64,000 nt of DNA. Source: Methylotenera sp. Lineage in GTDB: Bacteria > Pseudomonadota > Gammaproteobacteria > Burkholderiales > Methylophilaceae. The translations under genes and the position numbers were made by a program. Where the stretch lies: contig NZ_JAUXOY010000014.1 of the NCBI RefSeq assembly GCF_030684185.1, positions 94,001 to 158,000 on the forward strand, given 5' to 3'. Under the pieces are notes generated by a model. That model worked only from the letters and a program-made list of their open reading frames with translations. It was not told where the DNA came from and did not search any database. Each line of letters begins with the position of its first letter. Within the stretch, counting starts at the first letter, position 1. Below, piece after piece: positions 1 to 64,000 of the stretch.

Positions 1-87
1 ATGCGCCAGCCAGACCCTGGTGCAGAGTTGGCAAGAGTCTTTAGCATTTAACTTTTCGTTAATTGGTTGTTTTCTGAATCGAGGTAA

Positions 88-1086
<999 letters not shown>

Positions 1087-1118
1087 CATATTCACGGCAA
1101 GGGTAGTGGCTGCAAGGC

Positions 1119-1742
1119 TTATTGGTTCAGTAAAAACTTAACACTTTGTATGTCCGCTCGCACTGCATTACTCCCATCTGCAGCCCGTTTTGTAGGAGTT
1201 CTTATTTCATCGACTTCAAATACACTTAATTTAATGATGCCAGTCGACATTTCAAGTGAGAAAACTGGAACTTTTTTGCGGTTGTCGCCTTTTTTATCAC
1301 GTTTTCCGTCATTCATCACACGATATGATTTTTCATTGGTTTGGAATGGAATATCTTGATTGAGCAAGAACATTTCTACGTCTTTTAGGCTGTCAGCAAA
1401 CAAGTGAATATGCGTTTCTGCACCTAATCCAGCCGTGCCGTCCAGCACAGCGCCAGTTAAATACGGGTTAAATCTTTCAAGTAATTGCATGGTGAAGAGC
1501 GCGTTTTTACGGAGCATACGCAGGTTTTCTGGCTGTTCATCACTTAAAAAAAGTGCATTATATAGTTTGAGTTCTTCCTCAATTTCAGCATTCGAAGGTA
1601 ATACGTCGTTATCAACCGCGCCAACTTGCCGCCCAGCCTTTTTCTTGGCATAGGAATAATCAGAGATGCCATCTTCTGCCATCATTCGAGCCGCTTGCTG
1701 GGCAATCAATTGTCGTAATTGCTGTAAATTTTCTTTTGCCAT
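1119..1742 (-). CDS. Conserved hypothetical protein, possibly nucleotidyltransferase-like
   Basis: 207 aa ORF convergent with hemB; GAVLDGTAGLGAETHIHLFAD segment weakly resembles nucleotidyltransferase-like proteins. Confidence 0.6.
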   Translation of the reverse strand: MAKENLQQLRQLIAQQAARMMAEDGISDYSYAKKKAGRQVGAVDNDVLPSNAEIEEELKLYNALFLSDEQPENLRMLRKNALFTMQLLERFNPYLTGAVLDGTAGLGAETHIHLFADSLKDVEMFLLNQDIPFQTNEKSYRVMNDGKRDKKGDNRKKVPVFSLEMSTGIIKLSVFEVDEIRTPTKRAADGSNAVRADIQSVKFLLNQ

Positions 1743-1761
1743 GGCAACTAAATTAAGTTGT

Positions 1762-4260
1762 TCAGTTTGAATTTAATAGTTTTGTTGCATGGCCTTGTGC
1801 ATCAGTATGATCAGTATTTGGGGGCTGATTCGGTACGGTTTGTGAGTGTTTGCCAGGGGGGCTCGATGGCAATATAATTTCTGGTTGCAATAGTCGTTGT
1901 GGCTGACTCGGTGCGGCTGGATTGAAGCCAGACTCATCACCATCTTCTAATAGCGGGGGCAATGCAGACTCGACTAAAGGTGGTGGATTTTCATGATAAA
2001 AATACTCCATTATTCCTCCTTCATCACGCGTACCTGTGGATGGGTCGATGTTAATGGCAATCACGCCATCAGGTATCCGCATCTGCACTTCAGGTACGCC
2101 TTTCAATGCTGTTTCCATGTATTTAATCCAAATTGGTAAGGCAGCACCACCGCCAGTTTCACCTTTGCCTAAAGAACGTGGCTTATCAAATCCAATCCAG
2201 GCAATAGCCACTTGTTTGGGGCTGTAGCCAGCAAACCAAGCATCAATATGGTCATTCGTGGTGCCTGTTTTACCTGCAATGTCGCTACGGCCAAGTTTTA
2301 ATGCTTTGGTTGCTGTGCCGTTTCGCACCACGCTCTGCATCATAGAGTTCATGATAAATGCATTGCGAGCATCAATCACACGTGGCGCGCCATTACCAGC
2401 ATGGTCAAACTTGGTTGTCATAATAACTTTGCCATTATGGTCTACAATTTTCGCAATCAAGTTTGGTTTGACACGATATCCGCCATTGGCAAACACGGCA
2501 TAGGCACTAGCCATTTGCCATGGCGTGGCTGAACCTGCACCTAGTGCCATTGTTAGGTAGGGCGGATGATCTTTAGCAGCAAATCCAAAACGTGTGATAT
2601 AGCTTTGCGCGTAGATAGGGTCTATATCATTCAGTACGCGAATTGCTACCATGTTGACAGATTTAGTCAGCGCTTGTCTTAGGCGTATTGGGCCTCCAAA
2701 GCCGTCCTCATAATTTTTTGGAGACCACGCTTTGTTACCCGTCTCACTTGCAGAAAAGGTTAAAGGGGAATCTTCTACTATTGTGGCTGGGGTATAGCCT
2801 TTTTCTAAAGCGGCAGAGTAAATAAAAGGTTTAAAGCTTGAACCAGGTTGACGCCATGCTTGAGTAATATGGTTAAATTTACTTCTATTGAAATCAAAGC
2901 CACCAACCAAAGCACGTACCGCACCGTTTTCAGGATCAAGTGCAACTAATGCTGATTCTACCTGTGGAAGTTGCACGATGCGCCATGCATCAGCGCTTTT
3001 CTCATCCTTAGTTTTTAGTACGCGAATGACAGCTCCAGCTTTTAATAAGTGCTTGGCAGGGTCTTTTTCGGCCAGCATTTTTTCTACGAACGACAATCCT
3101 TTGCCGGTAATAACAATATCATCACCATATTTGGTATGTGCCTGGATAGACTTTGGCGTAGCGTTGGTGATAATCGCAGGAATAAAACCATTAAATGTTT
3201 CAAACTCATCCAGAGCGTTATCTAACGGATTTTTATTGTTTGAGGCAGTGTCATCATCTGACTGCAACGAGCCTAAATCCAGCATTGCTTCAGGGCCGCG
3301 GTAACCATGTCGCAAGTCATAATTTAAAATGCCTTCACGAACCGCGTTATTGGCCGCTTCCTGATTCGATCTGCGTATAGTGGTGAAAACATTGAGGCCG
3401 CTACTGTAAATCTCGTCTTGATATTGTGCGTACAAAGTTTCCCGCACAATTTCTGCCACGTAATCAGCCGATAAATCACGAGACCGTTTAACTTCTTTAA
3501 AACGCAACGGCTGTTTTAAAGCTGCCTGATACTCATTTTCCTTAAGAAACCCAAAACGATACATGTCGCGCAACACCTCTTGTTGGCGGCCGATTGCACG
3601 TTTCGGATTTATAAACGGATTGTAGCCAGAAGGGGCTTTAGGCAGTCCCGCTAAAAGAGCAGTTTCTGCCAGATTAAGTTTGTCTAGCGTTTTTCCATAA
3701 TATATCTGAGAAGCAGCAGCAAAGCCGTAAGAACGTTGGCCTAAATAAATCTGGTTGATATACAGCTCAAGGATTTTATCCTTGGTTAAAGTCCGTTCAA
3801 TTTTAATGGCTAGCAAAGATTCATTTATTTTGGTGATAAATGTCCGTTTACCGTTAGGAGGGGTGAAAAAGTTCTTGGCGACTTGCATGGTAATAGTGCT
3901 GGCGCCTTCATGAGACTTGCCAGTCACATTGTTTTTTATAGCTCTTAATACACCGGTAGTGTCTATGCCGCCGTGCTGATAAAAACGTCGGTCTTCAATG
4001 GCTAAAACCGCATCTTTCAGGTTTTGCGGAACTTGGGATATGTCGATAAAAGCGCGGCGTTCTTCACCAAACTCGCCAATTAAATAACCATCTTCAGAGT
4101 ACACGCGCAATGGTAATTTCGGCTGATAATTAGTGAGTGCATCAAGAGAAGGTAATGACGGGTAGATAATCGCAGCTGCTATGGCCACAAGTGCCAGTAT
4201 GGATAAGCCGCTAACAATTATAGCGAGTAAAACATAGTGCCACCATTTGGTAGGAGTCAT
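1762..4260 (-). CDS. mrcA: Penicillin-binding protein 1A
   Basis: 832 aa; GT51 motifs EDRRFYQHGGID, GASTITMQVAKN; transpeptidase motifs QPGSSFKPF, KTGTTND. Confidence 0.96.
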   Translation of the reverse strand: MTPTKWWHYVLLAIIVSGLSILALVAIAAAIIYPSLPSLDALTNYQPKLPLRVYSEDGYLIGEFGEERRAFIDISQVPQNLKDAVLAIEDRRFYQHGGIDTTGVLRAIKNNVTGKSHEGASTITMQVAKNFFTPPNGKRTFITKINESLLAIKIERTLTKDKILELYINQIYLGQRSYGFAAASQIYYGKTLDKLNLAETALLAGLPKAPSGYNPFINPKRAIGRQQEVLRDMYRFGFLKENEYQAALKQPLRFKEVKRSRDLSADYVAEIVRETLYAQYQDEIYSSGLNVFTTIRRSNQEAANNAVREGILNYDLRHGYRGPEAMLDLGSLQSDDDTASNNKNPLDNALDEFETFNGFIPAIITNATPKSIQAHTKYGDDIVITGKGLSFVEKMLAEKDPAKHLLKAGAVIRVLKTKDEKSADAWRIVQLPQVESALVALDPENGAVRALVGGFDFNRSKFNHITQAWRQPGSSFKPFIYSAALEKGYTPATIVEDSPLTFSASETGNKAWSPKNYEDGFGGPIRLRQALTKSVNMVAIRVLNDIDPIYAQSYITRFGFAAKDHPPYLTMALGAGSATPWQMASAYAVFANGGYRVKPNLIAKIVDHNGKVIMTTKFDHAGNGAPRVIDARNAFIMNSMMQSVVRNGTATKALKLGRSDIAGKTGTTNDHIDAWFAGYSPKQVAIAWIGFDKPRSLGKGETGGGAALPIWIKYMETALKGVPEVQMRIPDGVIAINIDPSTGTRDEGGIMEYFYHENPPPLVESALPPLLEDGDESGFNPAAPSQPQRLLQPEIILPSSPPGKHSQTVPNQPPNTDHTDAQGHATKLLNSN

Positions 4261-4482
4261 GTTGTTTACGTTTCATTTGATTAAGTATCGACGGTATTAT
4301 AAATTGCTCTGACGCCCAAGGCTAACAAACTATAAAATAAAGCGTTAAAAAGTGATAAATAAAAACCATAAATGAATTAAGCAATAAAAAAATTGCTTTA
4401 CAGGGCTTTAAGTTGTTGATAGGATTTAATGTAAATTATTAGAAATGTACGTAACTAACGATACCAGAAAGGGAATTTCAAT

Positions 4483-5556
4483 TTGAAATTCAGCTTTTTT
4501 AAAGATAAAACCCCGCCACTGATTGGAGTAGATATCAGTTCTACCGCTATTAAAATGGTAGAGCTGTCAGACGACGGTCGCGGAGGCTATAAGCTTGAAG
4601 GATATTCAAGTGCGCCTTTGGCAAAAGAGGCTATCGTTGATGGCAATGTGGGCGATCTTGAAAAAGTTGCTGATGCCATGAAAATGGCATGGAAACTATT
4701 AGGCTCCAAGCAAAAGCGTGTCGCGCTTGCTTTGCCTGCCTCCGCTGTCATTACTAAAAAAGTGTTAATGAACGCAGGTCTGCGTGAAGAGGACATGGAA
4801 GCTCAAGTAGAGGCTGAAGCTAACCAATACATACCATTCTCCTTAGATGAAGTGAATATTGACTTCCAGATTATTGGGTCAGCGCCAAACAATTCAGATG
4901 AAGTGGAAGTGCTAATAGCCGCTTCCCGTAAAGAAAAAATTGAAGATCGAGTCGGAGCAGCTGAAGGTGCTGGGTTAAAGGTCGCGGTAATGGATGTAGA
5001 GAATTATGCAACAGAAGCTGCATATTCTCTGGTGGCAAGTCAGCTGCCAAATTCAGGGCGTGAACAAACGGTATTAATTGTAGATATCGGCGCTTCAATG
5101 ATGCATATCAATGTTTTGCATAATAATAAGTCAGTTTATACGCGGGAGCAGAACTTTGGCGGCGGACAACTCACACAGGAAATTCAAAGACGCTTTGGTT
5201 TGTCTTTAGAAGAGGCCGAGATTGCTAAACGCAAGGGTGGGCTACCTGAGAGTTATGATAGCGAAGTGTTGCAGCCCTTTATGCAGTCGCTATCTATGGA
5301 AGTTGCAAGGGCTTTGCAGTTCTTTACTAGCTCTACACAATATAATCGAATTGATCACATTGTATTGGCTGGTGGATGTGCAGCCATTCCTGCAGTAGAC
5401 GTTGCGGTGCAGGATAGAACCCAAGTGAACACAATTGTTGCAAATCCATTTCACAGCATGGCAATTAGCACCAGACTTAAACAGCAGCAAGCCGCAATCG
5501 ATGCGCCGTCGCTGCTAATCGCATGTGGTCTTGCAATGCGGGGCTTGTCAATATGA
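4483..5556 (+). CDS. pilM: Type IV pilus assembly protein PilM (TTG start)
   Basis: 357 aa; LIGVDISSTAIKMVEL actin-like N terminus; first gene of pilMNOPQ. Confidence 0.95.
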   Translation: MKFSFFKDKTPPLIGVDISSTAIKMVELSDDGRGGYKLEGYSSAPLAKEAIVDGNVGDLEKVADAMKMAWKLLGSKQKRVALALPASAVITKKVLMNAGLREEDMEAQVEAEANQYIPFSLDEVNIDFQIIGSAPNNSDEVEVLIAASRKEKIEDRVGAAEGAGLKVAVMDVENYATEAAYSLVASQLPNSGREQTVLIVDIGASMMHINVLHNNKSVYTREQNFGGGQLTQEIQRRFGLSLEEAEIAKRKGGLPESYDSEVLQPFMQSLSMEVARALQFFTSSTQYNRIDHIVLAGGCAAIPAVDVAVQDRTQVNTIVANPFHSMAISTRLKQQQAAIDAPSLLIACGLAMRGLSI

Positions 5557-6137
5557 TACGTGTCAACTTACTGCCACATCGCCAAATAAGACGGGAAGCG
5601 CGTCAGCGTGAATTTGGCTTAATGTCGCTTTTTTCTGCGATTGCTGCCGCTTTCATTATTTTCTTAGGTTATACATTCATCAATGCAAAAATTGATGCGC
5701 AGACGGAGCGAAATGCGCGTTTGGATGCGGCCATTGTCAAGCTGGATAAGGAAATTGCCGATATTAAAGATTTAAAAGATCAAATCAGCACCATGTTAGA
5801 GCGTAAACAAGTGGTTGAGAACCTGCAAACTAATCGTAGTCAGGCGGTTGTTATTCTGGATGAATTAAGCAGACAGTTGCCAGAGGGTATGTATCTCAAA
5901 AATATCAAGCAACAGGGTGGTTTAATATCAATTGAAGGTATTGCCGATACCAATGCGCGCGTGGCCACTTTAGTGCGTAATCTCTCCACTTCAAACTGGA
6001 TGGAGTCACCTAGCCTGGTTGAAATCAAATCAGTATTAGTCAATACCCTCAAGCAAAATGCATTTGCCTTAAACGTAAATATTAAAGTGCCTAATGCAGA
6101 AGAAGACAAAACAACTAAAGCTGGAAGTCAACCATGA
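5553..6137 (+). CDS. pilN: Type IV pilus assembly protein PilN
   Basis: MIRVNLLPHRQIRREARQREFG start inside the longer track ORF (5523); overlaps the pilM stop. Confidence 0.94.
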   Translation: MIRVNLLPHRQIRREARQREFGLMSLFSAIAAAFIIFLGYTFINAKIDAQTERNARLDAAIVKLDKEIADIKDLKDQISTMLERKQVVENLQTNRSQAVVILDELSRQLPEGMYLKNIKQQGGLISIEGIADTNARVATLVRNLSTSNWMESPSLVEIKSVLVNTLKQNAFALNVNIKVPNAEEDKTTKAGSQP

Positions 6138-6781
6138 AGTTAGAAGACTTTAATAATATTGATATCAATAATGCGGGGAGTTTGCCTGCTGCGGTTAAAG
6201 CGTTATTGCTTGCTGCAATTTTCTTCGTTATTTTAGCGCTGGGTTATTATTTTTTATGGACTGATGCGTTTACATCACTTGATACGGCAAAAGCAAAAGA
6301 GCAGGAATTGCGTCAGGTTTTTTTAGACAAACAAGCCCAAGCCGTTAATTTGGTTGGGTATAAACAACAAATGGTCGAAATTGAAAAAACATTCGGTGCT
6401 TTGTTAAAGCAGCTTCCAGATAAATCTCAAATGGATGGATTGTTAACTGATATTAACCAGGCTGGATTGAATAGAGGTTTGGAGTTTGAGTTATTTAAGC
6501 CTAGCCAGGAGACGCAAGCAGAATTTTATGCTGAGATGCCAATCTCTATTAAAGTGCTGGGTACCTACCATGACTTAGGAGCGTTTGCTACAGACATCTC
6601 TAAATTGTCGCGCATTGTTACTTTAAATGATATTTCCGTGACTACTGGCGGTAAAGATGCTAAAGCCTCCGATGCTGTATTGGTGATGGAGGCCACGGCA
6701 AGAACTTACAGGTATTTAGATGCGAATGAAATTGCCTCAAAGAAAAGCGCCTCCAAAGTTAATCCAGGTGGGAAAGGTTGA
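6134..6781 (+). CDS. pilO: Type IV pilus assembly protein PilO
   Basis: 215 aa, ATG overlaps pilN stop; PilO-like sequence and position. Confidence 0.94.
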   Translation: MKLEDFNNIDINNAGSLPAAVKALLLAAIFFVILALGYYFLWTDAFTSLDTAKAKEQELRQVFLDKQAQAVNLVGYKQQMVEIEKTFGALLKQLPDKSQMDGLLTDINQAGLNRGLEFELFKPSQETQAEFYAEMPISIKVLGTYHDLGAFATDISKLSRIVTLNDISVTTGGKDAKASDAVLVMEATARTYRYLDANEIASKKSASKVNPGGKG

Positions 6782-7332
6782 TTAAACAAGTGAATTTGCG
6801 ACTAAAATCAAAATCCGCACAAAACATGTGGTTCAAAATATCATCGATTTGTATACTAAGTCTTGGTTTAGTGGCTTGCGATGGTGATGGCGGAGATGAT
6901 CTTGATAAGTTCATTCGTGAGGCGGCTAATGGAATGGTGCCAAAGATTAAACCTTTGCCGGAGGTGAAGCCTTATCTTGCCTTGCAATACAATGCAGATG
7001 GCAAGCTGAGTGATCCATTCAGATCTCGTAAAGCGTCGAATAAATCGGGTATGTTGCAACCAAACCGGAGTAGGCCGAAAGAGTCTATGGAGGCATACCC
7101 ATTAGAAAGTATAAAGTACGTGGGGCACCTATCAAAAACCAAGTTAACTTATGCCTTACTTTTGACGCCAGATAATGGTGTGCAACAAGTAAAAATTGGA
7201 AATTATGTAGGTCAAAATTTTGGTATGGTAACAAAAATTACTGATAGCGAAGTTGTTCTAAAAGAGATTGTGCAGGATGAACTTTCAGGGGATTGGATAG
7301 AGCGTATTTCAAGTTTGGCTTTACAAGAGTAA
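6778..7332 (+). CDS. pilP: Type IV pilus lipoprotein PilP
   Basis: Lipobox LGLVACDGD, PilP C-terminal region; position between pilO and pilQ. Confidence 0.93.
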   Translation: MIKQVNLRLKSKSAQNMWFKISSICILSLGLVACDGDGGDDLDKFIREAANGMVPKIKPLPEVKPYLALQYNADGKLSDPFRSRKASNKSGMLQPNRSRPKESMEAYPLESIKYVGHLSKTKLTYALLLTPDNGVQQVKIGNYVGQNFGMVTKITDSEVVLKEIVQDELSGDWIERISSLALQE

Positions 7333-7333
7333 T

Positions 7334-7526
7334 TAGCAATACTTGCCAGTTTATTAGCAAGACTTATCAGCGTAGCTGGTTAGTCGCGCTTATCAGTTTC
7401 CTGACTGGGTTAGAAGTGCTTATCAGTTTTCCTGATTAGCAACATTTGCCAGCGAAACTGGCTTAGTACTGGTTACCAGTCTACTGAGTGTTGCTTGTCA
7501 GCTCTCTGGTTGGCAAAAGGCTGATG
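7334..7526 (+). repeat. Degenerate tandem repeat, about 7-8 units of 22-30 bp, consensus TTAGNNNNNCTTRYCAGYNNNNCTGG, each unit able to form a short hairpin
   Basis: Aligned by eye: TTAGCAATACTTGCCAGTTTA / TTAGCAAGACTTATCAGCGTAGCTGG / TTAGTCGCGCTTATCAGTTTCCTGACTGGG / TTAGAAGTGCTTATCAGTTTTCCTGA / TTAGCAACATTTGCCAGCGAAACTGGC / TTAGTACTGGTTACCAGTCTACTGAG / TGTTGCTTGTCAGCTCTCTGG. Confidence 0.8.
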
Positions 7527-7561
7527 CTCTATTTAAGTAATTAGGAATTTAAGGTGAGGCA

Positions 7562-9718
7562 ATGAAAAAAAATACATGGATGACCAAATTTTTGCAGGCA
7601 TTGTTGCTGATAGGTTTAACGCTATCAGCTGGTTTCTCATATGCTGAGGAGCAGTTAGCATTAAGCAATAAAATTGAGAGTGTAGATTTTTCAACCTTGC
7701 CTGGTGGCAGGGTCGCGGTTCACATTAAAACCACATCACCGCTTGCAAACGCCCCTGCAGGGTTCACGCTAAATAGTCCCGCGCGTATTGCTTTAGATTT
7801 TCCAGGTGTGGCAAATGGTTTGGCAAAAAATATAATTCAGGTAGATCAAGGCTCTCTAAAAAGCATTATGCTTGCCCAAGCAAAAGAACGTACGCGTATG
7901 GTGCTGAATTTATCTAAAAACGTTGGTTACAGCAGCACCGTAAAAGGTAACGAAGTAACGATTATGCTGCAGGCCAATGAAGTAAGTGCAAATGTAGGTG
8001 TTGAAACTAAATTTGCAGAAGCGGCTATAGGCCAGCAGCAATATTCAATTAACAATGTTGATTTTGCCCGGGGTAAAAATGGTGAAGGCCGTATTATTGT
8101 AGACTTATCAAATGCCTCAGCAGGTATCAATATCAAGCAAACAGGTAAGACAATTGTCGTTGATTTTATTAACACCGATGTACCAGCCAACTTACAGCGC
8201 CGCCTTAATGTCACCAATTTTAATACACCGGTTATTTATGTGGATACCATGAAGCAAGGTAAAAATGGCCGCATGATAATTGAACCCAAAGGCAACTGGG
8301 AGCAATCAGCTTACCAAGCCGATAAAAAATTCATTATAGATGTCCGTCAAGTAATCGAAGATCCAAACAAATTGGTTCGAGGCGCTAAACCAGGTTACGC
8401 AGGTGAAAAACTCTCTTTGAATTTCCAGAATATCGAAGTGCGCTCCGTATTGCAGGTAATTGCTGACTTTACCGGGTTAAATATTATTACAAGTGACACA
8501 GTAACTGGCAATCTAACTTTACGACTAAAAGATGTGCCCTGGGATCAGGCATTGGATATTATTGTCCAAAGCAAGGGTCTATCTATGCGTAAAACGGGTA
8601 ATGTAATTTTAATTGCCCCGGCAGAAGAGGTGGCGGCTAAAGAGAAGCAAATGCTGGAAGCATCGTTGCAAATTGATGATTTAGAGCCAGTGCGCACTGA
8701 AGTATTTACTTTGAAATATATGAAGGCAGAATCACTCAAAAATATATTGAGTGATCCAAAACAAAAAATATTATCCAAGCGCGGTAGTGCAGTGTTAGAC
8801 CCACGTACTAATACGGTGTTTGTGCAAGATACTTCAAAATATTTAGAACAGGTGCAAGCAATTATCAATAAAGTAGATATTGCAGTTAAACAAGTAATGA
8901 TTGAGTCCAGATTGGTGATTGCTGATGATAAATACAGCAAGGCGTTGGGGGCCAGGTTTGGCGTAACTCAAACAGGAACACCAGGTAGGGCTGCGAGTAC
9001 CATCAGCGGAACTTTAGGTAACAGGCCAACTGCAAGTACGGCCACAACGCTAACACAAGGTACGCATAACGGCTCTATACAAACAGCCCTCACAGGCGGT
9101 GCTGTTACAACAAGCTCTGACGGACTGCCTGATTTGGCATCGAACCTTCCTGTTGCCAATGCATTTGGCTCATTTGCATACAGCTTGTTCCATCTGCCGG
9201 CTGGTTTGCTGTTGAACTTTGAATTAACGGCGATGGAAGCCGACGGGCGCGGTAAAGTAGTTTCTAGTCCACGTGTCACAACGGCAAATCAGCACAAAGC
9301 GAAAATTGCTCAAGGTACAGAGATACCTTATTTAGAAGCAAGCAGTAGCGGAGCAGCTACGGTTTCCTTTAAACCTGCGGTATTAAGTTTAGAAGTAACA
9401 CCACAAATTACACCGGATGATAAAATCATCATGCAACTTGATGTTAAAAAAGACCGGGTAGGGCAAGTATTTAATGGTGTTCCATCTATTGAAACCCAAA
9501 ACATCAATACCCTGGTGTTGGTAGGCAACGGTGAAACCGCTGTGCTTGGTGGAATTTTTGAGCAAACAGAACGCAACGATGTGGAGAAAGTGCCATTCTT
9601 TGGCGACTTACCAATTATGGGTAATCTGTTCAAACGTAAAACTACGCTTAACAACAAAACAGAATTACTGATTTTCATTACGCCAAAAATTATGAATGAT
9701 AGTTTAACGTTGCAATAA
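7562..9718 (+). CDS. pilQ: Type IV pilus secretin PilQ
   Basis: 718 aa with AMIN domains, STN-like region, secretin domain VPFFGDLPIMGNLFKRK. Confidence 0.97.
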   Translation: MKKNTWMTKFLQALLLIGLTLSAGFSYAEEQLALSNKIESVDFSTLPGGRVAVHIKTTSPLANAPAGFTLNSPARIALDFPGVANGLAKNIIQVDQGSLKSIMLAQAKERTRMVLNLSKNVGYSSTVKGNEVTIMLQANEVSANVGVETKFAEAAIGQQQYSINNVDFARGKNGEGRIIVDLSNASAGINIKQTGKTIVVDFINTDVPANLQRRLNVTNFNTPVIYVDTMKQGKNGRMIIEPKGNWEQSAYQADKKFIIDVRQVIEDPNKLVRGAKPGYAGEKLSLNFQNIEVRSVLQVIADFTGLNIITSDTVTGNLTLRLKDVPWDQALDIIVQSKGLSMRKTGNVILIAPAEEVAAKEKQMLEASLQIDDLEPVRTEVFTLKYMKAESLKNILSDPKQKILSKRGSAVLDPRTNTVFVQDTSKYLEQVQAIINKVDIAVKQVMIESRLVIADDKYSKALGARFGVTQTGTPGRAASTISGTLGNRPTASTATTLTQGTHNGSIQTALTGGAVTTSSDGLPDLASNLPVANAFGSFAYSLFHLPAGLLLNFELTAMEADGRGKVVSSPRVTTANQHKAKIAQGTEIPYLEASSSGAATVSFKPAVLSLEVTPQITPDDKIIMQLDVKKDRVGQVFNGVPSIETQNINTLVLVGNGETAVLGGIFEQTERNDVEKVPFFGDLPIMGNLFKRKTTLNNKTELLIFITPKIMNDSLTLQ

Positions 9719-9790
9719 ACCGCAGGTTTTGTCTGGTTGTGCATTTTTAACTCAAGCAAAACCTGACAGATATTCAAGATTGTCTTAAAA

Positions 9791-9820
9791 TGCCCATCAT
9801 GATTGTGATGGGCATTTTTT
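9791..9820 (+). terminator. Rho-independent terminator after pilQ
   Basis: TGCCCATCA tgattg TGATGGGCA TTTTTT. Confidence 0.85.
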
Positions 9821-9841
9821 ATGCGTAATAGGTGGTAAGAG

Positions 9842-10387
9842 TTGAACAATATTTTTTTTATCGGTTTGATGGGGGCAGGTAAAACCACGATAGGTCGACT
9901 AATTGCGAAGCAGTTGGGCATGGTTTTTTACGACTCGGATCATGAAATTGAACGTAAAACCGGCGTTAAAATCCCGCTTATATTTGAGCTGGAAGGCGAG
10001 GCAGGCTTTCGCAAACGTGAAACAGCCATCATTGAAGAACTGTGTCAGTTAAAAAATATTGTAATGGCCACAGGCGGCGGTGCCGTTTTGATGCCGGAAA
10101 ATCGGGCATTACTTAAAAATAATGGCAAAGTAGTATATTTGCGGGCAAACGTTCATGATTTATGGCTACGTACCCGCAATGATAAAACTCGCCCGCTATT
10201 GCAGGGTGGTAACATCAGGCAGAAGTTAGAGCAACTCTATATCGAGCGTGACCCCATCTACACGGCCTTAGCAGATTGTATTGTGGATACCGGCGCACAA
10301 TCGGCACATGACATCACAAATTACATTGAGCAATTGCTGCAAAATGATTACACTCAAGACGATGCTTATGAAAATATTAAGCCTTAA
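9842..10387 (+). CDS. aroK: Shikimate kinase
   Basis: FIGLMGAGKTTIGRLIA Walker A; GGGAVL; upstream of aroB. Confidence 0.96.
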   Translation: MNNIFFIGLMGAGKTTIGRLIAKQLGMVFYDSDHEIERKTGVKIPLIFELEGEAGFRKRETAIIEELCQLKNIVMATGGGAVLMPENRALLKNNGKVVYLRANVHDLWLRTRNDKTRPLLQGGNIRQKLEQLYIERDPIYTALADCIVDTGAQSAHDITNYIEQLLQNDYTQDDAYENIKP

Positions 10388-10410
10388 ATTATCGCCATTT
10401 CACTAAAACT

Positions 10411-10488
10411 GTTCCCTGAGCTTGTCGAAGGGATATGCATAATCACCATTAGCTTGCCGGGCATATCCCTTCGACAAGCTCAGGGAAC
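10411..10488. repeat. Perfect 28-bp inverted repeat (REP-like hairpin) in the aroK-aroB spacer
   Basis: GTTCCCTGAGCTTGTCGAAGGGATATGC (10411-10438) and its exact reverse complement (10461-10488), 22-bp loop. Confidence 0.92.
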
Positions 10489-10585
10489 GACGTAGGTGGG
10501 TTTGATGGTTTTGTGATAATTAGTAGGTTATTTCATATCGTGCATAGGCCTCAATATAAACTAAGCTAACCCAATTAAGCCAATA

Positions 10586-11668
10586 ATGACAATGCAAACA
10601 CTTAAAGTAGAACTAGCCAATAGAAGTTACCCAATACATATCGGGCGTAATCTTCTTACCAATGCCAGCCTGATTTTACCTTACCTTAAACGTATGCATG
10701 TCGCCATTGTGACTAACACCACAGTGGCGCCATTGTATTTGGATAAATTAAGCCAAACCCTTCAGGCAGAAGGCGTCAAGGTCATTCCCATTATTTTGCC
10801 AGATGGCGAAGCCTATAAAAATGCTGAAACATTGAATACAATTTATGATGTTTTGTTGCAGAATCGTTGTGAGCGCAGTACAACGCTCATTGCACTTGGC
10901 GGCGGTGTGGTTGGCGATTTAACTGGCTATGCCGCAGCTACTTATCTGCGTGGCGTACCTTTCATTCAAATCCCTACTACGTTACTTTCGCAGGTGGATT
11001 CTTCAGTCGGCGGAAAAACTGGCATTAACCATCCCTTAGGCAAAAATATGATAGGTGCCTTTTATCAACCGCAATTGGTACTGGCTGATATTGATACCTT
11101 GCAAACATTGCCTGCGCGAGAGTTTTCAGCAGGCGTGGCAGAAGTCATTAAATATGGCTTAATTAGAGACGCAGATTTTTTTGACTGGCTGGAAACCAAT
11201 ATGGCAAGTTTGATGCAGCTTAACGAACAAGTGCTCAGTTATGCCATTTATCGCTCATGTCAAAACAAGGCAGAAGTTGTAGCTAAAGATGAGCACGAGC
11301 AAGGCGAGCGCGCGTTGCTAAACTTGGGCCACACATTCGGCCATGCGATAGAAAACGCCATGGGCTACGGCGTATGGCTGCATGGTGAAGCTGTAGCCGC
11401 AGGCACCATGATGGCAGCTGATTTGTCACAACGCATGGGCTGGCTAAGCGCTAATGAAGTGAACAGAATCAAAAATAGTTTTGAAGCGGCTAATTTACCA
11501 ATAATTCCGCCAAAATTAGGCGCAGAAAAATATTTAGATTTAATGGGCTTGGATAAAAAAGTAGAGAATGGAAAAATCAGGCTAATATTGCAGCAAGGCA
11601 TTGGCAAATCAGTCATTACCAGTGATTATGATGCTGAGAAATTAAAAGAGACCTTGGTGTTATGCTAA
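10586..11668 (+). CDS. aroB: 3-dehydroquinate synthase
   Basis: 360 aa; [33 protein letters not shown]. Confidence 0.97.
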
Positions 11669-11680
11669 AGATCAATAATT

Positions 11681-11740
11681 TCGCGGTCACAGACCGCTCC
11701 TACAAAGTGCAGACTATTGTAGGAGCGGTCTGTGACCGCG
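11681..11740. repeat. REP pair (inverted), GTAGGAG type
   Basis: CGCGGTCACAGACCGCTCCTACA...TGTAGGAGCGGTCTGTGACCGCG. Confidence 0.9.
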
Positions 11741-11771
11741 AGCAATGCAGCAGCCGGCGGAAATGCTGCTT

Positions 11772-12896
11772 ATGAACCCCCTAGCCCCCTACGCTGCAAA
11801 CCCTAATCAAACACAAGGCCGCCAATTCAGCGAGCCGCCATCCGAAACCCGCAATGCCTTTCAGCGTGACCGCGACCGCATTATTCATTCAACTGCTTTT
11901 CGCCGCTTGGAATACAAAACTCAGGTCTTTGTGAACCATGAAGGTGATTTATTCCGCACGCGCTTAACACACAGCCTTGAAGTCGCTCAAATGGCGCGCG
12001 GTATCGCGCGTACACTTAACTTGCACGAAGATTTAACAGAAGCCATTGCCCTTGCGCACGATTTGGGTCACACACCGTTTGGCCATGCAGGGCAAGATGC
12101 ACTCAATGAATGTATGCGCGATTTCGGCGGTTTTGAACATAACCTGCAATCATTGCGCGTGGTTGAAAAGCTAGAGCAGCGTTATGCCGAGTTTGATGGC
12201 TTAAACCTCACGTTTGAAGTGCGGGAAGGCATACTAAAACATTGCGCTATTAAAAATGCAAAGCTATTAGGTGATGTCGGTAAGCGCTTTTTAGATAAGA
12301 CCAGCCCGAGTTTGGAGGCGCAGCTCACTAATTTTGCCGATGAAATCGCCTACAACAACCATGATATAGATGATGGCCTGCGCTCAGGTTTAATTACTAT
12401 AGAACAGTTGTCAAAAGTTACAATCTTTGCCGACAACCTAGCAATAGTAAAAACCAAATATCCTAAATTAGAACAAAAGCGCGTGATACACGAAACAGTC
12501 CGCCGCATGATAAACACATTGGTGGTAGATTTATGTACAAATAGCGAAGCCAATATAGCGCAACACCAACCTGCCAGCATCAATGACATACGCCAGTTGC
12601 CGCATTTAATCAGCTTTAGCAGCGTAGTGGCAGAGCAAAACCTCAAGCTCAAACAGTTTTTACGTAAAAACCTATATCACCATTACAAAGTAAATCGAAT
12701 GAGCGCAAAGGCTGCATGCATTGTGCGCGAACTATTTAATGCTTTTTATGAAAATACGGGCTTATTACCCAATGAATTTCAAGTTTATGCCGAAACTGAC
12801 AAAGCCCGCGCCGTTGCAGATTACATAGCCGGCATGACAGACCGCTTTGCCATACGCGAGCACCGTAAATTATTCACGGTAGAAGAGTATTTGTAA
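11772..12896 (+). CDS. dgt: dGTPase-like HD-domain deoxyguanosinetriphosphate triphosphohydrolase
   Basis: [31 protein letters not shown] motif; start set at [10 protein letters not shown]. The track ORF begins at 11745, just downstream of the REP pair. Confidence 0.93.
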
Positions 12897-12903
12897 TAAT
12901 CTT

Positions 12904-12960
12904 TCGCGGCTGCAAGCCGCTCCTACCTATACGCATTGTAGGAGCGGCTTGCAGCCGCGA
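12904..12960. repeat. REP pair, GTAGGAG type
   Basis: TCGCGGCTGCAAGCCGCTCCTAC...GTAGGAGCGGCTTGCAGCCGCGA. Confidence 0.9.
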
Positions 12961-13001
12961 ACAACCCAAATGGTCAATGACGCCACAATTTCACCACCGC
13001 A

Positions 13002-13061
13002 TTCGGGGCTACAAGCCCCTCCTACCAAGTGCGTTGTTGTAGGAGCGGCTTGCAGCCGCGA
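13002..13061. repeat. REP pair, GTAGGAG type
   Basis: TTCGGGGCTACAAGCCCCTCCTAC...GTAGGAGCGGCTTGCAGCCGCGA. Confidence 0.88.
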
Positions 13062-13084
13062 AAAAAGTAAATAAACCATAAAAA

Positions 13085-13546
13085 ATGAATTCAACAACAA
13101 AGTTGCTACAACCCAAACACCAAAAAGATTTGCGCAAAGGTCGCTATTCGGAAGTTAATCAAATTTATCACATTACAACTACCACCAAAAACCGCGCACC
13201 GATTTTTAGCGATTTTTCCTCCGCAAGAAAACTCATCAGCACTATACGAAAATCAGATGACTTAAACTTCACCAAAACCCTTGCGTTTGTCATTATGCCA
13301 GACCATATGCACTGGCTAATACAGCTAGATAACAATGCAACATTACAACGCATTATTCGTAGTATGAAATCACAAAGTGCCAAGGTAATTGGCATGCCAA
13401 TATGGCAAGCAGGCTATTACGACCATGCAATTCGTAAAGACGAAGATATACAGAATATTGCAAGATATATTGTAGCTAACCCCATACGCGCGGGCTTAGT
13501 TACAAAGGTGGGCGATTATCCGCATTGGGATGCGATTTGGTTGTAA
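13085..13546 (+). mobile_element. REP-associated tyrosine transposase (RAYT, Y1_Tnp/IS200-like)
   Basis: 153 aa; VNQIYHITTTTKNRAPIF, FVIMPDHMHWLIQL (HUH motif HMHWL), ARYIVANPIRAGLV; flanked by REPs on both sides. Confidence 0.93.
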
Positions 13547-13553
13547 CTTATAT

Positions 13554-13577
13554 GTAGGAGCGAATTTTAAATCGCGA
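13554..13577 (+). repeat. Single REP, variant stem
   Basis: GTAGGAGCGAATTTTAAATCGCGA. Confidence 0.8.
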
Positions 13578-13617
13578 AGGCAATGCCGCACACAACAACC
13601 ATCGCTTGCGCATCAAG

Positions 13618-13641
13618 GTAGGAGCGATCTTTAGATCGCGA
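13618..13641 (+). repeat. Single REP, variant stem
   Basis: GGTAGGAGCGATCTTTAGATCGCGA. Confidence 0.8.
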
Positions 13642-13720
13642 AAGCAACGGTGAATTAAGCCACCATTTTTCGCGGCCTTCAAATCCCGAAAGCAATGTAG
13701 CTAATAACAACCCATAACGT

Positions 13721-14014
13721 TCACAGTCTAGACTTCGCCGTATCATAAACTTTTAGTTTATCTCGCTTACCAACGGCAATCACAGTCACAAACACAATAT
13801 CATCTTCGACACGATAAACAAGTCTATAGCCAACACGTAAAAGTTTAATTTTGTAACAGTCCTGCATGCCTGATAAACCTGCGGCAGAAACGTGAGGAGC
13901 TTCAAGCCGCTCAATCAGTTTCTTCTTGAAAGGCTCTCGTACGCTATTGTCCAACTTTTTCCACTCTGCAAATGCCAGTTCGTGAAATCGTAGCTTATAG
14001 GTCATCAATCGCAA
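13721..14014 (-). CDS. RelE/ParE-superfamily toxin
   Basis: MTYKLRFHELAFAEWKKLDNSVREPFKKKL...GYRLVYRVEDDIVFVTVIAVGKRDK is characteristic of RelE; start taken as internal ATG of the track ORF. Confidence 0.9.
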   Translation of the reverse strand: MRLMTYKLRFHELAFAEWKKLDNSVREPFKKKLIERLEAPHVSAAGLSGMQDCYKIKLLRVGYRLVYRVEDDIVFVTVIAVGKRDKLKVYDTAKSRL

Positions 14015-14240
14015 CCTCAATAAACGGGCCACTGGCGCGTTCTTGAATGAGCTTAGCGTCTTCTAAATCTTCCATATGTGCGATGAGTCGTTCGTAATGC
14101 GCGGCAGGCAGCAAGTAAGCTTCTGGTCGGTTATGGTTAAGAATAGCAACAGGGCAATCATCAGCTAGCTTGATAACGCCGGCAAAGTTGCGCTTTAATT
14201 CAGTCACGCTTACAGTCATATTGCTGTAAATAGTATCCAT
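13995..14240 (-). CDS. Phd/YefM-family antitoxin
   Basis: MTVSVTELKRNFAGVIKLADDCPVAILNHNRPEAYLLPAAHYERL; overlaps the downstream toxin. Confidence 0.88.
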   Translation of the reverse strand: MDTIYSNMTVSVTELKRNFAGVIKLADDCPVAILNHNRPEAYLLPAAHYERLIAHMEDLEDAKLIQERASGPFIEVAIDDL

Positions 14241-14373
14241 AAAAACCTCGTAATATAAAAATAATGTGTTATTAGATGTTTAATTTAGCATTTAATTTAG
14301 CATTTAATTTAGGTTTAGTCCAGCAAATATCCACCAAACTAAATAAAATAGAATCCGACCCTATTTCTATTGC

Positions 14374-14452
14374 TTTCGCGATTTAAAAATCGCTCCTACA
14401 TAAAAACCCCATGGTTGAACGCATCTTGTAGGAGCGCAACTTGTTGCGCGAA
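14374..14452. repeat. REP pair with two different stems
   Basis: TTCGCGATTTAAAAATCGCTCCTACA...TTGTAGGAGCGCAACTTGTTGCGCGAA. Confidence 0.85.
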
Positions 14453-14695
14453 GGTGTTGGTGATGATGCGGAGAAGCCAAATACTGGCTCATCCGCGAGG
14501 CCACCGTCACCATTAAACCACCAGTGATAAATCCCCTCCTACATGACCCGGATGTTGCACATTTACAACAAATGTAAATATTTGTGACTAAAATGCAAAT
14601 AAATAGTTGTTTCAGCTAACTCGTTTAGGCATACTCTCATTCACCTTCTTAATGAAACCTATTCTGTTTGTAATATAAGAGCATAGAAAGCATTG

Positions 14696-14715
14696 AGAGA
14701 GTTTGCAAACTCTCT
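14696..14715. promoter_or_regulatory. Perfect 20-bp palindrome in the porin upstream/leader region
   Basis: AGAGAGTTTGCAAACTCTCT, with outer CATTG/CAATG pairing. Confidence 0.6.
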
Positions 14716-14780
14716 TGCCAGCAATGGTGAGGTAACTTAGTTATAAATACTATAAGCAATAACCTTTTAGGAGATTCAAT

Positions 14781-15944
14781 ATGAATAACACAATTAAATT
14801 AGCAGTGGCTTCAGCTTTATTAGCTGCAGCTTCAAGCGCAAACGCTGGCATCATGATTCCAGCTGGCGATTGGACATTGGACATCGGTGGTGTTGTAAAC
14901 GCTTACTACACAAGTACACGTGCTTCTGGTACAGCAACTGGTTTAGCTGGTGCAAATGATACTGGTACTAAAACAGCATCAAACATTACAACTGGTCTGT
15001 TACCAAACTACCTATCAGTTTCTGGTAAAACTCGTCAAAATGACTTAGATGTTGGTTTCACTATCAGCATCAATCCAGGTGCTTCAACAACACAATCTGG
15101 TATTCAGACAGCTCAACAAGAAAACCGTCAGGCATTCTTGACATTCGGTGATGCTTCATGGGGTTCTATCAAACTTGGTAAAGATTTAGGTATCTACGCT
15201 TCAGATGCTATCTTGAATGACATGACATTGTTAGGCGTGGGTTCTGCTGCTGGTATGTTAGCTGGTAACACAACAACATTAGGCCGTATCGGTACTGGCT
15301 TTATGTATGCTGACTGGAAATCACAAATCGCTTACTCATCACCAAACTGGAATGGTTTCAGCTTTACAGCTGGTGTAACACAGGCTTGGAACGGTACAGG
15401 CAATACTCAACGTGGTGGTTCAGAGCCAGCTTACGAAGGTAAAGCAAGCTATGCTTGGGCTGGCGACTTCGCTGGTAAAGTATGGGCTTCTGGACTTACA
15501 CAAAATGTTGAAGGTGCTGATGATAGAGCTAATGCATGGGACTTAGGCGCTACTGTAAATGTTGCTGGTTTTGGCTTAACTGGTTACTACGGCCAAGGTG
15601 AAGGTACTGGTACTACAGTATTGTTCAATCAAGGTTATGATCTTGCTGGTCAAGCACGTGATTCAGATGACTGGTACGTTCAAGGTACTTACACACTTCC
15701 AGGTGTAGGCACTAAATTGGGCGTAAGCTACGGCGAGTCAACATTAGATGGTAACGCAATTGATGCATTCAATGAAACACAAAACAGAATGTGGACTGTT
15801 GGTGCTTACCACCCATTGACAAAACACTTGAACTTGGTAGCTGAGTACTCAGATGTTAAAGGTGAATTTGATGGTAAAGTCGCTGGTACTTCTACAGAAG
15901 GTAAAACAAAAACTATCGCTTTAGGCGCAATCTTATTCTTCTAG
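14781..15944 (+). CDS. Outer-membrane porin (Gram-negative porin family)
   Basis: 387 aa; signal peptide MNNTIKLAVASALLAAASSANAG; GSIKLGKDLGIYASDAI; C-terminal IALGAILFF. Confidence 0.9.
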   Translation: MNNTIKLAVASALLAAASSANAGIMIPAGDWTLDIGGVVNAYYTSTRASGTATGLAGANDTGTKTASNITTGLLPNYLSVSGKTRQNDLDVGFTISINPGASTTQSGIQTAQQENRQAFLTFGDASWGSIKLGKDLGIYASDAILNDMTLLGVGSAAGMLAGNTTTLGRIGTGFMYADWKSQIAYSSPNWNGFSFTAGVTQAWNGTGNTQRGGSEPAYEGKASYAWAGDFAGKVWASGLTQNVEGADDRANAWDLGATVNVAGFGLTGYYGQGEGTGTTVLFNQGYDLAGQARDSDDWYVQGTYTLPGVGTKLGVSYGESTLDGNAIDAFNETQNRMWTVGAYHPLTKHLNLVAEYSDVKGEFDGKVAGTSTEGKTKTIALGAILFF

Positions 15945-15985
15945 GATAAGACAGGCAACAGCCTGTTGAGTTTAAAGTTATAAAT

Positions 15986-16016
15986 AAAAAACGGCATCTT
16001 CGGGTGCCGTTTTTTT
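15986..16016 (+). terminator. Porin terminator, copy T1
   Basis: AAAAAACGGCATCTTCGGGTGCCGTTTTTT; stem ACGGCAnnnnTGCCGT. Confidence 0.92.
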
Positions 16017-16071
16017 GTTTGCATTTTTTTGCTGAAATGATAGACTAACCTTAGTTTTAGGAGGGAAATAT

Positions 16072-16314
16072 ATGAGCGAAAAAATAGACAACTTAATACT
16101 TGAGCACTTGAAGACATTTCAAGCTGGGCAAAATCGCATTGAAAGCGAGCTAAAAGAAATTAAACATCGTGTGAGTAATTTAGAAGTTGGCGTTGCTGCA
16201 GTGCGGCGTGATGTAGCTCATTTTTCAACAGAACATGCCACACAATATATCAGCATTGATAGAATTAACGAGCGCATTGAGCGTATTGAAAAAAGGCTAG
16301 AGATAGCGTATTAA
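16072..16314 (+). CDS. Small coiled-coil hypothetical protein
   Basis: 80 aa, heptad-rich (IESELKEIKHRVSNLEVGVAAVRRDVAHF), RBS AGGAGG upstream. Confidence 0.7.
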   Translation: MSEKIDNLILEHLKTFQAGQNRIESELKEIKHRVSNLEVGVAAVRRDVAHFSTEHATQYISIDRINERIERIEKRLEIAY

Positions 16315-16363
16315 GCGTAGGGTGTGCAAAAAGTTTACCTTGCCCACCATAACAGTGTGCAAA

Positions 16364-16392
16364 TAAAAACGGCATCTTCGGGTGCCGTTTTT
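16364..16392 (+). terminator. Terminator copy T2
   Basis: TAAAAACGGCATCTTCGGGTGCCGTTTTTA. Confidence 0.9.
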
Positions 16393-16454
16393 ATTGGTTG
16401 CTTTCTTTATTTTCTTTCGCTAGACTATGTCAAGATAAATCCTAAGGGTTGCTA

Positions 16455-16699
16455 ATGGCTACCGTAACATTTGATACGCATAAATTTTTGCAAAAGTTAA
16501 AAGAAGCAGGTTTTGATGAAAAGCAAGCTGAGGTCTAACCGAAGCGATGCGTTCGGCAATTGATGAGTCTGAGTTAGTGACTAAAAAAGATTTGCAAATT
16601 GCACTGGCACCGATTAGTGCGGATTTGAACTTACTTAAATGGATGATGGGTGCTTTAATTGCGGTTGCAATAGCCAATTTCGCTAAACAGTATTTTTGA
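16455..16699 (+). pseudogene. Frameshifted coiled-coil gene (DUF1640-like)
   Basis: MATVTFDTHKFLQKLKEAGFDEKQAEV* then, in another frame, LTEAMRSAIDESELVTKKDLQIALAPISADLNLLKWMMGALIAVAIANFAKQYF*; a single-base deletion near GAGGTCTAACC explains the break. Confidence 0.8.
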
Positions 16700-16765
16700 T
16701 CGTAAAAATGGGGTCAGACACGATTTATGCTTAACTTAGAAACTACAAGTCATTAAAGTTATCAA

Positions 16766-16797
16766 TAAAAAACGGCATCTTCGGGTGCCGTTTTTTT
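16766..16797 (+). terminator. Terminator copy T3
   Basis: AATAAAAAACGGCATCTTCGGGTGCCGTTTTTTT. Confidence 0.9.
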
Positions 16798-16798
16798 A

Positions 16799-16823
16799 GG
16801 TAGGAGCGATTTTTAAATCGCGA
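16799..16823 (+). repeat. Single REP
   Basis: GGTAGGAGCGATTTTTAAATCGCGAA. Confidence 0.8.
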
Positions 16824-16850
16824 ATGCAATTTGTGGAGTATGATTAACCG

Positions 16851-17108
16851 ATGTATAGCAAAAGATTTTTGTTGGAAATTAGGCTCAGCCACCATGCGAA
16901 ATTGCGTATGGTTGAGCGTAGCATTACTGATGAAATTATCTTGGATTTAGTTGAAACTGGCATGACTCAGTATAAAGACGAAAAACGTTTGTGGATTTAT
17001 AAAGCCTATACAGATAGAAATGATAATTTATTATGCATTGCTGTTGTTATTGAGTCTGTTTTGGTGATTAAAACCGTGATGCACCATTTTGAACTGGAGC
17101 AAAAATGA
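16851..17108 (+). CDS. DUF4258-like small protein (candidate toxin)
   Basis: RLSHHAKLRMVERSITDEIILDLVETGMTQY...LLCIAVVIESVLVIKTVMHHF; ATGA overlap with the next ORF. Confidence 0.72.
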   Translation: MYSKRFLLEIRLSHHAKLRMVERSITDEIILDLVETGMTQYKDEKRLWIYKAYTDRNDNLLCIAVVIESVLVIKTVMHHFELEQK

Positions 17109-17305
17109 AAACACTTTATTACCCTGAAGATGATATTTTAGAACTTGTTTTTAATGATAAGCCAATTACGCGTGAAACTTCACAAGACTGGAATGTGAAT
17201 GTAAGTTATGCGGCTGATGGAAGTATCGTCCAAATGGTTATTTTAGACGCAGTAGCTGCTGGCTTGATTCCTTTTCATAGTGAGCAGTCTAAGTTGGCTG
17301 CCTAG
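17105..17305 (+). CDS. DUF2283-like small protein (candidate antitoxin)
   Basis: MKTLYYPEDDILELVFNDKPITRETSQDWNVNVSYAADGSIVQMVILDA. Confidence 0.75.
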   Translation: MKTLYYPEDDILELVFNDKPITRETSQDWNVNVSYAADGSIVQMVILDAVAAGLIPFHSEQSKLAA

Positions 17306-17338
17306 TTTGATGTAATTTGACCATTGTGAACAATAAAC

Positions 17339-17407
17339 TGGAAAATGGGGTCTGGAAAATGTGGAAAATGGGGTCAAATGTGGAAAATGGGGTCAGACAC
17401 GATTTAC
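17339..17407 (+). repeat. Tandem repetition of (GT)GGAAAATGGGGTC ending in GGGGTCAGACACGATTTA
   Basis: GGAAAATGGGGTCTGGAAAATGTGGAAAATGGGGTCAAATGTGGAAAATGGGGTCAGACACGATTTA. Confidence 0.85.
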
Positions 17408-17445
17408 GTCGAAGTGTAACCCTGTTGTAGTTTAAAGTTATAAAT

Positions 17446-17475
17446 AAAAAACGGCATCTTCGGGTGCCGTTTTTT
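17446..17475 (+). terminator. Terminator copy T4 (with the same upstream TTTAAAGTTATAAATAAA as T1)
   Basis: AAAAAACGGCATCTTCGGGTGCCGTTTTTTG. Confidence 0.92.
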
Positions 17476-17499
17476 GTTTTGGTACCACGGGCACTCCGA

Positions 17500-17580
17500 C
17501 CAGAGAAAACTGATAAGTGCCACTAAGCTAGCTTTGCTAGCAAGTGTTACTAATTTGCTAAGTGCTGTACCAGTGCTTGG
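17500..17580 (-). repeat. Inverse-orientation copies of the pilP-pilQ hairpin repeat unit
   Basis: Reverse complement reads TTAGTAACACTTGCTAGCAAAGCTAGC-TTAGTGGCACTTATCAGTTTTCTCTGG, matching TTAGNNNNNCTTRYYAGYNNNNCTRG. Confidence 0.65.
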
Positions 17581-17644
17581 CATCCCCGTAGAATATATCT
17601 GCTAAAGCAGATTATTCATACGTGAAAGCACTTGCAAAGTCGTA

Positions 17645-17735
17645 TGTAGGAGCGGCTTGCAGCCGCGAATCGCCATGCAAATAAGCGTCACCACAATAAT
17701 CACCATTGCCTTCTGGGCTACAAGCCCCTCCTACA
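17645..17735. repeat. REP pair (divergent stems)
   Basis: GTAGGAGCGGCTTGCAGCCGCGAA...GGGCTACAAGCCCCTCCTACA. Confidence 0.85.
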
Positions 17736-17750
17736 GGGTGCCGTTTTTTT
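17736..17750 (+). other. Truncated terminator remnant T5 (right arm only)
   Basis: GGGTGCCGTTTTTTT directly fused to REP ...CCCCTCCTACA; left arm ACGGCATCTTC absent. Confidence 0.75.
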
Positions 17751-17776
17751 ATTGCTAATGAAATCTTTTCGCTATA

Positions 17777-17794
17777 TGATATACATGTATATCA
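17777..17794. promoter_or_regulatory. Perfect 18-bp palindrome, probable TA autoregulatory operator
   Basis: TGATATACATGTATATCA just upstream of the antitoxin RBS GGAGATAAGT-ATG. Confidence 0.7.
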
Positions 17795-17809
17795 AACTTG
17801 GAGATAAGT

Positions 17810-18034
17810 ATGTTAGCCATTAGATTACCTGAAGATATAGAAAATAGATTAGACGTTTTAGCCAAAGCAACAGGACGTACTAAAACATTTTATGCGCGTG
17901 AAGCTATTTTAGAGTATTTAGAAGATTTAGAAGATTTATATTTAGCCGAGCAAAGATTAGCTGATATTCAGGCTGGGCGTAGTAAAACTTACACTTTAGA
18001 TGAAGTTAAAAGTCGTTTAGAGCTAGCAGACTAA
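17810..18034 (+). CDS. Ribbon-helix-helix antitoxin (RelB/CopG type)
   Basis: MLAIRLPEDIENRLDVLAKATGRTKTFYAREAILEYLEDLEDLYLAEQRL; start moved to ATG after RBS. Confidence 0.9.
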   Translation: MLAIRLPEDIENRLDVLAKATGRTKTFYAREAILEYLEDLEDLYLAEQRLADIQAGRSKTYTLDEVKSRLELAD

Positions 18035-18303
18035 TGCGTTGGAAAGTTATTGTAGATGATAAAGTTTTTAAAATGCTACAAAAGCTTGATAAGCCAGTAA
18101 CAGCACGCATTATTGACTTTATTGAAAACTGGTTGGCAGCGGCTGAAAATCCAAGAATACTTGGTGCTGCACTGCAAGGTGCAAAATTGGGCGAATACTG
18201 GAAATATCGCGTTGGTGACTACCGTATCATCGCTAATATAGATGATAGCCAAATTACAATTACGGTGGTTAGAATTGGCAATCGAAAAGAAGTGTATCGC
18301 TAG
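18034..18303 (+). CDS. RelE/ParE-family toxin
   Basis: KMLQKLDKPVTARIIDFIENWL...GEYWKYRVGDYRIIANIDDSQITITVVRIGNRKEVYR. Confidence 0.93.
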   Translation: MRWKVIVDDKVFKMLQKLDKPVTARIIDFIENWLAAAENPRILGAALQGAKLGEYWKYRVGDYRIIANIDDSQITITVVRIGNRKEVYR

Positions 18304-18349
18304 TTTTAGTCAACTTAACCCGCTAATCTCGTGCTGATAAGTTGAAAAT

Positions 18350-18769
18350 ATGAATCTATACCCCGTTACCGTAATCAATAATTTTTACGAAAACCCTGAT
18401 GCTATTTGACAATTCGCCTTAGCACAGCAGTATAAATTTCTCCATGAAGAAGGCGATATTGGCTATGTTTACCCTGGATGTAGAACAAAAGACTTAATAT
18501 GATTTAGATAGTGATTTACAAGAAAAAGTACTTAAAAAACTAGTTTCGGTATTTCATATTCCTGAGCATGATAGTATGCGCCGGGCGATTTCTTCAAGTT
18601 TTCAAAGTGTTTCAGAACAATATAGACAGGGTGTCATTCACACGGATAACAATACAATTTTTGCTGGAGTACTTTATTTAACACCGAATGCTCCACTCGA
18701 TTCTGCGGTGTACTTTAAAGCGTATAATTATTTGTTGCCAAATTTTGCCAAAGCATTTAGAGTATACGT
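18350..18769 (+). pseudogene. Decayed gene resembling DUF6445 / 2OG-Fe(II)-oxygenase-like proteins
   Basis: MNLYPVTVINNFYENPDAI*QFALAQQYKFLHEEGDIGYVYPGCRTKDL(frameshift)DLDSDLQEKVLKKLVSVFHIPEHDSMRRAISSSFQSVSEQYRQGVIHTDNNTIFAGVLYLTPNAPLDS; internal TGA plus frameshift. Confidence 0.72.
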
Positions 18770-18770
18770 T

Positions 18771-19016
18771 ATGAGCACTATGAATATTTCATTACCCGCA
18801 CCACTTAAAAACTTTGTTGATGAGCATGTCGCGGCAGCAGGTTACGGCACGTCTAGCGAATATGTCCGGGAATTAATACGTCGTGATCAAGACCGTTTGC
18901 ACTTACGTAGCTTGATAATTGAAGGCGCTAGTTCTTCAGTTGCTGGTGAGGCCGACAAACAGTATTTTTCTGATTTGCGCGCTGACATTAATAAACGATT
19001 AGCACAGCACGCCTAA
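18771..19016 (+). CDS. parD: ParD-like antitoxin
   Basis: MSTMNISLPAPLKNFVDEHVAAAGYGTSSEYVRELIRRDQDR; the track ORF (18576) wrongly includes the tail of the upstream pseudogene. Confidence 0.9.
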   Translation: MSTMNISLPAPLKNFVDEHVAAAGYGTSSEYVRELIRRDQDRLHLRSLIIEGASSSVAGEADKQYFSDLRADINKRLAQHA

Positions 19017-19342
19017 TGAAGAAGCTGGTTCGGCGTGCTCTAGCTGATGCTGATATTTTGGCTGCGCTGGATTATTACGTTGCTAACGCACCAGAATATG
19101 CACTTAGCTTTCTAGATGCTTTAGAGCATGCATACCAGCATATTCAAAAATTCCCTGCGACTGGCTCTCCACGTTACGCACATGAATTAGATTTGCCTGA
19201 ATTGCGTGTTTGGAGTTGCAATAAATTTCCGTATCTAGTCTTTTACGCTGAACATCCCAACCAAATTGAAATATGGCGAGTACTTCATAGCAGTCGTGAC
19301 ATTCCGATTTCGCTTCAGTTCGAAATCTTTACTAACGAATAG
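19016..19342 (+). CDS. parE: ParE-like toxin
   Basis: ADADILAALDYYVANAPEYALSFLDALEHAYQHIQKFPATGSPRYAHELDLPELRVW. Confidence 0.92.
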   Translation: MKKLVRRALADADILAALDYYVANAPEYALSFLDALEHAYQHIQKFPATGSPRYAHELDLPELRVWSCNKFPYLVFYAEHPNQIEIWRVLHSSRDIPISLQFEIFTNE

Positions 19343-19384
19343 GGGAAATGGGGTCAGACTCGATTTAATTGGCTGCCAAGTTAT

Positions 19385-19407
19385 CGGGGCGGGTCGCCCC
19401 TCCTACA
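19385..19407 (-). repeat. REP half-element
   Basis: CGGGGCGGGTCGCCCCTCCTACA. Confidence 0.7.
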
Positions 19408-20796
19408 TTATTCTTCTATCCCAAGTTCCTGAATCTTCCGTGTGAGTGTATTGCGCCCCATGCCTAGCTGATTGGCGGCTTCAATACGGCGGCCGTGGGT
19501 ATGTTCCAGCGCCTTTACAATTAATATCCGTTCAAAAATTTGCGTGCGGGTTTCTAATACGTTTTGCTCGCCACGGTTCAGTGCATCCATGACTTCACTC
19601 GCGAGTGCATCTTGCCAAGAGAGGGCTGCGCTGGATTTACTGCTATCTTCTTTTAGTTCAGGCGGTAAATCAGCCACATCAATGTTTTGCCCGGGTGCCA
19701 TTACGGTTAGCCAGTGGCATACGTTTTCAAGCTGCCGTACATTGCCGCTCCAGTTCACGGCGCTTAAATATTTAAGTGCCGCAACCGATGGCTGCTTGGT
19801 TTCTACACCAAGCTCGGTAGCACTGTGTTGTAAAAAGTGTTTGATGAGTAATGGTATATCTTCACGGCGTTCGCGTAGCGCTGGCAACCTTAAGCGGATG
19901 ACATTCAGGCGGTGAAATAAGTCTTCACGAAATAAACCGTTTTTAACGCGCTCTTCTAAATCCTGATGGGTGGCAGCAATAATGCGTACATTCACTTTAA
20001 TGGGTTGGTGGCCGCCCACGCGGTAGAACTGCCCGTCACTTAGCACACGTAAAAGCCGCGTTTGCAAGTCTGGCGGCATGTCGCCGATTTCATCTAAAAA
20101 TAGTGTGCCGGTATCGGCTTGTTCAAATCGGCCGCGTCTTGCCGCTTGAGCACCAGTAAATGCGCCACGTTCGTGACCAAACAACTCTGATTCCAGCAAG
20201 TCTTTAGGGATTGCAGCGGTGTTAATGGCAATGAATGGCTTGTCGCCGCGCGGACTATGGCGGTGCAGTGCCCGCGCTACAAGCTCTTTACCGCTGCCTG
20301 ATTCGCCATTGATAAGTACAGTGGCATGTGAGCGACTTAAGCGGCCTATGGCTCTAAAAACCTCTTGCATGGCAGGCGCTTGACCAATAATCTCGGGTGT
20401 TTCTTCAATCGCTATCGTTTCTGGCGCTTGTCTGGTGCTTTCTTCCACTGCGCGTTTAATTACATCAATGGCTTGGTCAACATCAAATGGCTTTGCCAGA
20501 TATTCAAACGCACCACCCTGAAATGCAGCAACTGCGCTTTCTAAATCTGAATATGCCGTCATGATAATGACGGGAATATCAGGAAATTTTTGCTTGATTT
20601 CGCTTAAAAAATCCAATCCTGAGCCATTAGGCATACGGATATCACTGACCACAACTTGCGGCTGATCACGCTCTAGCGCGTTAAGTGCCTCGGCGACCGA
20701 TGCAAAGGTTTTAAATTCTAAGTCAGTGCGTGCCAGGGCTTTTTCAAACACCCAGCGGATTGATTTGTCGTCGTCGATGATCCAGATTGGTTTCAT
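19408..20796 (-). CDS. ntrC: Nitrogen regulation response regulator NtrC (sigma-54 activator)
   Basis: REC domain, [21 protein letters not shown], Fis-type [24 protein letters not shown]. Confidence 0.95.
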
Positions 20797-20810
20797 ATTT
20801 ATCCTATTGT

Positions 20811-20870
20811 TTCGCGGCTACAAGCCGCTCCTACAGAAAGCTCATGTTGGAGCGGCTTGTAGCCGCGAAT
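20811..20870. repeat. REP pair between ntrC and ntrB
   Basis: TTCGCGGCTACAAGCCGCTCCTACA...TTGGAGCGGCTTGTAGCCGCGAA. Confidence 0.9.
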
Positions 20871-20925
20871 GTTGTTATATTTATTGCTTAATCACTTATT
20901 ACTTAATCACTTATTACTTACTTAC

Positions 20926-22020
20926 TTATTGCTTACTTGCAGCGGGCTTAATTGCTGATGTTTCTATCGGTAATAAAATGGTAAAGCAGGTGTTGCCCGG
21001 CACGCTTTCGCATTCAATCATGCCGTGGTGCTGGGTAATAAATGTTTGTGCAAGTGTTAAGCCTAGGCCTGAGCCACCTTCGCTGCCAGAAACCAGCGGG
21101 TAAAAAATACGGTCACGAATGTCCGCCGGAATGCCGGGACCGTTATCAATGATTTCAAGTTTAATTGCGACACGGTAACGCTTTCTGGCTAATGTGACTT
21201 GACGTTCCGCGCGCGTTCTAAAGGTAATCTGGCTAGCAGGTGTGTGGTGTGACTGCATGGCTTGTACCGCGTTGCGTGCAATGTTAAGCACTGCTTGTAT
21301 GAGCTTTTCACGGTCGCCAATTAACTCAGGCAAGCTTAGATCATAATCACGCTTAATAAGAACAGCTTTGGGCGATTCGGCCAACAATAAGCTTCGTACC
21401 CGCTCTAGCACCTCATGAATATTGGTTGGCTGATATTTAGGGGCGCGATGCGGTATCAGCAATCTATCCATCAGGGATTGCAGGCGATCAGCCTCTTTAA
21501 TAATCACTTGGGTGTATTCGCGCAAACTGGGTGACGGTAGTTCGTGTTCAAGTAATTGCGCAGCTCCACGCAGGCCACCGAGCGGATTGCGTATCTCGTG
21601 CGCGAGGTTTCGCAGTAATTCTGCGTTGGCCTGCTGTTGTATGAGCATGCGCTCTTCACGCGCTATGCGGAGCTGGGCGTCCATTTGCTGAAACTCAAGT
21701 ATCAAACAGGCATTGGGGTCATCAATCGGCGTGGCAGTGCAGGTGACGGCAAAAGAATGATGCCGATTGGTGGTGATGGTAAATTCGTGCTCTCGAAACG
21801 GGCTTTGCTGGGAAATGGCGTTTTTAATGGCCAGCATTAAAATTTCACAATCGGGAAATACATCACTTATCAGCATGCCGGTTACATGCGTGGAGCTAAA
21901 AGCAAAAATGATTTCAGCACCCGGATTGATGTATACCACACGGCGATTTTCATCGAGCAGGATGATTGCCGTAGCCAGATGCTCTAACCCGGCAAAATGA
22001 TTTGGTGTTGGTTGTACCAT
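20926..22020 (-). CDS. ntrB: Nitrogen regulation sensor kinase NtrB
   Basis: PAS, NLAHEIRNPLGGLRGAAQLLEHEL, GSGLGLTLAQTFI. Confidence 0.94.
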   Translation of the reverse strand: MVQPTPNHFAGLEHLATAIILLDENRRVVYINPGAEIIFAFSSTHVTGMLISDVFPDCEILMLAIKNAISQQSPFREHEFTITTNRHHSFAVTCTATPIDDPNACLILEFQQMDAQLRIAREERMLIQQQANAELLRNLAHEIRNPLGGLRGAAQLLEHELPSPSLREYTQVIIKEADRLQSLMDRLLIPHRAPKYQPTNIHEVLERVRSLLLAESPKAVLIKRDYDLSLPELIGDREKLIQAVLNIARNAVQAMQSHHTPASQITFRTRAERQVTLARKRYRVAIKLEIIDNGPGIPADIRDRIFYPLVSGSEGGSGLGLTLAQTFITQHHGMIECESVPGNTCFTILLPIETSAIKPAASKQ

Positions 22021-22168
22021 TAAATTTGAACCATAGTAATATTAAACTAGTGCTTTCTAAGCGAGTTTATCAATGATAATACTATGATTAAAGCAAAAGA
22101 TAGACCAACTTTGAATGATGGCTATAATTTAAAGATTGCCGTTAAAATGCGGTAGGAAAAATAGGTTT

Positions 22169-22678
22169 TTAGCGAAGGTTATCAAGTTCTTTTTGCAAGA
22201 GTTTGATATTGTTTTCGTGGCTATCAACATCCGCTTGTAAGCTTTTCATTTTTTCCTGGAATTTTGGTACGTTGCGCATAGTTGCCCCATTTGCGGCTTT
22301 ATATACTTCAGGTTTAGATTCTCCCTCTGCATATGCTTTTTTGGCCTCTTCTAAAGCCACTTTTTCAGCATCAAGTTCACTTTGTAAAATATCCTGGCGC
22401 TTACTATCACGTTGGTTTTGTGTTTGCTTATCAACCCGAGGAAAACTTTCAGGCGTTGGACTACGCTTATTGGCAGAGGGGGCGCTGTCTGTGCCTTTGG
22501 GACGGCTGTTTGATATCGTGTTTGCATCAGGGTCAAAGTCCAGACGTGTTGCACCTTTTGTTTTGATGTTCGAATAGGTAATGCGCCCGTCAGCATCTAC
22601 GCGTTTGTAAATTTCAGCAAACGCACTCCCTGAAAAGGCAATAACAATGAGTGTGACTAAATACAGAGTTTTTTTCAT
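22169..22678 (-). CDS. DUF4124-domain periplasmic protein
   Basis: Signal peptide followed by EIYKRVDADGRITYSNIKTKGA. Confidence 0.85.
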   Translation of the reverse strand: MKKTLYLVTLIVIAFSGSAFAEIYKRVDADGRITYSNIKTKGATRLDFDPDANTISNSRPKGTDSAPSANKRSPTPESFPRVDKQTQNQRDSKRQDILQSELDAEKVALEEAKKAYAEGESKPEVYKAANGATMRNVPKFQEKMKSLQADVDSHENNIKLLQKELDNLR

Positions 22679-22793
22679 AGCAATAGTTTAGTAGAGTTGA
22701 CCAAGTTAGGCAATGCAGTTAACTAACGCCTGGGTTTAAGTGCGGGTTGACCTGGTGTGTTTGAACGTATTTATAGCTAAGTCAGCCCCAAAT

Positions 22794-22822
22794 AAAAAGG
22801 GGCGATATTATCGCCCCTTTTT
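22794..22822 (-). terminator. Rho-independent terminator of glnA
   Basis: AAAAAGGGGCGATATTATCGCCCCTTTTT. Confidence 0.88.
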
Positions 22823-22858
22823 AGTTACTATCTAGTTTATTTACTATCTAATCACAGC

Positions 22859-24268
22859 TTAGCAAGAGTAGTACAAACCAAACTCAACTGGGTGCGGCGT
22901 CATACGTACTTTGTTCACTTCTTCCATTTTCAATGCAATGTAAGCATCAATCCAGTCATTCGTAAATACGCCACCTTTGGTTAAGAATTCGCGGTCTTTA
23001 TCCAGCTCTGCCAATGCTTCTTCTAGCGAAGCGCATACAGTTGGGATTTTTGCATCTTCTTCAGCTGGTAGATGGTATAAATCTTTAGTTGCTGGTTCAC
23101 CCGGGTGAATCTTGTTTTGTACGCCATCTAAACCAGCCATTAGCAAGGCTGAGAAAGCCAGGTATGGGTTAGCGATTGGGTCTGGAAAGCGTGCTTCAAC
23201 GCGACGACCTTTGTCAGAATGCACAAAAGGAATGCGGATAGAAGCAGAGCGATTTTTAGCTGAGTAAGCCAATTTAACTGGTGCTTCAAAGTGTGGTACC
23301 AAGCGTTTGTATGAGTTAGTCCCCGGGTTGGTAATCGCATTCAGTGCTTTAGCATGTTTGATGATACCGCCGATGTAGTAAAGCGCGAACTCACTCAAAC
23401 CCGCATAGCCGTTGCCTGCAAACAGGTTTTTGCCATCTTTCCAAACGGATTGGTGAACGTGCATACCGCTACCGTTATCGCCTGCGAATGGTTTTGGCAT
23501 GAATGTCGCTGTTTTGCCGTAAGCGTGAGCTGTGTTCAGGATTACGTATTTTTGAATTTGCGTCCAGTCTGCGCGTTGCGTTAAGGTGCTGAATTTAGTA
23601 CCAATTTCACATTGGCCAGCCGTTGCAACTTCATGGTGATGCACTTCAACAGGCACGCCCATCGCTTCTAATGTCATACACATTGCTGAACGGATGTCAT
23701 GCAATGAATCGACTGGTGGCACCGGGAAGTAGCCGCCTTTAACACCTGGACGATGGCCAGTATTGCCGCCTTCAAATTTTTCGTTTGAAGACCAGGCGCC
23801 TTCTTCTGAGTTGATGCGCACTGAACTGCCGTTCATTGAAACATCCCATTGAATGCTGTCAAAAATGAAGAACTCTGGCTCTGGGCCAAAGTAAGCAGTG
23901 TCACCTAAACCGGTAGATTTTAAGTAGGCTTCAGCACGTTTTGCTAATGAACGTGGGTCACGCTCGTAGCCTTTGCCATCGGTTGGGTCAACCACATCGC
24001 AAGTCAAAACTAAAGTTGGCTCATCCATAAACGGGTCGATATTTGCAGTGGTTGGATCTGGCATCAATTGCATGTCTGATGCTTGAATGCCTTTCCAGCC
24101 GGCGATTGAAGAGCCATCAAATGCGTGGCCTTCAGTAAATTTATCTTCATTGAAGTGTGAAACAGGCACAGTAACGTGTTGTTCTTTACCGCGCGTATCA
24201 GTAAAACGAAAATCAACAAATTTAATGTCGTTATCGATGACTAATTTCATTACATTTTCCACTGACAT
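22859..24268 (-). CDS. glnA: Type I glutamine synthetase
   Basis: 469 aa; [33 protein letters not shown]. Confidence 0.98.
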
Positions 24269-24330
24269 TCAGAATCTCCTATTGTGGTGTGGGTCAGGAT
24301 TAAAAATTAAAATTTCAACTCAGTAGATTA

Positions 24331-24346
24331 GCAGGAAACGTGCCAA
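24331..24346 (-). promoter_or_regulatory. Sigma-54 (-24/-12) promoter for glnA
   Basis: Reverse strand TTGGCACGTTTCCTGCTA matches TGGCAC-N5-TTGC class. Confidence 0.8.
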
Positions 24347-24405
24347 TCTGAAAAGACCAAACAGTGGCTTTTTTAAAGAAGTGTTAAAATACAAACCAAA
24401 ACTAA

Positions 24406-24451
24406 GCACTATATAGGTGCACAGTGTGTAATTTATGCACCAATAAAGTGC
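24406..24451 (-). promoter_or_regulatory. Two NtrC-type enhancer sites upstream of glnA
   Basis: GCACTATATAGGTGCA (24406-24421) and TGCACCAATAAAGTGC (24436-24451), centres 30 bp apart. Confidence 0.75.
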
Positions 24452-24579
24452 TGTAAAATTATTGGTTTGGGGAGTGATTATTTTTATATTTTTTTAGATG
24501 TGTTTTAGCTAAAAATATTGAATGTAAAATGTCAATGATGACATTCAGTAAAAAGTAAATTAATTGATAAGGTGAGTTT

Positions 24580-25029
24580 ATGAGTAATCAACAGAAAATT
24601 TTAGCTTTAGCTCAAAAGCGCGGTGCGGAAAATAATTTAACTTATGCAGGGGCATTGACACCGCGTGAGGCGTTTGAGTTGTTGCAGGAAAATCCTGAAG
24701 TACTGTTGGTTGATGTGCGTACGCAGGCAGAACTAGAGCTTGTAGGTCGGGTACCGAATGCCTTAAACCTTGAATGGGCGTTTTATCCAGGTATGGTAAA
24801 AAATCAGGATTTCGCCAAACAACTGGCTGAAAATGTAGATAAAAGCCTCACGGTGATATTTATGTGCCGCACTGGCGGACGTTCACATAATGCAGCGGTA
24901 GTGGCGCAGCAGCTGGGTTTTGTGAATGCTTATAATATGCTGGAAGGCTTTGAAGGCGAAGCAAACGAACTTAAACAACGGACATTGATTAATGGCTGGA
25001 AACATGCTGGCTTGCCTTGGACTAATTAA
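24580..25029 (+). CDS. Rhodanese-like sulfurtransferase
   Basis: LLVDVRTQAELELVGRVPNALNLEW, VIFMCRTGGRSHNAA. Confidence 0.92.
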   Translation: MSNQQKILALAQKRGAENNLTYAGALTPREAFELLQENPEVLLVDVRTQAELELVGRVPNALNLEWAFYPGMVKNQDFAKQLAENVDKSLTVIFMCRTGGRSHNAAVVAQQLGFVNAYNMLEGFEGEANELKQRTLINGWKHAGLPWTN

Positions 25030-25032
25030 TGC

Positions 25033-25866
25033 ATGACTGATCAATATGCAGTGATAGGCAACCCCATTGCGCATAGCAAATCGCCGTTGATACATGAAGC
25101 ATTTGCCAGGCAAACAGGGCAAGATATTAGCTATGAACGTATTCTTGCGCCGCTGGATGGTTTTGATGAAACAGTTCGTGAGCTAATTAAGCAGGGGTAC
25201 AAGGGTGTTAATGTGACTGTGCCTTTTAAGTTTGAGGCATTTCAATTGGCGAATCAGTATTCCAGTAGCGCTTTAGGTGCCGGCGCTGCCAATACATTAA
25301 GCTTTAAAAATCAAACTATAGCAGCGGACAATACCGATGGCGCCGGACTTGTGCGGGACGTTGAGCAGAATCTGAACGTGCAAATTGCAGGAAAACGAGT
25401 ATTACTCATTGGCGCTGGCGGTGCCGCTGAAGGAGTTCTTCAGCCTATGTTCAAATCAAAACCAAAATCAATCACAGTCGTTAATCGTACATTGGATAAG
25501 GCGATTGGGATGATTAAAAAAGTAGAGGCCCAATCACAATTTGGAAACACCATCTTGAGCGCCTGTACTTTTGAAGAGCTGCAAGGCCAGGCTTTTGATA
25601 TTGTTATCAATGCAACATCAGCTGGCTTAAATGATACAGCTTTACCTATACTCAATACCATTTTTGCTAAAGACTGTTTGGCCTATGACATGATGTATGG
25701 CCGAGAAACACTGTTTATAAAGTTGGCTAAAGATAATGGTGCACAAGTGGCAGATGGTTTAGGTATGCTGGTAGAACAGGCGGCTGAAGCTTTTTATATT
25801 TGGCGTGGTGTCCGCCCGGAAACACACAGCGTGATGCAGCAAATAAGAAATTTGTCCCAGCTTTAA
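25033..25866 (+). CDS. aroE: Shikimate dehydrogenase
   Basis: YAVIGNPIAHSKSPLIHEAFA, GVNVTVPFK, NTDGAGLVRD. Confidence 0.96.
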   Translation: MTDQYAVIGNPIAHSKSPLIHEAFARQTGQDISYERILAPLDGFDETVRELIKQGYKGVNVTVPFKFEAFQLANQYSSSALGAGAANTLSFKNQTIAADNTDGAGLVRDVEQNLNVQIAGKRVLLIGAGGAAEGVLQPMFKSKPKSITVVNRTLDKAIGMIKKVEAQSQFGNTILSACTFEELQGQAFDIVINATSAGLNDTALPILNTIFAKDCLAYDMMYGRETLFIKLAKDNGAQVADGLGMLVEQAAEAFYIWRGVRPETHSVMQQIRNLSQL

Positions 25867-25884
25867 AAAAATAGAATAAAAACG

Positions 25885-26619
25885 ATGAAAAAGTGGATGT
25901 TAAATAGCCGGCATAATGCCCCCCCATTGGGTTTTGGCGGCTATGTAACACGAGGTTTGGTGCTGTTTTTTATGATACTTTTTTTGTATCAGCTTTGGAT
26001 ACTTTTGCATATTTTCTGGTGGATAAAATTTAATCCTTCCTCCAGCGCCTTTATGGAAGACCGCTTAAACATTATTCAAGAGACTAAGCCGGATGCTGAA
26101 CTGAAGTATCAATGGGTTGATTACGCTAAAATTTCTAATAATCTTAAGCGCGCTGTTATTGCATCAGAGGATGCAAAGTTTGTTGACCATGAAGGATTTG
26201 ATTGGGACGGTATTCAGAAGGCGTACGAAAAAAATCTTAAAAAAGGCAAAATCGTGGCAGGCGGCTCTACCATCAGCCAGCAACTGGCCAAAAATTTATT
26301 TTTGTCTACGAAGCGCACGCCTTGGCGCAAAGGCGAAGAAGCGCTGATTACGGTAATGCTGGAAAATATTCTGAGTAAACGTCGAATTTTAGAGATTTAT
26401 TTGAATGTGATTGAATGGGGCAACGGCGTGTTTGGTGCAGAGGCTGCGGCCAGGCATTATTATAAAACCAGTGCTTCCAAGCTAAGTAGCGGTCAGGCCG
26501 CAAAGCTGGCTGCCATGATACCTAATCCTCGTTATTACGATACGCACCGTTCTACAGCTTACTTAAATCGCCGCGCCGCCACTATACAAGCCAGAATGCG
26601 CTTTGTGGAGGTGCCGTAG
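25885..26619 (+). CDS. mtgA: Monofunctional biosynthetic peptidoglycan transglycosylase
   Basis: EDAKFVDHEGFDWDGI, GGSTISQQLAKNLFLS. Confidence 0.95.
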   Translation: MKKWMLNSRHNAPPLGFGGYVTRGLVLFFMILFLYQLWILLHIFWWIKFNPSSSAFMEDRLNIIQETKPDAELKYQWVDYAKISNNLKRAVIASEDAKFVDHEGFDWDGIQKAYEKNLKKGKIVAGGSTISQQLAKNLFLSTKRTPWRKGEEALITVMLENILSKRRILEIYLNVIEWGNGVFGAEAAARHYYKTSASKLSSGQAAKLAAMIPNPRYYDTHRSTAYLNRRAATIQARMRFVEVP

Positions 26620-26645
26620 AATGGTTGAAACTGCTTTTATTAAGA

Positions 26646-26876
26646 CTAATCTGTTAAAGCTGCAACTATTTTTTTAACGACAGGTGCGACTATGAAAATA
26701 GCAGGAAATGCTACAGGCCAGGCGTGAATAAATGCGCGCATCCAATGTGAAGTGAATTGCTGATCAACACCTGCGAATAGTGCCGTTAATACGCCAGACA
26801 TGATAAGTGCCATCAGCAACGACATGACAAAGGCAAATAAAATGTTGGTGTATTTTTTTGGTATTTTCATCAGCAC
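26646..26876 (-). CDS. DUF2798-like small membrane protein
   Basis: 76 aa, two TM segments, FVMSLLMALIMSGVLT...WPVAFPAIFIVAPVVKKIV. Confidence 0.7.
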   Translation of the reverse strand: MLMKIPKKYTNILFAFVMSLLMALIMSGVLTALFAGVDQQFTSHWMRAFIHAWPVAFPAIFIVAPVVKKIVAALTD

Positions 26877-26907
26877 TATTCTAATTCGTATAACAATATC
26901 TTTAGTA

Positions 26908-29739
26908 TTACAGCATCGCTTTTAAATATTTGGCCGTGTAGCTTTCGGTACTTTGTGCCACCTGTTCCGGCGTGCCTTCAGCAATTATGGTACCACCACC
27001 GTCACCACCTTCCGGGCCCATGTCTACAATCCAGTCTGCGGTTTTAATCACGTCCAGGTTGTGCTCAATAATCACAATGGTGTTGCCTGCATCACGTAAG
27101 CGGTGAATCACATCGAGCAACAATTGAATATCTGCAAAATGCAGGCCAGTGGTGGGTTCATCCAGAATGTACAAGGTGCGGCCAGTATCGCGTTTGCTGA
27201 GTTCTAAAGCTAGCTTAACTCGTTGCGCTTCACCGCCGCTAAGTGTTGTAGCGCTTTGCCCGAGTGTGATGTAGCCCAAACCAACGTCCAGCAGCGTTTT
27301 GAGTTTACGTGAAATGACAGGCTGCGCACTAAAGAACGCGTGCGCTTGCTCTACCGTCATGCCCAGTACTTCGTGAATATTTTTACCTTTGAATTGAATC
27401 TCTAACGTTTCACGGTTATAACGGTGGCCTTTACATACATCGCATGGCACATAGACATCGGGTAAAAAATGCATTTCAACACGAATCACGCCGTCGCCCT
27501 GGCAAGCTTCACAGCGACCACCTTTTACGTTAAACGAATATCGTCCTGGTCCGTAACCACGCACACGGCTTTCAGGCACACCTGCAAACAAGTCACGAAT
27601 CGGCGTAAATAAACCTGTATAGGTTGCCGGGTTGGAACGTGGCGTGCGGCCAATCGGGCTTTGGTCTACATCCACAACTTTGTCAAAAAAAGCTAAACCG
27701 TCTATCTCGCCAAACGGCGCTGGTTCTGTACTGCTGCCGTATAAATGTTGTGCTACTACACGGTATAAAGTGTCGTTAATGAGTGTGGATTTTCCACTGC
27801 CAGATACGCCTGTGATGCAGCTCAATAAGCCAACTGGCAGTTTGAGCGTGACATCTTTCAGGTTGTTGCCTGTAGTGTTGCTCAATTTAAGCCAGCGTGC
27901 AGGGTCTGCTTGTGTGCGTTTTTTGTTATAAATGATTTGTTTTTTGCCGCTTAAATAATCACCTGTAAGCGAATTTGGATTAGCTTTAACTTGGTCTGGC
28001 GTACCTTCTGCCACAATCTGCCCGCCATGCTCGCCTGCGCCAGGCCCAATATCCACGACATAATCAGCTGCCATAATAGCGTCTTGGTCATGTTCCACCA
28101 CAATCACGCTGTTACCAATATCGCGTAAGCGTTTCAATGTGTCCAGCAATCTATCATTATCACGCTGGTGCAAGCCGATTGAAGGCTCGTCCAGCACATA
28201 CATGACGCCGGTTAAACCGCTGCCGATTTGAGATGCTAAGCGTATACGCTGTGCTTCGCCGCCGGATAGTGTTTCTGCAGAGCGTGAAAGTGATAAATAT
28301 TCCAAACCAACATTCGTTAAAAACTTTAAGCGGTTGCTAATTTCTTTCACTATTTTGTCAGCAATAGTAAGTTTCGCACCAGTTAATTCAAGGGTATCAA
28401 AGAAAGTAAGCGCTAACTTAAGTGGCACTTCGCATACTTCATGAATATTTTTATTGCCCACTTTTACATGGCGTGCTTCTTTGCGTAAGCGCGTGCCTGA
28501 ACAGTCCGGGCAACTTTGTGAGTTCAGGTATTTTGCCAGTTCTTCGCGCACAGTTTGCGAATCGGTTTCGTGATAGCGGCGTTTAAGGTTGTTTAAAATA
28601 CCTTCAAATGTATGCGTTTTTTCAAAGAAAACACCTCGCTCATTCAGGTATTTAAACGGCATGACTTCTTTACCGCTGCCATTGAGCAGTACTTTTTGGA
28701 TGTACTCCGGCAGTTTTTCAAATGCGGTATCAAGATTAAAGTTATAGTGCGTGGCGATGCTTGCCAGCATTTGGAAGTAAAACTGATTGCGCCTATCCCA
28801 GCCTTTAATCGCTCCGGCAGCCAACGATAAATGCGGAAAAGCGACCACTCGCTTGGGGTCAAAAAAGTTAATGTTGCCCAAGCCATCACAAGTCGGGCAT
28901 GCGCCCATTGGGTTGTTAAAAGAGAATAAACGCGGCTCAAGTTCAGCAAGTGAGTAGTCACATACCGGGCATGAAAATTTAGCGGAAAAGAGATGCTCTT
29001 TGTCAGTGTCCATTTCCACTGCAATCGCTTTGCCTTCGGCTAAACGCAATGCGGTTTCAAATGATTCGGCAATACGTTGCTTCATGTCTAGCTTAACTTT
29101 GATGCGGTCAATCACTACCTCTACACTATGCTTGGTAGTTTTGGTGAGCTGTGGCAAAGCATCCACTTCATAAATCTTGCCATCAATCCGTAAACGTACA
29201 AAACCTTGTGCTTTAAGTTCTTCAAACAAATCCAGCTGTTCGCCTTTGCGATTACTCACCACGGGCGCCAATATCATCAGTTTGGTATCTTCTGGTAGCG
29301 ATAACACGTGATCCACCATTTGGCTTACGGTTTGAGCTTCAAGCCTAATGCCGTGTTCCGGGCATTCAGGGTCGCCAGCGCGGGCGTATAACAGGCGCAG
29401 ATAATCGTGAATTTCTGTCACGGTGCCGACAGTGGAGCGCGGATTGTGCGAAGTAGATTTTTGCTCGATAGAAATGGCAGGCGATAAACCTTCAATCAAA
29501 TCAACATCAGGTTTATCCATGCGCGCTAAAAACTGCCGCGCATAAGCAGATAGCGACTCAACATAGCGCCGCTGGCCTTCCGCATACAGGGTGTCAAAGG
29601 CGAGTGAGGACTTACCTGAGCCAGATAGCCCCGTAATCACGACTAACTTATTACGTGGAATATCCAGTGAGATATTTTTTAAATTGTGCGTGCGGGCACC
29701 GCGTATTTTTATGAATTCCATCATGCTGTTACTAAACAC
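26908..29739 (-). CDS. uvrA: Excinuclease ABC subunit A
   Basis: 943 aa; [38 protein letters not shown]; Zn-binding CxxC motifs. Confidence 0.98.
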
Positions 29740-29818
29740 TCGGGTTAATTTTAGGGCAACCTGCTAATATACCTACTTTTACATATTTAGCTAAACATTT
29801 TTCAGGCCTTTAGTTTTC

Positions 29819-31288
29819 ATGTCCACATCAAAGCACCATTCAGACAATCAAACGCATGACCTTTTTACCGATATTGCCGCTGATACCATGACGTCACTTG
29901 ATATTCCGTCAGACAAAATGACCCCTGTAGAGATGCGAGCCACCTTAAGCCTGGCGTCTATTTATGGCTTGCGTATGTTCGGTATGTTTTCAATTTTGCC
30001 GATTTTTGCAATCTATGCCTCAACCTTGCCGGATAATCCTAGTGCACTGATGATTGGACTGGCATTAGGCGCTTATGGCCTTACGCAAGCGTTATTTCAA
30101 TTACCCTTTGGTATGGCATCTGATAAATTTGGTCGCAAGCCCATGATTTACTTAGGCCTTGCAATTTTCGCTATAGGCAGTATGGTCGCTGCCTTGGCCA
30201 TGAATATTGAAGGGGTGATTATTGGCCGCGCGATTCAAGGTGCAGGCGCAGTTTCTGCCGTTGTTACAGCATTATTGGCAGACTTGACCAGAGACGAACA
30301 TCGCACCAAAGCTATGGCCACTATAGGCGCAACTATTGGTGTGGCATTTGCCGTTTCACTGGTGGGCGGGCCTTTGTTAAATCAGTGGATAGGCGTGCAA
30401 GGTATATTTGTGATGACGGCATTTTTAACTCTGGCTGCGATTGTTGTTGTGAAGTTTGTGGTGCCAGATCCAGTTCACAGCCACTACCACTCTGATGCCA
30501 GCGCTGCGCCAGCTAAACTAAAAGATGTGCTGAAAAATAAACAGTTATTACGTTTAAATTATGGTATTTTTGCCTTGCATGCCGCGCAAATGGCGATGTT
30601 TGTAGTGGTGCCGTTTGCTATTGCTAAATCAGGCAATATCGAAGTAAACCAACATTGGCATATTTATTTGCCAGTATTAGTCGCTTCTTTTGTGTTTATG
30701 GTGCCTGCGATTATTTATGCTGAAAAACAAGCTAAAATGAAACAGGTATTTGTTGGTGCTGTGGCTACTATGTTACTTGCACAGCTAGTTTTTGCAGGAT
30801 CTATTCAACATTTCTGGGGTATCGTTTTTTCACTCACCCTTTACTTTATCGCGTTTAATGTGCTTGAAGCTTCTCTGCCTTCCATGATTAGTAAAATTGC
30901 GCCCGCAGCGGCAAAGGGCACGGCGATGGGTGTTTATAATACCGCGCAATCTTTGGGTATTTTTGCGGGTGGCGCTTTAGGCGGTTATTTGTCACATAAA
31001 TTCGGCTTTGCGAGCGTATTTATTTTTTGTAGCGTAATGATGCTTTTATGGCTAATATTTGCATATTCAATGCAAGCGCCGCCAGCAGTAAAAACCAAAA
31101 TGTACAGCTTGGATGAAACCGCCGCAGAGTTAAGTACGGCTAACGCCGCGATTCTAAAAGACAGGCTAACTAAGCTTATTGGCGTAATGGAGGCTGTGGT
31201 GCTGCCGCAAGAACGCACTGTGATATTGAAAATAGATAAATCGCAAGATTGGGATGAAGCCCAAGTGTATAAATTGTTGAGAGGATAA
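29819..31288 (+). CDS. MFS transporter
   Basis: 489 aa; [17 protein letters not shown]; hydrophobic helices, C-terminal soluble tail. Confidence 0.92.
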
Positions 31289-31290
31289 AA

Positions 31291-31800
31291 ATGGCGTCAG
31301 TTAATAAAGTAATTTTAGTCGGTAATTTAGGTAAAGACCCTGAAGTAAGGTTCATGCCAAACGGCGAAGCGGTATGTAACTTCAGTATTGCCACAACCGA
31401 TAGCTGGAAAGATAAATCTGGGGCAAAACAAGAGCGCACGGAATGGCACAATATTGTGATGTATCGCAAATTGGCAGAAATCGCAGGGGAATATCTTAAA
31501 AAAGGTCGCCCTGTATATGTAGAAGGCCGCTTGCAAACACGTAAATGGCAAACTAAAGAAGGTCAGGACCGCTACACAACAGAAATCATCGCAGACCAAA
31601 TGCAAATGCTTGGCGGGCGTGATGGCGGCGGATCCAACGCTAGTTATGATGGCGGTATGGACCAAAGCAGTAGTGCTGGCGATTACAATCAAGCGCCACC
31701 AAGTAACCAATCATCAGCAAAACAAGCGCCAGCCCAATCAACTGCAAAACCAGCAGGCGGTTCAGGATTCGATGATTTTGAAGACGATATTCCTTTCTAG
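31291..31800 (+). CDS. ssb: Single-stranded DNA-binding protein
   Basis: [20 protein letters not shown]; acidic tip DDFEDDIPF. Confidence 0.97.
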
Positions 31801-31860
31801 CGCCTGCAAGATAATATGTAATATTGCTTTCCTTAAAATTATGACAGATAGCCCATACTC

Positions 31861-34428
31861 TTGAATATTTTTTGGAATACATCGCTAATTGCTTTATCGG
31901 TAATAGTAGCCGTCGCTGGCTCATTTACCGCTTTAGCGCACGCAGCACGCATGCGGCACGCCCAAGGCAGCACCTCAATTGCCTGGATGGTCAGCGGAGG
32001 CATCACGCTCGGTATGGCCATTTGGTCGATGCATTTCATCGGCATGCTGGCTTTTCACTTGCCAATTCCGCTTAGCTATGACTTACCGCTAACGCTACTT
32101 TCAGCAGTGCCTGCAATGGCTGCGGCTTTGTTGGGTTTTTACGTTTTACGTACACCTGCAGTGAGTAATACGCGCATATTTTTAGCGGGTTTGTTTATGG
32201 GTGCAGGTATTAGCAGCATGCATTACATTGGCATGGCTGCGCTTAAAATGTCACCGGCCATTACATACAATCCGGGTATTTATGCCCTTTCTATATTTAT
32301 TGCCATTGCTGCTTCATGGATTGCCTTGCTGATGATGTTTAGAGGCGAGCAAATTAAGTTACCGGAATACGTACGTTTTGCACTGGGAAGCTTGGTGATG
32401 GGGTTGGCCATTTCCGGCATGCATTACACCAGCATGCAGGGAGTAACTATCTCACCTGGCAGCGTATGCATGGGAGGAGCCGTGCATATTGATAGTCCGG
32501 CATTGGCAATCATTGTGTCTTTGGTTTCTTTACTCTGGTTTGGTGGAGGCATTCTTGCTGCATCGTTTGATCAACGCCTCGCCCGACATAATGCGCTTGC
32601 GCTGTCACAATTACAGCATCTGCACTCAACTTTAGAAAAGTCAGCAAATGACGCTGCCGCAAGCATGTTGCATGATTTAAGTGAAAGCGAAAAAAAAATG
32701 CGCTCAGTCGTTGAAGGTGCGCTGGATTGCATTGTAATGATGGATGAAAAGGGTAGCCTAGTCGAATTCAATCCTGCTGCAGAACGCACTTTTGGCTATA
32801 AGCGTGAAGAAGTGATAGGTAGAAACTTTGCAGACGTAATTATTCCATTCGCTTCGCGTAAGGCACATAGAGAAGGATTTGAACGTTTCGGAAAAACAGG
32901 GCAATCTACAATGCTTGGTAAGCGTATTGAGTTGAACGCCATGCATGCCAATGGTAGGGAATTTCCGGTTGAGCTAGCTATTACCGCGTTTGACTGGACA
33001 GGTTCGCGAATGATGGTGGGCTTTTTGCGCGATATTACCGAACGCAAAAAAGCTGAGTTTGAAATTAACAACCTGGCCTTTTATGATCCTTTGACTAAAT
33101 TACCGAACCGGCGATTGCTTCGTGAACGTTTGGAATCTATGCTTGACATGGAAGTTGCTTATAAAACATATAGCGCCATTCTGTTTATAGACCTCGATAA
33201 TTTTAAGACACTCAACGACACACGTGGCCACGATATAGGCGATTTGTTATTGATGGAAGTCGCTGAACGCCTAAAATCTTGTGTACGAAGTGAGGATACA
33301 GTGGCGCGTTTAGGTGGCGATGAGTTTGTGGTTATCCTGGAATATTTAAGTGGTGATATTGAGCAGGCGACGATACAGGCCGAAGTGGTAGGAGAGAAGG
33401 TTAGAAAGGTGCTTGGTCAACCATACCTGATTCAGGATTTTGACCATTACAGCACGCCGAGTATTGGTATCAGTATGTTTCACAGCCAGGAAATGACTGT
33501 GGATGAATTGCTGAAACGTGCAGATACCGCCATGTATCAAGCCAAGCAGGCTGGTCGGAATACATTGCGGTTCTTTGACCCTGCGATGCAGGCAGAGCTG
33601 GAAGCGCGTGCAGCACTTGAAGATGATTTACGTTTTGCCCTGGAAAGCGGTCAATTGAAATTATTGCTGCAAATGCAGGTTAATGAATTAAATCAAATTA
33701 TAGGTGCTGAAGCTTTGATTCGGTGGGAACATCCAGAACAAGGGCTTATTTACCCATCTCAATTTGTGCCATTCGCAGAAGAATCATTACTCATCCTTCC
33801 AATCGGCCAGTGGGTATTGGAAACTGCCTGTGCGCAACTGATGGAGTGGCAAAACAACCCGGTGACGCAAGACCTTAGTTTGGCTATCAATGTTAGCGCA
33901 AGGCAGTTTCGCCAAGCCAATTTCGTTGAGCAGATACAATCAACGCTCGCCAAGTTTGACATTTCCCCACATAAACTCAAGCTTGAACTGACCGAAAGTC
34001 TGGTATTCGACAACATTGCTGATTCCATCAGAAAAATGCGGGAATTGCGGGCCATTGGCATCAACTTTGCCATGGACGATTTCGGTACAGGTTATGCTTC
34101 GTTAATCTACTTAAAAAGCTTGCCGCTGAGCCAAATCAAAATTGACAGAAGCTTTGTGCGCGATATTGCCGTTGACCGCGACGATGAAATTATCGTACAA
34201 ACCATTATCAGCATGGCGCATAATCTTGGTTTGGAAGTGATTGCCGAAGGGGTTGAAACTGTGGCGCAGCTTGAGTTTTTGCGTAAAAGCGGTTGCAAGG
34301 CTTTTCAGGGGCATTTGTTTAGCAAGCCAGTTTCTCAAGCTGAATTTAATAAGCTTATCAGTCAAAGCGTGAATAGTAACGACAGATTTCCTTCAATCAC
34401 CTACAGTCCGCTTGCGCTTTGGACATAA
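31861..34428 (+). CDS. MHYT-PAS-GGDEF-EAL protein
   Basis: SMHFIGMLAF/SMHYIGMAAL/GMHYTSMQG MHYT repeats; RLGGDEFVVIL; EALIRWEHPEQG. Confidence 0.93.
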   Translation: MNIFWNTSLIALSVIVAVAGSFTALAHAARMRHAQGSTSIAWMVSGGITLGMAIWSMHFIGMLAFHLPIPLSYDLPLTLLSAVPAMAAALLGFYVLRTPAVSNTRIFLAGLFMGAGISSMHYIGMAALKMSPAITYNPGIYALSIFIAIAASWIALLMMFRGEQIKLPEYVRFALGSLVMGLAISGMHYTSMQGVTISPGSVCMGGAVHIDSPALAIIVSLVSLLWFGGGILAASFDQRLARHNALALSQLQHLHSTLEKSANDAAASMLHDLSESEKKMRSVVEGALDCIVMMDEKGSLVEFNPAAERTFGYKREEVIGRNFADVIIPFASRKAHREGFERFGKTGQSTMLGKRIELNAMHANGREFPVELAITAFDWTGSRMMVGFLRDITERKKAEFEINNLAFYDPLTKLPNRRLLRERLESMLDMEVAYKTYSAILFIDLDNFKTLNDTRGHDIGDLLLMEVAERLKSCVRSEDTVARLGGDEFVVILEYLSGDIEQATIQAEVVGEKVRKVLGQPYLIQDFDHYSTPSIGISMFHSQEMTVDELLKRADTAMYQAKQAGRNTLRFFDPAMQAELEARAALEDDLRFALESGQLKLLLQMQVNELNQIIGAEALIRWEHPEQGLIYPSQFVPFAEESLLILPIGQWVLETACAQLMEWQNNPVTQDLSLAINVSARQFRQANFVEQIQSTLAKFDISPHKLKLELTESLVFDNIADSIRKMRELRAIGINFAMDDFGTGYASLIYLKSLPLSQIKIDRSFVRDIAVDRDDEIIVQTIISMAHNLGLEVIAEGVETVAQLEFLRKSGCKAFQGHLFSKPVSQAEFNKLISQSVNSNDRFPSITYSPLALWT

Positions 34429-34578
34429 GCAAATACTAGCCATTACAAATTTATGCAGTTCTTAGTTTCCCCTCTTTTACAATTCACTTATTTTCAAAAT
34501 CCCTTAAATTTTTGGGATTAGCCAAGTCGCCAAATAAGGTATAATTCGCGGTTATCTAACTGTTTGTTGAGGTATTTT

Positions 34579-34878
34579 ATGCCTATTTACGATTATCAAT
34601 GTACAAGTTGCGGCCATAAAGCAGAAGTCATGCGCAAAATTAGCGCAGCAAGCACAGAAGCTTGCCCACAATGTGGCGCTGAAACTTTTAGTAAACAATT
34701 GTCTGCGCCAAGCTTTCAGCTAAGTGGCAGCGGCTGGTATGCCACAGACTTTAAAAACGGCGGTAATAAAGCGCCTTCAAGCAAAACTGAGAGTTCGGGT
34801 AGCGAGTCATCGGTAGAAAAAAAGTCTGAAACTGTAGCTTCGCCGGCCGCTTGTGCCAGTGGCTGCGCTTGCCATTAA
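34579..34878 (+). CDS. FmdB-family zinc-ribbon protein
   Basis: MPIYDYQCTSCGHKAEVMRKIS...CPQCG. Confidence 0.92.
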   Translation: MPIYDYQCTSCGHKAEVMRKISAASTEACPQCGAETFSKQLSAPSFQLSGSGWYATDFKNGGNKAPSSKTESSGSESSVEKKSETVASPAACASGCACH

Positions 34879-34896
34879 AGCTTCTTCACGAAACGT

Positions 34897-35517
34897 ATGA
34901 AAAAATATTTTATTACGGGTCTGCTGGTGCTGGTCCCGCTGTTCATTACCGCGTGGGTGCTCACTGGCATCATCGGCATGATGGATCAAAGCTTATTTCT
35001 GCTTCCTGAAAATTGGCGACCTAAAGCGCAATTGGGGCTAGAGATTCCGGGCGTAGGCGCTTTACTCACCTTGTTTATCATTTTTGTGACCGGCTTAATT
35101 GCCACCAATTTTTTTGGTAAGCAGCTCATTTTGCTGTGGGAAGCCATGCTGGCGCGGGTGCCCGTGGTGAAGTCTATTTACGCCAGTGTTAAGCAAGTAT
35201 CTGATACGCTATTTTCAGATTCTGGTAATGCTTTTCGCCAGGCAGTCTTGGTGCAGTTTCCGCGTGAGGGTGCCTGGACAATTGCTTTCATCACAGGGCA
35301 ACCGGGTGGTGATGTGGCGAATCATTTGACTGGTGATTTTCTGAGCGTTTATGTGCCTACAACACCGAATCCTACTGGAGGCTATTTTTTGATGATGCCG
35401 CGTGCAGATGTGGTTGAGCTGGACATGACCGTTGATGAGGCGCTGAAGTATATTATTTCGATGGGGGTAGTATCACCCTCACCTAAATTAAAAGCTAAAT
35501 TACTTGTTAAAGATTAA
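34897..35517 (+). CDS. DUF502 membrane protein
   Basis: FITGLLVLVPLFITAWVL...TPNPTGGYFLMMPRADV. Confidence 0.93.
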   Translation: MKKYFITGLLVLVPLFITAWVLTGIIGMMDQSLFLLPENWRPKAQLGLEIPGVGALLTLFIIFVTGLIATNFFGKQLILLWEAMLARVPVVKSIYASVKQVSDTLFSDSGNAFRQAVLVQFPREGAWTIAFITGQPGGDVANHLTGDFLSVYVPTTPNPTGGYFLMMPRADVVELDMTVDEALKYIISMGVVSPSPKLKAKLLVKD

Positions 35518-35586
35518 ACGATATACCCCCATTTTATATAAAAACTATTCATTCACTTAACTGACTACTCAACAAGACTTAATACT

Positions 35587-37371
35587 ATGCGTACACATTA
35601 CTGCGGCCATTTAAACCGCGAACACATCGGCCAAACTGTTACATTATGTGGTTGGGCGCATCGCCGCCGCGACCATGGTGGCGTTATCTTTATTGACTTG
35701 CGCGACCGTGAAGGCATGGCGCAAATCGTAATTAACCCTGATGCAAAAACCGCATTTTCAATCGCTGAAAGCGTACGCAGTGAATATGTACTTAAAGTGA
35801 CCTGTGTCGTGCAAGCGCGCCCGGACGGCGCAACCAATGCTAATTTAGCGACGGGTGAAGTTGAAATGATTGCCACTGAGATTGAAATTCTCAATGCGTC
35901 ACTCACGCCGCCGTTCCAGTTAGATGATGAAAACTTAACTGAAACTGTGCGTTTACAACATCGCTATATTGATTTACGTCGTCCAGCGATGCAAAAAAAC
36001 ATGATGTTGCGTTACCGCGTGGCGAAAACCCTGCGTGATTATTTAGATACTAACGGATTCATTGAAGTTGAAACGCCGATGTTAACGCGCTCAACACCTG
36101 AAGGCGCGCGTGATTACCTGGTGCCAAGCCGTGTGCATGCAGGTCAGTTCTTTGCGTTGCCACAATCACCGCAATTATTCAAACAATTGCTCATGGTTTC
36201 AGGTTTTGACCGTTACTTCCAAATCACTAAGTGCTTCCGCGATGAAGATTTGCGTGCAGACCGTCAGCCAGAATTCACCCAAGTGGATATTGAAACATCG
36301 TTCATGACTGAAAATGAAATCATGGATATTGTTGAAGAAATGATTCGACAAATGTTGAAAAAAGTTCAAAACGTTGATTTGCCAGCGGCATTTCCGCGCA
36401 TGTCATTTCATGAAGCCATGACCCGTTACGGCTCAGATAAACCTGATATGCGCGTAACGCTGGAAATCACCGAGCTTTCAGATGTCATGAAAGACGTAGA
36501 TTTTAAAGTGTTTGCAGGCGCTGCCAACATGGCGGGCGGCCGAGTGGCTGCCTTGCGCGTGCCAAATGGCGCGGCAATTGCCCGTAGTGAGATTGATGCA
36601 TACACAGAATTCGTCAAAATTTACGGGGCGAAGGGTCTTGCTTATATCAAGATTAACGATGTGACTAAATTGAACGAAGAAGGCCTGCAAAGTCCAATCG
36701 TAAAAAACATTCATGTCAAAGCATTGCAGGCTATTATTGACCGCACAGGCGCACAAAATGGTGACATCGTATTCTTTGGCGCAGACAAAACCAAAGTGGT
36801 GAACGAAGCATTAGGTGCATTACGCCTTAAAGTCGGTCACGATAAAGGCCACGTGGATGGCCGTGCCTGGGCGCCATTGTGGGTGGTGGATTTCCCAATG
36901 TTTGAACATGATGAAGAAAATGATCGCTGGGCGGCATTGCACCATCCGTTCACCGCACCAAAAGACGGCCACGAAGACCTACTTACCAGCAACCCAGGCG
37001 CTGCACTTTCAAAAGCGTACGACATGGTGTTAAATGGCTGGGAAGTGGGCGGCGGTTCAGTACGTATCCACAAACAAGACGTGCAATCTAAAGTGTTCGA
37101 TGCACTCAAAATCAGCAAAGAAGAAGCCCAAGAAAAATTTGGCTTCTTGTTAGACGCATTGCAATACGGCGCACCACCACATGGCGGCCTGGCGTTCGGT
37201 TTAGACCGCTTGGTCACGTTAATGGCAGGTGCAGAGTCTATCCGTGATGTGATTGCCTTCCCGAAAACCCAGCGTGCACAATGTCTAATGACTAACGCGC
37301 CGAATGAAGTGGATGAGAAGCAGTTGAGGGAGTTGCATATCAGAGTTCGCTCTCAAACGCCAACTGCTTAA
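35587..37371 (+). CDS. aspS: Aspartyl-tRNA synthetase
   Basis: 594 aa; [39 protein letters not shown]. Confidence 0.98.
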
Positions 37372-37377
37372 AATGCA

Positions 37378-37471
37378 CTCGCTTCACGATAACGTCGTTA
37401 CATCCGCTTGCCGTACTATTCGTACTGTCTACGCGGATGTACCTAGTTCTCGTATCGCGAATTGCATTTTG
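37378..37471. repeat. Dispersed imperfect palindromic repeat, copy A
   Basis: ACATCCGCTTGCCGTACTATTCGTACTGTCTACGCGGATGT core, also at 50.95 kb; occupies the 5' part of the track ORF 37437-37748. Confidence 0.75.
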
Positions 37472-37481
37472 GGGTGAAAAA

Positions 37482-37748
37482 ATGACCGGTTACGATTATG
37501 AAGCTGCCTTTTGGGATGTTCGTAGGAAGCTAGAGGATTTAAAAAGTGCTTTAACTGTTATTGTTGCAATGACGGTAACTTATCTGATTCGATTCATTAT
37601 TCTGGGTTCATCCGAAGGATATATGAGAATGGCTAAAGCGTGGGATATGGTTGATTTAATTGCAATGATGTTTATTTTTTTTGGGCTGGCGTTAAGTGTT
37701 AGAAAAATCCTAAATTTATATTTCTCTTCTAACAAAATCATCCCATAA
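37482..37748 (+). CDS. Small hypothetical membrane protein
   Basis: MTGYDYEAAFWDVRRKLEDLKSALTVIVAM; two hydrophobic segments. Confidence 0.6.
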   Translation: MTGYDYEAAFWDVRRKLEDLKSALTVIVAMTVTYLIRFIILGSSEGYMRMAKAWDMVDLIAMMFIFFGLALSVRKILNLYFSSNKIIP

Positions 37749-37771
37749 ATACCATACAAAATCGATACTTT

Positions 37772-38161
37772 ATGCCAGTCACCCAACTAAACCATGTTAA
37801 CCTACGCACGCCCTACGAGACGATGCTTAAACTTAAAGACTTCTACTGCGATGTGGTCGGTTTAAAGGTCGGCCCGCGCGAGGGGTTTACTAGCCGTGGT
37901 TTTTGGTTGTACATCGGTGATACACATGTCATGCATTTGGCGGAGTATCGTGGTGAGGGTGAGCCGCTGACCAATGTGCTTACAACCATAGACCACATCT
38001 CATTCACCTGCACCGACATGCCTGCGACTGAAGCGCATTTAAAGTCGCTGAATGTTAATTATTCAATCCGTGATTTGCCTGTGTTGAGTGTCAAACAAAT
38101 TAACTTTAAAGACCCTGTGGGTAATGGTGTTGAGCTGTTTTTTTATATGGCAAACGAGTAG
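37772..38161 (+). CDS. Glyoxalase/VOC-family protein
   Basis: LNHVNLRTPYETMLKLKDFYCDVVGLKVG...DHISFTC. Confidence 0.9.
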   Translation: MPVTQLNHVNLRTPYETMLKLKDFYCDVVGLKVGPREGFTSRGFWLYIGDTHVMHLAEYRGEGEPLTNVLTTIDHISFTCTDMPATEAHLKSLNVNYSIRDLPVLSVKQINFKDPVGNGVELFFYMANE

Positions 38162-38347
38162 TTTTTCTCAAATTCAACTTATTGGATTCTTTTTGAATTT
38201 TCTAATGTGACCACTGTCACATACATTGACATTAAACCACATAGAATGTGACACTTGTGTTTGTGCTGTTAAAGCGTCATCGGATTGTAAATGAATGCGC
38301 TAAAGCAACATTATTTATATAAATGTAAGCCTGTGGAGACTGTTAAA

Positions 38348-39157
38348 ATGAAACAATCAATAAATAAAACATTATTAAAAGCGTTGTTAGCCGTGGCGAT
38401 TTCTATTGGTGTAAGCGCGCCAGCAAGCGCTGAGTCTGATCCTAAATTATGGCCAGTGATGAAAGAAGCGTTTTTTGCAAAACGTGAAATGAAAGAAGTT
38501 GATTTTATCAAAATCGACGCACCAAAACGTGCTGAAAGCGGTGCGCAAGTACCAGTGACTTACACGATAGATAATGCGGCGGCAAATGGCGTTAAAATTG
38601 TCAAACTGTATTCGTTTGTCGATGCCAACCCTATTCCAGTGACGGCTACTTATCATTTAACTGATGCAGTAGGCGACTTTAACTTGTCTACACGTATTCG
38701 TTTTGAAATGGATGCATTTGTACGCTTAGTTGGTGAAGATGCAAATGGAAATTTGTATTTGGCATCACGTGAAATTCGTGCAGCTGGCGGTTGTGGCGGC
38801 ATGGTTGAAAATGATGAATCAGCCATTCGTGCGGCGGCGGGTAAAATAAAATTGAATGTTGAACAGCCTGTTAAATTCGGGATGCCAACCACCGCTACAT
38901 TTAATATTAAACATATTATGCGTACAGGCTTGCAACGTGATTTGGTTTCACAAGGCTATGTACCAGCTTTTTATATCAATAAAACCGAGTTTAAATACAA
39001 CGGTAAACCTGTAATGACGGTTGATGTAGGCGTTGGCACAGCAGAAGATCCATACTTCAAATTTAACTTTGTGCCGAAAGAGGCTGGCACATTGGAAGTA
39101 ACGGCAACGGATAACGAAGGCAAGATGTTCACTCATCACATTGATGTAAAAGGTTAA
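38348..39157 (+). CDS. Quinoprotein dehydrogenase-associated SoxYZ-like carrier protein
   Basis: Signal peptide; SoxY-like segment ending REIRAAGGCGG, then SoxZ-like segment. Confidence 0.82.
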   Translation: MKQSINKTLLKALLAVAISIGVSAPASAESDPKLWPVMKEAFFAKREMKEVDFIKIDAPKRAESGAQVPVTYTIDNAAANGVKIVKLYSFVDANPIPVTATYHLTDAVGDFNLSTRIRFEMDAFVRLVGEDANGNLYLASREIRAAGGCGGMVENDESAIRAAAGKIKLNVEQPVKFGMPTTATFNIKHIMRTGLQRDLVSQGYVPAFYINKTEFKYNGKPVMTVDVGVGTAEDPYFKFNFVPKEAGTLEVTATDNEGKMFTHHIDVKG

Positions 39158-39189
39158 GCGCCTAGTTGTCAGGGTTTACGTGTTATTAA

Positions 39190-39219
39190 ATGGCCTCTCA
39201 TTAGAGGCCATTTTTTATT
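39190..39219 (+). terminator. Rho-independent terminator
   Basis: ATGGCCTCTCATTAGAGGCCATTTTTTATT. Confidence 0.88.
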
Positions 39220-39274
39220 AACAGGTGGCTATAGGCGGTGTTAAAATGTAAAACACTGTTATGGAGGCCGGCAA

Positions 39275-39694
39275 ATGAAAAGCTATCGTAAGGAGTTATG
39301 GTTTAACCCGCCAACTCGAGTCGCATTTATTCGCATCACCGAGCAAGTCAACGAGTGCTTGCGTGAAAGTGGCGTAAAAGAAGGTTTGGTTTTAATCAAC
39401 GCCATGCACATTACCGCAAGCGTGTTTATTAATGACGATGAGCGCGGCTTGCATCATGATTACACGCAATGGTTGGAAAAGCTGGCTCCGCATGAGCCCG
39501 TAAGCAGTTATCGCCATAACGATACTGGTGAAGATAATGCTGATGCCCACATGAAGCGCCAGCTAATGGGGCGAGAAGTTGTGGTGGCAATTACCGAAGG
39601 CCGGTTAGATTTTGGTCCTTGGGAACAGATATTCTACGGTGAGTTTGATGGCCGAAGAAAGAAACGTGTTTTAGTAAAAATTATCGGTGAATAA
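39275..39694 (+). CDS. yjbQ: YjbQ/UPF0047-family protein
   Basis: [23 protein letters not shown]...HRHND-like [28 protein letters not shown]-type C terminus. Confidence 0.9.
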
Positions 39695-41041
39695 ATGAAA
39701 CTGCCAGAACTTTTAGCGCCGGCGGGCGATTTAGACCGCATGCGTACTGCTTACGACTATGGTGCGGATGCGATTTACGCGGGTCAGCCACGCTACAGCT
39801 TGCGTGCGCGCAACAATGATTTCACCATGGCAAACCTTGATATTGGCATTAAAGAGGCACATGCGCGCGGCAAAAAGTTTTTTGTAGCGAGTAATATTTC
39901 TCCACACAATGCAAAAGTAAAAACCTATATGGCGGATATGGCGCCTGTGATTGCCATGCAGCCAGATGCGCTGATTATGTCTGATCCTGGACTCATACAA
40001 ATGGTGCGTGAAAAATGGCCAGAGATGCCTGTGCATCTTTCTGTGCAGGCTAATACGGTCAACTTCGCTACAGTTAAATTCTGGCAAAGTGTGGGCTTAA
40101 CGCGTGTGATTTTATCGCGTGAATTGTCGCTGGATGAAATTGAAGAGATTCGTCAGCTTTGCCCAGACATGGAGCTTGAGGTATTTGTGCATGGGGCATT
40201 GTGTATTGCCTATTCAGGCCGCTGTTTGCTTTCTGGCTATTTTAACCATCGCGACCCTAACCAAGGGACCTGCACCAATAGCTGCCGCTGGGATTACAAA
40301 GTGCACGATGCAACTGAAGATGCAGCGGGCGTGATACGCCTGAGTGAATTTGACTTTAAAGCTGAAATGGAAAAATCCAGCCTTTCTGGTTGCGGTAGTT
40401 TGCCCCGTCACCCACTAGCCGATAATGTTTATCTCATTGAGGAAAAAGGCCGTCCTGGTGAACTGTTGCCGATTTTAGAAGACGAGCACGGCACATACAT
40501 CATGAATAGTAAGGATTTACGCGCTATTGAACACGTGGAGCGTCTGGTTAAAATGGGAGTGGATTCGCTGAAGATTGAAGGGCGTACTAAATCGCGTTAT
40601 TACGTTGCGCGTACATGCCAAAATTATCGTAAAGCGATTGATGATGCAGTAGCTGGTCGCCCATTTGATTGGAATCTGGTGAGTGATTTAGAGAATCTGG
40701 CAAACCGCGGCTATACCGATGGCTTTTATCAGCGCCACCACACTGCAGAACATCAAAATTATAAACAAGGCTATTCAATCTCAAACCGTAGTTTGTATGT
40801 AGGCGATATCGTGTCTTACGATGCGGAAAAAGGTCTGGCTGATATTGAGGCGCGCAACAAATTTGGAGTAGGTGATCGCCTGCAAATCATTCACCCAACA
40901 GGCAACCAAGAGTTAGTCGTTGAGCAAATGTTCAATAAAAAGGGTGAGAATATACAAGAAGCCTCTGGTAGCGGTTACTTTGTACGCTTACCTATAGCGG
41001 CTAAAGATTTAAGTAATGCGATGGTGTCTAGGTATTTATAA
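39695..41041 (+). CDS. trhP: U32 peptidase-family tRNA hydroxylation protein (YegQ/TrhP)
   Basis: ELLAPAGDLDRMRTAYDYGADAIYAGQPRYSLRARNNDF; CxxxCR Cys motifs. Confidence 0.92.
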   Translation: MKLPELLAPAGDLDRMRTAYDYGADAIYAGQPRYSLRARNNDFTMANLDIGIKEAHARGKKFFVASNISPHNAKVKTYMADMAPVIAMQPDALIMSDPGLIQMVREKWPEMPVHLSVQANTVNFATVKFWQSVGLTRVILSRELSLDEIEEIRQLCPDMELEVFVHGALCIAYSGRCLLSGYFNHRDPNQGTCTNSCRWDYKVHDATEDAAGVIRLSEFDFKAEMEKSSLSGCGSLPRHPLADNVYLIEEKGRPGELLPILEDEHGTYIMNSKDLRAIEHVERLVKMGVDSLKIEGRTKSRYYVARTCQNYRKAIDDAVAGRPFDWNLVSDLENLANRGYTDGFYQRHHTAEHQNYKQGYSISNRSLYVGDIVSYDAEKGLADIEARNKFGVGDRLQIIHPTGNQELVVEQMFNKKGENIQEASGSGYFVRLPIAAKDLSNAMVSRYL

Positions 41042-41097
41042 ACTAAGTATCTGTAAATCAGTATCTTCAAATCAGCTTTGTGGGTTGTTTTTAAAAT

Positions 41098-41126
41098 AAA
41101 AAGGGAGCGCAAGCTCCCTTTTTTAT
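41098..41126. terminator. Terminator between convergent trhP and pqqA
   Basis: AAAAAGGGAGCGCAAGCTCCCTTTTTT. Confidence 0.85.
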
Positions 41127-41140
41127 TTTGAATCAATAGA

Positions 41141-41212
41141 TTACTTGTTCATAACGTACATTGTTACTTCAAAGCCAAAACGCATTTCAGTAGCTGCTGG
41201 TGTTGTCCACAT
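41141..41212 (-). CDS. pqqA: Coenzyme PQQ precursor peptide PqqA (23 aa, not in ORF track)
   Basis: Reverse strand translates MWTTPAATEMRFGFEVTMYVMNK*, with the PqqA signature MWTxPxxxExRxGFEVTMY (Glu/Tyr three residues apart); RBS AAAGGAT upstream. Confidence 0.92.
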   Translation of the reverse strand: MWTTPAATEMRFGFEVTMYVMNK

Positions 41213-41530
41213 GATAATTATCCTTTAAGTTAAATTTATTTATTCATATCAAATTATCAACTTACTATTTTATTTGTTGTTCATTTGATGAGTAACATTG
41301 TGCACTTACTTAATGCATGGTGCGCTATGTACTCTCATGATTGAGCGGTAAGTTAAATCATGAGAAATGCTTCAGTAACTTTTACAACTTAAGTAATTTT
41401 TACTACCTGAGCCCTGCTGTTTGCTGGTAACCACTTGGTGTCACTCAAAGGAATCAACACAATTACGTAAATACTTTCTTGCATTTAGGTATTTTTTTAC
41501 TGGAACTGAATATTTATCGGTTGACATTAC

Positions 41531-41551
41531 AAATGATAATGATTATCATTT
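41531..41551. promoter_or_regulatory. Fur box
   Basis: AAATGATAATGATTATCATTT, perfect palindrome around one central base. Confidence 0.93.
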
Positions 41552-41575
41552 ACAAAAGTGTAAGTATAGGAGTGA

Positions 41576-41785
41576 ATGATGAGCAGACAGTTAATAATCA
41601 GCCAGGTAAAGTTGGTGGGAAATGAAAAGTGCAAGGTGCTTTATAACAAAGATAAAGACATGGTCGAATTGGAAATTGGTGGAACCACGTTAAGATTTGA
41701 AGCACGCAATTTTTTTATGATGAATGAAATGATGCGTAAAGCTGCTGCTAAGTTGGTAATGCAAACTGAGTTGCATCATGTCTAA
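41576..41785 (+). CDS. Fur-regulated small hypothetical protein
   Basis: 69 aa; RBS AGGAG; Fur box 25 bp upstream. Confidence 0.65.
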   Translation: MMSRQLIISQVKLVGNEKCKVLYNKDKDMVELEIGGTTLRFEARNFFMMNEMMRKAAAKLVMQTELHHV

Positions 41786-41861
41786 ATTATACAAAAGCCT
41801 GATGAGTGATTAAGCGAGACGAATTATTTTAAGCTTATTTATTAATGAAATAGATGAGGAG

Positions 41862-42050
41862 ATGATGTCACCTAAAAATCAGCATCCGCGCATTTTACTT
41901 TCGAAGAATGATAGCGGCGCCATAGGATTCTGTGAGGTTTGCGATGTGGTTTAGTTAGAGATTAGCGCATTTAGTTTGAGAATTGATTCAGCGTCACTTG
42001 ATTCACTAAGTAAGTTAATAAACGACGCCGCACAATGTTTAAAAGTTTAA
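41862..42050 (+). pseudogene. TAG-interrupted small ORF
   Basis: MMSPKNQHPRILLSKNDSGAIGFCEVCDVV*LEISAFSLRIDSASLDSLSKLINDAAQCLKV*; same frame on both sides of TAG (41952-41954), RBS GAGGAG upstream. Confidence 0.55.
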
Positions 42051-42153
42051 AAAAGCTAAAACTGAAAAGGCACGGTTTTAGCAAACAATCCCAGCAGAGA
42101 GTAATTTACATTGAATATAGATATCGCAAATAAGCAGTATTACAAGCTTGCAA

Positions 42154-42182
42154 ATACAAATGATAATAGTTATTATTTGTAT
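42154..42182. promoter_or_regulatory. Fur box abutting hemP start
   Basis: ATACAAATGATAATAGTTATTATTTGTAT. Confidence 0.88.
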
Positions 42183-42183
42183 T

Positions 42184-42408
42184 ATGAGTAAAGATAATCA
42201 AGATAATTTTAAAGTATCAAACATCGCTAAAAACCTGCAGAAGTTGCATGAGGCAGAGAGTGCGGTGCTAAAGACGCGCATAGCCAATATTAGGGCAACA
42301 ACAAGTGAGGTGCTATTGGCAGGCGCACGTGAATTGGTAATTAAGCATGCGGGTGAAGATTATTACTTGCGACTAACTAGTCAGGGTAAGTTGATTTTAA
42401 CAAAATAG
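42184..42408 (+). CDS. hemP: Hemin uptake protein HemP-like
   Basis: C terminus LAGARELVIKHAGEDYYLRLTSQGKLILTK is HemP-like. Confidence 0.85.
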   Translation: MSKDNQDNFKVSNIAKNLQKLHEAESAVLKTRIANIRATTSEVLLAGARELVIKHAGEDYYLRLTSQGKLILTK

Positions 42409-42467
42409 CGGGCTGTTTCTAGTACTGTCAAGTTTGATTAATACGCAATTTATGCACTGGAAACAAT

Positions 42468-43286
42468 ATGAAAGCCAACTTGAATTTAGTGGTGAATAAC
42501 ACACTGTTATCTGAAAAAACAGATGGTGTTGCAGAGGGTGGCAAGGTGCAAAGCATCAATAATTTAGTACCAAAGCGACAGCTGTTGTCCGAAGAGATGA
42601 AAAATGAAACGCCTTCCTACAAAATGTTGGCGTTGATAATGTTGGTGCACTTGTTCGGTATTTCGGCATTGTTTGAGGTAAAGCCTGAGCAAGTAAAAGT
42701 CGATGATTTTCAGACGCCGATGCTGGTGAGTTTGGTAAGTAACCCTAGAGCCACGTCTGAAGTTGTTCCTATTCAGTCTGTTGCGTCGGTGCCAATAAAA
42801 CATAAAAAGCAAACAGTTGAAAAACAAAAGCTTCCAATGGTAGAAAAGGATATAAAAGAAACAAGTATGCAAACGCAGGTTAACAAAGAAAAATTACCAG
42901 TTGAAACAGATGCTGAAAGTGAAATTGTAGCGGCAAGAATAGCAATTTCGACTGAAACGCTGGCAGAAGTGACATCAGTTAAACCAGAGGCTGAACAAGA
43001 GGTCGAGCCGCCGCGTTTTGGCGCAGCCTACTTAAACAACCCTGCTCCAGCCTACCCGCCATTAGCGCGGCGTTTAAGTGAGCAAGGCAGGGTGCTGCTA
43101 AAAGTGCTGGTAACAGAAGAAGGCTTAGCATCGATAGTGCAAGTAGATACCAGTAGTGGTTATAACAAATTAGATCAGGCTGCAATAGAGGCGGTAAAAA
43201 AATGGAGCTTTATTCCCGCAAAAAGAAGTAATCAGCCTATCAGTGCTTATGTATTAGTACCAATAAAGTTTTCGCTGAATAGTTAA
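42468..43286 (+). CDS. tonB: TonB energy transducer
   Basis: One N-terminal TM, C-terminal PPLARRLSEQGRVLLKVLVTEEG...WSFIPAKR. Confidence 0.92.
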   Translation: MKANLNLVVNNTLLSEKTDGVAEGGKVQSINNLVPKRQLLSEEMKNETPSYKMLALIMLVHLFGISALFEVKPEQVKVDDFQTPMLVSLVSNPRATSEVVPIQSVASVPIKHKKQTVEKQKLPMVEKDIKETSMQTQVNKEKLPVETDAESEIVAARIAISTETLAEVTSVKPEAEQEVEPPRFGAAYLNNPAPAYPPLARRLSEQGRVLLKVLVTEEGLASIVQVDTSSGYNKLDQAAIEAVKKWSFIPAKRSNQPISAYVLVPIKFSLNS

Positions 43287-43318
43287 GTTAAAAGTTAATA
43301 ATTAATTAAGGATAGAAA

Positions 43319-44077
43319 ATGCAACTTGGATATGAGTTTAATAGCTGGGAATTTATTGCAGCAGGTGGCCCGGTTTCAGTTACGGTGGCAGTAATATTGC
43401 TAGTGATGTCTATAGCCAGTTGGTATTTAATCGTCTCTAAAAGCATAGAAGTATGGCGCACACAAAAAGCATTCAGAGATTATGTTAAAAATTTCTGGAA
43501 TGCATCAACTTTAGCAGCTAGTTCAAGGTTGGAACATAAAACAGCTTTGGCAAATTTAGCGTGGCAAGCAATAACTGCTGCAGAACATCATAAAGCGTTC
43601 GTGGCAAAAAATGCAGATAAGGTAACTCAAGATGAATTCATAGCACGTGCTATGAATCGAACTATTGCAGAAGAAAATTCAAAAATGGAACAGGGCCTAA
43701 CTGTGTTGGCATCCGTCGGAAGCGTTTCGCCGTTTGTAGGATTGTTTGGCACTGTGTGGGGTATTTACCACGCACTTGCAAGCATTAGTTTAAGCGGTCA
43801 GGCCACGCTTGATAAGGTAGCCGGGCCAGTAGGTGAAGCATTGATTATGACTGCGCTGGGCTTGGCAGTGGCAATACCAGCGGTACTAGCTTATAACGCT
43901 CTGGTCCGAAGCAACAGAGAGCTAAACGGCGTCATGGAGAAATTCGGCTATGAACTGCATACATTACTTACAACTGGTGCAGTTATGGCGGCAAAACAAA
44001 ATAAAGTAAATTCAGCTTTAGATGCTAAAGAGCATATGACAAAAGAACGTATACATAGTGTAGAGGTGCCGGCATGA
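43319..44077 (+). CDS. exbB: ExbB/TolQ-family proton channel
   Basis: LASVGSVSPFVGLFGTVWGIYHA. Confidence 0.95.
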   Translation: MQLGYEFNSWEFIAAGGPVSVTVAVILLVMSIASWYLIVSKSIEVWRTQKAFRDYVKNFWNASTLAASSRLEHKTALANLAWQAITAAEHHKAFVAKNADKVTQDEFIARAMNRTIAEENSKMEQGLTVLASVGSVSPFVGLFGTVWGIYHALASISLSGQATLDKVAGPVGEALIMTALGLAVAIPAVLAYNALVRSNRELNGVMEKFGYELHTLLTTGAVMAAKQNKVNSALDAKEHMTKERIHSVEVPA

Positions 44078-44496
44078 TAGGAGTCAAAAACAGCGTGAGT
44101 GTTGCATTACACACAGCCCCAATGTCAGAGATTAACACTACACCACTAGTGGACGTGATGCTGGTATTGCTAGTGATATTTATCATTACGGCACCTTTGC
44201 TGACACATGCAGTAAGAATTGACCTCCCACAGGCGAGTAGTCAGCCATTGCCAGAAAAACTGGAAATAATTTCAGTGTCTATTGATGCAGCAGGAAAAAT
44301 GTACTGGAATAACACGCCGATGGTGCAGGGTGAGTTAAAAATTAAGCTTCAGCAAATCGCGAACCAAAAGTCACAGCCAGAGTTGAATATACGCGCCGAT
44401 AAAGAAACGCGTTATCAAATTTTAGCAGAGGTGATGGCCGATGCGCAAAATGCAGGCATCAGTAAATTAGGTTTTGTGAGTGAGCCTAAGCATTAA
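44074..44496 (+). CDS. exbD: ExbD
   Basis: MSEINTTPLVDVMLVLLVIFIITAPLL. Confidence 0.95.
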   Translation: MIGVKNSVSVALHTAPMSEINTTPLVDVMLVLLVIFIITAPLLTHAVRIDLPQASSQPLPEKLEIISVSIDAAGKMYWNNTPMVQGELKIKLQQIANQKSQPELNIRADKETRYQILAEVMADAQNAGISKLGFVSEPKH

Positions 44497-44590
44497 GGAT
44501 AAGTTAAAAATACATTAGCAATCAATAATAGCCAGCCAGTAAGAGTAAAACTTAGTTAGCCAGCCAATAAACATAAAAAAGGGCGACACT

Positions 44591-46840
44591 ATGAAACTGT
44601 ATGGCAACAAAAATATCACACAAAAATCGATATATCTAGCTGTGGCATTAACATTTAATTCTGCATTAGCAGTAGCAGAAGATGTGAAAACGGCGGAGCC
44701 AAAAGAGCTGGAAGAAGTTAACGTAAAGGCGGCTGCAGAACCTGTAGCTAGAGGTTACCAGGCCACACAAACACGGGTAGGTAAAGTGCTGCAAGATCCG
44801 CATGATATTGCACAAGCAATTACTACATTAACCCGAGACCTGCTACATGATCAGCAGGTAGGGTCATTGCGCGAAGCCTTACGGAATGTTTCAGGGCTTA
44901 CCTTTAATGCAGCAGAAGGTGGCCGCTCAGGCGACAACATGATGTTGCGCGGATTCTATACTTTTGGCGACATTTATTTAGATGGTATACGTGACACCGC
45001 ACAATACAATCGGGAAACCTTTAACCTGGAACAGGTTGATGTGTTGCGCGGCTCTGCCGCTATGCTGTTTGGCCGCGGTCAGGCTGGCGGCGTGATTAAC
45101 CAGGTATCTAAAACCGCTAAGCTGACAGATGCCAATGTTATATCAGGAAGTTTGGGTGAATATGATTACCACCAGTTTACAGGTGATTTTAATAAGCAAC
45201 TCACAGGCACAGCGGCAATTCGTTTAAACGTAATGGATAGGTCAGAAGAAAATTATCGTAAAAATCCAGCCAATGGTGACAGCCCGACCTTGGATCGAAG
45301 CGGGATAGCAGTAAGCTTTGGTGCTGGCATAGGTACTGAGAATGAATTTTTTTTAAATCATGTTTATACGAAAACAGGTGACGTGCCGGATTTTGGTGTT
45401 TCATTCTTCAACAAACGTCCGATTGATAGAACTTTGGCATCCGGAGCGAACATTGACGACGGGGTGTTTTATGGAGGTGATAAAAACTTCGATGACAGTG
45501 ACACTAGCATCAGTACAGCAATATTTACTCACAAGTTTTCTAAAGACACAGAATGGCGTACACAGTTGAGAAGTGCCGATTACGAGCGTGGTTACTGGGC
45601 AAAGACACCTAATAATGCCGTTATGCCAAGCGCTAATTACAGTGTAGGTGGCAACCAAACGCGTGATATGGATTATGAAACTTTAAACTTACAAACTGAT
45701 TTTAGCACCAAGCTTGACATTGTAGGCATGAAGCACCAAGTTTTAACAGGACTTGAATACTTGAAAGAAGATTCATTCCGACATGGTTTACGACCATTTA
45801 ACCTGACAACTGGACAGCCTTACACTTTAACAGGTGCCGCACTCACGGCGGCTATTGCGGCTAACGGGGTGTTTTACAAGAAAGGCGTGTTGGCAACCAC
45901 TGGCACACCAGTAAAATTCAAGGCTGATAATTATGCGATTTACGTGCAGGATACCATCGAGTTAATTCCTAAGTGGGATTTGCTATTAGGCATGCGCCGG
46001 GATGAATTGCGTGCAGATTACTCAAGCACAACTTCACCTAAACTAAGTTATGGTGAAAATAGTTATCGTACTGGTTTGTCATGGCATCAAAATGAGATGA
46101 GTCATTACTATGTAAGTTTTAGTGATTCATTTAGCCCGACCGCCGACTTGTATCAGTTAACCGTCAAACCACAACCGCCTGAAACCAGTAAAACTGTAGA
46201 GGTTGGCGCTAAATGGCTGTTTAATGACGGTGATTTAGCCTTTAGAACCGCATTATATCGCTCAATTAAAGACTGGGAGCGTAATACAGACCTGGAGTCT
46301 ACTGCAGCGATTCTGACTAAGAAGCGTCGTACCGATGGGCTGGAGTTCGAGTTATCTGGCTATGTAGCAGAGAACTGGGAAGTGTTTGCAGGCCTTGCTT
46401 TTATGGATGCTAAAATACTTGAAGTTGCGGAAAATATCAATGCTACGACGGGTGTGATTACTTTCGCTGACGCAAGATTTGAAGGAAAACGTGCACGTAA
46501 CACACCTGCAGCAACATTCAATCTATGGACGACTTATTCATTCTTGGGCAACTGGAAAATTGGCGGTGGCATTGAGGCAAAAGGTGAGCGCATTGGCTAT
46601 GTGCCATCTGCAGCAAGTGCCGCTAACGTGTATACCAATGGACAATTTGACCCAAATAAATTACCAGGCTATGCCCGTGTAGATGCAATGTTGGAATATG
46701 ACGCTAAACAATGGGCGGTGCGTTTGAATGTTAAAAACGTGTTGGATAAAACCTACTATGATGCGATTTATGACAACGGTGGTTTTAGTGTGCCGGGTAA
46801 TAGCAGAACAGCCATTATAACGACTGAGTTCAAATTTTAA
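44591..46840 (+). CDS. TonB-dependent (catecholate-type) siderophore receptor
   Basis: 749 aa; plug DPHDIAQAITTLTRDLL, MLRGFYTFGDIYLDGIRD; C-terminal F. Confidence 0.93.
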   Translation: MKLYGNKNITQKSIYLAVALTFNSALAVAEDVKTAEPKELEEVNVKAAAEPVARGYQATQTRVGKVLQDPHDIAQAITTLTRDLLHDQQVGSLREALRNVSGLTFNAAEGGRSGDNMMLRGFYTFGDIYLDGIRDTAQYNRETFNLEQVDVLRGSAAMLFGRGQAGGVINQVSKTAKLTDANVISGSLGEYDYHQFTGDFNKQLTGTAAIRLNVMDRSEENYRKNPANGDSPTLDRSGIAVSFGAGIGTENEFFLNHVYTKTGDVPDFGVSFFNKRPIDRTLASGANIDDGVFYGGDKNFDDSDTSISTAIFTHKFSKDTEWRTQLRSADYERGYWAKTPNNAVMPSANYSVGGNQTRDMDYETLNLQTDFSTKLDIVGMKHQVLTGLEYLKEDSFRHGLRPFNLTTGQPYTLTGAALTAAIAANGVFYKKGVLATTGTPVKFKADNYAIYVQDTIELIPKWDLLLGMRRDELRADYSSTTSPKLSYGENSYRTGLSWHQNEMSHYYVSFSDSFSPTADLYQLTVKPQPPETSKTVEVGAKWLFNDGDLAFRTALYRSIKDWERNTDLESTAAILTKKRRTDGLEFELSGYVAENWEVFAGLAFMDAKILEVAENINATTGVITFADARFEGKRARNTPAATFNLWTTYSFLGNWKIGGGIEAKGERIGYVPSAASAANVYTNGQFDPNKLPGYARVDAMLEYDAKQWAVRLNVKNVLDKTYYDAIYDNGGFSVPGNSRTAIITTEFKF

Positions 46841-46859
46841 GGTATAGATTAAGGGTTAG

Positions 46860-47543
46860 ATGATGTTGCAGCATGTGCCGGATTTATTGACTGTTGAAGA
46901 ACTTGCCGAGGCTAGGCGCTTGCTTGCAAGTGCCGACTGGGTAGATGGCAAGGTAACGGCTGGCACACAAGCCGCAACGGTAAAAAATAATCAGCAGTTG
47001 CCCGAGAGTGCGCCGCAAATACGTGCATTGAGGCAGTTGGTGTTAATGGCGCTTAATCGTAACGCCTTATTTTTTACCGCGGCGCTACCTTCTAAAATTT
47101 TGCCGCCTTTTTTTAACCGATATAGCGGTGAGGCTAATCAATATGGCTTTCATGTCGATAACGCCATGCGTATGCCGCCGGATGGTGGTGGTTATGTGCG
47201 AGCGGATGTTTCTGCTACCTTATTTTTGTCGGAACCTGATGAATATGACGGTGGCGAACTCATCATCGAAGATACCTTTGGCCGTCATGCGGTGAAGTTG
47301 AATGCCGGTAGCTTGGTAATCTATCCATCTTCTTCGGTACATAAGGTGAATCCGGTGACGGAAGGCGCAAGAGTGGCATGCTTTATGTTTATTCAAAGCA
47401 TGGTGCGCGATGCTGAAAAGCGCCGTTTACTATACGACATGGACATGTCGCTGATGCAGTTGCGCCATCAAGTAGGCGAAACTGAACCAGTTGTACATTT
47501 AACTGGGGTCTATCACAACTTGCTTAGGCATTGGGCTGAATGA
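46860..47543 (+). CDS. piuC: PKHD-type Fe(II)/2OG hydroxylase PiuC/YbiX
   Basis: FHVDNAMRM...[28 protein letters not shown]. Confidence 0.93.
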
Positions 47544-48637
47544 CAGCGCTACTTTCCAAGTTACAGACTACACCATCAGGAGTGCAATCCGCTACTGACT
47601 ATTTGCCGTATGGGCAACTGCGCCTAACGCCAGAGGTATGGCGTTATTTGGAACAAGGCAGTGGTAAAGGTTTAACCATGCAAGCTAATGCACAGGCGCT
47701 AGATGATGTGAAACTGATGTCGCGACCTTTAGCCGAAGTTAAGGGCGGGAATACGCGGCTGAACATCTTCGGGCAGCAGTTTGAGCATCCTTTGCTGTTG
47801 GCACCGATAGCGTATCAGCGTTTATTTCATCCTGATGGTGAACAGGCGAGCGCAATGGCGGCAAATGCACAGTCTGGACAGATGGTGGTGAGTAGTCTCG
47901 CCAGTCAGACGCTGGAAGAAATTATAAAAGCAAGCGGGCAGGCTTTATGGTTCCAGCTGTATTGGCAGGGCAACAGGCCGCGTACTCTGCATTTGCTTAA
48001 GCGTGCATTAGCTGCAGGTTATAGTGCGGTAATGTTCACCGTAGATGCTCCAGTTAAACAAGCGGTGATGCAATTGCCTGATGGTATTAGTGCGGTTAAT
48101 CTTGAGGCTTCGCTGCCTATGTCTGCTGTGCCGTTTAACTCAAGTATGGTGTTTGACGGTTGGATGACGCAAGCGCCTACTTGGGATGATTTGGCTTGGC
48201 TGCGTAACCAGCTCAATGAGCCCTTGCTGGTCAAAGGGATCTTGCATCTTGATGACGCAAAAAAATTGCTAAGTTTGGGTTGTGACGGTTTAGTAGTTTC
48301 TAACCACGGAGGGCGGGTGCTGGACGGGGTACCTGGCAGTCTTGAGATGCTGCCTGAAATTGTAAAATTGGTTTCTGGTAAAGCCAATGTGTTGTTTGAT
48401 AGCGGCATACGCAGTGGTCAAGACGCCTTTAAAGCGTTAGCACTCGGGGCAGATGCCGTGATGGTAGGACGCCCCTATGTTTGGGGACTTTCAACCTGTG
48501 GTGCGCTAGGCGTGGCACATGTTTTACGTTTGATGCGTGATGAACTGGAAATGACGATGGCACTGTCTGGGGCTGAAAATCTTAAGGCGATTAAAGTTGG
48601 AAAATTTTTGAATAATTTAACAAAGGATAAAAGATGA
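47540..48637 (+). CDS. FMN-dependent alpha-hydroxy acid dehydrogenase/oxidase
   Basis: [64 protein letters not shown]. Confidence 0.93.
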
Positions 48638-48894
48638 AATTACTATTAGCACTATTAACCGTGTTACCACTGCAGGCCTTTGCGGGGGCGGATTGCAAAG
48701 TGTACCCAAAGGAAGAGTGGGCCTCAGAAGCCACGCTAAAACAAACGTTGAGTGAAGAGGGGTACATCATCAAAAAGTTTAAAGTGGATGGTAATTGTTA
48801 TGAGATATATGGTCGCAACAAACAAGGTAAGAAAGTAGAGATTTACTTCGATACCAAGACGCTGGCGATTGTTAAAGCTGAAATTGAAAAGTAA
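48634..48894 (+). CDS. PepSY-like small periplasmic protein
   Basis: Signal peptide, then one PepSY repeat KVDGNCYEIYGRNKQGKKVEIYFDTKTLAIV. Confidence 0.8.
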   Translation: MKLLLALLTVLPLQAFAGADCKVYPKEEWASEATLKQTLSEEGYIIKKFKVDGNCYEIYGRNKQGKKVEIYFDTKTLAIVKAEIEK

Positions 48895-48908
48895 GCAAGT
48901 CGAATAAA

Positions 48909-49433
48909 TTGCCGATGCAAGCAGATTTACTTAAAACCAATGACAGCACATGGCCGCTGCTTGTCAGGTTAACCCATTGGGCGGTTGCTACAGGCGTACT
49001 CATTAGCTTTTTTAATGAGTCAGGCTTTTGGCATAGGTTCATCGGTTACGCATGTGTGGCTCTCGTGCTGTTGCGAATTGCAGATGGTTTATGGTTTAGC
49101 CGGTCGATGACCTCAAAGTTTTATCTGCCAAAAATTGCAGATATCAAGATGCACTTAAAAGAACTTGTAGCTGGAAAAATTTCTCATCATAGAGGACATA
49201 ACCCGCTTGGTCAGTGCGCGGTTTATGTCATGTGGCTAGTTATCATATTTCTCGCACTGACAGGTTGGCTTAGCCGTACCGATCAGTTCTGGGGTGAAGA
49301 CTGGCCTGTGGATGTTCATCAGGTGCTGTCTTATTTACTGCAAGCGATGGTTATATTACATTTGCTGGCGGTGGTGGTCGTTTCAAAACTGCAGGGCAGA
49401 AATTTAATCAAAGCCATGGTTCACGGCAAATAA
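48909..49433 (+). CDS. Cytochrome b561-family protein
   Basis: WPLLVRLTHWAVATGVLISF; GHNPLGQCAVYVMW; histidines in TM helices. Confidence 0.88.
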   Translation: MPMQADLLKTNDSTWPLLVRLTHWAVATGVLISFFNESGFWHRFIGYACVALVLLRIADGLWFSRSMTSKFYLPKIADIKMHLKELVAGKISHHRGHNPLGQCAVYVMWLVIIFLALTGWLSRTDQFWGEDWPVDVHQVLSYLLQAMVILHLLAVVVVSKLQGRNLIKAMVHGK

Positions 49434-49464
49434 ACACTGTTGTAACGTGAACCATGCAAAACAG

Positions 49465-49896
49465 TTAGCCAGTAATGTAACTTTCAAGTTGTTTGATAAG
49501 CCTTTGTTGATAATCAATCGTTTCTTTCACCAAATCGCCAATAGACAGCATGCCAATGACTTTACCGTCCTCAAGTACTGGCAAGTGACGAATGCGCTTC
49601 TCAGACATGATAGACATTGCTTGTTCTACAGTGTCACTGGGTTTTGTGGTCGTTATGCTGGTCGACATCACCTCGCTTATAGGCGTGGTTTTTGAGGATT
49701 TGCCTTTGAGTACGATTTCCCGCGCGTAGTCACGTTCAGAAAAAATACCTACCAGTTTATCGCCTTCAAGTACTACTAACGCACCTATTCTATACTCAGC
49801 TAACACCACTAAAGCATCAAATACTGGACGATGTGGTGCAATTGAAATCACTTCTTTATGTTTTTTTATACTTAGTAATTGTTGTAATGTTTTCAT
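49465..49896 (-). CDS. Tandem CBS-domain protein
   Basis: GIFSERDYAREIVLKG, EKRIRHLPVLEDGKVIGMLSIGDLVK. Confidence 0.94.
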   Translation of the reverse strand: MKTLQQLLSIKKHKEVISIAPHRPVFDALVVLAEYRIGALVVLEGDKLVGIFSERDYAREIVLKGKSSKTTPISEVMSTSITTTKPSDTVEQAMSIMSEKRIRHLPVLEDGKVIGMLSIGDLVKETIDYQQRLIKQLESYITG

Positions 49897-49990
49897 GATA
49901 TTCCCCTCTCAGTTGATACTAGTAAAAATATACACCTTATAATGCCTATAGCAAAATGCTAAACAATAAATACAGGCGAAAAGTTAAGCC

Positions 49991-50914
49991 ATGCAAAACC
50001 CCCCAGACAAAAAGATAGTGTTCAAAGCCTTTTTGGCGCTTTTTATACTCACGCTTATCTGGGGTTATAACTGGGTCGTCATGAAGTTGGCAGTACAATA
50101 CGCTAGCCCATTTCAGTTTGCTGCACTACGCACATTTTTAGGCGCGCTTATTCTATTCTTAGTGATTTTTTTAACGAAAAGACCATTGGCGCTAAAAGAA
50201 TTTCCCACTATGCTTGTTTTAGGCATACTGCAAACGGTTGGTTTTACGGGGTTGTTAATTTGGGCATTGGTTGAAGGCGGTGCGGGTAAAACTGCGGTAC
50301 TTACTTACACCATGCCTTTTTGGGTAATGTTATTTGCCTGGCCAATGCTGGGTGAAAAAGTGCAAGGCTGGCAATGGCTTGCAGTGGTGTTTGCATTGTT
50401 TGGCATGGTGCTCATTTTTGATCCTTTACATATTAAAGCTGATGGATTTAGCATGTTTTTAGCGCTATGTTCAGGGGTTTCATGGGCAATATCTGCGATT
50501 ATCTCAAAGAAACTTCATAAGCGAGCACCACATTTAGACTTGCTTAATCTTACCGCTTGGCCAATGTTATTGGGCTCCATACCGATTATAGCCATCGCAC
50601 TTATTTTGCCTGCGCCGCCTATACAGTGGACCAGCACATTTATTTTGACCGTGCTTTTTAATGTGATTCTAAGTGGTTGCTTGGCTTGGGTGTTGTGGTT
50701 GTATGCTTTACAACGATTACAGGCGGGCGTAGCGAGTATGGCTTCAATGTTAGCGCCTGTTATTGGAGTATTAGCAGCATGGCTGCAACTCAATGAAGTG
50801 CCGGATACTTATGAATTGATTGGAATGGTTTTTATCGCACTGTCTTTAATCACCATTTCAATCATCAGCATACGTAAACATACGCAGATAGATGTCGCGC
50901 AAGGACAAGAGTAA
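49991..50914 (+). CDS. EamA/DMT-family transporter
   Basis: LIWGYNWVVMKLAV; 10 TM helices. Confidence 0.93.
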   Translation: MQNPPDKKIVFKAFLALFILTLIWGYNWVVMKLAVQYASPFQFAALRTFLGALILFLVIFLTKRPLALKEFPTMLVLGILQTVGFTGLLIWALVEGGAGKTAVLTYTMPFWVMLFAWPMLGEKVQGWQWLAVVFALFGMVLIFDPLHIKADGFSMFLALCSGVSWAISAIISKKLHKRAPHLDLLNLTAWPMLLGSIPIIAIALILPAPPIQWTSTFILTVLFNVILSGCLAWVLWLYALQRLQAGVASMASMLAPVIGVLAAWLQLNEVPDTYELIGMVFIALSLITISIISIRKHTQIDVAQGQE

Positions 50915-50917
50915 GGG

Positions 50918-51015
50918 CGTGAGTTGCAAATCAAGCCTGAACGTTGTTGTATCCGCTTGCCGTACTGGTTGTACTGTCTGCGCGAATACGCCTAGTTCAT
51001 GCTTGATTATCAACT
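50918..51015. repeat. Dispersed imperfect palindromic repeat, copy B
   Basis: GTATCCGCTTGCCGTACTGGTTGTACTGTCTGCGCGAATACGCCTAGTTC; compare 37.4 kb. Confidence 0.75.
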
Positions 51016-51087
51016 TACTTAAGTTACGGTTTGCCTATGTTAAAATGCAGGAAATACTTTTAGAAAATATACTTAGAGGAAAGCAGC

Positions 51088-51813
51088 ATGGCAGGTCATA
51101 GTAAATGGGCAAATATTCAACATCGCAAAGGTCGTCAAGACGCCAAGCGCGGCAAAATCTTCACAAAAATCATTAAAGAAATCACCGTAGCGGCGCGCTT
51201 AAGTGGTGGCGACGTTACCATGAACCCGCGTCTACGCGCTGCGGTGGCAGAGGCTAAAGAAGAGAACATGCCCGCTGACAATATAACGCGTGCCATTAAA
51301 AAAGGTACGGGCGAATTAGAGGGCGTGAACTACGAGGAAATTCGCTATGAAGGTTACGGTATTAACGGCGCGGCGATTATCATTGATTGTCTTACCGACA
51401 ACAAGCAGCGTGCGGTGGCTGATGTGCGCCACGCGCTGACTAAGTTTGGTGGTAATTTAGGTACCGATGGCTCGGTCGCCTTTATGTTCAAACATTGCGG
51501 CAGCTTAGTATATGAGCCAGGTACGAGCGAAGATAAAGTAATGGAAACCGCTTTGGAAGCAGGTGCTGAAGATATTGTGACAGACGAAGACGGCAGCATT
51601 GAAGTGATTACGCCGCCAAATGATTTTATGGCCGTAAAAGAAGCGATGGAAGCCGCAGGCCTTAAAGCCGTGATGGCAGAAGTCACTATGAAGCCGATGA
51701 ACGAAGTGGAGTTTACCGGCGATGATGCATTGAAAATGCAAAAAATATTAGATGCACTGGACGATTTGGACGATGTGCAGGATGTTTATACCACTGCAGT
51801 GATAGAGGGTTAG
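51088..51813 (+). CDS. yebC: YebC/PmpR-family transcriptional regulator
   Basis: [27 protein letters not shown]. Confidence 0.97.
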
Positions 51814-51815
51814 TA

Positions 51816-52646
51816 ATGGTCAACTTGCCTAAATGTTCAATGGCTGGCTGTGACAGTCCAGTTTCAAAAGCTGGTTATACGCTTTGCTATAAGCATTGGT
51901 TAGTGGAAAACAAAAGTAAGGTTACAAAACAAGTTAAGGAAGTTGAGCTTGATGAACCAAAGCAAAACAACTTTTTAACTTCTACCGCACTAGGTGAAAA
52001 ACTTGGCATTAACAGTAGAAAATTAAATCAAGTTTTATCAGAGTTAGGCTGGATTGAACGGTCAAAAAAAGGCTGGATACCAACTAGCCAAGGTAAAAAA
52101 CTTCATGCAGAAAGCCGTGAAAGTCGGCAGTCTGGTGTCCCTTTCGTTATGTGGCCTGAAGCAATCATTACCTCAAAAATCTTAACCAATACAATTCAAG
52201 AACTGTTAGGAAATAAAGGCACAGAAACAAAAGCCAAGCTGGAGGATGTCCCTACTGAAACGAAAGACGAGAAGCAGGTAGGTTATAGAGATAAGTTAGA
52301 TAAATTCAAACCGACTCATAGGGCAATGGATGGTCATTGGGTTCGCTCTAAGGCAGAGGGCTTAATTGATAATTGGTTATATATGTCAGGTATTGTTCAC
52401 GCATATGAACGTTTGTTACCTGTTGAAGAAGAGCTTTATTGCGATTTTTATGTTCCAGCAGGTAAAGTTTATATCGAATTTTGGGGCTTAGAAAATGACC
52501 CAAAATACAGAGAGCGCAAAGAAAAAAAGAAACAAATATACAAAAAATATGGGTTCAATTTGATTGAGTTAAATGATGAACATATCCAAAATCTAGATGA
52601 TTATTTGCCGAAAATGTTACTCAAATTTAATGTGATTGTGGACTAA
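51816..52646 (+). CDS. Putative nuclease: Zn-finger, wHTH and PD-(D/E)XK-like C-terminal domain
   Basis: CSMAGCDSPVSKAGYTLCYKHW; TSTALGEKLGINSRKLNQVLSELGWIERSKKGW; VRSKAEGLIDNWLYMSGIVHAYERLLPVEEELYCDFYVPAGKVYIEFWGLEND...K...LIELND. Confidence 0.7.
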   Translation: MVNLPKCSMAGCDSPVSKAGYTLCYKHWLVENKSKVTKQVKEVELDEPKQNNFLTSTALGEKLGINSRKLNQVLSELGWIERSKKGWIPTSQGKKLHAESRESRQSGVPFVMWPEAIITSKILTNTIQELLGNKGTETKAKLEDVPTETKDEKQVGYRDKLDKFKPTHRAMDGHWVRSKAEGLIDNWLYMSGIVHAYERLLPVEEELYCDFYVPAGKVYIEFWGLENDPKYRERKEKKKQIYKKYGFNLIELNDEHIQNLDDYLPKMLLKFNVIVD

Positions 52647-52649
52647 GAG

Positions 52650-53213
52650 TTGGGGTTTATTCGTATCCTCGGTATAGACCCTGGCCTGCGCATCACAGGC
52701 TTTGGGGTAATCGAAAAAATAGGTGAAAAGATCACTTATATTTCGAGTGGTACGATTAAAACAGCGAGTGGTAAAAAAAACAAAATTGAGGGTGAAGATG
52801 ATAGAGAGGAACTGCCAGCACGTTTGAAAATTATCCTGGATGGTTTGTTTGAAGTCATTGATACTTATCAGCCTAACCAAGTGGCGATTGAAAAGGTATT
52901 TGTTAATGTGAACCCGCAATCCACCTTGTTGTTAGGTCAGGCGCGTGGCGCTGCAATCAGTGCTGCAGTGATGCGTAATTTAATCGTGGCCGAATATACC
53001 GCCTTACAAGTCAAGCAGGCCGTCGTTGGCAATGGTCATGCACAAAAAGAACAGGTGCAGGAAATGGTCAAACGCTTACTTAATTTGCCTGCGACGCCTA
53101 AACCAGACTCTGCGGACGCATTAGCTTGTGCAATCTGTCATGCGCATGGTGGGCAGGGCTTGGGTAGGTTGGCTACAGCTGGTTATCGAGTTCGTGGCGG
53201 GCGGCTGGTTTGA
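52650..53213 (+). CDS. ruvC: Holliday junction resolvase RuvC (TTG start)
   Basis: [41 protein letters not shown]. Confidence 0.97.
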
Positions 53214-54163
53214 TGGGTAACAATCATCTAGCTGAGCCATCAGTTACAAGCTATGCAAATCCATTGGCTTGTTACTTTGCCGCTACCCGCCCTGCATTTT
53301 TAATCGCTACTTTAGCTGCCTGCCTGTTGGGCTTGGCTGGTGCAGCATACTCTGGTGTTAGTTTTCAGCTAGAAACCGCTCTTATAACCGTATTGCTTGC
53401 TTTGCTAGTGCATGCTGGGGTGAACGTACTCAACGACTACTTTGACGCGCTTAACGGCACCGATGCGCTTAATTCCGAACGTTTATATCCTTTCACAGGT
53501 GGCAGCAGATTCATTCAGAATGGTGTGCTGACCACTAATCAGACTGCCAGTTTCGGCTATTTATTATTGCTTGTTGCCATGTTGGGTGGTGTGTGGTTAT
53601 CCTCGATGGTTGGTGCTGGCCTGCTTCTCATCGGCGCGCTTGGTGTGTTAATTGGGTGGGCTTATTCAGCATCTCCGTTACGCCTCAATGGGCGTGGTTT
53701 AGGTGAGTTATGTGTGTTGGCTGGCTTTATTGGAGTTGTAGTGGGTGCAGATTTTGTACAGCGACAAGCGTTTTCATTTCAGCCTATCATCGTTGGTATG
53801 CCTTATGCTTTGCTGGTGACTAATCTGCTTTATATCAACCAGTTTCCGGATAAAAAAGCAGATGCTATGGCTGGAAAACACCATCTGGTAGTTCGGTTGC
53901 CTTTGGAGCAGGCGGTGTTGGTTTATCCTTTGCTTGCAAGTCTGGCGTTTGCTTGGCTGGGTTTCTTTGTTTATGCAGAAAGGCTGCCTATGCTGGCAAT
54001 CCTGTCAGTCTTACCTCTATTATTTTCTGCACGTGCGGCTTTGTTGCTAAGAAAATATGCGGCAACCCCCGCCTATTTATTGTCTGCGATTAAGTTGACG
54101 CTCGCCGCTATGCTGAGTCATGCCTTATTTTTAACTTTAGTGTTGTTATGGAAGATGCCATGA
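53210..54163 (+). CDS. UbiA-family prenyltransferase (MenA-like)
   Basis: [17 protein letters not shown] (NDxxD); [19 protein letters not shown]. Confidence 0.9.
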
Positions 54164-54738
54164 TTGGACGTTTGAACGGAATTCTGCTGGAAAAGACACC
54201 GCCGTTGGTTTTAATAGACTGCAACGGTGTGGGCTATGAGTGTGAAGTGCCAATGAGTACATTTTATAATTTGCCTGCGATTGGTGAAAAAGTAGTGATG
54301 CTGACGCATTTTGTAGTGCGTGAAGATGCGCAACTTTTGTACGGGTTTGGCAGTGACCAGGAACGCGCGACGTTTCGGCAGTTGCTTAAAGTGAATGGTA
54401 TTGGTGCAAAATCGGCGCTTTCTATTTTAAGCGGTTTATCGATTGATGATTTAGTGCAAGCCGTTGCCATGCAAGACACTGCCATGCTGACACGCGTGCC
54501 TGGCGTGGGTAAAAAAACAGCTGAGCGTCTACTGCTTGAACTTAAAGATAAATTCACAGTTTCGGGCTTAACCGCAAGTCATCCCAATCAGCCAAAATCA
54601 GCCAGTAGCGATGTGCTCAATGCACTAATTTCATTAGGGTACAATGAGCGTGAAGCATTGGCTGCAGTTAAGCTGTTGCCAGCAGACGCAACAGTGGCAG
54701 ACGGCATCAAACAAGCTTTAAAATCGTTATCAAAATAA
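54160..54738 (+). CDS. ruvA: Holliday junction helicase subunit RuvA
   Basis: [31 protein letters not shown]; Hh[19 protein letters not shown]. Confidence 0.97.
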
Positions 54739-54785
54739 TAGTGTTAAATAAACCCCTAAAAATAAAACAAAACATTGGAGCAAAA

Positions 54786-55688
54786 ATGAAGGTTCTGAGT
54801 AAATTGTTTTTGATAATAGCGACACTTTCATTAGTGGCTTGCGGGCAACAAAGAAACAATGCTGAGGTTGCGTCGGCGCCAAGCCAAGCCATGGCACCAA
54901 TGCCTGCGAGCGATATGACTAGAGCCAAAATGGCTGAAAATTATTCTGGCGGTGAAGAGTCGCTCACAGAAATCAGTGAGCCTACTGCGACAAACGCTAC
55001 AGTAAAACGCTACATAGCCCTGCGCCATTCTCTTACTGTAGAAGCTCCAGCCAAGAAAATACAGACGGCGTTTGATAAAACGATTGCACATTGTGAACAA
55101 TTAAAATGCCAGATTTTAAGCGCGAATTACAACCGAGAAACGCCGTACAGCCCGCCATCCGCGAGTTTATCTGTTCGCATACCGCCAAGGTCCATCGAGA
55201 TTTTTCTATCTGGGCTGGCTAAAAATGCTGAAATATTGCAACACCAACGAGATAGCGAAGATAAAACTGATGCCGTGATAGACGCAGAAGCACGTATTAA
55301 AAACCTCACAGAATTTCGTGATAACCTGCGTGCAATGCTGAGTGACAAATCTGCCAAATTCAAAGACCTGATTGAGGTGCAGCGTGAGTTGGTCAATACA
55401 CAGAGCCAGCTTGATAGTATTCAGGGTGTACGAAAAGTATTGGCACAAGAAACCGAGTTGGTTGCAGTGAATATCAATTTTACTGCGCAGCAAGGCATTA
55501 CCGAACAAGGTTTTTTTGCGCCGGTGGCACGCGCTTTAGATGAGGCTGGCCAGGTATTGATGAATAGTGTTGCTGCAGTGATTACTTTTTTTATGATGGT
55601 ATTGCCATGGGTATTGTTTGGTATTCCTATGTTTATTCTAGCGCGAAAATTGTGGCCTAAAGTGATGTCGAAATGGCGGACTAAATAG
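54786..55688 (+). CDS. DUF4349 lipoprotein
   Basis: Lipobox LSLVACGQQ; VRIPPRSIEIFLSGLAKNAEI...DAEARIKNLTEFRDNLRAML; C-terminal TM. Confidence 0.87.
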   Translation: MKVLSKLFLIIATLSLVACGQQRNNAEVASAPSQAMAPMPASDMTRAKMAENYSGGEESLTEISEPTATNATVKRYIALRHSLTVEAPAKKIQTAFDKTIAHCEQLKCQILSANYNRETPYSPPSASLSVRIPPRSIEIFLSGLAKNAEILQHQRDSEDKTDAVIDAEARIKNLTEFRDNLRAMLSDKSAKFKDLIEVQRELVNTQSQLDSIQGVRKVLAQETELVAVNINFTAQQGITEQGFFAPVARALDEAGQVLMNSVAAVITFFMMVLPWVLFGIPMFILARKLWPKVMSKWRTK

Positions 55689-55762
55689 CATGAACAGGCT
55701 CAGCTTGATATTGTTGCTTGATGTGCTTAAGCGCTTAAACCGGAATCAAAGGCATCATTTAA

Positions 55763-56818
55763 ATGATTAATACTAATCAGGTCACGCGAATCGCTTTAAT
55801 CGCCTTGCTCGTAATTGGCTGCGTCTATGTGCTGAAGCCTTTCATGGCAGCGGTTTTGTTTGCTGCCATATTTTGTTTGTTTACCTGGCCGTTGTATCAC
55901 CGATTATGGTTGAGCTTCGGTAAGCGTGATACCTTGGCCGCAATTACGATGACCTTACTATTGTTGGTTGCTTTGATTCTGCCTATGGCTTATCTTGCCG
56001 TAAACATGGCAGATTCTGCAGAGAGGCTATTTGATGAGATGAGCTTTACGTTGCAAAATCTGCAACCGCATGCCCCGGATTGGATGCGTAGCCTTCCGCT
56101 CATTGGCGACCAGATTAGCAACTCATGGGAGCGGGCAGCTGCCAGCCACGAAGAGCTGATGAAACTGTTGCGGCAGTATTCCGAGCCTATGCGGGCATTT
56201 GGTTTACGTGCAGTGCAATTAGTGGCGGGAGGTTTATTGCAGTTATTACTTGTGGTGTTCGTTGCTTTCTTCTTTTATCGTGATGGGGCTCGCCTGGCTG
56301 ATGGTTTGCTAGTTGCTGTACGCAGGCTTGGTGGCGAGTTGGGTGAGGAGATGTTGCATCTTTCTTGCAGTACTGTAAAAGGTGTGATGTTGGGTATTTT
56401 TGGTACTGCTTTAGCGCAATCCGCAGTAGCATTAGTGGGCTTTATAGTGGTTGGGGCACCCGTGCCGATTTTGTTAGCGTTAGCGACCTTCTTCTTATCC
56501 GTTATTCCTGTCGGCCCTCCCTTAGTATGGGGTGGTGTCTCTTTATGGCTTTATAATCATGGGGATCACGGCTGGGCGGTTTTCATGGCGCTATATGGCT
56601 TACTCGCGATTAGTAGCGTAGATAATGTGATAAAACCGATTCTGATTAGCCATTCGTCACACTTACCATTATTACTCATTGTATTAGGTGTGCTTGGTGG
56701 TGCAGTTGCCTTTGGTTTTATCGGTATTTTCCTTGGTCCGACACTATTGGCGGTCGGCTTGACGTTAATTACACATTGGATTGCCACGCAAAACAAGAGG
56801 CTGCTGGAAAAATCATGA
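55763..56818 (+). CDS. AI-2E transporter/PerM-family permease
   Basis: 351 aa; FFYRDGARLADGLL, PVGPPLVWGGVSLWLY, DNVIKPILIS. Confidence 0.92.
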   Translation: MINTNQVTRIALIALLVIGCVYVLKPFMAAVLFAAIFCLFTWPLYHRLWLSFGKRDTLAAITMTLLLLVALILPMAYLAVNMADSAERLFDEMSFTLQNLQPHAPDWMRSLPLIGDQISNSWERAAASHEELMKLLRQYSEPMRAFGLRAVQLVAGGLLQLLLVVFVAFFFYRDGARLADGLLVAVRRLGGELGEEMLHLSCSTVKGVMLGIFGTALAQSAVALVGFIVVGAPVPILLALATFFLSVIPVGPPLVWGGVSLWLYNHGDHGWAVFMALYGLLAISSVDNVIKPILISHSSHLPLLLIVLGVLGGAVAFGFIGIFLGPTLLAVGLTLITHWIATQNKRLLEKS

Positions 56819-56851
56819 TGGTAGTAATCGTATAGCTACTGCTGCTTATTA

Positions 56852-57844
56852 ATGTTCGAGAAGTTAATTTTGCAAGTTATTTCACATATCAATCAATATT
56901 TTTTGAATTTATTAGCTGGCTTTACGCTAGCGATTGGACTGGTCGCGCCATTCTTTGCGCATGCTTATACCGGCATTACGATAGTGATGACAGCGCCAAC
57001 ACAAGCGAATCTTGAATTTGTCGATCAGTTTAAAGCCGAGCTGGCCAAAAGAAAACATACCAACCTTAGAACTAATGTGATTACGCTGTCTGTGGCAGAG
57101 AAGTTGGTGGTAGCAGAAAATAGTGAATTAGTGATTGCTCTGGGGGTAAAAGCACTGGAGGCTTCAAGCAAGTTAAAACATACAACACCTGTGATTGGCG
57201 TGTTTACGCCATTACCTGTTTTTAATAGTTTATTGCTAAAGAGTAAGCGTGATTTAGGTAATTTTAGCGCAATCGTATTAGATCAGCCATACGCCCGGCA
57301 AATGTCTCTTATTAAGAAAATTTTACCTGAAGCTAAAACACTGGGTATTTTACTGGGGCCAACTTCATCTCAATATGGTGACTTTTTGAAAGAAGAGGGT
57401 AAAAAAAGCGGATTTAGCATATTGGAAGGACATGTAAATCAACAAGCTGAATTAATTCCAAAATTAAAAGAACTGCTGGAAACTACTGATGCGTTAGTGG
57501 CAATACCTGACCCTTTAATTTACAGCCAGGAAACGGCACAACCCATTTTATTAACCAGTTATCGCTATCAAAAACCAATTTTTGGATATTCTCAATCTTA
57601 TGTGCGTGCGGGTGGGCTGGCTGCCGTTTATAGCAGTAGCAAACAACTGGCTAAACAGGCGGCAGAAATTGCAATTAAATCACAGCAAGCACCCGGTGAA
57701 CTGCCATTGCCGCAATCACCTAAATATTTCTCGATTATGTTGAATTACCAAGTAGCGCGTTCACTTAACATTCCTTTGCAGGATGAAGAGGCTGTCTACA
57801 AAAAAATGCTGGAGTCAGAGGCTATAGCGGGTAAAGTAAAATGA
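56852..57844 (+). CDS. ABC_sub_bind-type periplasmic substrate-binding protein
   Basis: 330 aa; signal/TM, LPEAKTLGILLGPTSSQYG, DALVAIPDPLIYSQETAQPILL, PIFGYSQSYVRAGGLAAVYS. Confidence 0.85.
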   Translation: MFEKLILQVISHINQYFLNLLAGFTLAIGLVAPFFAHAYTGITIVMTAPTQANLEFVDQFKAELAKRKHTNLRTNVITLSVAEKLVVAENSELVIALGVKALEASSKLKHTTPVIGVFTPLPVFNSLLLKSKRDLGNFSAIVLDQPYARQMSLIKKILPEAKTLGILLGPTSSQYGDFLKEEGKKSGFSILEGHVNQQAELIPKLKELLETTDALVAIPDPLIYSQETAQPILLTSYRYQKPIFGYSQSYVRAGGLAAVYSSSKQLAKQAAEIAIKSQQAPGELPLPQSPKYFSIMLNYQVARSLNIPLQDEEAVYKKMLESEAIAGKVK

Positions 57845-59958
57845 AAAACCTAGGCATTAAATCAAGAGTCATTTTTTTAGGTACGATACCTGCCTTGCTG
57901 TTTGCCATTATTTTAGTTGGCTATGCAGTGTCTAACATTTTCGGCGTATTGGATCAGTCACTGCAGGATCGTGGAAAAACAATAGCTTCTCAACTTGCTC
58001 CTGCAGCGGAGTACGGCGTGATTTCAGGTAACAGCCAGGTGCTGCAAAGGTTGGTGCAACAAGCGCTTTCCTATGAACAGGATCTAAGAACCGTCTTGCT
58101 GGTAGATAATCAAGGGATGACATTGGCGCTAAGCGGACGAGCGTTACCCAAAGAAGTGATTGCCGAAATAATGAAGGACAATCTCCAGCAACTCCAGCAG
58201 GACAAAGGTATTATTTTTACCTACCCCATTTACAGAAGCTTGGTTGAAATAGATGATTTTTCTAACTTAAGCAGCAAAGAGTTAGAGTTTAAAAAAGACT
58301 ATATTCCAGAAAAGATTGGTCAGGTGTATGTTGAGCTGAGTAACCAGACACTGCAAAATATCAAGCAGGATTTAATCGTAAAGATTTTCATGATAGGGTT
58401 TTTTGGTCTGCTGCTAAGCGCATTACTCGCGTGGATAATCGGTAGAAATATTACCAAACCAATCCAGGAGATTGCACATGCTGTAAATAGAGTGGGCGAA
58501 GGTGTGTTTTCACACGCCATAGTAGAAAATTCGAGTGGCGAATTAAAAACCTTACAAAGAGGCTTTAATTCAATGTCAACAAGCCTGAAGCATGCATATG
58601 AAAGTATGCAGGATAAAATTAATGATGCTACTTCAATGTTGCGATACCAGGCACAACATGACGATTTAACAGGGTTGATTAACCGTCGCGAGTTCGAAGT
58701 CCGGCTAGAGCGCTGCCTGAAAAGCGTGCATGAAAATAATGCCCAGCATGTTTTTTGCTATCTGGATTTAGATCAATTTAAATTGGTGAATGATACTTGC
58801 GGGCATTCAGCAGGAGATGAACTGCTCAAGCAGGTGAGTGTTTTGCTTTCTAATAAAATGCGCGAAAGAGACACTTTGGCGCGTTTAGGCGGTGATGAGT
58901 TCGGTCTATTGCTAGAGAACTGCACTTTGGCAGATGCGAATCAAATCAATAATGCGCTGCTTAAAACCATTCGAGATTATCGTTTTATTTACGATGATAA
59001 GATTTTTAATATTGGTGTCAGTATAGGGTTGGTTGTGATTAACCGAGGTTTTGAAAATGCCAGCGATATTATTCATGCGGCTGATTCAGCTTGTTATTCT
59101 GCGAAATCGGCAGGTCGAAATCAAAGCTTTTTATTTAATGCCGGCGATATTGAGGTGGTGCAACATCGAAGTGCGGTAGAAGCAATATCTGACATTACCG
59201 ATGAAATTGATGATCAGCAGTTTATGCTTTACTGCCAGCCAATCGTGCCGCTAAATGCTCAGGTTAATCAACTTCGTCACTATGAAATATTGCTGAGAAA
59301 AATTGACCTTGATGGGAAAATAATCCTGCCAACAACATTCATACCGTCAGCAGAGCGTTATCATTTAATGCCCAATATTGATAGATGGGTGATTAAAAAT
59401 GTATTTTTAGCTTATCGCCAAATGTTAGATATCAATGCTGAAAAGTGCGATTATGTATTCTCGATTAACTTATCAGGCACTTCGCTGGGCGATAAAAGTT
59501 TGCTTGGATTTATACAAGACATGTTTGTAAAATACTCAATTCCGCCAGAGGCTATATGCTTTGAAATTACCGAAACTGCAGCCATTGTCAATTTAAAAAA
59601 TACCATATTGCTATTTAGCGCGTTACGGAAATTAGGCTGTAGTTTTGCTTTAGATGACTTTGGTAGTGGTATGTCTTCATTTACCTATTTGAAGAATTTT
59701 GATGTAGATTATTTGAAAATCGACGGTACCTTCGTCAAGGAAATGCACGTCAATAAAATTGACCACGCTATGGTGCGTTCGATTCATAGTGTGGCAGAGG
59801 CGATGAATATTAAAACTGTGGCTGAATTTGTAGAAAATGAGGAAATTTTGAGGGAATTAAAAGCCATAGGCGTACACTATGGACAAGGCCTTTATTTGGG
59901 TGTCCCTGTAACAGTCAAAGGCATGATAGAAAATTTTTCTAAAATACATGCGAAATAA
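57841..59958 (+). CDS. HAMP-GGDEF-EAL protein
   Basis: Two TM segments around periplasmic sensor; RLGGDEFGLLLENC; EILLRKIDLDG, DDFGSGMSSFTYLKNFDVDYLKIDG. Confidence 0.93.
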   Translation: MKNLGIKSRVIFLGTIPALLFAIILVGYAVSNIFGVLDQSLQDRGKTIASQLAPAAEYGVISGNSQVLQRLVQQALSYEQDLRTVLLVDNQGMTLALSGRALPKEVIAEIMKDNLQQLQQDKGIIFTYPIYRSLVEIDDFSNLSSKELEFKKDYIPEKIGQVYVELSNQTLQNIKQDLIVKIFMIGFFGLLLSALLAWIIGRNITKPIQEIAHAVNRVGEGVFSHAIVENSSGELKTLQRGFNSMSTSLKHAYESMQDKINDATSMLRYQAQHDDLTGLINRREFEVRLERCLKSVHENNAQHVFCYLDLDQFKLVNDTCGHSAGDELLKQVSVLLSNKMRERDTLARLGGDEFGLLLENCTLADANQINNALLKTIRDYRFIYDDKIFNIGVSIGLVVINRGFENASDIIHAADSACYSAKSAGRNQSFLFNAGDIEVVQHRSAVEAISDITDEIDDQQFMLYCQPIVPLNAQVNQLRHYEILLRKIDLDGKIILPTTFIPSAERYHLMPNIDRWVIKNVFLAYRQMLDINAEKCDYVFSINLSGTSLGDKSLLGFIQDMFVKYSIPPEAICFEITETAAIVNLKNTILLFSALRKLGCSFALDDFGSGMSSFTYLKNFDVDYLKIDGTFVKEMHVNKIDHAMVRSIHSVAEAMNIKTVAEFVENEEILRELKAIGVHYGQGLYLGVPVTVKGMIENFSKIHAK

Positions 59959-60025
59959 TGATGCAGATTTATAGCGCCGCTTACTAGCGTTCAAAAATCC
60001 ACAATATAACAATAGATATTAAATT

Positions 60026-61069
60026 ATGATAGAAACTGATCGCCTGATTGCCCCGGATGCCGAGAGTCCCCGTGAGGAAGCGTTAGAGCGCGCCTTACGC
60101 CCCAAGCTTTTAGACGAGTACGTAGGACAGGAAAAAGCACGTAGTCAGTTAGAGATTTTTATTAACGCCGCTCGAGGTCGTAGCGAGGCCTTAGACCATG
60201 TGCTGCTATTTGGTCCGCCAGGATTAGGTAAAACAACATTAGCGCATATTATTGCAAAAGAAATGGGCGTTAATATGCGCCAGACTTCAGGCCCGGTATT
60301 GGAGCGTGCAGGTGATTTAGCCGCGTTACTGACCAATTTAGAGCCTAACGATGTGCTGTTTATTGATGAGATTCATCGACTTTCACCTGTGGTTGAGGAG
60401 ATATTATACCCAGCGATGGAAGACTATCGTTTGGATATCATGATAGGAGAAGGCCCCGCTGCGCGTAGTGTTCGTCTTGATTTGCCGCCGTTTACGCTGA
60501 TTGGTGCTACCACTCGTGCAGGCATGCTCACTAACCCGTTGCGAGACCGCTTCGGTATCGTTTCACGACTGGAGTTTTACACTGCTGAAGAGCTAGCACG
60601 TATTGTGCATCGCAGTGCTGGCTTGCTGGAAGTAGAAATGGCCGATACGGGTTCGCTGGAAATTGCCAGACGCTCACGCGGCACGCCTCGCATCGCAAAT
60701 AGATTGCTCAGGCGTGTTCGAGATTACGCACAAGTGAAAGCCAACGGTATTGTGTCGTCAGAAATTGCAGATGCTGCGTTGAAAATGCTGGATGTGGATA
60801 AATTAGGCTTTGATGTAATGGATAGAAAATTGTTACTTGCCGTATTGCAAAAATTTGGCGGTGGTCCAGTTGGGTTAGATAACCTGGCAGCTGCCATTGG
60901 TGAGGAACGCGATACGATTGAAGATGTACTTGAACCATACTTGATACAGCAAGGCTATTTAATGCGCACCCCGCGCGGGCGCGTAGCGACTAATCTGGCG
61001 TATCAACATTTTGGTTTGCCTATGCCTAAGCACTTAAGTAATGAAGTTTGGCAGAGCGATGCAGCATGA
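60026..61069 (+). CDS. ruvB: Holliday junction helicase RuvB
   Basis: [44 protein letters not shown]. Confidence 0.98.
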
Positions 61070-61479
61070 GTAACAATCAGTTTTGCTGGCCTGTACGCGT
61101 ATATTATGAAGACACCGACGCAGGCGGTGTGGTTTACCACTCAAATTATTTGAATTTTATGGAGCGTGCCCGCACTGAGTGGTTGCGGGATTTGGGTTTT
61201 GAGCAGACGACGGTAAAAGATGAATTAGGCGTTATTATCGTCATCCACAGCCTTTCAATTGCCTTTAAAAGCCCTGCGAAATTTAACGATATGCTGGTAG
61301 TGAATTGTGCGCTGATTAGAGCGGGGCACAGTAGTATGGATATTATGCAAACCATTACGCGGGATGGCGTGTTGCTGATAGACGCACAAGTAAAGGCTGT
61401 GTTTGTGAACGCGGAAAATTTTAAGCCAGTGGCTATTCCGCAAGCGATTAAACAAGCCATTATGCCAATCAACGATTAA
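61066..61479 (+). CDS. ybgC: Tol-Pal associated acyl-CoA thioesterase YbgC
   Basis: [34 protein letters not shown]. Confidence 0.95.
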
Positions 61480-61541
61480 AATACAACGATTAAAATACAA
61501 CGATAAAAATTACAAATGAAGAATAAACCAATGGAGCTATT

Positions 61542-62222
61542 ATGACTGTAAGTGTTGCCAATGACATGTCGATTTTCTCGCTAGTAGCGGGTGCCAGCCT
61601 GCCCGTGCAGCTGGTGATGTTAATTTTAATGATTACCTCTTTATTTTCCTGGTGGTATATATTCATCAAATTTTTTACCATCAAACGTGCAGAAGCAGAT
61701 GCTGAAAATTTTGAAAACTCGTTCTGGACAGGCGGAGATTTAAATAAGCTCTATGAAGGGCTTACTGCTGGCCGCCGTAAACCACAAGGCATGGCAAGCA
61801 TTTTTGAGGCAGGCTTTAAAGAGTATGCGCGGCATAAACAGCAGTCTCGTATGGAGGTTTCAGATGTCATGGAAGGCTCACGCCGGGCCATGCGCGCTGC
61901 TTACAACCGTGAGCTGGATGATCTTGATGCGCACCTGCCATTTTTAGCCTCAGTTGGGTCTGTAAGCCCCTATATTGGCTTGTTTGGTACCGTATGGGGC
62001 ATTATGAATGCATTTAGAGGCTTGTCTACCGTGGCGCAAGCCACGCTTAGCCAGGTTGCGCCAGGTATCGCTGAGGCATTGGTGGCAACTGCGATTGGAT
62101 TGTTCGCGGCTATTCCGGCAGTCGTTGCCTATAACCGCTTTGCTAGTTCGGTTGACAGGCTTTCGGTGCGCTATGAAAGCTTTATGGAAGAATTCACTAA
62201 CATATTGCAAAGAAAGAGCTAA
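61542..62222 (+). CDS. tolQ: TolQ
   Basis: LASVGSVSPYIGLFGTVWGIMNAFRGL; tolQRAB order. Confidence 0.97.
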   Translation: MTVSVANDMSIFSLVAGASLPVQLVMLILMITSLFSWWYIFIKFFTIKRAEADAENFENSFWTGGDLNKLYEGLTAGRRKPQGMASIFEAGFKEYARHKQQSRMEVSDVMEGSRRAMRAAYNRELDDLDAHLPFLASVGSVSPYIGLFGTVWGIMNAFRGLSTVAQATLSQVAPGIAEALVATAIGLFAAIPAVVAYNRFASSVDRLSVRYESFMEEFTNILQRKS

Positions 62223-62225
62223 ATC

Positions 62226-62624
62226 ATGGCGCGTACACAAAAACGCCGCATGATGAACGAAATCAATGTGGTGCCCTACATTGACGTGATGTTGGTTTTG
62301 TTGGTGATTTTCATGGTCACGTCACCAATGACTAATCCAGGTATCGTCGATTTGCCGAAGGTGGGGCAAGGTTTAGTGCAACATCAAGTGCCGCCAGTGG
62401 TGCTAACGGTAAAGCTCAATCAAAAAATAGAGTTGGATAATAAGCCAATGGCACGTGATGAATTGTTGTTAGCTGTTCGTCAGGCGCTCGAAAAATCACC
62501 TGAACGTTCAGTGGTAATAGCCGCCGATAAAAATGTGAAATACGACGATGTGATAAGCGTTATGGATTTGTTGAAACAAAATAAGGTCGATAAGGTTGGG
62601 CTATTGTTAGCGCCAGCTCAGTAA
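62226..62624 (+). CDS. tolR: TolR
   Basis: MMNEINVVPYIDVMLVLLVIFMVTSPM. Confidence 0.97.
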   Translation: MARTQKRRMMNEINVVPYIDVMLVLLVIFMVTSPMTNPGIVDLPKVGQGLVQHQVPPVVLTVKLNQKIELDNKPMARDELLLAVRQALEKSPERSVVIAADKNVKYDDVISVMDLLKQNKVDKVGLLLAPAQ

Positions 62625-62645
62625 GGCAAGAGCAATATAAATCAC

Positions 62646-63500
62646 ATGATTAGAGCGTACGAAAAAGAAGTTTCATGGAAAGCAGGCGGGTTGGCGATAG
62701 CCGTTCATCTTGCTTTGCTTGGCGGATTATTGATTTCATTCAATTGGAAAGCAGCGCATCCTGTTCTGAATGTAACTGAAGTTGAGTTGTGGGACAGCAT
62801 TCCAAATAGCACTGTGACTCCACCACCGCCACTGCCAGTAGTGGAGCCGGAAGTAAAAGTAGAGCCGCCACCAAAGCCAATCGAAAAAGTGCCGGAACCA
62901 CCAAAGCCAGTTGAAAGGGAAGATCCTAAGGTTGATATTGCGCTGGAGAGGAAAAAGGAGCTTGAACAAAAACAAAAAGTAATTGAGCAGAAAAAGGTAG
63001 AAGAAAAACTTAAAAAAGACAAAGCATTAGAACAAAAAAAACAGCTTGCAGCACTTCAAGAAGAAACGCGTAAAGATGAAATGCGTGATAGTGACAAGCA
63101 AATAAGCGATAAAAAAGCAAAAGATGCTTTAAAAAAACTACAGCAAGAAGCTTTGGCTGATGAAAAAACAGCTGGCGATCAACAAGCTTTGTCGGCTAAA
63201 GCTGCTACTAATGCAGGTGTGTTAGATGAGTTTAGAAATAAAATTCAAGCTAAAATTCGTGGTAATGTGAATAAAACTTTATGCGGAGAAGGCAACCCCG
63301 AGCTTAAATTTGACATTGGTTTGCTGCCAACCGGTGAGATAAGCGGCAGTCCAAAATTAGTTAAATCGAGCGGGAATGAAGCCTGCGATGAAGCTGTAGA
63401 ACGTGCGATTATTGCCTCTCAGCCACTTCCGTTGCCAAGTGACCCTTCACTTTTTTCACAATTTAGAAACTTAAAGTTAAAGTTCCGACCTAACGACTGA
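62646..63500 (+). CDS. tolA: TolA
   Basis: N-terminal TM, Pro-rich and Lys/Glu helical stalk, TolA C-terminal domain. Confidence 0.93.
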   Translation: MIRAYEKEVSWKAGGLAIAVHLALLGGLLISFNWKAAHPVLNVTEVELWDSIPNSTVTPPPPLPVVEPEVKVEPPPKPIEKVPEPPKPVEREDPKVDIALERKKELEQKQKVIEQKKVEEKLKKDKALEQKKQLAALQEETRKDEMRDSDKQISDKKAKDALKKLQQEALADEKTAGDQQALSAKAATNAGVLDEFRNKIQAKIRGNVNKTLCGEGNPELKFDIGLLPTGEISGSPKLVKSSGNEACDEAVERAIIASQPLPLPSDPSLFSQFRNLKLKFRPND

Positions 63501-63673
63501 GCTTAAGTCTTATTTTGTGTAAAAATGTGAGTGAATGTAACAATGTGTAAATCGAGTGGCGTCAAAATATGGTTACAGTAGAATTCAACTGAACATTAAG
63601 ACTCATGGACGAGATTTTCGGGTCAAATTCCAAGATTTCAATGAATGAATTATAAAGATATTAAACATAGCCT

Positions 63674-64000
63674 ATGCATATACTCAGATTTTCAAAAATA
63701 ATTAGTTTAGCTGTATTTTCTGCAAGTCTCTTCATTACATCGATTGCCAACGCTGCGCTAGAAATAGAAATTAGCGGCGGTAGCGCACAGCAAGTGCCGA
63801 TTGCCATTGTGCCATTTGGGCAAGATGGCGGTGGTACAAATATCGGTAATATCATCGCCGCAGACTTAAAGCGCAGTGGTTTGTTTCGTGTATTGGAGAC
63901 TGGCGGAGTAGTCAGCCGTCCAACTGACATCGGGCAAATCAAATATGCAGAGTGGGTTGCTTTGCAGGCGCAGGCAATGGCGGTAGGCTCGGTTGAAGCG
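63674..64000 (+). CDS. tolB: TolB, 5' part (runs off window)
   Basis: MHILRFSKIISLAVFSASLFITSIANAALEIEISGGSAQQVPIAIVPFGQDGG; not listed in ORF track because it is open at the window end. Confidence 0.93.
   Translation, partial: MHILRFSKIISLAVFSASLFITSIANAALEIEISGGSAQQVPIAIVPFGQDGGGTNIGNIIAADLKRSGLFRVLETGGVVSRPTDIGQIKYAEWVALQAQAMAVGSVEA

What the first reader, a model, noticed from the sequence alone, without database searches (positions are those of the whole stretch)
51816..52646. Zn-finger/wHTH/nuclease-like protein inserted between yebC and ruvC
The composite protein has an N-terminal CxxxxC...CxxH finger, a KilA-C-like wHTH (TSTALGEKLGINSRKLNQVLSELGW) and a C-terminal segment with E..D..ExW and distal K residues (VRSKAEGLIDNWL...YCDFYVPAGKVYIEFWG...EKKKQIYKKYGFNLIEL), typical of PD-(D/E)XK nucleases. 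It sits 2 bp after yebC and just before ruvC, so it may be co-expressed with Holliday-junction genes. It could be a branch- or lesion-directed nuclease or a defence enzyme.
Basis: inference. Interest (0 to 1): 0.72.

Follow-up and report, generated by a model that had tools for sequence, protein, structure and literature searches.

The report
Lone DNA-cutting enzyme behind yebC
The gene between yebC and ruvC encodes a small protein with two likely DNA-gripping parts and an intact DNA-cutting part; it belongs to a catalogued but untested candidate phage-defence family, here in an unusual form with a zinc finger and at a conserved place in the chromosome.

Summary
Window 51816-52646 encodes a 276-aa protein with a C-x4-C-x11-C-x2-H finger, one winged helix weakly like the phage KilA-C/ANT domain, and a C-terminal PD-(D/E)XK nuclease domain. 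The domain model is confident (pLDDT 89.5), its best PDB matches are mostly PD-(D/E)XK nucleases, and E181, D210, E221 and K238 are intact. Orthologues are under strong purifying selection (nuclease pN/pS 0.05).

It is not an orphan. It matches the PADLOC candidate defence family PDC-S69 (E=5e-77), whose usual members have two winged helices instead of finger plus one.

In Betaproteobacteria the gene is patchy (8 of 52 genomes in the genus), but in all 13 carriers found it directly follows yebC. Its link to ruvC is looser (10 of 12). Outside Betaproteobacteria no examined copy sits at ruvC; several sit beside restriction genes or on plasmids. It is probably a self-contained DNA-targeting nuclease, defence more likely than Holliday-junction work.

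Unexpectedly, the Vibrio branch (89 of 118 genomes) has lost the active site: E221 is Q or K in all copies examined, so the defence-candidate profile includes natural pseudonucleases. No activity has been shown for any member.

The parts
51816..52646 (+). gene X: 276-aa finger + wHTH + PD-(D/E)XK protein (PDC-S69-related)
   Evidence: ORF; PADLOC PDC-S69 E=5e-77; orthologues under purifying selection
51834..51896 (+). finger C7-x4-C12-x11-C24-x2-H27
   Evidence: sequence; C, C, C, H kept in Methylotenera, Azonexus, G213, Chloroflexi and Nostoc copies. Zinc binding inferred
51975..52211 (+). single winged-helix domain, residues 54-132 (corresponds to the second wHTH of PDC-S69)
   Evidence: Pfam ANT sub-threshold; PADLOC profile alignment starts at position 74; model helices and strands
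52212..52295 (+). disordered linker, residues 133-160
   Evidence: pLDDT below 50; pN/pS 0.39
52296..52643 (+). PD-(D/E)XK nuclease domain, residues 161-276
   Evidence: AlphaFold2 model pLDDT 89.5, pTM 0.84; Foldseek best matches
52356..52358 (+). E181, first-helix active-site glutamate
   Evidence: invariant in 39 aligned members
52443..52445 (+). D210, metal-binding aspartate
   Evidence: invariant in 39 aligned members
52476..52478 (+). E221, second acidic residue
   Evidence: E in 29 of 39; Q or K in the 10 Vibrio members
52527..52529 (+). K238, displaced catalytic lysine (inferred)
   Evidence: kept outside Vibrio and aligned with a lysine in Helicase-IV-like proteins
51088..51813 (+). 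yebC, conserved upstream neighbour
   Evidence: directly upstream of X in all 13 betaproteobacterial carriers
52650..53213 (+). ruvC, usual downstream neighbour
   Evidence: directly downstream in 10 of 12 assessable carriers

Best explanation
X is a single-gene, DNA-targeting nuclease related to the PDC-S69 candidate defence family. The wHTH and, in this branch, the zinc finger bind DNA (inferred) and bring a PD-(D/E)XK domain onto it. That domain cuts DNA with E181/D210/E221/K238 and a divalent metal (fold and residues shown by model and alignment; activity not shown). Its most likely job is to cut foreign or aberrant DNA as a stand-alone restriction-type defence. In this genome it is expected to be co-transcribed with yebC and ruvC (inferred from 2-3 bp spacing). 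The position behind yebC is a residence site inherited or exchanged among Betaproteobacteria rather than a functional tie to Holliday-junction resolution.
For: PDC-S69 profile E=5e-77; all eight relatives from other genomes that were scanned match it too. Nuclease domain model pLDDT 89.5, pTM 0.84. Its best PDB matches are mostly PD-(D/E)XK-type nucleases: I-Bth0305I, NGO0050, PvuRts1I, AbaSI, TnsA, R2. E181/D210/E221/K238 are kept in all members outside Vibrio, and the set recurs in the nuclease segment inserted in Helicase-IV-like proteins. Patchy distribution: 8 of 52 in the genus, with 21 of 30 inspected sites simply empty. Copies lie on a conjugative and on a mobilizable plasmid, beside HsdS/HsdM-like genes (L019, L143) and beside a Mrr-like protein (L021). 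Nuclease pN/pS 0.05.
Against: No anti-phage activity is shown, and no paper naming PDC-S69 was found in the library. Many relatives sit alone among housekeeping genes rather than in defence islands. In Vibrio the family is near-core and its active site is lost, which is odd for a pure defence nuclease. There is no methylase beside X in the window. Foldseek E-values are modest (best 3.3e-3).
Confidence: 0.48

Rival explanations
1. X is a chromosomal repair or recombination nuclease that acts on branched or damaged DNA, with its place beside yebC-ruvC reflecting shared regulation or function with RuvABC.
For: Directly followed by ruvC in 10 of 12 assessable betaproteobacterial carriers, with tight spacing. 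The domain's distant relatives are built into Helicase-IV-like proteins. One relative lies next to a uvrA-like gene (L142) and one near umuD (L145).
Against: Most members of the genus lack it with no sign of a substitute at the site. The ruvC link is broken in L016 and L017 while the yebC link is kept. No examined relative outside Betaproteobacteria is near ruv genes.
Confidence: 0.22
2. X is mainly a DNA-binding regulator or nucleoid protein whose nuclease fold serves binding, with cutting secondary or absent.
For: The Vibrio branch kept the fold and core residues but lost E221 and K238, and is near-core, so the fold can be useful without cutting. It has wHTH and finger.
Against: The window protein and all aligned members outside Vibrio keep the complete catalytic set, and the nuclease domain is its most constrained part.
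Confidence: 0.13
3. X cuts RNA or acts as a toxin-like nuclease that stops the cell on infection.
For: Single-gene defence candidates often act by abortive infection (general knowledge). YebC, the constant neighbour, is a translation-related protein (general knowledge).
Against: The model matches are to DNA endonucleases, and wHTH plus finger fit DNA binding.
Confidence: 0.1
4. X is a neutral or selfish passenger at a permissive site.
For: Patchy presence; other genes also occupy the same site.
Against: pN/pS of 0.05 in the nuclease domain between orthologues with near-saturated synonymous sites.
Confidence: 0.04

Closest known systems
PADLOC PDC-S69 (PDLC05067), candidate single-gene phage defence
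   Same: The single wHTH and the PD-(D/E)XK domain (residues 48-273) align with profile positions 74-286 of 289, E=5e-77
   Different: The first wHTH is replaced by a C-C-C-H finger; it sits behind yebC; the profile scores a Vibrio protein with a degraded active site highest among those scanned here (442 bits), whereas the window protein keeps the active site
PDC-S68 and HEAT_CxxC_PDDEXK (PADLOC)
   Same: Related C-terminal nuclease domain (E=7e-14 and 5e-13)
   Different: Different and, for PDC-S68, much longer N-terminal parts
Helicase-IV-like UvrD proteins with an inserted PD-(D/E)XK segment (L008, L010, plasmid MEALZ_p)
   Same: Nuclease segment about 30-34% identical, with E, D, E and the helix lysine in register
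   Different: X has no helicase; the helicases have no finger + wHTH half
I-Bth0305I catalytic domain (3r3p) and NGO0050 (3hrl)
   Same: Best matches of the nuclease model among compact domains (Foldseek probability 0.99-1.00, TMt 0.63-0.68)
   Different: 17-21% sequence identity; no intron or homing context; X has wHTH and finger
Phage anti-repressor KilA-C/ANT domain
   Same: Helix-turn-helix of residues 54-93
   Different: Below the Pfam cut-off; X is not phage-borne; fused to a nuclease

Membership tests
PDC-S69 | significant match to PADLOC profile PDLC05067 | tested here: met
   E=5.2e-77, 257 bits
PDC-S69 | two tandem N-terminal wHTH domains as in the full-length profile | tested here: not met
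   profile positions 1-73 are not matched; a finger takes that place. Hence filed as a variant, not a canonical member
PDC-S69 | anti-phage activity | not testable with these tools
   PADLOC lists it only as a candidate; no paper found that names it
PD-(D/E)XK nuclease superfamily | core helix-strands-helix-strand fold | tested here: met
   model with H179-190, E196-200, E208-213, E218-222, H229-245, E248-252; domain pLDDT 89.5; Foldseek top hits mostly PD-(D/E)XK, E 3e-3 at best
PD-(D/E)XK nuclease superfamily | acidic pair plus catalytic lysine | tested here: met
   D210, E221, K238 (lysine displaced to the next helix) and E181 conserved
PD-(D/E)XK nuclease superfamily | metal-dependent cleavage | not testable with these tools
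   needs an assay
KilA-C/ANT domain | Pfam gathering score | tested here: inconclusive
   20.7 bits against 25.3; a two-wHTH plasmid relative reaches 37.4
Holliday-junction processing set (ruv) | constant linkage to ruvC | tested here: not met
   10 of 12 assessable in Betaproteobacteria, none of the examined loci elsewhere

The most novel reading that the evidence does not exclude
PDC-S69 is not simply a defence nuclease but a conserved DNA-structure or DNA-modification sensor with an optional cutting function: active nuclease versions are sporadic and defence-like, while Vibrio domesticated a catalytically dead version as a near-core chromosomal protein. The yebC-linked zinc-finger form would be a third, operon-coupled variant.
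Probability: 0.25. Interest if true: 0.65.

Novelty: new variant of a known kind. Interest (0 to 1): 0.42.

Why it matters
It gives a small, testable single-gene candidate with an intact active site from a family known so far only as a database candidate. It also shows that the family contains natural members with a degraded active site (Vibrio), so a profile hit alone does not imply a nuclease. The active and degraded branches together offer a built-in test of whether cutting is needed for its function.

Tried and rejected
Phage or prophage origin: no phage record matched X, and the nuclease domain alone gave only one weak match, to an unannotated 4-kb record. Solved relatives by sequence: none convincing; the two phmmer hits were ISG15 chance matches and the profile search gave none. 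NCBIfam: no match for X and only sub-threshold chance matches for relatives. Promoter or terminator inside the yebC-X-ruvC stretch: nothing on the + strand, and counts no higher than in shuffles. Separate recent origin of the X copy in L018 (61% identical while the flanking yebC and ruvC are 90-94%): the tree pairs it with G213, but holding it with the other Methylotenera copies is not rejected (p-AU 0.126). The PHROG 'HNH endonuclease' label is rejected: fold and residues are PD-(D/E)XK. A literature search for a defining paper found none that names PDC-S69.

Full report
OBSERVATION. The ORF is exactly where stated: 51816-52646, + strand, 276 aa. The yebC stop ends at 51813, leaving 2 bp; the listed ruvC ORF begins at 52650, 3 bp after the X stop. 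Six same-genus orthologues are 79-85% identical over the full length. Among the window copy and five of them pN/pS is 0.15 overall and 0.05 in the nuclease domain, with synonymous sites near saturation. The gene is real and under constraint.

ANATOMY. Residues 7-27 form a C-x4-C-x11-C-x2-H finger whose four ligand-type residues are kept in every member of this branch (Methylotenera, Azonexus, G213, a Chloroflexi genome, a Nostoc plasmid). Zinc binding is inferred. Residues 54-93 resemble the KilA-C/ANT helix-turn-helix, below Pfam's cut-off. Residues 133-160 are a disordered, weakly conserved linker. Residues 161-276 are the nuclease domain. AlphaFold2 gives the domain pLDDT 89.5 and pTM 0.84. 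In the full-length model the order is helix 179-190, strands 196-200, 208-213 and 218-222, helix 229-245, strand 248-252. E181, D210 and E221 fall on the first helix and on the second and third strands. K238 lies on the following helix, so the lysine is displaced from the canonical ExK place, which holds W223. Foldseek against the PDB lists I-Bth0305I, NGO0050, PvuRts1I, AbaSI, TnsA and R2 endonuclease among the best matches, with modest E-values (3e-3 to 1e-1).

RELATIVES. X matches PADLOC's PDC-S69 at E=5e-77, from profile position 74 on. The canonical architecture, seen in Vibrio, family f247 of the same phylum, Sulfurovum and a Methylotuvimicrobium plasmid, has two tandem wHTH domains and the same nuclease. 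The window branch has the finger in place of the first wHTH. In the tree the finger-bearing copies form one group at moderate support (93/94), and the betaproteobacterial copies, all yebC-linked, form one well-supported group (100/98) with Azonexus outermost. Two Thermoplasmatota genomes carry a zinc-ribbon-like N-terminus plus the same nuclease domain at 52-53% identity over that domain. A more distant copy of the domain is inserted in Helicase-IV-like UvrD proteins and keeps E, D, E and a helix lysine aligned with K238, while K235 is not kept. This is the main reason for choosing K238 as the catalytic lysine.

LOCATION. Eight of 52 genomes of the genus carry X. Thirteen betaproteobacterial carriers were found in all: eight in the genus search (one cut off by a contig end), L018, Azonexus hydrophilus (L017), and three genomes of family f25. 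In all 13 X lies directly behind yebC; where read, the start codon is a few bases after the yebC stop, and in G213 it overlaps it (ATGA). ruvC follows directly in 10 of 12 assessable cases. In L016 a reverse-strand gene, and in L017 a transporter-like gene, lies between X and ruvC. Of 30 inspected yebC-ruvC sites in the genus, 21 are empty, 6 hold X, 2 hold other genes (a GNAT-like gene in L060, a reverse-strand gene in L080) and 1 could not be judged because yebC is not on the stretch. The stable neighbour is therefore yebC, not ruvC. Outside Betaproteobacteria the gene sits elsewhere: beside mtl or glycogen-type genes in Vibrio, hisE or hemL in family f247, rpoA/uvrA in L142, HsdM/HsdS-like genes in L143 and L019, a Mrr-like protein in Paenibacillus L021, and plasmids in Methylotuvimicrobium and Nostoc. 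Gene names in these contexts are read from the sequence by eye unless the record is annotated.

THE VIBRIO BRANCH. 89 of 118 Vibrio genomes hold a PDC-S69 relative (a few of these only through weak or partial matches). In the ten members aligned first, E221 is Q in nine and K in one, and K238 is T, I or L. In 30 loci read afterwards E221 is Q in all; some loci are shared between the two sets. D210 and E181 stay. By the usual reading of PD-(D/E)XK enzymes these should not cut DNA. A Vibrio protein matches the PADLOC profile over its full length with the highest score of those scanned here (442 bits), so the candidate-defence profile includes this branch.

HOW IT PROBABLY WORKS. Shown: real gene, constraint, fold model, intact active-site residues, family match, yebC linkage. 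Inferred: DNA binding by finger and wHTH, metal-dependent DNA cleavage, co-expression with yebC/ruvC, and a role in removing foreign or aberrant DNA. I put 0.48 on a self-contained DNA-targeting defence nuclease, 0.22 on a repair role, 0.13 on a regulator with an idle nuclease fold, 0.10 on an RNA or toxin role, and 0.04 on a neutral passenger.

NOVELTY. A new variant (finger instead of first wHTH, yebC-linked) of a catalogued, untested candidate family. No paper naming PDC-S69 was found in the open-access library. The preprint that from my own knowledge is the likely origin of the PDC names (Payne et al. 2024, cited in PMC12255303) is not held, so I could not check what it says about this family.

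Noticed in passing
L125-L132, L147-L178 (Vibrio): PDC-S69 relatives are near-core in Vibrio (89 of 118 genomes) but have lost E221 (Q, once K) and, in those aligned, K238: a conserved pseudonuclease branch inside a candidate defence family.
   Followed up: partly
L018:5001-5831: Methylotenera D2_Bin_10 carries X only 61% identical to the window copy although its yebC is 94% and ruvC 90% identical; possible exchange of the gene at a fixed site.
   Followed up: partly
L060 984-1442; L080 and L081 about 331-1293 on the reverse strand (ruvC-forward orientation): Other genus members have unrelated genes at the yebC-ruvC junction: a GNAT acetyltransferase-like gene in L060, and a reverse-strand gene of about 320 aa in L080/L081 that also lies next to X in L016.
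   Followed up: no
L021:4767-5684: The Paenibacillus typhae copy is split into two ORFs (first wHTH; second wHTH + nuclease), next to a Mrr-like protein; frame break or real split.
   Followed up: no
L023:4821-5411, L024:4662-5324: Two Thermoplasmatota genomes carry the nuclease domain behind a zinc-ribbon-like N-terminus, beside a prefoldin-like gene in both; role unknown.
   Followed up: no
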